Position numbers and translations under genes: made by a program. The notes beneath the pieces were generated by a model, which saw only the letters and a list, made by a program, of their open reading frames with translations, had not been told where the DNA came from and did no database searches. From positions 1 to 34,660 of the forward strand of contig JAHEGM010000002.1 of assembly GCA_024645105.1 (NCBI GenBank): a stretch of 34,660 bases of DNA, in the 5' to 3' direction. Origin of the DNA: Rhodoluna sp. (GTDB taxonomy: Bacteria; Actinomycetota; Actinomycetes; Actinomycetales; Microbacteriaceae). Shown piece after piece: positions 1 through 34,660 of this stretch (its first letter is position 1; every line of letters starts with the position of its first letter).

Positions 1-45
1 GGGGTTGGTCTGAGCCAGAGCTAGGCGAACTTTCGGCATAACCAT

Positions 46-51
46 TAGCCT
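46..51 (+). promoter_or_regulatory. Putative -10 box of glnA2
   Basis: TAGCCT fits the actinobacterial TANNNT -10 pattern and would place a transcription start near base 58. A purine-rich Shine-Dalgarno (GAGAGG, 65-70) follows 8 nt before the glnA2 ATG, so this would be a normally led mRNA. No convincing -35 is visible. Confidence 0.4.
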
Positions 52-78
52 AGTAGGAGCAAGAGAGAGGATTTCCCG

Positions 79-1419
79 ATGGAAAGACAGCGCGATTTCG
101 TACTTCGCACAATTGAGGAGCGAGGCGTTAAGTTTGTGCGCCTTTGGTTCACCGACGTAGCAGGTACCTTGAAGTCTGTGGCCATCGCCCCAGCCGAGGT
201 TGAGGGCGCTTTTGCTGAGGGTTTGGGCTTTGATGGTTCTGCCATTGAAGGTCTGGCTCGCACCTATGAGGCCGATATGCTGGCTCAGCCAGACCCAAGC
301 ACGTTCCAAATTTTGCCATGGCGCGGAGAGATTGACCCTACCGCTCGCATGTTCTGCGACATTCAGACCCCTGATGGTCAGCCTGCCGCAGCGGATCCTC
401 GAAACGTACTGCGTCGTGCCCTTGCCAAGGCCTCTGATCGCGGATTCTCTTTCTACATTCACCCAGAAATTGAGTTTTATCTTCTAAAGTCAACCCAGCT
501 TGATGCCAAGGGGGAGCCGGTTCCAGTTGATAACGCCGGATACTTCGATAACGTGCCTGGAGGAACTGCCCACGACTTCCGTCGTCGCGCGGTATCGATG
601 CTTGAACAGTTGGGTATCTCTGTTGAATTTAGCCACCACGAAGGTGGACCTGGTCAGAATGAAATTGATTTGCGTTATGCCGATGCGCTGACGATGGCCG
701 ATAACATCATGACCTTCCGTACCGTTATTAAAGAAGTTGCAATTGAGCAGGGCGTGTATGCAACCTTCATGCCAAAGCCTTTCACTCAGCACCCTGGTTC
801 GGGAATGCACACCCACATGTCGCTCTTTGAGGGTGACACAAACGCTTTCTTTGATCCAAGCTCTCAGTACCACCTATCAAAGACCGCAAAGCACTTTATT
901 GCCGGTCTTTTGAAGCACGCTCCAGAAATCACTGCGGTAACCAACCAGTATGTGAACTCATACAAGCGCCTCTGGGGTGGCGGTGAAGCGCCAAGTTTTG
1001 TTTGCTGGGGTCACAACAACCGCTCGGCATTGATTCGCGTGCCACTTTATAAGCCAGACAAGGGAAACTCATCTCGAATTGAGTACCGCGCGATTGACTC
1101 TGCTGCGAACCCATATCTTGCCTACGCACTATTGCTAAATGCCGGACTCAAGGGAATTGAAGAAGAGTATCCGCTTCCTGCTGAAACGGAAGACAACGTT
1201 TGGTCTTTGAACGATGCCGAGCGTCGCGCCATGGGTATTCAGCCGCTACCTCAAAGCCTCGATCACGCAATCAGAAAACTTGAAGAGTCAGAACTTGTTG
1301 CCGAAACACTTGGCGAAGAAGTCTTCTCTTACGTTCTTGCTAATAAGCGTCGAGAGTGGAGCGATTACCGCGCTCAGGTAACTCCGTTTGAGTTGAAGCA
1401 AAACCTAGAAACTCTCTAG
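79..1419 (+). CDS. glnA2: Glutamine synthetase type I, GlnA2-like
   Basis: Glutamine synthetase makes glutamine from glutamate, ammonia and ATP in the cytoplasm, normally as a dodecamer. The 446-residue protein has the family landmarks: an N-terminal beta-grasp domain, FDGSAIEG near residue 52, and the ATP-binding stretch KPFTQHPGSGMHTHMS near 233-248. Where GSI-beta enzymes carry the adenylylated tyrosine (LYELP type), this protein reads NVWSLN, so it should not be controlled by GlnE adenylylation. Length and absence of that tyrosine match mycobacterial GlnA2. The start is supported by GAGAGG 8 nt upstream. It is followed 32 bp later by glnE and, convergently, by glnA1, the usual actinobacterial glnA2-glnE-glnA1 cluster. 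The exact role of GlnA2 (housekeeping or alternative gamma-glutamyl ligase) cannot be decided from sequence. Confidence 0.93.
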   Translation: MERQRDFVLRTIEERGVKFVRLWFTDVAGTLKSVAIAPAEVEGAFAEGLGFDGSAIEGLARTYEADMLAQPDPSTFQILPWRGEIDPTARMFCDIQTPDGQPAAADPRNVLRRALAKASDRGFSFYIHPEIEFYLLKSTQLDAKGEPVPVDNAGYFDNVPGGTAHDFRRRAVSMLEQLGISVEFSHHEGGPGQNEIDLRYADALTMADNIMTFRTVIKEVAIEQGVYATFMPKPFTQHPGSGMHTHMSLFEGDTNAFFDPSSQYHLSKTAKHFIAGLLKHAPEITAVTNQYVNSYKRLWGGGEAPSFVCWGHNNRSALIRVPLYKPDKGNSSRIEYRAIDSAANPYLAYALLLNAGLKGIEEEYPLPAETEDNVWSLNDAERRAMGIQPLPQSLDHAIRKLEESELVAETLGEEVFSYVLANKRREWSDYRAQVTPFELKQNLETL

Positions 1420-1451
1420 TCTCTGGATTTCTGTAGAAGGCGTGCGCCAAC

Positions 1452-4400
1452 ATGGCTAATGACCGTTCTTTGGGCTTATCTGAGCTAGCCAGATTTGGCT
1501 TTGTTGATCTAAGCGGCACCATGGCAAAACTTGATCAACTCGTTGCGCTAGTTGGAGATTCTGGCCGATCTGCTCTGGCCGCACTCGGTAGCGTTGCCGA
1601 CCCCGATCAAGCACTCGTGGCTTTGCTCAATCTGGCAACCGCGCATCCCGCCAAGGTAAAGACCCTTCTAAAAAAAGATGATTCTGCCAGGCGGCTCTGC
1701 AGTCTTTTAGGTGCTTCGACATCGCTCACCGATTTTCTGATGAGGCATCCGCAGCAACTCGAAGTCTTTGAAAAGTCTCAGCAGCTTCTGCCACCTGATG
1801 AATACAAGGCAAATCTGATTGCCAGTGTTCAGCCTCTTTTAATTCAAGGGTTTAATTCGCTCGAAGCTTGGAATGCTCTGCGCATCGCCTACCGCAGAGA
1901 GCTACTCAAGATAGCCGTTTTTGACTTGAACCAACCTGATGTCCAGGCTGGCCAGCCGCTGGTTGCGGCAGCTCTGGCAGACATTGCTGCTGCGGCTATT
2001 GAGGCAGGGCTGTTGGTTGCCAGGGCAGAGCTCAAGCTCAGTACAGAACACGGCGTGTATACCGCAGCAGAAGTTGATGCCACATTGCTTTCGGTAATTG
2101 CAATGGGAAAGTGTGGCGCCCGCGAACTCAACTACATTTCTGATGTTGATGTCATTTATGTGGGAGATTCGGCTTCGCCAGAACTTGATTCGCAGCGCGC
2201 AATCGAAATTGCAACCAGGCTTGCCACCAGGATGATGCGCGCCATGGATGGCACGGCCACTGAACCAATGCTTTGGCAGGTAGATCCAAACCTGAGGCCA
2301 GAGGGTAAATCAGGTGCTCTGGTTAGAACTCTGGAATCGCATGTTGCTTACTATGACCGCTGGGCTCAAAGCTGGGAGTTTCAGGCACTGCTAAAGGCAA
2401 GACCTTTGGCCGGCGATCAACAATTGGGTGAGCGATACGTAGCAGCGCTGGCACCTAAAGTGTGGACCTCCGCCGCAAGAGAAAATTTTGTTGAGTCTGT
2501 TCAAAAGATGCGTGAGCGAGTCACCGAGTTTATTCCGGCTAACGAGCTTGATCTTCAAATCAAACTAGGCCCTGGCGGATTGCGTGACATTGAATTTACT
2601 GTTCAATTGCTTCAGTTGGTTCACGGTCGCACCGATGAAACAGTTAGGCAACGAGACACAATCTCGGCTATTCAAGCCCTTGCTCTCGGCGGCTACATTG
2701 GCCGATCAGACGCAAACGAGTTTGCCTCGCACTACAGATTCCTTAGATTGCTAGAGCACCGCATTCAAATGTCAGAAATGCGTAGAACTCACTTGATGCC
2801 TACCTCAGACTCAAAGCGCCGTGCCTTGGCCAGGGCTGTAGACACCAAGCTATCTGCCGATGCACTCATTGAAAAATGGGAGAGCGTCAAAGTTGAAGTG
2901 CGTTCGCTTCATCAAAGAATCTTTTATCGTCCGTTGCTTTCAGCGGTTTCAAAACTTGGCGACGACAGCCTGTCGCTGAGCTCAGATCAGGTACGAGATC
3001 GCTTGCACGCAATTGGTTTTCAAGATCCAAAAGGTGCGCTTGATCAGATTGCTGCTTTGACCTCTGGGCTTTCGCGCAGAGCCGTGATTCAGAAGCAACT
3101 GTTACCAGTTCTATTGCAGTGGTTCTCAGAAGGCACTGATCCAGATTCCGCTTTGCTTGCGTTTAGAAGATTGAGTGAAGACCTTGGTGAATCGCACTGG
3201 TATTTGCGCATGCTTAGAGACTCCAGTGGTGCCGCAGAGCGAATGACCCAGGTACTTTCAAATAGCCGTCTTGCCACTAGCCTTTTTGAGCGAATCCCTG
3301 AGGCTGCGGCCTGGTTCGAAAAATCTGAGGATTTGATTCCCATGACCGCGGCCGAGCTTGCGGTTGAATTTGATGCAGTTATTTCTCGACACGAGGTTTC
3401 AGATAGCGCGGCCAATTCAATAAGAAATATCAGACGCCGAGAAACCCTAAGAATCGCTATGGGTGCAGTTCTCGGGGATCTGACCATCGCGCAGGTGTCG
3501 CAGGGATTGAGTGATCTAACCGCTTTATACCTTGGGGCCATGCTAGAAGTTGCCACCGATTTAAACGGTGCCGATATCGCAAGCACCAACGTTTCCGAAA
3601 TTCTTGATTTTGGAATCATTGCTATGGGTAGGTTTGGTGGCGAAGAGCTAGGTTTTGGCTCAGACGCAGATGTCATGTGCGTTTATAAAACTAAGCCGGG
3701 TGTTGAGGGCACAGTCGCCCAAAAAGTTGCCGAGCGAATCATCTCTGAACTAAAGCGACTCACCACAGATCAGGTCCTTGAATTTGAACTAGATCTTGAC
3801 CTCAGACCTGAGGGGAAGAACGGTCCGGTCGCTAGGTCAATTGAGTCTTACGCGGCTTACTACGAGAGGTGGTCAAACACCTGGGAGGCACAGGCACTAA
3901 CCCGTGCACGTCCTATTGCCGGTAGCGAAGAGCTCCGAAGCGAATTCTTGGAGCTCATTAATAAGTACCGCTACCCAAGTCAGATGTCCGAGAGTGCCGC
4001 GATGGAAATTCGCCGCATCAAGGCACGTGTTGAAACTGAGCGACTCCCACTTGGAGCAGATCCAAAGCGTCACCTGAAGCTTGGTCGTGGTTCGCTCAGC
4101 GATGTTGAGTGGCTAGTGCAACTGTTCCAAATGCAATTCGGTAGCGAACACCCGGCAATTAGAACCCCAAAAACGCTTGAGGCCCTTGACGCAATGGTGG
4201 TCGAAGGCTTGATCGCGGAACACGATGCGAGAGTGCTCAGCGAGGCCTGGCTGCTGGCATCAAGATTGCGATCCGCAAGTGTTCTGTGGGCCAATAAACG
4301 AATTGACGTCTTACCTACCGACCGCCGTCAACTTGAAGGCATGGCGCGCATTCTTGAGTACCCTCGAGGCAGCGCCACGGCCCTGGAAGACGACTATCTG

Positions 4401-4475
4401 GCTTTTACTCGCAGGGCACGTAGTGTTTATGAGCGCCTGTTCTATGGCGCCACAGAAGACAACAGATACGAATAA
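1452..4475 (+). CDS. glnE: Bifunctional glutamine synthetase adenylyltransferase/deadenylase
   Basis: GlnE adds AMP to, or removes it from, a conserved tyrosine of GlnA1 according to nitrogen status. The 1007-residue protein has the expected duplicated architecture: two nucleotidyltransferase domains, each followed by a helical regulatory domain. The first active-site motif is GKCGARELNYISDVDV near residues 218-233 and the second is GRFGGEELGFGSDADV near 726-741. Each has the paired Asp (SDVD, SDAD) that binds Mg2+. Full family length, no frameshift. The ATG is preceded by AGAAGG (1435-1440). It probably forms a transcript with glnA2 upstream and ends at a shared hairpin terminator facing glnA1. 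The target tyrosine is present in the neighbouring GlnA1 (Tyr402) and absent from GlnA2. Confidence 0.95.
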   Translation: MANDRSLGLSELARFGFVDLSGTMAKLDQLVALVGDSGRSALAALGSVADPDQALVALLNLATAHPAKVKTLLKKDDSARRLCSLLGASTSLTDFLMRHPQQLEVFEKSQQLLPPDEYKANLIASVQPLLIQGFNSLEAWNALRIAYRRELLKIAVFDLNQPDVQAGQPLVAAALADIAAAAIEAGLLVARAELKLSTEHGVYTAAEVDATLLSVIAMGKCGARELNYISDVDVIYVGDSASPELDSQRAIEIATRLATRMMRAMDGTATEPMLWQVDPNLRPEGKSGALVRTLESHVAYYDRWAQSWEFQALLKARPLAGDQQLGERYVAALAPKVWTSAARENFVESVQKMRERVTEFIPANELDLQIKLGPGGLRDIEFTVQLLQLVHGRTDETVRQRDTISAIQALALGGYIGRSDANEFASHYRFLRLLEHRIQMSEMRRTHLMPTSDSKRRALARAVDTKLSADALIEKWESVKVEVRSLHQRIFYRPLLSAVSKLGDDSLSLSSDQVRDRLHAIGFQDPKGALDQIAALTSGLSRRAVIQKQLLPVLLQWFSEGTDPDSALLAFRRLSEDLGESHWYLRMLRDSSGAAERMTQVLSNSRLATSLFERIPEAAAWFEKSEDLIPMTAAELAVEFDAVISRHEVSDSAANSIRNIRRRETLRIAMGAVLGDLTIAQVSQGLSDLTALYLGAMLEVATDLNGADIASTNVSEILDFGIIAMGRFGGEELGFGSDADVMCVYKTKPGVEGTVAQKVAERIISELKRLTTDQVLEFELDLDLRPEGKNGPVARSIESYAAYYERWSNTWEAQALTRARPIAGSEELRSEFLELINKYRYPSQMSESAAMEIRRIKARVETERLPLGADPKRHLKLGRGSLSDVEWLVQLFQMQFGSEHPAIRTPKTLEALDAMVVEGLIAEHDARVLSEAWLLASRLRSASVLWANKRIDVLPTDRRQLEGMARILEYPRGSATALEDDYLAFTRRARSVYERLFYGATEDNRYE

Positions 4476-4476
4476 A

Positions 4477-4508
4477 AAAAGGACCCCACCTTTCGGTGAG
4501 GTCCTTTT
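4477..4508. terminator. Bidirectional hairpin terminator between glnE and glnA1
   Basis: AAAAGGACCCCACC and GGTGAGGTCCTTTT form a 14-bp inverted repeat with one C-A mismatch around the loop TTTC. The + strand ends in a T tract and the - strand in an even longer one, so the hairpin can stop transcription from both convergent genes. It begins directly after the glnE stop codon. Confidence 0.85.
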
Positions 4509-4521
4509 CAATTCCGACGAT

Positions 4522-5946
4522 TTATACGCCGTAGTAAAGCTCGAACTCGTATGGGTGAGGACGAAGTGCAAGAGGCTTGATTTCCTTCTCGCGCTTGTAG
4601 TCAATCCATGTTTCGATTAGGTCCTTGGTGAACACGTCTCCCTGAAGTAGGTAGTCGTGGTCTGCCTCAAGAGCCTTCAAGCAGTCTTCAAGGTTGCCAG
4701 GAACCTGAGGAATAAGCTTTGCTTCCTCTGGTGGCAACTCGTAAAGGTCTTTGTCTACTGGCTCGTGTGGCTCGATGCGGTTCTTGATACCGTCAAGACC
4801 AGCCATCAACATTGCTGCGAAGGCTAGGTATGGGTTTGAAGATGCATCTGGCGCACGGAACTCAATGCGCTTTGCCTTAGGGTTTGTTCCGGTCATCGGG
4901 ATGCGGATTGCAGCCGAACGGTTACCAGCTGAGTAAACAAGGTTTACTGGCGCTTCGTAACCTGGAACCAAACGGTGGAAACTGTTTACTGTTGGGTTGG
5001 TGAATGCAAGCAGTGATGAAGCGTGCTTCAAAATTCCACCGATGTACCAGCGAGCGATGTCTGAAAGACCGCCGTAGCCTGATTCGTCGTAGAACAAAGG
5101 CTTGCCTTCTTTCCACAATGACATGTGTACGTGCATACCTGAGCCGTTGTCACCGAAAAGTGGCTTTGGCATGAAGGTTGCGGTCTTGCCCCAACGCTCA
5201 GCAACGTTCTTCACGATGTACTTGAACTTCAGAATGTCATCGGCTGATGAAAGCAGTGTGTCGAACTTGTAGTTGATCTCACCCTGACCCGCAGTTCCAA
5301 CTTCGTGGTGGCTGCGCTCAACCTCTAGGCCAACAGCAAGAAGCTCAGACACAATGTCGTCGCGCATGTCTGCGTGCTTATCGGTTGGGGTTACCGGGAA
5401 GTATCCACCCTTATAAGGAGTCTTGTTGGCTAGGTTTCCGCCCATTTCTTCGCGGCCTGAGTTCCAAGCTGCTTCATCTGAATCAATGAAGTGCATTGAA
5501 CCGTTCTGCTTGTACTCGTAGCGAACGTCGTCGAAGATGAAGAATTCTGCTTCCGGAGCAAAGAACGCGGTGTCGGCGATACCGGTTGTTGCGAGGTATG
5601 CCTGAGCCTTCTTCGCGGTCTGACGTGGGTCGCGACCATAGATCTCTCCGTTGCGTGGGTTGTATACGTCAAACACCATGCAAAGGGTCTTCTGAACGCG
5701 GAATGCGTCAATGTATGCGGTGGTCACATCAGGAATCAACTGCATGTCTGATTCGTTAATTGATGCGAATCCACGGATTGATGAACCGTCAAACAGCTGG
5801 CCGTCAACGAAGAACTGCTCGTCGATTTGCTGTGCTGGAAGGTTGAAGTGCTGCTGCACACCAGGTAGGTCTGTGAATCGAACGTCAAGGAACTTTACGT
5901 CGTTGTCCTTGATGTACTTGACAACCTCTGAGGCGGTCTTGAACAT
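4522..5946 (-). CDS. glnA: Glutamine synthetase type I-beta, main assimilatory enzyme
   Basis: This is the major ammonium-assimilating glutamine synthetase (GlnA1). The 474 residues match the GSI-beta family length. Visible landmarks are FDGSSIRGF near residue 53, the ATP-site stretch [16 protein letters not shown], and NRSAAIRIP near the active site. DLYELPPEE contains the adenylylation tyrosine (Tyr402), making this the substrate of the adjacent GlnE. The ATG is preceded by GAAGGGAAA on the coding strand. A candidate promoter lies about 70 bp upstream, so the mRNA should have a leader. It is transcribed convergently to glnE, with a shared terminator. Confidence 0.97.
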
Positions 5947-6016
5947 AGAGAGATTTCCCTTCGAAGGTGAATTGGGGAGCCTGGCGCGTCTTTAAGCCAT
6001 CACCTGAAGTTTACCG

Positions 6017-6045
6017 AGGCTATTGGGTCAGGATTGTTCAGTTAA
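6017..6045 (-). promoter_or_regulatory. Putative glnA1 promoter
   Basis: On the minus strand TTAACT (-35, 6045-6040) and TAGCCT (-10, 6022-6017) are separated by 17 bp. A leader of roughly 65 nt with a Shine-Dalgarno would follow before glnA. No nitrogen-regulator operator was confidently identified. Confidence 0.45.
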
Positions 6046-6072
6046 TGTTTCGGCAATGTAAAAACTTTGATT

Positions 6073-6078
6073 TAGGCT
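6073..6078 (+). promoter_or_regulatory. -10 box for leaderless RDD-family gene
   Basis: TAGGCT lies exactly 6 nt before the ATG at 6085, and no Shine-Dalgarno is present. Transcription would start at or next to the initiation codon, giving a leaderless mRNA. No clear -35. Confidence 0.6.
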
Positions 6079-6084
6079 CGAATT

Positions 6085-6477
6085 ATGACTGAAACGGCTA
6101 ATTGGGCAGGCAAAAGACTGGGCCTACCAGAGGATGGACCAGGCTCTTTGGCCAAGATGGGGCGACGCTCGCTGGCCCTAGCGCTGGACTGGGCAATAGC
6201 CCTTATGGTGTCTGGTGCTTTTTTTGGCGGCGATAACACCGCAACGCTAAGTTTCTTCATGTTGGAGCAGTGGCTGCTGGTGGCAACTTTGGGAAACAGT
6301 TTTGGCCACCTAGTTGCCGGCATCAAAGTTCAAAAACTTGACGGTAGCCACGTGGGGATTGTCTCATCACTCGTGCGCATCGGTTTAATTTTGCTCGTAA
6401 TTCCGGCAGTGATTTGGGATGCCGATAATCGTGGCCTGCACGACAAGGCCGCCAAGACAATTTTGGTGCGTCGCTAA
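6085..6477 (+). CDS. RDD-family membrane protein
   Basis: A small inner-membrane protein of 130 residues of the RDD family. Function is not established for this subgroup. There are hydrophobic segments near residues 29-47, 55-72 and 95-112. The Arg-rich start of the first segment (GRRSLALALDW, with an Asp inside the helix) and the Arg/Asp near the end (DADNRGLHDKAAKT) are typical of RDD proteins. The gene is divergent from glnA1 and convergent with the DUF4191 gene, its stop lying 1 bp from that gene's stop. RDD and DUF4191 genes near glnA and lipA are common neighbours in actinobacteria. The start is set by a -10 hexamer 6 nt upstream, suggesting leaderless translation. Confidence 0.85.
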   Translation: MTETANWAGKRLGLPEDGPGSLAKMGRRSLALALDWAIALMVSGAFFGGDNTATLSFFMLEQWLLVATLGNSFGHLVAGIKVQKLDGSHVGIVSSLVRIGLILLVIPAVIWDADNRGLHDKAAKTILVRR

Positions 6478-6478
6478 T

Positions 6479-7192
6479 TTAGCCGCGGCGCATCTTGCCA
6501 AGCTTGGTTGGGTCAATTCCCTTTGGAATCGGAATATTCATCCCCAAAGACTCAAGGCGCTTTGCAACCACAGAGATTTCTCCGCGACTCATTGACTTCT
6601 TCATTTTGTAGAGAGTCTTTGAAAGATCTGGCAGGGCAGTAGCTTCTGCGTCGTTAGTGACATAAACAAACTCAATCGGAGCACCAGGTGCAACGCGGCT
6701 AACCTTGCGACGTTCGTCTTCAAGAAGGACTTTCACGCGTGAGCGGGTGCCCTCACCAACCAGCACAACCCCTGCAGGTCCAATTGCTCGGTAGACGGCA
6801 TCCTGCGTTCTAGGGTTCACAGCAACTGGCATTTCAGCTGCGCGCCAACCTTTTCTAATGTTTGCAAGCACTGCGCCAACTGCACCCATTTGACCGGCGA
6901 TGCGTGAATAAGCAGCACGTTCTGCTTTGCGACCCATGACCACCATTGCTGCAATGAGGCCAAACATAGCGCCCATGATGATGAACACCACAAGGTTGAC
7001 TACATTTCCTGGGAAGACAGCCACGTTGAAGGCGGTAAACGCGCCAAGCACCAAAGTGAAAGCCAAAGCTGCCCAAAGCACTGATGTCTTGTCTTGCTGG
7101 GCAGTCATTTTATAGACGGTCCACATTTGTGAAATCTGACCCGGGGCTTTGTTTGCCTTGTTCTTCTTTGCGCTCTTGTTGTCTTTAGCCAT
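6479..7192 (-). CDS. DUF4191 membrane protein
   Basis: A 237-residue actinobacterial protein that I match to DUF4191 by its two adjacent membrane helices (about residues 38-60 and 64-86), basic N-terminus (KSAKKNKANK) and position next to lipA. After the helices comes a soluble, positively charged domain of about 150 residues. No catalytic motif is recognisable and the function is unknown. It follows lipA after a 23-bp gap that holds its own TAGGCT -10 box exactly 6 nt before the ATG, so it can be transcribed separately from the lipB-lipA operon. Confidence 0.85.
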   Translation of the reverse strand: MAKDNKSAKKNKANKAPGQISQMWTVYKMTAQQDKTSVLWAALAFTLVLGAFTAFNVAVFPGNVVNLVVFIIMGAMFGLIAAMVVMGRKAERAAYSRIAGQMGAVGAVLANIRKGWRAAEMPVAVNPRTQDAVYRAIGPAGVVLVGEGTRSRVKVLLEDERRKVSRVAPGAPIEFVYVTNDAEATALPDLSKTLYKMKKSMSRGEISVVAKRLESLGMNIPIPKGIDPTKLGKMRRG

Positions 7193-7198
7193 TTGTAA

Positions 7199-7204
7199 AG
7201 CCTA
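7199..7204 (-). promoter_or_regulatory. -10 box for leaderless DUF4191 gene
   Basis: The minus strand reads TAGGCT, then 6 nt (ttacaa), then ATG. It sits in the short gap after lipA. The hexamer is identical to the one upstream of the convergent RDD gene. Confidence 0.55.
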
Positions 7205-7215
7205 TCTGTTTCGAA

Positions 7216-8229
7216 CTAGTGAACCGCTTGACCAAAGCCATCGCGTGCCGCGGCATCGGCAAGGTGCTGCAGATCGGCCGGAATTTCTAAGCCCTTTTTC
7301 TGCATTGAGCTTGCCCAGAGTCGCCCTGCTCGGTATGAGCTTCTCACCAGTGGACCAGATAGCACTCCAAGGAATCCAATTTCTTGGGCTTCCTCAGCCA
7401 TCTCGGCAAACTCGGTTGGTTTTACCCACCTTGTGACCGGGTGGTGCTTTGGGGTTGGTCGAAGATACTGAGTAATGGTCAAAATGTCAGTCCCGGCATC
7501 AAATAGATCCTGCATGGCTTGTGAAATCTCTTCGCGGGTTTCACCCATGCCCAAAATCAAGTTTGACTTTGTGACCAGCCCGGCGTCGCGAGCCTGGGTG
7601 AGAACATTTAGCGAGCGGTCGTAGCGGAAAGCCGGGCGAATTTCCTTGAAGATTCTAGGAACGGTTTCAACGTTGTGAGCAAACACCTCTGGTTTTGCAT
7701 CGAACACTTTCTGAAGCAGCTCAGGCTTTCCAGAAAAGTCGGGAACCAAGATCTCTACTCCGGTACCAGGGGACTGTTGGTGAATCTGCCTAATGGTCTC
7801 GGCATAGAGCCAAGCGCCCTCGTCTTCAAGGTCGTCTCTGGCAACACCAGTCACCGTTGCGTAGCGAAGCTCCATGCGCTTCACCGAGTCGCCCACGCGG
7901 CGCGGTTCATCAGCATCAAACGCATCTGGCTTGCCTGTATCAATCTGGCAGAAGTCACATCTTCTTGTGCATTGAGAGCCACCAATCAAGAAGGTAGCTT
8001 CGCGATCTTCCCAACATTCAAAAATGTTTGGGCAGCCGGCCTCTTGGCAAACCGTGTGCAGGTTTTCACCCTTGACCAAAGCCTGTAGGGCTTGGTACTC
8101 AGGACCCATCTTTGCCGTGGTTTTGATCCAGTCGGGCTTTTTCTCAATTGGCACAGAACTATTTCTGGCCTCGATGCGCAAAAGTTTGCGCTCGGGCTTT
8201 TGTGGAGCTTCGTTAGTTTCTATTGTCAA
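7216..8229 (-). CDS. lipA: Lipoyl synthase (radical SAM)
   Basis: LipA inserts two sulfurs into protein-bound octanoyl groups to make lipoyl cofactor. It uses a radical-SAM [4Fe-4S] cluster and a sacrificial auxiliary cluster. Both cysteine sets are present: C61, C66, C72 for the auxiliary cluster ([12 protein letters not shown]) and C87, C91, C94 for the SAM cluster (CTRRCDFC). The C-terminal RSSY motif (VRSSYRAG), whose serine ligates the auxiliary cluster, is intact. Length of 337 residues is normal. The start codon is TTG, overlapping the lipB TGA stop as TTGA, which implies translational coupling. An AAGG lies a few bases upstream. Its substrate in this neighbourhood is the lipoyl domain of SucB. 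Confidence 0.97.
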
Positions 8230-8861
8230 AGCGCAACCTTGCCAATCTGAGTTAAGTGTTTCTGAACCACCTCGGCGGCCATTGCGGGTGTTATTTCTCT
8301 GCCTAGTAATTGAGTCAGAGTGCTGGTTTTTGCATCACGAATTCCGCACGCAATGATCGTTTCGTAAGGTTCAAGTGAATTATTGCAGTTCAAGGCAAAG
8401 CCATGCATTGTGGTGTGTTCGGCAACCCTGATGCCGATGGCGGCAACCTTTACATGAGTGTCGCCAATCGGGGCCCAAACGCCACTGCGGCCCTCTACTC
8501 TTTGAGTTTCGAGCCCAAACTCGGCAATTGAATCAATTAGAACCTGTTCTAGCCAGCGCACATAACCAACCACATCAATTGGCTGGGGTAGTTTCATGAT
8601 TGGATACCCAACAAGCTGCCCAGGCCCGTGCCAGGTGATTTTTCCACCTCGGTCGACATCTATAACGGGAGTGCCGTCTGTAGGTCTTTCCGAGTCTTCT
8701 GTGCGTTTTCCGGCGGTAAATACGCTGCTGTGCTCCAAAAGAAGCACTGTGTCGGGGCGCTTGCCCGAGGCAACTTCTGCGTGCACTTCGCGCTGCATGG
8801 CCCAGCCCTGCTCATACCCAATAAAGTCAGGGGCTAAGCCGGCAATCAGGAAGTCGGGCAT
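8226..8861 (-). CDS. lipB: Lipoyl(octanoyl) transferase
   Basis: LipB moves octanoate from acyl carrier protein to the lipoyl-domain lysine of E2 and GcvH proteins, the step before LipA. The 211 residues include [12 protein letters not shown] near residues 71-82. The catalytic pair is Lys138 (in HVKVAAIG) and Cys172 (in ACGI), 34 residues apart as in characterised LipB enzymes. First gene of the lipB-lipA operon. The ATG at 8861 lies exactly 6 nt behind TAGAAT on the minus strand and has no Shine-Dalgarno, so the operon mRNA is probably leaderless. Confidence 0.95.
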
Positions 8862-9194
8862 TGGTCAATTCTAAGTTGGATTACGGTTATCAACAGACTC
8901 GCACCACAATAAATTTCCCTCAGACGCTTTCGACATGCTTGGGTTGTGTTCAGGCCAAATATCAGGGGAGTGCCAAGGTCAAATCTGCGACCAAGTCTGC
9001 GCGGCTGGCTCACTGCAGATCAGCCTGGCAACCTGGTCCTGTATCGCCCACCGTGGCGCAAGTCATGGGTTCAAAAAATTTATGGTGAATCAGATTCAAC
9101 TCCGCTGCTGTCCAGGTCAGGCGTTGTCCACGTGCTAACCAAAAGTGATCGCAACCAGAGACTGAGCCCCCAAAGGCTGAAGCCAGGAAAACAT
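8862..9194. other. 333-bp region without a confident gene
   Basis: Apart from the lipB promoter at its left edge I see no supported gene here. The frame of the downstream hypothetical gene stays open back to a GTG at 8946, but the extra residues look unlike a conserved N-terminus. Short complementary segments exist (GGTC..GACC near 8979; GGCTG..CAGCC near 9003-9025), but no tRNA or known RNA family is recognisable. Confidence 0.4.
8868..8873 (-). promoter_or_regulatory. -10 box of the lipB-lipA operon
   Basis: TAGAAT on the minus strand, followed by 6 nt (tgacca) and the lipB ATG. This is the best match to the -10 consensus among the leaderless starts in the window. Confidence 0.6.
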
Positions 9195-9560
9195 TTGAAG
9201 CCGAGGCAGATAATTATTTCCCTCGTTGCTGGTTTATTTTCTCTAGCGATTGGCCTGATGATGCTTGAGAGTAAGCCGGCCGCATCTCAAGATGCAATCG
9301 GCTCCGATGTAGTTGCGGTTCAAAAAACTGATGCTGAATGTAGAAAGTACTTGGGCGACCCAAATCTTTTGATTTCAAATAGTCTCGAATTCACCGATGT
9401 TCCCGGCCTGCGAGCCACCTTTTCCAGCGAACTGATTTATGGCGGAGTTAGGTCCAGAGACGTTGAAATGACCTGTGCTGAGAAGTCAAAGGCCTATCGT
9501 CTAGTTGAGGTTCTTGTGGACGGAAACTGGCAGTTAAAAAAATTTGCTCCAACTAGATAA
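9195..9560 (+). CDS. Small membrane-anchored or secreted protein, unknown function
   Basis: Not recognised. With a TTG start at 9195, preceded by AGGA 7 nt upstream, the product has 121 residues. It has a basic N-terminus (MKPRQ) and one hydrophobic helix (about residues 6-25) ending near AASQ, which could be a signal-peptide cleavage site or an anchor. The remaining 85 or so residues are extracytoplasmic by this model. They contain two cysteines (AECRKY and MTCAEK) that could form a disulfide, and an FTDVPGLRATF stretch. Alternative starts are GTG 9132 (142 residues) and GTG 8946 (204 residues). The stop codon sits in the loop of the terminator. It is convergent with sucB. The reading frame is believable but the start and function are uncertain. 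Confidence 0.55.
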   Translation: MKPRQIIISLVAGLFSLAIGLMMLESKPAASQDAIGSDVVAVQKTDAECRKYLGDPNLLISNSLEFTDVPGLRATFSSELIYGGVRSRDVEMTCAEKSKAYRLVEVLVDGNWQLKKFAPTR

Positions 9561-9574
9561 CTAGTTGGAGCAAA
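9543..9574. terminator. Bidirectional terminator between the orphan gene and sucB
   Basis: TTTGCTCCAACTAG and CTAGTTGGAGCAAA form a perfect 14-bp stem around ATAA. The A tract just left of the stem becomes a long T tract on the minus strand, so this is a strong terminator for the lpd-sucB transcript. The left arm lies inside the coding region of the orphan gene. Confidence 0.88.
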
Positions 9575-9587
9575 TAAATTTTAGAAA

Positions 9588-10961
9588 TTAGATTCCAAGT
9601 ACTGAATCAAAGTTGGCTTCTTCAAGACGTGCCTTAACATCTACCAAGAAACGGCTTGCGTCTGCGCCGTCTACTAGGCGGTGATCGTAAGACAGTGCTA
9701 GGTAAACCATGCTGCGAATTGAAATTGAGTCTTGACCATTTGAATCGGTGACTACAACCGGGCGCTTGCTCACAACACCGGTACCAAGAATCGCAACCTG
9801 AGGAAGGAACACAACTGGCGTGTCAAATAGAGCACCTCGTGAACCTGTGTTGGTCAGTGTGAATGTGCCACCACCCAGCTCATCTGGTTTTAGCTGGTTG
9901 TTTCTTGTGCGCGCAGCAAGGTCTGCAATCTGCTGAGCAATCTGCGCGATGTTTAGGGTTGATGCATCGCGAATAACTGGAGTCAGTAGACCCTTTTCAG
10001 TGTCCACAGCAAAAGAGATGTTCTCGGTTCCGTGATAGACGATGTTTTCACCATCGATGGTTGCGTTCAGCTTTGGGTGCACTCGCAAGGCCTCGGCTGC
10101 GGCCAGGGCAAAGAATGGCATGAAGTTCAACTTGCCGCCTGTCGCCGCAACAAATTGTGGCTGCACGCGAGCGCGCATGTTTGCAATCTTGGTTACATCA
10201 ACCTCAACAACTGTTGTCAGCTGAGCGGTTGAAACCATCGATGCAACTGCACGTTCTGCAAGAACCTTGCGAAGTCTTGACATTGGCTCTGTGGTTCCGC
10301 GCAGTGGCGAAGCGGCACCCGGTACGTAAGGTGCGCTAGGAACTGCGGCTGCGGCAGGCGTTGCAACTGGTGCAGAAGCTGCATAAGTTGGAGCAGCCGG
10401 AGCAGATGTTGAGGCAAGAACATCTTCTTTGCGAATGCGGCCACCAACACCAGTGCCAGCGATCTTAGAAAGGTCAATACCAATTTCAGATGCAAGCTTG
10501 CGAACCAATGGGGTGACGTATCCGGCGTCAACAGACGAGCCTGTTGGTGCTGCAACCGGTGGGGCCACAGGAGCGACTGGTGCCGCAACTGGTGGAGCTA
10601 CCGGAGCTGCGACTGGAGCCGCAACAGGTGCAGCTGCTGCTACCGGGGCTAGGGCTTCAACTGGTGCCGGCGCAGCAACAGGAGTTTCGGCCACCGGTGT
10701 CGCTGCAGGAGCTGCTGCTCCTGAGCCACTGCCGATAACAACAAGCACGGCGCCAACCTGAACTGTCTCATCTTCTTGAACCAGAATCTGCTCAATTACG
10801 CCAGCAACAGGTGAAGGAATTTCTGTATCAACCTTGTCTGTTGAAACTTCAACCAGTGGCTCGTCTACTGCAACGGTGTCGCCAACCTTCTTCAACCATC
10901 GTGTGACGGTGCCTTCGGTAACACTCTCACCAAGTGCTGGAAGAACTACTTGTTCGCTCAT
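9588..10961 (-). CDS. sucB: Dihydrolipoamide acyltransferase, E2 of 2-oxo acid dehydrogenase
   Basis: E2 carries acyl groups on a swinging lipoyl arm and transfers them to CoA. In actinobacteria this SucB/DlaT-type protein serves pyruvate dehydrogenase and is linked to the oxoglutarate complex. Domains in order: one lipoyl domain (1-77) with lipoyl lysine K43 in STDKVD; an Ala-Pro-Val linker (about 80-145); the peripheral subunit-binding domain (TPLVRKLASEIG to GRIRKEDVL); and the catalytic acyltransferase domain ending with the active-site motif DHRLVDGAD. Many actinobacterial homologues have two or three lipoyl domains; this has one, hence only 457 residues. The ATG has a clear AGGAG upstream. 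It lies 30 bp downstream of lpd in the same direction. Confidence 0.93.
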   Translation of the reverse strand: MSEQVVLPALGESVTEGTVTRWLKKVGDTVAVDEPLVEVSTDKVDTEIPSPVAGVIEQILVQEDETVQVGAVLVVIGSGSGAAAPAATPVAETPVAAPAPVEALAPVAAAAPVAAPVAAPVAPPVAAPVAPVAPPVAAPTGSSVDAGYVTPLVRKLASEIGIDLSKIAGTGVGGRIRKEDVLASTSAPAAPTYAASAPVATPAAAAVPSAPYVPGAASPLRGTTEPMSRLRKVLAERAVASMVSTAQLTTVVEVDVTKIANMRARVQPQFVAATGGKLNFMPFFALAAAEALRVHPKLNATIDGENIVYHGTENISFAVDTEKGLLTPVIRDASTLNIAQIAQQIADLAARTRNNQLKPDELGGGTFTLTNTGSRGALFDTPVVFLPQVAILGTGVVSKRPVVVTDSNGQDSISIRSMVYLALSYDHRLVDGADASRFLVDVKARLEEANFDSVLGI

Positions 10962-10991
10962 TTACTTTTGCTCCTGTTTGGATTTGAAAAA

Positions 10992-12368
10992 TTATGCGTG
11001 TGCGTGAAGTGGCTTACCAGCGAGCGCTAGGTGTGCCTCGCCGATAGCTTCGTTCATGGTTGGGTGTGCGTGAACCAATGTTGCAACGTCCTCTGGGTAC
11101 GCTTCCCAGTTAACAATTAGTTGTGCCTCACCGATCTGCTCGCCAACGCGAGAACCAATCATGTGAACACCGATAACTGGACCATTGTTCTTGCGAATCA
11201 ACTTAATGAAACCAGCAGTGCCGAGGATCTGGCTCTTTCCGTTTCCACCCAAGTTATACTCATAGGTTGAAATGTTTCCAGCGCCGTAAGTCTCAATTGC
11301 TTTGGCTTCTGATAGTCCAACAGATGCAACCTCAGGCTCACAGTAAGTCACCTTTGGGATTCCTGTTTCGTCGATGAATGCAGGGTTTAGTCCTGCGATT
11401 TCTTCGGCAATAAAGATGCCCTGCTGGAATCCGCGGTGAGCAAGCTGCAAACCTGGAACGATGTCACCGGCTGCGTAGACATTTGGCAAGTTTGTTTGTA
11501 GACGGTCGTTGGTTAGAACGTATCCGCGATCCATTGCAACGCCCTGCTCGTCGTATCCGAGACCTGCTGTGTTTGGGCCACGGCCTACTGCAACAAGCAA
11601 AAGATCTGCTTCGAGCTGCTCGCCGCTTTCAAGGCTGACAACAACACCGGTTTCGCTTTGGGTTACTCCTGAGAAACGAACACCAAGTTTGAAGTCAATG
11701 CCGCGCTTACGGAAGGCACGCTCTAGGCCCTTACTCACAGCTTCGTCTTCGTTTGGAACTAGGTGAGGCAAGCCTTCAACGATGGTCACATCGGTGCCAA
11801 ATGACTTCCAGATTGAAGCAAACTCAACACCAATAACTCCGCCACCAAGAACGATTGCCTTCTTAGGCACAAAGTTCAACTGAAGTGCGTGCTCAGAAGT
11901 AATTACGCGCCCACCGATCTCAAGACCAGGAAGTGTGCGGCTGAATGATCCCGAAGCAAGCACAACATTTTCACCGGTGTAGTAGTCGCCGCCAACTTGA
12001 ATGGTTCGTGGGCCAGCCATGCGGCCCTCGCCGGCAACTACAGTGATGTTCTTTGAACCCACTAGTCCGGTTAGTCCCTTGAAAAGACGATCAACGATTG
12101 AGTCTCTGTAGGAGTTCACGGCAGGCATGTCAATCGCTCCGAATGTTGCTTGCACGCCGTAGTGGCCTGCGTCGCGAACATTATCGGCAATTTCGGCTGA
12201 GTGAAGTAGCGCCTTGGTAGGAATACAGCCGCGGTGCAAGCAAGTTCCACCCAACTTATCCTTTTCAATCAAAGCAACAGATTTTCCAAGTTGAGCCGAA
12301 CGAAGAGCAGCTGCATAGCCACCACTTCCGCCACCCAGAATTACAACGTCAAAGTTGTGGTCAGCCAA
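10992..12368 (-). CDS. lpdA: Dihydrolipoyl dehydrogenase, E3
   Basis: E3 re-oxidises dihydrolipoyl groups on E2 with FAD and NAD+. The 458-residue flavoprotein has an N-terminal FAD-binding GGGSGG, the redox disulfide C43/C48 in GGTCLHRGCIPTK, an NAD-binding GGGVIGVEFAS, a second FAD motif (YAAGDIV) and the C-terminal HAHPTMNEA, which supplies the catalytic His-Glu pair. The start codon is TTG, supported by TTAGGAG about 7 nt upstream. It is co-directional with sucB (30 bp gap) and lies 58 bp downstream of pepA. All catalytic residues are intact. Confidence 0.96.
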   Translation of the reverse strand: MADHNFDVVILGGGSGGYAAALRSAQLGKSVALIEKDKLGGTCLHRGCIPTKALLHSAEIADNVRDAGHYGVQATFGAIDMPAVNSYRDSIVDRLFKGLTGLVGSKNITVVAGEGRMAGPRTIQVGGDYYTGENVVLASGSFSRTLPGLEIGGRVITSEHALQLNFVPKKAIVLGGGVIGVEFASIWKSFGTDVTIVEGLPHLVPNEDEAVSKGLERAFRKRGIDFKLGVRFSGVTQSETGVVVSLESGEQLEADLLLVAVGRGPNTAGLGYDEQGVAMDRGYVLTNDRLQTNLPNVYAAGDIVPGLQLAHRGFQQGIFIAEEIAGLNPAFIDETGIPKVTYCEPEVASVGLSEAKAIETYGAGNISTYEYNLGGNGKSQILGTAGFIKLIRKNNGPVIGVHMIGSRVGEQIGEAQLIVNWEAYPEDVATLVHAHPTMNEAIGEAHLALAGKPLHAHA

Positions 12369-12426
12369 TTAATTTCTCCTAAAAAGAGGTTCGTCAATAC
12401 CTTCAAACTTTACTACTGAATAGTGC

Positions 12427-13896
12427 TTATTTATTGCCCGATAGACCCTCTGCAACAGCAACAAGGGTTCTCAGTATTACCCCAGTGCCCCCTTTAGGTG
12501 TGTAGCCATAGGCCGCACCACTGTTATCGGCCGGTCCGGCGATGTCCAAGTGGGCCCAATCAATCTCGGCAGGCACGAATTCGCGCAGGAAGTGCCCTCC
12601 AATCAACATGCCACCGGCACGATTGCCAATCTTCACATTTGCAATATCTGCCACATCAGAGTTCAAAAGTGAGCGCAGTTCAGCAGGCAAAGGCATGTGC
12701 CACACCAACTCACCAGCTTTAGCGGCAGCCGTTTCAACGGTCTTAATGGCTTTTTCTGCACCCATCAAGCCGGCGTAGCGATTGCCGAGGGCAATAGTCG
12801 CAGCCCCGGTCAGGGTCGCAATGTCAATAATTAGGTCGGGCTTGGTTTCCACGGCGGCTGAAAGCCCATCGGCAAGCACCAGGCGGCCTTCTGCATCGGT
12901 GTTAAGTACCTCAACGCTCTTGCCGTTTCTAATCTTGATGACATCATCTGGTCGCTGAGCGGTGCTAGATGGCATGTTTTCTGCCAGGCATAGCCACGCG
13001 CTTACCTGAACAGGCAACCCCAAACGCGCAATCGCCACAATGGCCTGATAAGAGGTAGCGGCGCCAGTCATGTCGTACTTCATACCAACCATTGATTCGG
13101 CCGGTTTCAGGCTGAGGCCCCCGGTATCAAAGGTGATTCCCTTACCAACCAGCGCTAAGTGCTTTTTCGCGCCCTTTGGCTTGTACTCGATCTTCACTAA
13201 ACGAGGTGGACGGCTAGAACCCATACCAACCGCAAGAATGCCGCCAAAGCCATCCTTGGCAAGGGCTTTTTCGTCCCAAACCTGAATTTTTAAGCCAAGG
13301 CCTTTTGTTCCAGTTTGAACTGCCTTAACCATGCTCGCCGGATACATCTCATTTGGGGGAGTGTTCACTAGGTCTCGAGTTACGTGGACGGCTTCGCTAA
13401 GAACCTGAAGTTGAGTGAGCTCTGAGTTTGAGATTTTTGAGTCCGAAACTAGGGTTACCTTTTTTAGAAGAGCGGGCTTAATCGATGCCTTGCTCTTTCG
13501 GCCGTTGTACTCATAAAAACCAAGGTGCAAGCCTTCAATCAACGCAAGTGAGTTGCCTTTGTTTAGCGCGCCCAGATCTACAACCACCTCAGTGAAAGCT
13601 CGCAAATTGCGCGAAATAGCTCCACCAAGATTGCGTAGAGTATTCGCGTCAAATTTCTCTGACCCCAGACCAAGTAGCGCAAACACGGCGCCATTTGGTG
13701 CGGCTACTTTGGTAATAGATTCGCTCGCTGCTGATGCGCCCAACTGTTCCAGGTCGTGCTTGGCGAGACTTGAAGTGTCTGAATCTGACTTTGTCAGTTG
13801 CAACTTCTTAGATTGTTCTTTGACGCCAACCACATAGGCTGTGTCTTTTTTGAATACTGGGGATTTGCTGGCAATAGTGATCTTTAGTGAGCTCAT
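12427..13896 (-). CDS. pepA: Leucyl aminopeptidase, M17 family
   Basis: A cytosolic di-metal aminopeptidase that removes N-terminal residues from peptides; the family sometimes also binds DNA. The 489-residue protein has a variable N-terminal macro-like domain and a C-terminal catalytic domain. The metal-binding motifs are intact: GKGITFDTGG, MKYDMTGA and the signature NTDAEGRLVLADG. It is divergent from the PAC2-family gene across a 36-bp spacer. The ATG is exactly 6 nt behind TAGCAT on the minus strand, with no Shine-Dalgarno, indicating leaderless translation. Confidence 0.95.
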   Translation of the reverse strand: MSSLKITIASKSPVFKKDTAYVVGVKEQSKKLQLTKSDSDTSSLAKHDLEQLGASAASESITKVAAPNGAVFALLGLGSEKFDANTLRNLGGAISRNLRAFTEVVVDLGALNKGNSLALIEGLHLGFYEYNGRKSKASIKPALLKKVTLVSDSKISNSELTQLQVLSEAVHVTRDLVNTPPNEMYPASMVKAVQTGTKGLGLKIQVWDEKALAKDGFGGILAVGMGSSRPPRLVKIEYKPKGAKKHLALVGKGITFDTGGLSLKPAESMVGMKYDMTGAATSYQAIVAIARLGLPVQVSAWLCLAENMPSSTAQRPDDVIKIRNGKSVEVLNTDAEGRLVLADGLSAAVETKPDLIIDIATLTGAATIALGNRYAGLMGAEKAIKTVETAAAKAGELVWHMPLPAELRSLLNSDVADIANVKIGNRAGGMLIGGHFLREFVPAEIDWAHLDIAGPADNSGAAYGYTPKGGTGVILRTLVAVAEGLSGNK

Positions 13897-13902
13897 GTTT
13901 CT

Positions 13903-13908
13903 ATGCTA
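13903..13908 (-). promoter_or_regulatory. -10 box for leaderless pepA
   Basis: TAGCAT on the minus strand followed by agaaac and the pepA ATG, with 6-nt spacing. It faces the PAC2-gene -10 box 12 bp away in the same 36-bp spacer. Confidence 0.6.
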
Positions 13909-13920
13909 AACCCGTCAAGT

Positions 13921-13926
13921 TAGGAT
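13921..13926 (+). promoter_or_regulatory. -10 box for leaderless PAC2-family gene
   Basis: TAGGAT, then aaaacc, then ATG: exactly 6 nt and no Shine-Dalgarno. The promoter is divergent from that of pepA, so the two polymerase footprints would overlap. Confidence 0.6.
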
Positions 13927-13932
13927 AAAACC

Positions 13933-14847
13933 ATGACCCACTCAAGACAACTCTTTGAATTCAAAGAAGAATTTGCTGACGTGCCAAAGGGTCTTCATCT
14001 CATCGCGGGTCTCACCGGTTTCACAGATGCCGGCTCCACCTTGAACCTTGTCGCTGATCATATTTTTGCCAACCTGAGCACTCAGCTTGTAGTTCAGTTC
14101 AAGAATGACGAGCTTTTGGATTACCGCTCACGCCGACCGGTCATGTTCTTTGAACGAGACCACATCGAGCACTATGAGCCGGCAGTACTTGGAATTTACC
14201 TAGTTCACGATGAGGCTAATCAACCATTCCTTTATCTGCACGGATATGAACCCGATTTCAAGTGGGAGGCCTTTGCTGAGGCAGTGGTTGACCTTGTGCG
14301 TGGTCTAGAGGTAGAAGACTTCACCTGGGTGCACTCAATTCCATTCCCAATTCCGCATACTCGTGCCGTAGGGGTGACCGTTTCCGGAAATCGTCTTGAC
14401 ATCATTGACGCGGTTTCCGAGTGGAAACCGCAGACTCAGGTGCCAGGCAATGTTCTTCACTTGCTCGAGTACAGACTTAGCGAGATCTCTCTTCCGACCG
14501 TGGGTTACGTGATGTTGGTTCCGCACTACCTCAGCGAGAGTGAGTACCCGCAGTCTGCTTTGGTTGCTTTCGAGCACATTTCTTCGGCCACCGGTTTAGT
14601 TTTTCCGACTGACGCGATAAGGGAAGACAGCGTTGAATTTTTTGCCAAGCTAAAAACTCAGCTTGATAAGAACGAAGATTTGCAGAAGCTAGTGAAGAAC
14701 CTAGAGCAAGGCTACGCATCAGAGAACATCGGCCCTAACCGAGCGCCAATCGAAAAGCCAATTGCAAAGATGCCAACGGCAGAAGAGATTGCAGCAGAGC
14801 TTGAAGATTACCTAGCCATCCGTCGCCGAAACTCAATGGACGAATAA
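13933..14847 (+). CDS. PAC2-family protein (proteasome assembly chaperone 2-like)
   Basis: A 304-residue cytoplasmic protein of the PAC2 family, named after eukaryotic proteasome assembly chaperone 2 and common in actinobacteria and archaea. Supporting features are the N-terminal HLIAGLTGFTDAG, the YRSRRPVMFF-like segment, and the IPFPIPHTRAVGVTVSG stretch, followed by a helical, acidic C-terminus (EEIAAELEDYLAIRRR). The molecular function is not known. Actinobacterial members may relate to the proteasome, but no proteasome genes lie in this window. It is convergent with the SDR gene, the stops being 2 bp apart. Confidence 0.82.
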   Translation: MTHSRQLFEFKEEFADVPKGLHLIAGLTGFTDAGSTLNLVADHIFANLSTQLVVQFKNDELLDYRSRRPVMFFERDHIEHYEPAVLGIYLVHDEANQPFLYLHGYEPDFKWEAFAEAVVDLVRGLEVEDFTWVHSIPFPIPHTRAVGVTVSGNRLDIIDAVSEWKPQTQVPGNVLHLLEYRLSEISLPTVGYVMLVPHYLSESEYPQSALVAFEHISSATGLVFPTDAIREDSVEFFAKLKTQLDKNEDLQKLVKNLEQGYASENIGPNRAPIEKPIAKMPTAEEIAAELEDYLAIRRRNSMDE

Positions 14848-14849
14848 AC

Positions 14850-15659
14850 CTAAAAGGTAAATTTTCTTCCGGTGAGCGTTTCGCTTTTTTTCCAAAAATT
14901 TTCCAATTCTTGGCCTGATGGTAGTTGTGGTCTTGCCTCGGAAGTTTTTCCCCACAGTGCAAAAATTTTAGGAACCAGATACTGGCCGTTACCGGCAAGG
15001 CAGGCGTCGAAAATCGGCTGCGAACCCGCTTTTGCAGATTGAGCGAACAGGTATTCTGCGAGCCTGATTTTCCAGTTGCCGTATGCATCAGCCCTAGCAA
15101 AGCCTGGGTGGGCAGCATTAGCTGATCTCTTAGAGCCTGCAACTTTCTCTGAAAGCATCAATGCGAAAACAAGATTCATAAGTTTTGAGTCTGCGTATTG
15201 AGCGCTTGCATTGATTTCATTTGGTTCAAGATTAAGGCTTCCCTGCCTGGCAACAATCGATGAGACTGAAACCACTTTTGCATCGCTAGCCGCTGAGGGC
15301 CAAAGATCGGCAGTCAGGGCAAAGTGCCCCAGGTGGTTCACACCAATGTGCCATTCAAAACCTTGCTTGGTTAGCTTATGAGGTCGCTCAATTTTTGCAC
15401 CGGCGTTGTTCACTAATAGGTTCCAGCTTGAGTTCTGTTGCTTTGCAAAACTTGAAACGGAATCTAGGTCAGAAAGATCCAGTTGCCCAACCTCAATTTT
15501 TCTTGAAGGGTTAAGTTGCACAATCTCTTTCGCGGCGGCTTCACCGCTTGATTGATTGCGACAGGCAATCACTAGGTCAAAGCCTTCTTTTGCGAGGCGA
15601 AGCGCAGTTTGTTTACCCAGGCCGGTATTACCGCCGGTAACAATCGCTAGCTTTTGCAT
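14850..15659 (-). CDS. Short-chain dehydrogenase/reductase
   Basis: A 269-residue NAD(P)-dependent oxidoreductase with a Rossmann fold. The cofactor motif is TGGNTGLGKQTA at residues 8-19, the NNAG motif is present (LLVNNAGAK) and the catalytic YxxxK is YADSK. The layout resembles retinol-dehydrogenase-like SDRs, but the substrate cannot be inferred. It is divergent from the MFS transporter over a 33-bp spacer. Its ATG is exactly 6 nt behind TAGTCT on the minus strand, without a Shine-Dalgarno. Confidence 0.88.
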   Translation of the reverse strand: MQKLAIVTGGNTGLGKQTALRLAKEGFDLVIACRNQSSGEAAAKEIVQLNPSRKIEVGQLDLSDLDSVSSFAKQQNSSWNLLVNNAGAKIERPHKLTKQGFEWHIGVNHLGHFALTADLWPSAASDAKVVSVSSIVARQGSLNLEPNEINASAQYADSKLMNLVFALMLSEKVAGSKRSANAAHPGFARADAYGNWKIRLAEYLFAQSAKAGSQPIFDACLAGNGQYLVPKIFALWGKTSEARPQLPSGQELENFWKKSETLTGRKFTF

Positions 15660-15665
15660 ACATGC

Positions 15666-15671
15666 AGACTA
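15666..15671 (-). promoter_or_regulatory. -10 box for leaderless SDR gene
   Basis: TAGTCT on the minus strand, followed by gcatgt and the ATG at 15659. It shares the 33-bp divergent spacer with the putative MFS promoter. Confidence 0.55.
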
Positions 15672-15680
15672 ATCGTTTGC

Positions 15681-15686
15681 CAGAAT
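15681..15686 (+). promoter_or_regulatory. Possible extended -10 for the MFS gene
   Basis: CAGAAT lies 6 nt before the GTG at 15693. The first base departs from TANNNT, but TGC directly precedes it, as in an extended -10 element. Confidence 0.35.
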
Positions 15687-15692
15687 GAACCA

Positions 15693-17021
15693 GTGAAGAA
15701 AACTAACGCCTTCTGGGTGCTTGCCGCAGGTTCTGTCTCATACCTGATGGCTGTGACCAATCGCAGCAGCATGGGCGTTGCTTCACTCGAGGCTACCGAG
15801 AGGTTTGAAGTTGCTGCAACAGCGCTGTCGACTCTTGCGGTGGCGCAACTCATTGTTTACGCAGCGATGCAGATACCAGTAGGAATTCTTTTAGACAGAT
15901 TCGGCGCACGTGCCCTGTTAGTTTTTGGTGCTGCTTCAATGAGCGTTGGTCAATTTCTTGTTTCGGTAGCCGATGTTCTTTCGGTAGCCGTTGTAGGCAG
16001 AATGTTCGTTGGTTTTGGTGATGCATTTGTTTTCATTTCAGTAATACGCCTGGTCAATGGCTGGTACGAGGGACCTAAAGCCACTCGAGTGCAGCAGTTG
16101 ACCACAAACATTGGTCAGCTAGGGCAAGCAGTTTCCGCCATTCCGTTTGCTGCACTACTGCATCAGGTTGGCTGGAACTCCACCTTTATGCTCCTTTCCG
16201 GAATATCCTGCGCGATTGTATTTGTTGGACTTGTATTTATTGTGAACGACCGCCCCGGTCATCAAGTAAGTTCAGGTAGTCAAACTTTTAAGCAGGTCTT
16301 GGCTCAATTAGGTGAAAACATTCGGCACCCTGGGGTTCGAATGGCATTCTGGACTCACTTCACACTTCAGTCGGCGCCATCGGTTTTCCTTTTGTTGTGG
16401 GGATATCCGTTTCTGGTTCAGGGCCAAGGTTTCAGCACCCAAGATGCTTCTGTCCTTTTAAGTTGCTTCGTTTTCGTGGGCTTTCTCGTGGGTCCTGTGA
16501 TCAGTTGGTTCTGTGCCAAGTATCCAAAACGCAGATCGTTTTTAGTGCTAATAACAATCTTTGCGATTGCAATTTCCTGGGCGCTGGTGATTGGCATTCC
16601 GGGCAGCGCACCAACTTGGCTAATTGTTGTTTTGTGTCTCGTGCTTGCTACCAGCGGACCAATGTCGATGATTGCCTTTGACTACACCAAGGGGTTCATA
16701 AACAAAAGCCGGCTCGGATCGGCCAGCGGATTCGTAAACATCGGTGGATTCGTAGCAACTTTCAGCATGATGTTTTTTGCCGGTGTGATTCTTGACCTGG
16801 TTCGAGCCAAAAATACTTCGGCCGGGGGATCAGCCGAGCTTTACAGTTTGGCTGGCTTTAAGTGGGCCATGAGCATACAGTTTGTTGCGCTTGTTATTGG
16901 AACCACTATGTTTCTGATCGAGCGAAGGCGAGCAAGGGCGAAACTCTTTCTAGATGAGGGAATAATACTTAGGCCCCTGGGCGTTGTTCTCGTTGAACGA
17001 ATTAGCCGCAAAACGCGATAA
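15693..17021 (+). CDS. MFS transporter
   Basis: A major facilitator superfamily permease with about 12 membrane helices across 442 residues. The inter-helix loop LLDRFGARALL after the second helix is the MFS motif-A region, and the fourth-fifth helix region has GRMFVGFGDAF. The substrate is unknown. I choose GTG 15693 because it starts VKKTNAFWVLAAG, a normal short basic N-terminus, and lies 6 nt behind a -10-like sequence. The frame extends to a TTG at 15654, but that would overlap the divergent SDR gene. It ends 75 bp before rpoD. Confidence 0.85.
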   Translation: MKKTNAFWVLAAGSVSYLMAVTNRSSMGVASLEATERFEVAATALSTLAVAQLIVYAAMQIPVGILLDRFGARALLVFGAASMSVGQFLVSVADVLSVAVVGRMFVGFGDAFVFISVIRLVNGWYEGPKATRVQQLTTNIGQLGQAVSAIPFAALLHQVGWNSTFMLLSGISCAIVFVGLVFIVNDRPGHQVSSGSQTFKQVLAQLGENIRHPGVRMAFWTHFTLQSAPSVFLLLWGYPFLVQGQGFSTQDASVLLSCFVFVGFLVGPVISWFCAKYPKRRSFLVLITIFAIAISWALVIGIPGSAPTWLIVVLCLVLATSGPMSMIAFDYTKGFINKSRLGSASGFVNIGGFVATFSMMFFAGVILDLVRAKNTSAGGSAELYSLAGFKWAMSIQFVALVIGTTMFLIERRRARAKLFLDEGIILRPLGVVLVERISRKTR

Positions 17022-17048
17022 ATGGCCTAAAAGCCTTGGTTTGGCGGC

Positions 17049-17054
17049 TATAAT
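17049..17054 (+). promoter_or_regulatory. Consensus -10 box of rpoD
   Basis: TATAAT, a perfect -10, is placed to start transcription near 17061. The leader of about 36 nt contains GAGGGA (17085-17090), 6 nt before the ATG. No matching -35 was found. Confidence 0.6.
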
Positions 17055-17096
17055 TTTACCAAGACCCAGTCGTCCTTCAGTTTTGAGGGACTTGAC

Positions 17097-18983
17097 ATGG
17101 GTCTTAGTAATGCCCGGAACGGTATAAATCGGATCGGTGGGGGCGTCGAGAGGTATCAATTGGCTAAGAAAGATGTAGAGGCTAAAAACGGCAAGAAGCG
17201 TAGCGGCTTGCTCTCAAGTCTTTTGCGCGGCTCAAGTGATAAATCATCGGGAGAAAAAACCTCTAAAGCTAAGGAAACTCCAGCCATTTCTGCTTCAACT
17301 GCAAAAAAGACAACCGCTAAGCCTGCTGGTGCCAAGCCAGCCGCAAAGACTTCAGCAAAGCCAGTGGTGAAATCAGCTGCTAAGCCAGCCGCCAAGGCAC
17401 CCGCAAAGCCTGCCGCCAAAGCGGCAACCAAGGCACCCGCAAAGACCACTGCAAAACCAGCCGCAAAGCCAGTAGTTAAAGCGGCCGCAAAGGCTCCTGC
17501 AAAGGCTCCTGCAAAGTCTGCTGCAAAGCCTGTTGCCAAGACAGCAGCAAAACCTGCCGCCAAGTCAGCTGCTAAGCCAGTTGCCAAGTCAGCTGCAAAA
17601 CCTGCCGCCAAGTCAGCTGCCAAAACTTCAGCCAAGCCTGCGGCTAAAAGTCCTACCAAGGTGGCTACCAAAACCACCAAGTCACCTGCTAAATCTGTGG
17701 CAAAACCTGCCGCCAAGTCGGCAGTAAAGGTCGCTGCCAAAGCCAACGCAAAGGCGCCCGTAAAGACTCCTGCTGCAAAGGGTAAGGCTGCTGCTGTTCC
17801 TGCAAGCAAGGCCAAACCTGCGAAAGCCAGCAAACTACCAAAGGGTTTGGCTGATGACGATGAAGAACTTGAAGACGATGCCGATCTAGATTCGGTTGAA
17901 GAAATAGTCGCTGAAGCTGCTGCGGTTGTTGACATCGTTGCGGTTGACGAAGAACTTCCTGAGGAAGAGCCAGAAGACGACAAGAGCAAAGAAATTGAAA
18001 ACCTTGGCGGAATGGTTCTTTCGAACCGCGAGGAAGACGATATTCCTGCGCAAACCACAACCATCACGGGAGCAACTGCCGACCCTGTTAAGGATTACCT
18101 AAAGCAGATCGGAAAGGTTGCCCTTCTAAATGCGGAGCTTGAGGTTGAGCTTGCAAAACGTATTGAAGCTGGTCTATTCGCAGAAGAAAAGCTAGCCACC
18201 GATAAAAAGATTTCTCGTGATGTTGAGCGTGACCTCAAATGGGTTGTCAAAGACGGACAGCGTGCAAAGAGTCACCTTCTAGAAGCAAACCTTCGCTTGG
18301 TAGTTAGCCTTGCAAAACGCTACACCGGCCGCGGCATGCAATTTCTTGACCTGATCCAAGAAGGAAACCTAGGTCTAATTCGCGCTGTTGAGAAGTTTGA
18401 CTACACAAAGGGCTATAAGTTCTCGACCTATGCAACTTGGTGGATTCGCCAAGCCATTACTCGTGCAATGGCAGACCAGGCTCGCACCATTCGTATTCCT
18501 GTTCACATGGTTGAGGTAATTAATAAGCTTGCCCGTGTTCAGCGTCAGCTACTGCAGGACCTTGGTCGCGAACCTACCCCTGAGGAACTAGCCCGCGAGT
18601 TGGATATGACTCCTGAGAAGGTTGTTGAAGTTCAAAAGTACGGTCGCGAGCCAATCTCATTGTCGACACCTCTTGGTGAAGACGGAGATAGCGAGTTCGG
18701 TGACCTCATTGAAGATACCGAAGCGGTTGTTCCTGCCGACGCTGTTGGCTTCACAATGCTTCAGCGCGAGTTAGAAAGAATTCTTGACTCGTTGCACCCA
18801 CGCGAAGCTGGAGTTATTCGCAGCAGGTTTGGGCTTGGTGATGGCGTGCAAAAGACTCTTGACCAAATTGGTGAGGAATTTGGTGTGACTCGTGAGCGAA
18901 TCCGCCAAATCGAATCAAAAACTATGTCTAAGTTGCGCCACCCATCTCGTTCCCAGATGCTCCGCGATTACCTAGAGAACTAA
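17097..18983 (+). CDS. rpoD: Principal RNA polymerase sigma factor (SigA/RpoD) with Lys-Ala repeat N-terminus
   Basis: This is the housekeeping sigma-70 factor, 628 residues. Order: a short lead; a Lys/Ala/Pro-rich repeat (about residues 69-245, units such as PAAK and SAAKPVAK); an acidic segment ([14 protein letters not shown]); region 1.2 ([11 protein letters not shown]); region 2 with [10 protein letters not shown]; region 3; and region 4.2 with [12 protein letters not shown]. All DNA- and core-binding regions are intact. The basic tail looks like the C-terminal tail of actinobacterial HU or histone H1 and could bind DNA non-specifically. The ATG at 17097 has GAGGGA upstream. A TTG at 17160 (reading LAKKDVEAK) with GAGAGG before it is an alternative start. 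murT follows after 9 bp. Confidence 0.95.
17301..17830 (+). repeat. Degenerate Lys-Ala-Pro coding repeat within rpoD
   Basis: Imperfect tandem repeats of about 12-24 bp encode AAKP, SAAK and APAK units. The codons vary (gcc/gct/gca, aag/aaa) while the protein pattern holds, so this is protein-level low complexity and not a CRISPR or a recent DNA duplication. Confidence 0.85.
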
Positions 18984-18986
18984 GTT
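18981..18986 (+). promoter_or_regulatory. Possible -10 box of murT overlapping the rpoD stop codon
   Basis: TAAGTT contains the rpoD TAA stop and sits exactly 6 nt before the murT GTG start, which has no Shine-Dalgarno. The spacing matches the other leaderless starts in the window. Confidence 0.4.
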
Positions 18987-18992
18987 CAACTC

Positions 18993-20261
18993 GTGTTTTA
19001 CGTACCGGCAATCCTGATTGGGCGCATGGTGCGAATCGCTGTGAGGCTGGTTCGACCGGGTGGCGGTTCTGCGCTGCCAGGTCTGGTTCTTAGCAAGATA
19101 GCGCCTGGGCTTTTAGTAAAAACCATGGCTTCCTTTCCCGATGGCTTGGTAGTTGTTACCGGTTCCGCTGGCAAGTCAACTACAACCAAAATGCTGGTGG
19201 CAATTGCCCGCGCCCATGGAAAGAATGTTTTCACAAATCCATCAACCGCGAATATTGCACAGGGTTTCTATTCTTCAATCATCGAGCGATCAAACATTTT
19301 CGGAAAGATTCAGGGCGATGTTGCAATTCTTGAAATGGATGAAGGTCACGCCGCCGAAATCACTAAGAAAATCAGTCCACGACAAGTCACCTTGCTGAAT
19401 GTGCTTGAAGATCAGCTTGACAGATTTGTAGATCCGGCTGTGGTTCGAGAAAAACTTTTAATGGTTGCCGCAAAAGCCAAAAGCGCTCTGGTTCTAAACG
19501 CTGACGACCAAAATATTCTTTTGATTGATAAAGAAATGGATTCCAAGCCCGTGAGTTGGTTTGGTGTGAAGTCATCTCTGATTTCAAATACTGAGCACGG
19601 GCTTGGTAACGCTCCTACTTATCTAGCCGAGCTTTCAAGGCCATTAGTGCAAACTGAAGTAATTGAGCAGTCGCCTAAAAAAACTACCGTTCGGGTTCTT
19701 GATGAAGACGTTTCTTTTGCTCTGCCTAATAGAGGCATTCACTTTGCACTTGATGCTGCTGCCGCCATCGAGAGCGCGCGCAGGTACCTGGGTGAAAACT
19801 TTATCCCTGAGCTGGCAGCACGTACATTGGAAGAACTTCCTCCAGTTTTTGCAAGGGGTGAAATCACGACCGTAAATGGCGTGGACGTTGAGTTCATTCT
19901 GGTTCAGAACCCAATGAGCTTTCAGCTGAACCTGGATAACCTGCCGCCAGACCAAGAGCAGGTGATGGTAGCAATTGGTAGAGATGTGCACGATCCCTCA
20001 TGGCTATGGACAGTAGACATGAAAAACATGCCAGCTATAGATATCGTCACCGGATTTAATTATGCAGAGATGGCTCTTCGACTTGCCTACGATGAAATTC
20101 CAGTTGGTGAAGTTGTTCCCGAATTAGAGGATGCTTTAGCCAAGTTCTTTGGTCTACCGGCCCCAAAGAGTGGCCGCAGAACCGTAATCTTCTCTGCTGA
20201 CGCCATGCGAAGAACACGTCGAGCCCTTGGCTTTGTTGACCCTGAGGCGGTTGAACGATGA
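18993..20261 (+). CDS. murT: MurT-like Mur ligase domain protein, cysteine-free
   Basis: MurT, with GatD, normally amidates the alpha-carboxyl of D-iGlu in lipid II to give D-isoglutamine. The 422-residue protein has a membrane-proximal basic N-terminus, a Mur-ligase P-loop (TGSAGKSTTTK, residues 56-66), the central domain (TNPSTANIAQG; EMDEGH), and a C-terminal DUF1727 domain with SWLWTVD near 346-352. The Cys4 zinc ribbon usual in the middle of MurT is absent: after SWFG (188-191) there is a short Cys-free loop, and the whole protein has no cysteine. The NDN part of the usual C-terminal motif before SWLWD also seems missing. The start is GTG. Its TGA stop overlaps the gatD ATG (ATGA), so the two are translationally coupled. 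Amidating activity is doubtful; see findings. Confidence 0.88.
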   Translation: MFYVPAILIGRMVRIAVRLVRPGGGSALPGLVLSKIAPGLLVKTMASFPDGLVVVTGSAGKSTTTKMLVAIARAHGKNVFTNPSTANIAQGFYSSIIERSNIFGKIQGDVAILEMDEGHAAEITKKISPRQVTLLNVLEDQLDRFVDPAVVREKLLMVAAKAKSALVLNADDQNILLIDKEMDSKPVSWFGVKSSLISNTEHGLGNAPTYLAELSRPLVQTEVIEQSPKKTTVRVLDEDVSFALPNRGIHFALDAAAAIESARRYLGENFIPELAARTLEELPPVFARGEITTVNGVDVEFILVQNPMSFQLNLDNLPPDQEQVMVAIGRDVHDPSWLWTVDMKNMPAIDIVTGFNYAEMALRLAYDEIPVGEVVPELEDALAKFFGLPAPKSGRRTVIFSADAMRRTRRALGFVDPEAVER

Positions 20262-20917
20262 AGTTGAAGATTGCCTCACTATTCCCAGAGCACCTAGATC
20301 TCAATGGTGACCAGGGCAACATGAAGGTTGCCGTCAAACGTCTTGAATGGTTCGGCCACGAGGCTTCGCTATATGCCGTTAGCAAAGGGGAGTCAATTCC
20401 GCCTGACACAGATCTTATCTTTCTGGGGCACGGCTCGCTTGCCGCGTGGGCTGACCTCGAAGAACACTTACATCTGCTGTTGGCACACACCAAGCAGCTA
20501 ATTGCAGGCGGAACAGCTTTCATGGCTGTTGCCAGCGGCTACGAGCGAGCAATTCAGTTCGGCATCTTCCCTCAAAATTTGAAGCGAGTTGAAAGAGTTT
20601 CTAAATTCCACATTGAAGAATCTCATGGCTTAGAAGTTCTTGGTTATCTAAACGCCGCGACGGATGCACCAGTAATTCAAAAGAATGCCTTGGTTCTTGG
20701 CACTCAATTGCACGGGCCTTTCTTTGCGAAAAATCCCGAGTATGCAGACATGTATTTGTCAAAGATACTTTCCACAAAATTAAATTTGGCAAGCCTCGGT
20801 GAGGCACCCACTGAATCTTTGATGACACCAACCACAGGCTTAAAGCACAATGTCGACCGAGTGGCCGACATTGTTAAGGCTGTGCGGGATCTTGAAAAAG
20901 ATTTAGCGAGCGAGTAG
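20258..20917 (+). CDS. gatD: GatD-like class I amidotransferase with degenerate glutaminase site
   Basis: GatD is the CobB/CobQ-type glutaminase that feeds ammonia to MurT. The 219-residue protein keeps family landmarks: the N-terminal GDQGNMKVAVKRLEW, and LHGPFFAKNP with the active-site His152. The nucleophile elbow, normally CGGYQ, reads ASGYE (residues 92-96, codons from 20531), so the catalytic cysteine is alanine. The GGGQD-type motif reads GHGSL (57-61). The segment corresponding to the ENH..G.T region is shortened. There is no cysteine anywhere. The frame is intact, coupled to murT, and the fold residues are conserved, arguing for selection on a non-glutaminase role. It overlaps the convergent DUF7455 gene by 15 bp at the 3' ends. 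Confidence 0.85.
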   Translation: MKLKIASLFPEHLDLNGDQGNMKVAVKRLEWFGHEASLYAVSKGESIPPDTDLIFLGHGSLAAWADLEEHLHLLLAHTKQLIAGGTAFMAVASGYERAIQFGIFPQNLKRVERVSKFHIEESHGLEVLGYLNAATDAPVIQKNALVLGTQLHGPFFAKNPEYADMYLSKILSTKLNLASLGEAPTESLMTPTTGLKHNVDRVADIVKAVRDLEKDLASE

Positions 20918-21130
20918 CTTCTCTGTCTCGTCGTGCCAAGAAACGGCAATTGGCTCAAGCTTGGCCTTTTTTTCATTGCCGTGGTGGGAGCAAAACATCA
21001 GTTCACCGGTACTTAGGGCAACCCGGATGTAGGCTTGTGCGCCACACACGTCGCAGCGATCGGAAGCGTTTAGCTCCGGTGCCTGGTTGATTTCGACGTC
21101 TTGTTCGACTGCCTCATTGATTGGTTGCAT
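20903..21130 (-). CDS. Small DUF7455 zinc-ribbon-like protein
   Basis: A 75-residue protein whose core (ASDRCDVCGAQAYIRV, then GELMFCSHHGNE and SWHDET) matches the small actinobacterial DUF7455 family, nearly always found near rpoD and parE. CxxC followed by CxxH suggests bound zinc. The function is unknown. The frame extends to 21193, but the ATG at 21130 (MQPINEAVEQ) has AAAGG upstream and fits family length. A possible -10 (TAGGGT, minus strand, 21192-21197) would give a leader of about 60 nt. Confidence 0.85.
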   Translation of the reverse strand: MQPINEAVEQDVEINQAPELNASDRCDVCGAQAYIRVALSTGELMFCSHHGNEKKAKLEPIAVSWHDETEKLLAR

Positions 21131-21269
21131 GAGTAATGCCTTTCTTTCACTCAATCTCAACACAGGAAACTGTAAAAAAGTCCTTATTGGCACCCTATTT
21201 CGCTAACTGCGAATCAAGGCCATATCCTCGTTCATCCGTGTCAGAGCCTGCCAATTGCCCGCTTACGGT

Positions 21270-21275
21270 TAGCAT
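21270..21275 (+). promoter_or_regulatory. -10 box for leaderless parE
   Basis: TAGCAT, then tttcaa, then the GTG start: 6-nt spacing and no Shine-Dalgarno. The hexamer is identical to that of pepA. Confidence 0.6.
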
Positions 21276-21281
21276 TTTCAA

Positions 21282-23363
21282 GTGCCAAACAATGACTATT
21301 CAGCTAGACACCTCTCTGTTTTAGAGGGCCTCGAGGCCGTTCGCAAGCGCCCGGGTATGTACATAGGTTCCACTGACAGTCGTGGTCTGATGCACTGTCT
21401 TTGGGAAATTATCGATAACTCGGTTGATGAAGCTCTTGCTGGACACGGAAACCGAATCGAAGTCGTCTTGCACAAGGACGGAAGCGTTGAGGTAACCGAT
21501 AAAGCTCGAGGTATTCCAGTAGACATTGAGCCAAAAACAGGTCTCAGCGGCGTTGAAGTTGTCTTTACCAAGTTGCATGCCGGAGGAAAATTTGGATCCG
21601 GTTCTTATGCGGCTTCAGGTGGTTTGCACGGTGTCGGTGCCTCCGTAGTAAATGCCTTGTCCCAAAGACTGGATGTTGAAGTTGATCGTGGCGGTAAAAC
21701 CTACGCAATGTCATTCCGCAGGGGAGAGCCCGGCATCTTCGACGACAAAAAGGGAATCAAGCCAGATAACCCATTCAAGCCATTCGAAGATGGTTCAGTG
21801 CTTCGCGAGGTTGGCAAGGTTGGCAAGAACGTCACCGGCACCCGAGTGCGCTACTGGGTAGACCCTCAGATTTTCATTAAAGACGCGGTCTTCGCCCTAG
21901 AGGAGCTAGCCGCAAGGGCTAGGCAGACTGCCTTTCTAGTTCCAGGGCTTTCGCTAGGTATCAACGATCAGCGTGAGGGTAAGGTCAACAAGCAGGAATT
22001 CAAGTTTGACGGCGGAATCATTGAATATGCCGAATATCTGGCCAAGGACCCGGCGCTTACCTCAACCTGGCGTTTGTCTGGCTCTGGTGCCTTTACTGAG
22101 ACGGTTCCAGTCTTAGATGAAAAAGGCAACATGGTCTCAAAGGATGTCGAGCGAAACTGTGAAGTCGACATCGCCGTTCGTTGGGGCACCGGCTACGACA
22201 CAGAAATCAAGTCTTATGTAAACATCATTGCGACTCCAAAGGGTGGAACCCACATTCAAGGTTTCGAGCAGTCTTTGCTGAAGACTCTTAGGTCACAAAT
22301 TGACGCGGTTGCAAGAAAGCTTAAGGTCGGCAACGACAAGGTTGAAAAAGAAGATATTCTTGCAGGTCTCACCGCGGTTGTTACCGTGCGATTGGCCGAG
22401 CCTCAGTTTGAAGGACAGACAAAAGAAATTCTTGGCACGCCAGCTGTCAAAAATATCGTTGCAAACGTCGTCGCTAAATCTCTTGCCGCAAGATTCTCAA
22501 GCAGTAAGCGCGATGACAAAGCTCAATCTGCCTTGCTTTTGGAAAAAGTTGTTGCGGAGATGAAATCCAGAATTTCCGCAAGAAGTCACAAGGAAACCCA
22601 ACGCCGCAAAAATGCTCTTGAGAGCAGCTCTTTGCCAACAAAGCTGGTTGACTGCCGCACCCAAGAGACTTCTGGATCAGAACTGTTCATCGTTGAGGGT
22701 GACTCTGCTTTGGGCACTGCCAAACTGGCTCGCGACAGCGAGTTCCAGGCACTTCTTCCGATTCGCGGAAAAATTCTGAATGTTCAGAAGGCCTCTATTT
22801 CAGACATGCTTTCGAATACCGAGTGCGCTTCCATCATCCAGGTGATTGGAGCAGGCTCTGGTAGAAGTTTTGATCTCGATGCCGCAAGGTACGGAAAAAT
22901 AATTTTGATGTCAGATGCCGACGTAGACGGTGCACACATTCGAACCTTGCTGCTCACTCTGTTCTTCCGCTATATGCGTCCACTGGTTGAGGCTGGAAGA
23001 GTTTATGCGGCTGTTCCGCCACTGCACAGGGTTGAAGTCGTGAACGCCGGCTCAAAGGCTAACGAAGTTATTTACACATATTCGCAGGCGGAGCTTGAAG
23101 AGTTACTAAAGAAGCTCGAGAAGGCTGGAAAGCGCTACAAAGAACCAATTCAGCGCTACAAGGGCCTGGGCGAGATGGATGCAGACCAGCTCGCTGAAAC
23201 AACTATGGACAAAAACGCCAGAAGCTTGAGGCGAGTTCGCGTTGAAGATGCGGCTGCTGCCGAAACTGTCTTCGAGCTTCTCATGGGTAATGAAGTTGCT
23301 CCTAGGCGAGATTTTATTATTGACTCGGCCGATGGCTTCGAACGCGAAAGAATTGACGCCTAA
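21282..23363 (+). CDS. parE: DNA topoisomerase IV subunit B (GyrB-like)
   Basis: This is the ATPase subunit of a type IIA topoisomerase. The 693 residues include the GHKL ATPase domain (DNSVDEALAG; GGLHGVGASVVN), the transducer domain, and the Toprim domain with EGDSALG and DADVDGAHIRTL. It is called ParE and not GyrB because its partner gene is the convergent parC, and because a second gyrA/gyrB-like pair next to rpoD is the usual actinobacterial arrangement, the true gyrase genes lying near dnaA. The GTG start is fixed by the family N-terminus (YSARHLSVLEGLEAVRKRPGM) and a -10 box 6 nt upstream. The stop is 12 bp from the parC stop. Confidence 0.92.
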   Translation: MPNNDYSARHLSVLEGLEAVRKRPGMYIGSTDSRGLMHCLWEIIDNSVDEALAGHGNRIEVVLHKDGSVEVTDKARGIPVDIEPKTGLSGVEVVFTKLHAGGKFGSGSYAASGGLHGVGASVVNALSQRLDVEVDRGGKTYAMSFRRGEPGIFDDKKGIKPDNPFKPFEDGSVLREVGKVGKNVTGTRVRYWVDPQIFIKDAVFALEELAARARQTAFLVPGLSLGINDQREGKVNKQEFKFDGGIIEYAEYLAKDPALTSTWRLSGSGAFTETVPVLDEKGNMVSKDVERNCEVDIAVRWGTGYDTEIKSYVNIIATPKGGTHIQGFEQSLLKTLRSQIDAVARKLKVGNDKVEKEDILAGLTAVVTVRLAEPQFEGQTKEILGTPAVKNIVANVVAKSLAARFSSSKRDDKAQSALLLEKVVAEMKSRISARSHKETQRRKNALESSSLPTKLVDCRTQETSGSELFIVEGDSALGTAKLARDSEFQALLPIRGKILNVQKASISDMLSNTECASIIQVIGAGSGRSFDLDAARYGKIILMSDADVDGAHIRTLLLTLFFRYMRPLVEAGRVYAAVPPLHRVEVVNAGSKANEVIYTYSQAELEELLKKLEKAGKRYKEPIQRYKGLGEMDADQLAETTMDKNARSLRRVRVEDAAAAETVFELLMGNEVAPRRDFIIDSADGFERERIDA

Positions 23364-23375
23364 AAACTTTTTGGG

Positions 23376-25805
23376 TTAGCTCAATTTGTGCCCGATTGAA
23401 CCAATCGCACCTGTTGATTTTGAACCCGATGCGTCTCGCTTCGATGGCTCTGCAGGCAGTTCAGCCGGTTTGCCATCTGCCGAGAGCGCAATTGCCTCGG
23501 CAGGCCCAGCCCAGCCAAAGTACAGCTGATCTTCAGAACGAATGAACTTATGTGCGCGCACGCCTCCGGTTGCGCGACCCTTAGCCGGGAACTCACTGAG
23601 GGGAGTCCACTTCACGCTACCGGCATCAGTGCCAGCGATAGCCCCGGAACTGTTTGCGGCGGTCACAGCAATATTCTCTTGCCCAGCCTTGGCAACGCAG
23701 AATGCTATTGCGTTTGCACTATCGGACAGATTTATTCCAGCTACACCGGCCGCGCCGCGTCCTTGCGCGCGAACTGTTTTAGCTGCAAACCTCAACAGCT
23801 GAGCATCATTGGTAATGAAAACGAACTCGTCTTCGTCATTTGCGAGATCAGCGCCAATTACTTTGTCGCCAGGCTTTAGCGAAATCATTTCAAATTCGGC
23901 CTTTGGGGCAAACTCTGCAGAGACACGCTTGACTATTCCTTGAGCTGTACCAAGGGCGATTGAGGCGTCGTCGTTAAGTTCAAAGACGTTGAGGACTTTC
24001 TCGGATTTTGGCAACCCTAGGAATGAACTTGCTGAAACCATTGAACTTAGGTCAAACACATCGTTGAGACCAGGAACGTCACCCACGTGAATTCGGTGCA
24101 TGACGCCGGTAGAAGTGATAAAACCAAGGTCAGATCTGGTTGTAGTCGCAATCACAGTTTTGATTGCATCGTTTTTCTTGCGTTTGCTTGGTGGGGCAGC
24201 GGTGGTGTCCCAGACATTGGTCTTACCAACCATTCCAGATGCCGTGAACACAATCACACATGGAGTGTCAGCCAATTCCGCGTTGATTGCGGCTGCCTTA
24301 GCGGTTGTTAGAGGTTTGACTTCTTCATAGTTACTTACCAAAGTTGTTCGGCGATCGTCACCGTACTTATCTGCAACATCTTTAAGTTCCTGGGATACCA
24401 AATCACGCAACGCAGAGTCGGAACCCAGAATCTTCTTAAGTGCCTTAATTTCCTCAAGCAGGTTCGCTTTTTCGGACTCCAGTTCAATCTTCGAGAACTT
24501 GGTGAGCCTGCGCAGTCTCAGCTCCAAAATGTATTCAGCCTGAATCTCGCTTAGGTCAAAAACTTTCATAAGCTTTTGACGAGCTTGATCAACCTCATCG
24601 CTGGCGCGAATTACTTGAATAACTTCGTCAATTGAAAGAATTGCGATTAAGAGACCCTCGACGAGGTGCAACCGCGCCTGCTTTTTACCTAGACGATTTT
24701 CACTGCGGCGTCTTGTGACCACAATGCGGTGTGCCAAGTAAACGCCCAACATGTCGCGAAGGCCAAGTGTCTGCGGCCTGCCGTCGACAAGTGCCACGTT
24801 GTTAATACCAAAGCTGTCTTCCATCGGGGTGAATCTATAGAGAAGATCAAGAACGGTTTGTGGGTCAAAGCCGGTTTTGAGCTCAATTACTAAGCGCAAG
24901 CCGTTGGTGCGGTCAGTCAGATCCGTGACGTCTGCGATACCCTGCAGTTTCTTTGAATTTACTCCGTCTTTGATTTTCTCAATGACCTTCTCTGGGCCAA
25001 CCAGATAAGGAAGCTCGGTAACTACGATGCCAAGTTTGCGCGGCGAAACACTCTCAACAGAAACGCGGGCGCGAGTCTTGAAGGTGCCTCGGCCCGTGTC
25101 ATAGGCTTCGACAACTCCGTCAAGACCCATGATGATTCCACCGTTTGGCAGGTCAGGACCTGGCACGTACTTCATCAATTGCTTGGTTGTGGCTTCTGGA
25201 TTGTTTAGTAGGTAAATGGCTCCATTGATAACCTCGCGAAGGTTGTGCGGGGGCATGTTGGTTGCCATACCAACCGCAATTCCCGAGGCGCCGTTGACGA
25301 GAAGGTTGGGGAACGCGGCGGGCAGAACCTCCGGTTCGGTCAGTTGTGCGTCGTAGTTGGGCTTGAAGTCAACAACATCTTCGTCGAGTCCTTCATTCAT
25401 AAGCATGGAAGCCTGTGAAAGCTTGGCCTCTGTATATCGCGCAGCAGCAGGTCCGTCGTCGAGGCTTCCGAAGTTTCCGTGGCCATCAATAAGTGGTACT
25501 CGAAGCGAAAAAGGTTGGGCCATACGTACAAGCGCGTCGTAAATCGCCGAGTCACCGTGCGGGTGCAATTTACCCATCACTTCGCCAACTACGCGAGCGG
25601 ATTTAACGTGGCCCTTATCTGGGCGCAGGCCCATGTCGCCCATTTGGTAAACAATTCGGCGGTGTACCGGCTTCATGCCGTCGCGGGCATCAGGTAACGC
25701 ACGCGCGTAAATTACCGAGTAGGAATACTCCAAAAATGAATCCTGCATTTCCTTAGACAAATCAATGTCTACGATGCGCTCTTCGCCCTGTTGTTCCTTG
25801 CTCAT
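23376..25805 (-). CDS. parC: DNA topoisomerase IV subunit A (GyrA-like)
   Basis: This is the DNA-cleaving subunit of the ParC/ParE topoisomerase. The 809-residue protein has the winged-helix breakage domain with catalytic Tyr124 ([10 protein letters not shown]), the QRDR region ([20 protein letters not shown]), a coiled-coil segment (about residues 430-490) and a C-terminal beta-propeller. The GyrA box (QRRGGKG in gyrase) is degenerate here, at best QGRGAAGV, which fits a decatenase better than a supercoiling gyrase. The ATG at 25805 has GGAAAG 5 nt upstream. It is divergent from the phosphodiesterase gene (53-bp spacer). Confidence 0.91.
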
Positions 25806-25846
25806 GCACTTTCCAATTAGTTTGCCTGTACCAAATCCGCCTGTGG

Positions 25847-25852
25847 CAGACT
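25847..25852 (+). promoter_or_regulatory. Possible extended -10 of the phosphodiesterase gene
   Basis: CAGACT preceded by TGG, exactly 6 nt before the ATG at 25859. It departs from TANNNT at the first base, as does the MFS promoter, which is also preceded by TGN. Confidence 0.35.
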
Positions 25853-25858
25853 ATCCCT

Positions 25859-26986
25859 ATGATGCTACCTTCGGTTCCAAAATCCCTCGGGAGGCTTTCC
25901 GATGTGTTCATCTCAGCTCTTGGAGCTATTACGGGCAAGCAAAATCGCTTGAATTTGCCAAAAGTAAAATCTGCATGCGTGATTCTTGTCGATGGCCTTG
26001 GCTCATCAAACATTCAGTTTCGGGCCGGCCATGCTCCCACCATTGCGAACCAACTCAAAGTTGATGGAAGCATTGCTTGTGGTTTTCCGAGCACGACCGT
26101 TTCAAGTTTGGCGAGCTTCTCCACTGGGTTACGAGTTGGCCAACACGGAATGGTTGGCTATCAAGTATTTGACCGGCCTTCGATGCAAAGCATGAACTTA
26201 CTCACCGGTATTCCAAGCCCGGAATCCGCCAAGATCTGGCAGCCAAAAAGAACCGTGTCTGAGATGGCTACAGAGTCTGGCGTTGAGACTTATTTCGTGG
26301 GTCCGGCAGAGTACGAAAACTCAGGTTTCACAAACGCCACAATGCGAACTGCCAAGTACGTGGCGGCAAAGAGTATCGAGCAGAGGTTTCAGGCCGCCGA
26401 GAAACTTCTAGCCGCAAATAAAGAGTGCCTCATTTATCTATACGTGCCTGAGTTAGACCAAAAGGCGCACGCGCACGGCTTCAGGTCAGCCCAATGGGTT
26501 GAGAAGCTCGAGGACCTGGATTCTGCGTTGAAAAGATTTTTGCAGTCTGCGCCCAAGATGACTGGGGTGCTGCTGACTGCCGACCACGGGGTGATTGATG
26601 TGGCAGTTGAAAATCACATCTACCTGGACGAGCTGGATATTGAAGGTCTGCAGGGGGTTGGTGGTGACCCAAGAGTTCTTTATCTATATCTAGATCCAGC
26701 CAAGGTGCAGAGTCATAAGGCTAAAGTGCAGAGCTTTTGCGGAAAACGTGTCTATGTTGCCGAAAGACGTGAGCTAATTGAGGCTGGTTGGTTTGGAGAT
26801 GCAGAAGCGTTTTCAATTGAGCGCATGCCTGACCTATTTCTAATTTCTGTAGGGGAGACAGCCTTGTATCACCGTGGTTTTGCAAAACCCAAGAGCCTTC
26901 AGATGATTGGACAGCACGGTTCTATATCCAGTGAAGAGCTAAACGTTCCGCTGCTGAGATTCTTAGGCTTCGCTAAAAATAATTAA
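25859..26986 (+). CDS. Alkaline phosphatase-superfamily phosphodiesterase/nucleotide pyrophosphatase
   Basis: A 375-residue protein of the type I phosphodiesterase/nucleotide pyrophosphatase family (alkaline phosphatase fold). Metal-site and nucleophile motifs are visible: ILVDGLGSSN near 42-51, the threonine nucleophile region GFPSTTVSSL near 75-84, a later ELDQKAHAHGF and TADHGVID. No signal peptide is apparent, so it may act in the cytoplasm. The substrate is unknown. The position between parC and sepH is conserved in actinobacteria. Two consecutive ATGs start the frame. Its TAA shares bases with the convergent sepH stop (4-bp overlap). Confidence 0.87.
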   Translation: MMLPSVPKSLGRLSDVFISALGAITGKQNRLNLPKVKSACVILVDGLGSSNIQFRAGHAPTIANQLKVDGSIACGFPSTTVSSLASFSTGLRVGQHGMVGYQVFDRPSMQSMNLLTGIPSPESAKIWQPKRTVSEMATESGVETYFVGPAEYENSGFTNATMRTAKYVAAKSIEQRFQAAEKLLAANKECLIYLYVPELDQKAHAHGFRSAQWVEKLEDLDSALKRFLQSAPKMTGVLLTADHGVIDVAVENHIYLDELDIEGLQGVGGDPRVLYLYLDPAKVQSHKAKVQSFCGKRVYVAERRELIEAGWFGDAEAFSIERMPDLFLISVGETALYHRGFAKPKSLQMIGQHGSISSEELNVPLLRFLGFAKNN

Positions 26987-28089
26987 TCGTCAGTTTTTGT
27001 GCCAAAAACTATTTCATCCCAGCTGGGCATAGCTGCTCGGCCTTTTTTCCCTGGTTTAGTTTCGTTTTCGTTCGGCACGACATCTGCGGTTTCAGGTTCA
27101 GCGTGCGTTTGTTCGTTTGAAGGTGCCGCTGTCTCTGACACGGCTGGCGCCTCTGTAGTGACTTGTGGTTCAAAATCAATCACGCGAATGTTTGCAGTTT
27201 GCGGGTGCGGTTCAAGCCGAGTATTTTCGCGCGATGCGTCTTCGCGCACGGTGTCTTCGCGCTCTGTGCGTTTTCTTCTGAGAGCCTCTAGAAGATCTGC
27301 AGTTGCGCTCAGTGGTTCCTCGGTTGAAATCGCCGCAGGGGTATCGGTGCGCTTGAAGGCAGCCGGGGTAGAGGGGACCGGAACTTCCTCTTGGGCAATT
27401 GGTGTTTCAAGTCGCGACGAAATTGAAATTACGTCGTCCATTACTACAGTTTCAGCAACAGGATCTGCCGGCTGCGAAGCAGAATTTGCCGTTTGCTCTA
27501 CAGTTCTGAGTTTGGGAATTAGACCGGTGCTCAAAGTTTCTTGACTCGATAGAGTAACCGCGGTTTCGCTCTCTGGCGAGAGGGTAAGGCGTCGAGGGTC
27601 AAAACTCCAGGTTGCCGAGCCGGCAACGCCGTTTAGCTGGTAGTTGGCCGTAATCTTCCAGCTGTTTGGCTCTACTTTCTTAGCAACCCAGGAAATGCCA
27701 TTGGCTCCGCTGGTGATTAGTCGGCCGGCAATGATCTCGCCGAATTCAATTTGGGTTGAGTCGTTGTAGCGATCGCCCGCGATTGTGAGGCGCACACTGA
27801 GTGCTGAAGAGACAATGTGCTCAAGCTCGGCAATAACCGGTGCTGCAAATTTTTCAATAAATTCAAAAGATGCCCCTGAGCGATCAATCAAGTCCTGGAT
27901 GCTTGCCCCGTTGCGGATTTCCTCTTGTATTTCTCGAGGAGTGATTTGGATCGAATCAAGTCTGGCCAAGGGCTCTTTTTTTACCGAGGAGCGCACAGAA
28001 TCATCTACTAGAAGGCGGAACTTCTGGCCATCTTGGGCTTCGAGGACAAGATACTCGCCATCGGTTTCAAATAATCTAATGTCGTCCAT
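26983..28089 (-). CDS. sepH: Septation protein SepH
   Basis: SepH is an actinobacterial cell-division protein that binds FtsZ and promotes its assembly. With ATG at 28089 the product has 368 residues. The N-terminal domain (DUF3071; MDDIRLFETDGEYLVL) contains a helix-turn-helix-like segment (ITPREIQEEIRNGASIQDL) and FIEKFAAPV. A long disordered Pro/Glu/Thr-rich middle (about 180-345) leads to the conserved C-terminal KGRAAMPSWDEIVFG. This start is preferred over a longer frame to 28146 because AGGAGG lies about 8 nt upstream and the family begins MDDIRL or similar. It is divergent from the DUF4193 gene. Confidence 0.92.
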   Translation of the reverse strand: MDDIRLFETDGEYLVLEAQDGQKFRLLVDDSVRSSVKKEPLARLDSIQITPREIQEEIRNGASIQDLIDRSGASFEFIEKFAAPVIAELEHIVSSALSVRLTIAGDRYNDSTQIEFGEIIAGRLITSGANGISWVAKKVEPNSWKITANYQLNGVAGSATWSFDPRRLTLSPESETAVTLSSQETLSTGLIPKLRTVEQTANSASQPADPVAETVVMDDVISISSRLETPIAQEEVPVPSTPAAFKRTDTPAAISTEEPLSATADLLEALRRKRTEREDTVREDASRENTRLEPHPQTANIRVIDFEPQVTTEAPAVSETAAPSNEQTHAEPETADVVPNENETKPGKKGRAAMPSWDEIVFGTKTDD

Positions 28090-28213
28090 TGCCAGTGCCT
28101 CCTTCTGCATCAAAGTTTGCCATTGGAAATGCCATATCAGCCTCAACCAGTTAGGCGTGCCGTCTGGACATTAAAAAAGAATTCTGCGTATACTCGGCGT
28201 TGCTGGTTTGCTA

Positions 28214-28241
28214 TTGAGGGTTTTCTGTTGCACACTATGCA
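28214..28241 (+). promoter_or_regulatory. Putative promoter of the DUF4193 gene
   Basis: TTGAGG and TATGCA are separated by 16 bp. A leader of about 25 nt with GAGAGGAAG would precede the ATG at 28272. The remainder of the 182-bp sepH/DUF4193 spacer shows no other feature I can support. Confidence 0.4.
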
Positions 28242-28271
28242 CGTTCAGGGTCTACAACGAGAGGAAGCCAA

Positions 28272-28559
28272 ATGGCAACCGACTACGACGCACCGAGGAA
28301 GAACGACGACGATACCGAGTCGATCGAGGCTATCAAGGAGCGTATTCCAGACAAACTTTCTGGGGTCGTTGACGTTGATGAGGAGCACGGCGAAGGCTTC
28401 GCTATTCCAGATGTAGTTTCGGAAGATCTTGATGTACTTGTGCTGCCACCTCAGGATGACGAGTTCACCTGTTCAGAATGCTTCATTGTGAAGCACCATT
28501 CGCTGCTTTCGGCCAAAAAAGGCAAGTACGGCAAAGTTTGTATCGAGTGTGAAGCTTAG
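28272..28559 (+). CDS. DUF4193 small acidic zinc-ribbon protein
   Basis: A 95-residue actinobacterial DUF4193 protein. The N-terminal two thirds are very acidic and probably flexible (DDDTESIEAI; DVDEEHGEG). The C-terminus has a CSEC...CIEC arrangement that would bind one zinc. An almost invariant neighbour of sepH and dut in actinobacteria; function unknown. It has a strong Shine-Dalgarno (GAGAGGAAG), in contrast to the leaderless genes around it, which suggests high expression. The TAG stop overlaps the TAA stop of the convergent DUF3093 gene. Confidence 0.9.
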   Translation: MATDYDAPRKNDDDTESIEAIKERIPDKLSGVVDVDEEHGEGFAIPDVVSEDLDVLVLPPQDDEFTCSECFIVKHHSLLSAKKGKYGKVCIECEA

Positions 28560-29017
28560 TTTTTAGCTTCTTCGATAGCTTTCTTTAGTAATTCCGGCGT
28601 TTTGGTTGAAATCAGCCAATAAGGTGTCGGGTCTTTTTTATCGGCTATTTCCAGCTTAATTAGCCCTTTTCGAGACGGTTGCAATGCCAAATAGGCCCGC
28701 GCGTCCAATTCAGGCCCCCTGGCGGCAAACACTTTTTCAGCTGGAATAACGCTCACAGCTCCCGTGAACTGAAGCTCAATATTGGCCTTTCCGGCTTGAA
28801 TGTTTGAGCCGCTAACCCGGATTACCGGGGCCTTGAAGACCATAAGCCCTGCAGTTAGAAGGGTTAGCGATATACCTAAGAAGAGGCCCAGTGCAGCGTT
28901 TATTGGGGCCAGGGTGAGCCAAAAGGTAGGCAAAATCAGTGTCAGGGGCAGAAAATTGGTCCATTTTGGGGTCACCCGCTCTTGATATCCAACCTGAGTT
29001 TCTGCCATTTTGCTCAT
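28556..29017 (-). CDS. DUF3093 membrane protein
   Basis: A 153-residue protein of the actinobacterial DUF3093 family. Two adjacent membrane helices (about residues 22-40 and 42-61) are followed by a beta-rich domain with the family signature ARGPELDARAYLALQPS and DPTPYWLISTKTPE. Function unknown. The ATG at 29017 lies exactly 6 nt behind TAATCT on the minus strand, so MSKMAE is the likely start; a downstream ATG (MAETQ) is less likely. It is divergent from dut with only 22 bp between the start codons. Confidence 0.88.
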   Translation of the reverse strand: MSKMAETQVGYQERVTPKWTNFLPLTLILPTFWLTLAPINAALGLFLGISLTLLTAGLMVFKAPVIRVSGSNIQAGKANIELQFTGAVSVIPAEKVFAARGPELDARAYLALQPSRKGLIKLEIADKKDPTPYWLISTKTPELLKKAIEEAKN

Positions 29018-29023
29018 GCACTT

Positions 29024-29029
29024 AGATTA
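29024..29029 (-). promoter_or_regulatory. -10 box for leaderless DUF3093 gene, overlapping the dut -10
   Basis: TAATCT on the minus strand followed by aagtgc and the ATG. Bases 29028-29029 are shared with the dut -10 box on the other strand. Confidence 0.6.
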
Positions 29030-29033
29030 CGCT
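29028..29033 (+). promoter_or_regulatory. -10 box for leaderless dut, overlapping the DUF3093 -10
   Basis: TACGCT, then cttacc, then the GTG at 29040: 6-nt spacing and no Shine-Dalgarno. Confidence 0.55.
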
Positions 29034-29039
29034 CTTACC

Positions 29040-29477
29040 GTGAATAAGAATCTGCCTGTACTAATTGTCGCCGAAGCCGAATTTATGCCTAGCTATGCTC
29101 AGCCGGGCGACGCAGGGGCCGATTTGCGCTCCCGCATTGCCGCAGTTGTGCCGGCGAGAGGTCGCACCTTGGTGCCTACGGGGGTTTCGATTGCGCTTCC
29201 AGATGGCTACGTGGGCCTAGTTCACCCTCGCTCTGGATTGGCACATAAGCACGGAATCACCGTTCTAAACACGCCGGGAACTGTCGATGCCGGATACCGC
29301 GGCGAAATTGCAGTCAATCTTTACAACAGCTCTGACACAGATTTTGCCGTTGAGATCGGCGATCGAATTGCCCAGCTTGTGATTCAGCAGGTTGAGCGAG
29401 CGCTGTTTGTATCGGTTGAAAAATTGCCCGAGAGCGATCGAGGCGCTGGTGGCCACGGATCAACCGGAAAGAATTAA
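29040..29477 (+). CDS. dut: dUTP diphosphatase
   Basis: Dut hydrolyses dUTP to dUMP and pyrophosphate, keeping uracil out of DNA and supplying dUMP for thymidylate synthesis. It is a homotrimer. The motifs run in order: DAGADLRS (motif 1), HPRSGLAHKHGI (with the catalytic-site Ser and Arg), NTPGTVDAGYRGEI (motif 3), GDRIAQLVI, and the C-terminal Gly-rich RGAGGHGSTG. With a GTG start at 29040 the protein has 145 residues. The frame continues upstream to 29010, but that would overlap the divergent DUF3093 start. DUF3710 begins directly after the stop codon, so the two share a transcript. Confidence 0.94.
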   Translation: MNKNLPVLIVAEAEFMPSYAQPGDAGADLRSRIAAVVPARGRTLVPTGVSIALPDGYVGLVHPRSGLAHKHGITVLNTPGTVDAGYRGEIAVNLYNSSDTDFAVEIGDRIAQLVIQQVERALFVSVEKLPESDRGAGGHGSTGKN

Positions 29478-30083
29478 ATGACCGATAACGCATACGCGTC
29501 GGACAAGTCCGCACCTGCCGATCGTAGAACCGCGGGGCCATTTGATGTCTCAGAGGTTCAAGACGTAAGGCCTTATGTTGACTTTGGCTCCATCCGGGTT
29601 GCCACCCGCGAGAACCTGCAAATGCGCCTTGAAGTGGAAGAGGCCACTCAGCGAATCGTGGCTGTGAGCATGGACCTCAATGGTTCCTCTTTGCAGTTGC
29701 AGGCGTTTGCGGCTCCAAAAAATGAGGGCATTTGGCACGAGATTCGGACCCAGATGAGGCAGAGCATTAGCGCACAGGGCGGCGAAACTGAAGAGAGAGT
29801 CGGCTCACTTGGCCCGGAATTGGTTGCCAAGATTCCTCTGAACGACGAGGCCGGAAACAGAACTGGACACCGCCTGGCAAGGTTTATTGGTGTTGACGGA
29901 CCCAAGTGGTTTCTAAGAGGCGTAATTGGGGGAGCGGCACTCAACGATGCAAAGGCCGCCGCGGATCTTGACGATCTTTTCAGGTCAGTAGTTGTTGTGC
30001 GCGGCGATGTTCCTTTGCCTCCTAAAGATTTGTTACCGTTGACCATTCCGGGTGGAACGGTTGCCCCACCAAGGACGATTTAG
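29478..30083 (+). CDS. DUF3710 protein
   Basis: A 201-residue soluble actinobacterial DUF3710 protein, recognised from its gene position after dut and from stretches such as GPFDVSEVQD, YVDFGSIRV, LQLQAFAAPKNEGIWHEIR and RFIGVDGPKWFLRGV. No catalytic motif is known. The ATG follows the dut TAA with no gap; GGAAAG upstream inside dut is the likely Shine-Dalgarno. It is in an operon with dut and DUF3159. Confidence 0.9.
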   Translation: MTDNAYASDKSAPADRRTAGPFDVSEVQDVRPYVDFGSIRVATRENLQMRLEVEEATQRIVAVSMDLNGSSLQLQAFAAPKNEGIWHEIRTQMRQSISAQGGETEERVGSLGPELVAKIPLNDEAGNRTGHRLARFIGVDGPKWFLRGVIGGAALNDAKAAADLDDLFRSVVVVRGDVPLPPKDLLPLTIPGGTVAPPRTI

Positions 30084-30088
30084 TAAAA

Positions 30089-30757
30089 ATGTCTGAAGAT
30101 AAGAAGGCCTCGGCCGCGGCTCGTCTTGGCTTGCATGACAGTAATGGTGAGCTGAATATCTCCAAACAGTCAGTTTTAGCAGCCGTTGGTGGCTGGCTTG
30201 GCATTGTTGAGGCTATTCTTCCGGCGCTTGTTTTTGTAAGCGTCCTTTCCGTTTCAAAAAACACTGCAGCGGCAGTTATCGCTGCGGTGTCTGTGAGTGC
30301 CATATTTCTGATTATTCAGGTGGTGCGCAGAAGGCCTCTCACTCAGGCAATTGCAGGGGCCATTGGTATCGCAATTTCTGCGTTCCTGCCGCTTCGTGAC
30401 GGCGGCCATCCAGAAGATTATTTCGTTCAGGGCTTCATCACCAACGCAATCTATCTGACAGTCTTATTGGGATCTGTGCTCGTTCGCTGGCCAATTATCG
30501 GTGTGCTTGGTGGTCTTCTCCTTGGCGGCGGTTCAAAGTGGAGACAGAACAAGGCCCAAATGAGAAGGTTTCAGGCCGCGACATTCATTTGGATAGGCCT
30601 CTTTGGCACCCGGCTTCTGGTTCAGCTTCCGCTGTACTTCGCTCAGGCCACCGAAGCCTTGGGAATAGCCAGAATTGCGATGGGGGTGCCGCTTTATGCA
30701 CTTTGCCTTTGGTTCACCTGGCTATTGGTTCGGGGTGTCCTGAGTTCCGGTCGTTAG
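30089..30757 (+). CDS. DUF3159 integral membrane protein
   Basis: A 222-residue membrane protein of the actinobacterial DUF3159 family, with about five or six hydrophobic helices (near residues 38-58, 62-80, 86-100, 118-150, 166-186, 196-216). Conserved features include GGWLGIVEAILPALVF near the start and RRFQAATFIWIGLFGTRL. Function unknown. It starts 5 bp after DUF3710 (AAGGACGA upstream). The OB-fold gene often found between DUF3710 and DUF3159, and the trkA genes often found downstream, are absent. Confidence 0.87.
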   Translation: MSEDKKASAAARLGLHDSNGELNISKQSVLAAVGGWLGIVEAILPALVFVSVLSVSKNTAAAVIAAVSVSAIFLIIQVVRRRPLTQAIAGAIGIAISAFLPLRDGGHPEDYFVQGFITNAIYLTVLLGSVLVRWPIIGVLGGLLLGGGSKWRQNKAQMRRFQAATFIWIGLFGTRLLVQLPLYFAQATEALGIARIAMGVPLYALCLWFTWLLVRGVLSSGR

Positions 30758-30799
30758 TGGTATTTTGGTAAGGAAACTTCAAAGTAAGGAAAGACATAG

Positions 30800-33478
30800 A
30801 TGTCTAAAGTGAACAGCTTCGGTTCTGCCGATCTTCTCAAAGTTGGTTCGAAAGAATACCGAATCTTCAAATTGACCTCGGTGGAGTCAAAGACTCTTCC
30901 TTACAGCCTCAAGGTTCTTCTTGAGAACCTATTGCGAACCGAAGACGGCGCAAACATCACCGCTGATCACATCAACGCCCTAGTTAACTGGGACCCATCG
31001 GCTGAGCCGGATGTTGAAATTCAGTTCACGCCTGCGCGCGTAATCATGCAGGACTTCACCGGTGTTCCGTGTGTGGTTGACCTTGCAACGATGCGTGAAG
31101 CAGTTGCAGAACTTGGCGGAGACCCAAAGCGAATTAACCCACTGGCACCTGCTGAATTGGTTATTGACCACTCAGTGCAAATTGACGTCGCGGGTTCGGC
31201 AGATGCTTTCGAACGCAACGTTGAGTTCGAGTACAACCGCAACGGTGAGCGCTACCAGTTCTTGCGTTGGGGTCAAACAGCTTTCGACGACTTCAAAGTT
31301 GTACCACCGGGCACCGGAATTGTGCACCAGGTAAACATTGAGTACCTGGCGCGCACCGTTATGGCTCGCGAAGTAAACGGCGAGTTGCAGGCGTATCCAG
31401 ACAGTTGCGTTGGTACAGACTCGCACACCACCATGGTTAATGGTCTTGGCGTGTTGGGTTGGGGTGTTGGCGGTATCGAAGCCGAGGCAGCAATGCTCGG
31501 CCAGCCAGTATCGATGCTCATTCCAAAAGTTGTTGGCTTCAAGCTAACCGGTCAAATCTCAATGGGTGTTACGGCAACTGACGTTGTTCTTACCATTACA
31601 GAAATTCTTCGTAAGCACGGCGTTGTTGGTAAGTTCGTGGAGTTCTACGGAGCCGGTGTAACTTCTGTGCCTTTGGCTAACCGTGCAACCATCGGAAACA
31701 TGAGCCCTGAGTTTGGTTCAACCGCAGCCATGTTCCCAATTGATGAAGTCACTCTTGATTACCTTCGCGTGACTGGCCGCTCTCAAGAGCAGATTGATTT
31801 GGTTGAGGCATATGCCAAGGCCCAGGGGCTTTGGCATGACCCAAGCATTGAGCCACGCTTCAGTGAGTATCTTGAGCTTGACCTATCAACCGTTGTTCCA
31901 TCAATCGCCGGCCCTAAGCGACCTCAAGACCGCATTGTGTTGAGCAAAGCTAAAGAGTCATTCGAGGCTGTACTCCCTACATATTCCGCACAGGCTTCCA
32001 AGCCAACTGCGGTTAAAGGCCAAGACTTTGCAATGAACAACGGCCACGTTGCTATTGCTTCAATCACTTCTTGCACAAACACTTCTAACCCTTCAGTGAT
32101 GTTGGCTGCGGGTCTAGTTGCTCGCAAGGCTGTAGCCAAAGGGCTGAAGGCAAAGCCTTGGGTTAAGACATCATTGGCACCGGGTTCAAAGGTTGTGACC
32201 GAGTACTACAACAAGGCTGGTTTGACTAAGGACCTAGATGCTCTTGGTTTCAATTTGGTTGGTTATGGTTGTGCAACTTGCATTGGTAACTCAGGTCCTC
32301 TCTCGGATGAAATTTCTCAAGCCATCAACGACAACGATTTAGCGGTAACCGCAGTGTTGTCAGGTAACAGAAACTTCGAAGGAAGAATTAGCCCTGATGT
32401 CAAGATGAACTACCTAGCATCACCGCCATTGGTAATTGCTTATGCACTTGCAGGAACCATGGACTTTGACTTCGAAACAGATTCACTTGGTGAAGGTGCA
32501 GACGGAAACCCTGTTTTCCTGAAGGACATTTGGCCAAGCGCCGAAGAGGTCCAGAAGACCATCGATGAGTCAATCAATTCAGAGATGTTCAAGACTCAGT
32601 ACGCTGGCGTATTCGAAGGTGACGACCGTTGGAAGTCACTTCCTACCCCAAAGGGCGCGGTCTTTGAATGGGATCCAAAGTCAACCTACGTTCGCAAGCC
32701 ACCTTACTTTGATGGAATGAAGAAGACTCCAGACGCAGTGAAGGACATCAAGGGCGCCCGAGTTTTGGCTAAGCTTGGTGACTCGGTAACAACCGACCAC
32801 ATCAGCCCAGCCGGAAGCATTAAGGTTGATTCACCTGCTGGTCAGTATTTGACAGAGCACGGAATCTCACGAGTTGACTTCAACAGCTATGGCTCGCGTC
32901 GCGGAAACCACGAGGTAATGATTCGCGGAACTTTTGCAAACATTCGACTTCGCAATCAACTATTGAACGACGTAGAGGGTGGCTACACTCGCGACTTCAC
33001 CAAGGTTGATGGACCGCAGTCGTTCATTTACGATGCTTCAAGCAATTATCAGGCCGAGGGAACTCCACTGGTAATTCTTGGTGGCAAAGAGTACGGTTCA
33101 GGTTCGTCGCGTGACTGGGCAGCAAAGGGAACCAGCTTGCTTGGCGTTCGTGCCGTAATAACCGAGAGCTTCGAACGCATTCACCGCAGTAACTTGATTG
33201 GTATGGGAGTTCTGCCATTGCAGTACCCAGCCGGCAAGAATGCAGAGTCGCTAGGTCTTGATGGCACTGAAGAATTCGAAATCACCGGCATTGAGGAACT
33301 AAACACCGGTAAGACCCCAAAGACAGTGCGCGTGGTTGCTAAACCTTCTGCACACTCGCCAGCTGGTAAGTCTGTTATCGAATTTGATGCCGTTGTTCGC
33401 ATCGACACCCCAGGTGAGGCAGATTACTACCGCAACGGTGGAATTCTGCAGTACGTTCTACGAAGCCTCGTAGCGTAA
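30800..33478 (+). CDS. acnA: Aconitate hydratase A
   Basis: Aconitase isomerises citrate to isocitrate in the TCA cycle via a [4Fe-4S] cluster. The 892-residue protein is of the AcnA/IRP1 type. The cluster ligands are C425 ([11 protein letters not shown]), C491 and C494 ([12 protein letters not shown]). The swivelling C-terminal domain contains [28 protein letters not shown] and [16 protein letters not shown] at 30800 with AAGGAAAG about 7 nt upstream. It starts 42 bp after DUF3159 and is followed 37 bp later by dxs. No frameshift. Confidence 0.97.
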
Positions 33479-33485
33479 TTGGAAT

Positions 33486-33499
33486 AGCCCGCAGGGGCT
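33486..33499 (+). other. Short hairpin between acnA and dxs
   Basis: AGCCC-GCAG-GGGCT forms a 5-bp GC-rich stem in the 37-bp spacer. No T tract follows, so it is not a good intrinsic terminator. It might stabilise the acnA 3' end or be incidental. Confidence 0.35.
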
Positions 33500-33515
33500 G
33501 AGAGTTGTATCTGTA

Positions 33516-34660
33516 ATGAATGTACTCAGCGGCATAAACGGTCCTAGAGACCTAGATTCGCTGAGCCATCAGCAATTACTTGCTCTTTGCTCAGACATCC
33601 GAGCTGACCTGGTTGCCGCAGTGGCAAAAACCGGTGGGCACCTAGGCCCTAATCTTGGCGTGGTTGAGACAACGGTGGCAATTCATCGAGTATTTGATTC
33701 ACCAAAAGACTCGGTTATCTTTGACACCGGCCACCAGTCCTATGTTCACAAGATGCTAACCGGCAGAAGTGATCTATCTAGTTTGCGTCAAAAAGACGGC
33801 ATAGCCGGCTACCCGCAACGCAGCGAATCAGAACACGACATTGTTGAATCTTCGCACGCGTCTTCGTCTCTTTCTTGGGCAGACGGAATTGCCAAGGCAT
33901 ACAAGCTGACCGGGCAAAACGATCGCTACGTTGTTGCGGTAATCGGTGACGGGGCACTAACCGGCGGAATGGCCTGGGAGGCGCTCAACAATATTTCAGA
34001 TGACAACGACCGCAAGTTGGTCATTATCGTAAACGACAATGGCCGAAGCTATGCGCCTACAATAGGCGGGCTCGCGCGCTACCTAAACGATGTGCGCACC
34101 GCAAAGAACTACCGCCGTCTATACAAGTTGAGCAAAAAAGTCTTCTACAAGATGGGCCTTGCTGGCCGATTGATTTACTCAGCGGCTCGCGGTGCAGGAA
34201 AGGGCTTGCTTTCAACTTTTGCACCTCAAGGAATGTTCCCAAACCTTGACATCAAATACATCGGCCCGGTTGATGGGCATGACCTTGCGGCAATGGAGCA
34301 GGCACTAAGGCAAGCCAAGAAATACGGCAGCCCAGTAATCGTTCACGCCATCACTCAAAAGGGTCATGGTTTTAATCCTGCAATGCTCAACGAAGACGAC
34401 CAGTTCCACGCGGTCGGGAAAATTGACCCAAGCACCGGCGAATCTCTGGAAGAGTCAACTGCAGAGACTTGGACTGGTGCCTTTGGCGATGAGATTCTCA
34501 AAATCGCAGCCAAGCGAGAAGACATAATCGGTATCACCGGTGCGATGCTGATTCCCGTTGGTCTTGATAAATTTGCCAAGGTTTACCCAAATCGTGTTTT
34601 TGACGTTGGCATTGCTGAGCAGCACGCCGTCACTTCGGCGGCTGGAATGGCATTTGGTGG
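33516..34660 (+). CDS. dxs: 1-deoxy-D-xylulose-5-phosphate synthase, 5' part
   Basis: Dxs joins pyruvate and glyceraldehyde 3-phosphate in the first step of the MEP isoprenoid pathway, using thiamine diphosphate. The window contains the first 381 codons and runs off the end in frame; the full enzyme is normally about 620-640 residues. Visible are GGHLGPNLGVVE, FDTGHQSYVHKMLTGR (His/Tyr of the active site), AVIGDGALTGGMAWEALNN (ThDP/Mg-binding GDG...NN), YIGPVDGHD, HAITQKGHGF and, at the end, DVGIAEQHAVT with the catalytic Glu. The ATG at 33516 (MNVLSGINGPRDLDSL) follows acnA after 37 bp. No good Shine-Dalgarno or TANNNT is visible at this start. Confidence 0.95.
   Translation, partial: MNVLSGINGPRDLDSLSHQQLLALCSDIRADLVAAVAKTGGHLGPNLGVVETTVAIHRVFDSPKDSVIFDTGHQSYVHKMLTGRSDLSSLRQKDGIAGYPQRSESEHDIVESSHASSSLSWADGIAKAYKLTGQNDRYVVAVIGDGALTGGMAWEALNNISDDNDRKLVIIVNDNGRSYAPTIGGLARYLNDVRTAKNYRRLYKLSKKVFYKMGLAGRLIYSAARGAGKGLLSTFAPQGMFPNLDIKYIGPVDGHDLAAMEQALRQAKKYGSPVIVHAITQKGHGFNPAMLNEDDQFHAVGKIDPSTGESLEESTAETWTGAFGDEILKIAAKREDIIGITGAMLIPVGLDKFAKVYPNRVFDVGIAEQHAVTSAAGMAFG

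Follow-up and report, generated by a model that had tools for sequence, protein, structure and literature searches.

The window examined here is a 34,660-nucleotide stretch of contig JAHEGM010000002.1 from a Rhodoluna sp., a lake bacterium belonging to the Microbacteriaceae. It encodes homologs of MurT and GatD as an adjacent gene pair, flanked by genes for a sigma factor and a topoisomerase, with the following features.

17097..18983, plus strand: sigA-type gene for a sigma factor, immediately upstream; a conserved neighbor outside the pair
18993..20261, plus strand: murT-type gene for a Mur-ligase-type partner of 422 residues from a putative GTG start; has S309-x-Q-x-N-x-D315 and has lost the ADG loop; retains the P-loop, the acceptor Asn87, Glu114/Asp116/Glu117 and Asp334
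20258..20261, plus strand: ATGA in which the stop of murT overlaps the start of gatD
20258..20917, plus strand: gatD-type gene for a GatD homolog of 219 residues; frame intact, no internal stop, no Cys, Ala92 at the position of the nucleophile, GHG replacing the GGG oxyanion motif, His152 kept
20531..20533, plus strand: codon gcc (Ala92) at the GatD nucleophile position
21282..23363, plus strand: parE/gyrB-type topoisomerase gene, downstream; a conserved neighbor outside the pair

The same layout recurs in a scan of named loci, for which the best 80 of 217 confirmed loci were taken, most of them labelled as Microbacteriaceae genera. Two of the 80 were not readable as pairs, one (L169) having a MurT without an adjacent GatD and the other (L195) stopping at a contig edge. 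A four-base NTGA overlap at the murT stop occurs in 70 of the remaining 78. Among the named loci longer than 9 kb within this best 80, all 71 have a sigA homolog upstream on the same strand, and 67 of the 71 have a parE homolog, which is downstream and on the same strand in 59.

The AF2 model of the window GatD (mean pLDDT 92.6) has a class I glutamine amidotransferase fold, with GatD chains at PDB ranks 1-9 (E 1.5e-11 to 2e-10). Its scores fall below the NCBIfam equivalog cut-offs, at 34.9 against 450 bits for NF052463 and 22.6 against 400 bits for NF045636. An earlier, sequence-only reading of this DNA had described a nucleophilic Cys replaced by Ala92 (gcc, 20531) in a protein with no Cys at all, a GGGQD motif that reads GHGSL, a shortened ENH.. 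region, and an intact frame coupled to murT by ATGA with His152 retained; every one of these details was found again in the window. Residue 92 lies in the context VASGYE, for which GatDs of this order that retain the Cys have [IV]CG[LSM]YQ, the shortened stretch is the one that follows GY, and His152 is the catalytic His of the HGP motif (here LHGP), which is kept in 45 of the 78 named GatDs from the best 80 of 217 loci.

GatDs of the window's type, called derived here, were compared site by site with canonical ones. Sites lost in the derived set are mainly glutaminase-site residues. Cys92, Gly58, Asp61, Gln64 and Gln96 are all 100% conserved in the canonical set (n=50), whereas Cys occurs in 0 of 49 derived sequences and each of the other four is kept in a minority only. 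A clade in which Cys and GGGQD are lost jointly, as the sequence-only reading had predicted, thus exists. Gly17, Asp18, Asn21, Gly153, Asn159 and Pro160 are among the sites kept in both sets. Almost no conserved residues were gained in this 49-against-50 comparison, and no new catalytic residue set was found among the conserved sites; for that reason a role for the derived GatD as structural partner is more likely than a new enzyme activity of its own. On these patterns the protein is almost certainly dead as a glutaminase, and glutamine-dependent amidation of lipid II by the pair is predicted to be absent.

Two findings go beyond the earlier reading: the MurT partner has changed in step, and canonical pairs coexist with derived ones in the same family. 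The window MurT scores above the Pfam thresholds of Mur_ligase_M and MurT_C and below those of the NCBIfam equivalogs NF045635 and NF052464 (87.7 and 84.2 against 800 bits). Its AF2 model (mean pLDDT 92.5) has MurT chains at PDB ranks 1-11, followed by chains of a pseudomurein ligase (pMur), MurF and MurD among others. Residues 6-196 align to residues 6-188 of Staphylococcus aureus MurT, and MurT lacks the N-terminal UDP-binding domain of MurC-F, so this domain is lacking here too. The window protein contains no Cys and therefore no Cys4 zinc ribbon. Loss of the ribbon was considered as a sign of repurposing and dropped, since several MurTs of the same order that accompany a Cys-bearing GatD are also without it, and the character is not diagnostic.

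In a table of 200 distinct MurT plus GatD pairs, from which THN-type MurTs were left out by a C-terminal coverage filter, an ADGxDxSW-type motif (small variations allowed) is present in the MurT of all 86 pairs with Cys and absent from 113 of the 114 Cys-less pairs, the window included. The exception is L131; two Cys-less pairs, L010 and L185, have neither form of the ADG motif. In S. aureus the ADGxDxSW motif supplies the Asp that completes the triad of GatD, and changing this Asp to Asn severely lowers or abolishes activity (PMC6113224). The Asp of the DxSW motif that faces GatD is kept in the window as D334.

The two MurT classes (49 derived, 50 canonical) both conserve P-loop residues G60, K61, T63 and T64 together with N87, E114, D116, E117, D140, R144, R288 and D334. 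Derived MurTs have lost Arg139, Asn329, the Ala and Gly of ADG, Arg356, Asp359 and Thr403, and have gained S309, Q311, N313 and D315, which stand at 98-100% in a set of 49 that was mostly motif-selected. Because most of the 49 came from a motif-based scan, these four residues were recounted in 39 distinct derived MurTs found via GatD queries, hence not motif-selected, and occur in 37, 37, 38 and 36 of 38 readable sequences, respectively. Changes are also seen near the acceptor motif (Q90) and in the central domain (D254). S309 to D315 fall at the start of the C-terminal domain, a region that in MurD holds residues in contact with the amino acid to be added.

A GatD match at E 1e-12 or better was obtained in 156 of 199 Microbacteriaceae genomes. 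Cys is absent from 130 of the 152 GatD loci read in the family and present in 22; its replacements in the 130 are Gly (90), Ala (23), Ser (7), Asn (4), Thr (3) and His (3). Within the genus of the window, three single-contig genomes, G010 (R. lacicola), G092 and G154, have Ala, Asn and Asn at the nucleophile position. None of the 78 readable GatDs at the named loci, again from the best 80 of 217 confirmed loci, has Cys (Gly 65, Ala 9, Ser 2, Asn 2), among them those at loci of Clavibacter, Subtercola, Agreia and Frondihabitans, although this count gives no unbiased rate for the family because the loci were found via derived-class MurT motifs, which are ill suited to canonical pairs. The proposition that the whole family is Cys-less was rejected, as 22 of 152 loci in the wider search keep Cys. 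Close relatives retaining CGGYQ, which the sequence-only reading had said would count against it, were not found in the three same-genus genomes; the 22 loci with Cys lie elsewhere in the family. The change reported for the window GatD is thus real but not peculiar to that protein, and marks the whole derived MurT/GatD clade of the family.

Outside the family, the best-scoring 30 loci in an order-level draw from six other families all retain [IV]CG[LSM]YQ and GGGQD. One reading of a phylum-level draw found Cys in 24 of 26 loci outside the family (L078 was read only as far as the Cys and L073, taken in a wrong frame, was unread), and a further reading found it in 37 of 47 GatD-like loci. The other ten comprise L131, with Ser, L132, and eight loci that belong to a second class without Cys (TGN). 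Outside the Microbacteriaceae, this second class was found in genomes that we presume to be Coriobacteriia. The 199 family genomes divide into 121 with derived pairs only, 18 with canonical pairs only, 4 with both, 12 with the second Cys-less class (THN; nine of these assigned by score, not by motif reading) and 44 with none or unclassified. A derived pair occurs together with a canonical, Cys-bearing one in Leifsonia aquatica, and the Clavibacter genomes looked at have a Cys-less GatD only. At least eight of the 44 have a match, to GatD (G027, G053, G123), to the second class (G005) or to MurT (G038, G081, G144, G196), and the remainder seem to lack the pair.

A quick maximum-likelihood tree of 114 MurTs places all 49 derived sequences on one side of a branch with SH-aLRT support of 100 and the 14 second-class sequences on another branch (SH-aLRT 95), while canonical Microbacteriaceae MurTs fall among those of other families. 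One locus labelled Auritidibacter (L147) clusters with Rhodoluna in the MurT tree and, from this grouping, probably comes from a mislabelled assembly.

Both genes of the derived pair are under purifying selection. For 14 of 16 pairs of relatives, dN/dS is 0.07-0.21 for GatD and 0.03-0.15 for MurT; of the remaining two, one gave 0.48 and 0.46, respectively, and the other had a saturated dS. Sequencing error, which the sequence-only reading had argued against, and a lone pseudogene are both ruled out by these low ratios together with the absence of Cys from 130 of 152 family loci, and Cys is missing in the three same-genus genomes as well. Of that reading's main claim, a retained GatD with a lost site and a new role, the retention and the site loss are borne out by the clade and by dN/dS, and the new role is one that we infer.

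These data also bear on two readings in which the pair would have no catalytic future. The first is a decaying relic, in the course of being lost after B-type walls made amidation needless; it would suit the lack of a classified pair in 44 of the 199 family genomes and the shortening of the derived GatD to about 190-200 residues, seen in Aquiluna-type genomes only. Low dN/dS, a clade that has good support and new residues kept conserved within it, and a fixed position (of the 71 named loci that exceed 9 kb, within the best 80 of 217, sigA is upstream in all and parE present in 67) all argue the other way, and leave decay with a slim chance. The second, a non-enzymatic or regulatory pair of pseudoenzymes binding lipid II or other wall proteins, would agree with the near lack of new conserved residues in the derived GatD. 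It is very improbable given the conservation of ATP, Mg and acceptor residues in the derived MurT and dN/dS values of 0.03-0.15 for that gene in 14 of 16 pairs.

The acceptor of the canonical reaction is of particular relevance to cell walls of this family. In group B walls the bridge is attached to the alpha-carboxyl of D-Glu and not to residue 3, and this carboxyl is the one that canonical MurT activates; the Microbacteriaceae are described as a family with B-type walls. FemAB bridge enzymes differ in frequency between the pair classes, occurring in 13 of 18 canonical-only genomes against 8 of 121 derived-only genomes (Fisher 2e-9) and, by genus, in 9 of 10 against 8 of 49 (1.7e-5), a test in which genomes and genera are phylogenetically non-independent. 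They occur in 0 of 4 genomes with both pairs, 0 of 12 with the second class and 9 of the 44 others, and the R. lacicola genome (G010) has no FemAB match at E 0.001.

The wall of R. lacicola MWH-Ta8 is given as type B2beta with 2,4-diaminobutyric acid, yielding the fragments Gly-D-Glu and D-Ala-D-Dab, the former of which is called characteristic of B-type peptidoglycan (PMC4156110). Genome editing has been reported for R. lacicola (PMC11577799). B2 wall types are published for Clavibacter, Subtercola, Agreia and Frondihabitans, and the cross-bridge of the B-type wall in Clavibacter runs from D-Glu to D-Ala. A strict one-to-one correspondence between B-type walls and derived GatD is unsupported, as 44 of 199 genomes are without a classified pair and a different Cys-less class occurs outside the family. 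The literature found, mainly open-access papers in partial text and not covering the older biochemistry of group B walls, names no enzyme that loads the B-type bridge; the available text of these mainly open-access papers likewise contains no report of a Cys-less GatD in Microbacteriaceae.

We propose, tentatively, that the derived GatD has no catalytic role and partners a MurT that is live, works independently of glutamine and most likely adds the bridge amino acid to the alpha-carboxyl of D-Glu. The parts of this proposal differ in strength. It is very probable that GatD is kept to partner a ligase that is active; the bridge amino acid as nucleophile is a credible possibility that we would place somewhat below an even chance. 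As a mechanism, the derived GatD would serve as a glutaminase-dead structural partner while MurT, like its canonical counterpart, would phosphorylate the alpha-carboxyl of D-Glu, the second residue of the stem peptide on the lipid-linked precursor. The ammonia route having presumably been dismantled, another amine would attack the acyl phosphate, most likely the amino group of the first cross-bridge residue (D-Dab, D-Orn or similar), which in Microbacteriaceae is borne on the same carboxyl. We infer the activity of MurT, its unchanged acceptor and the bridge amino acid as nucleophile.

Since the derived MurT would activate the D-Glu carboxyl, has lost its ammonia supply and has gained a conserved polar motif, it is a good candidate for a bridge ligase, and the distribution of FemAB agrees with such a role. 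The pair may then be the builder of the B-type bridge in Microbacteriaceae, an amidotransferase turned ATP-dependent amino-acid ligase with a dead glutaminase as structural subunit, a suggestion that we make with some reserve. It cannot be the sole route to such a bridge, because the pair is seemingly missing in part of the 44 of 199 genomes in this B-type family.

That a glutaminase-dead GatD can be a working partner is indicated by the S. aureus C94G mutant, which supports MurT with ammonia: the complex of MurT with this mutant still carries out the NH3-dependent reaction at pH 8.5 but not at pH 7.5, and MurT alone or GatD alone has no activity, MurT requiring GatD even when ammonia is supplied (PMC3266927). 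Gly, the residue introduced in C94G, is also the commonest natural replacement of the Cys.

The same experiment introduces the main rival, in which the derived pair would be an ammonia-dependent isoglutamine synthase, amidating the alpha-carboxyl of D-Glu with free ammonia while GatD only props MurT up. The mutant complex does just this at pH 8.5, and amidated D-Glu is reported in muropeptides of Clavibacter (PMC9603630), whose genomes show Cys-less GatD only. Amidation in Clavibacter, the 44 of 199 genomes, the canonical-only genera and the class in presumed Coriobacteriia together make this a serious rival. However, the ammonia reaction in S. aureus is absent at pH 7.5 (PMC3266927), the same D-Glu carboxyl carries the bridge in B-type walls, and a canonical pair beside a derived one (4 of 199 genomes, and Leifsonia aquatica in addition) would be redundant. 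Ammonia-dependent amidation would also leave unexplained why MurT lost its ADG loop and gained S309, Q311, N313 and D315. We judge it unlikely, with an appreciable chance nonetheless of being correct.

Ligation of a different amine, or to a different acceptor, is a further reading and a rather unlikely one. The derived MurT would attach some other group to D-Glu, such as Gly or a polyamine, or would use another carboxyl, which the additional changes at Q90 and D254 could reflect; Gly or diamines on the alpha-carboxyl of D-Glu do occur in other bacteria. Against this, neither the acceptor Asn87 nor the Mg residues have changed. The available text of the Rhodoluna description names no such group beyond the B2beta wall (PMC4156110).

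Several observations count against the bridge ligase that we favor. Eighteen genomes have a canonical pair only, one of them taken as Aurantimicrobium minutum (G059), and the link weakens if these are B-type. FemAB occurs in 8 of 121 derived-only genomes. The second Cys-less class is found in presumed Coriobacteriia, and Atopobium is given as A-type in a review (PMC11382707). Finally, the amidated D-Glu reported for Clavibacter (PMC9603630) comes from a genus in which the genomes looked at show Cys-less GatD only. Were the bridge ligase to prove true, the open question of how the group B bridge is loaded would become amenable to a direct in vitro test; were the pair an ammonia-dependent amidase, it would be a natural glutamine amidotransferase that has dropped glutamine across most sampled members of a family. 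Either way, the label "glutamine-hydrolysing isoglutaminyl synthase" is misleading for the derived clade.

The closest known system is the MurT/GatD lipid II isoglutaminyl synthase, with structures from S. aureus, S. pneumoniae and S. pyogenes. The window pair shares its gene pairing and order, its folds, the ATP, Mg and acceptor residues of MurT and the GatD His, and differs in having no Cys nucleophile, no GGG motif, a shortened GatD loop, no ADG loop, and the S-x-Q-x-N-x-D motif in MurT. The S. aureus GatD C94G mutant is alike in that, though dead as a glutaminase, it still enables MurT to use ammonia (PMC3266927), but represents an engineered point change, whereas the present case is a natural clade in which both partners carry additional, correlated changes. 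MurD, MurE, MurF and the pseudomurein ligases have the same ligase fold and the acyl-phosphate chemistry with an amino acid nucleophile that is proposed for the derived MurT. Unlike these amino-acid-adding enzymes, MurT has no UDP-binding N-terminal domain and has a GatD-type partner, and would ligate amino acids only under the present proposal. FemX/FemAB and the ATP-grasp D-Asp ligase also put cross-bridge amino acids on stem peptides; they do so at residue position 3, and their folds are unrelated to those of the derived MurT and GatD.

A second class of Cys-less GatD, apart from the derived clade that includes the window's own Cys-less homologue (GatD*, encoded at 20258..20917, + strand), is well conserved across loci L133-L140, L357-L359 and L380-L391. 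Its members show T[HG]N or SGN at the nucleophile site, a GGMTExxQ or LGPLTExxQ motif, and Ile or Leu in place of His; no DxSW motif occurs in the aligned examples of the partner MurT. Outside the Microbacteriaceae, the class is found in genomes presumed to belong to the Coriobacteriia; within that family it occurs in eight genera, where membership was read directly at three loci and assigned by score for the remainder. At L139 and L140, one open frame of 738 codons covers both the MurT and the GatD matches of this class, and is apparently a natural fusion.

L131, outside the Microbacteriaceae, is an isolated case of a GatD with Ser for Cys, and its MurT has the canonical motif ADGTDVSW; this may represent either a recent change or an error. 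The GatD of L352, in genome G015 (0.93 Mb; contig of 927,303 bp), has Ser at the position of the nucleophile.

GatD* is short in Aquiluna-type genomes (L175, L176, L178, L212), at only about 186-201 residues. Its gene in the window overlaps a neighbor on the opposite strand:

20903-21193, minus strand: small ORF with several Cys residues, terminating within the 3' end of gatD*

A homolog of this ORF is present at 62 of the 71 loci longer than 9 kb in the named sample, which was drawn with derived-class MurT motifs.

The MurT* (the derived Mur ligase-type partner) of L147 groups with Rhodoluna in the MurT tree; its assembly, labeled Auritidibacter (Micrococcaceae), is probably mislabeled. Naasia lichenicola (L169, L227) lacks GatD at the usual place beside MurT* and encodes GatD* elsewhere in the same genome. 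In Leifsonia aquatica (L224, L228), a single genome holds two MurT/GatD pairs, one canonical with the Cys and one derived without it.
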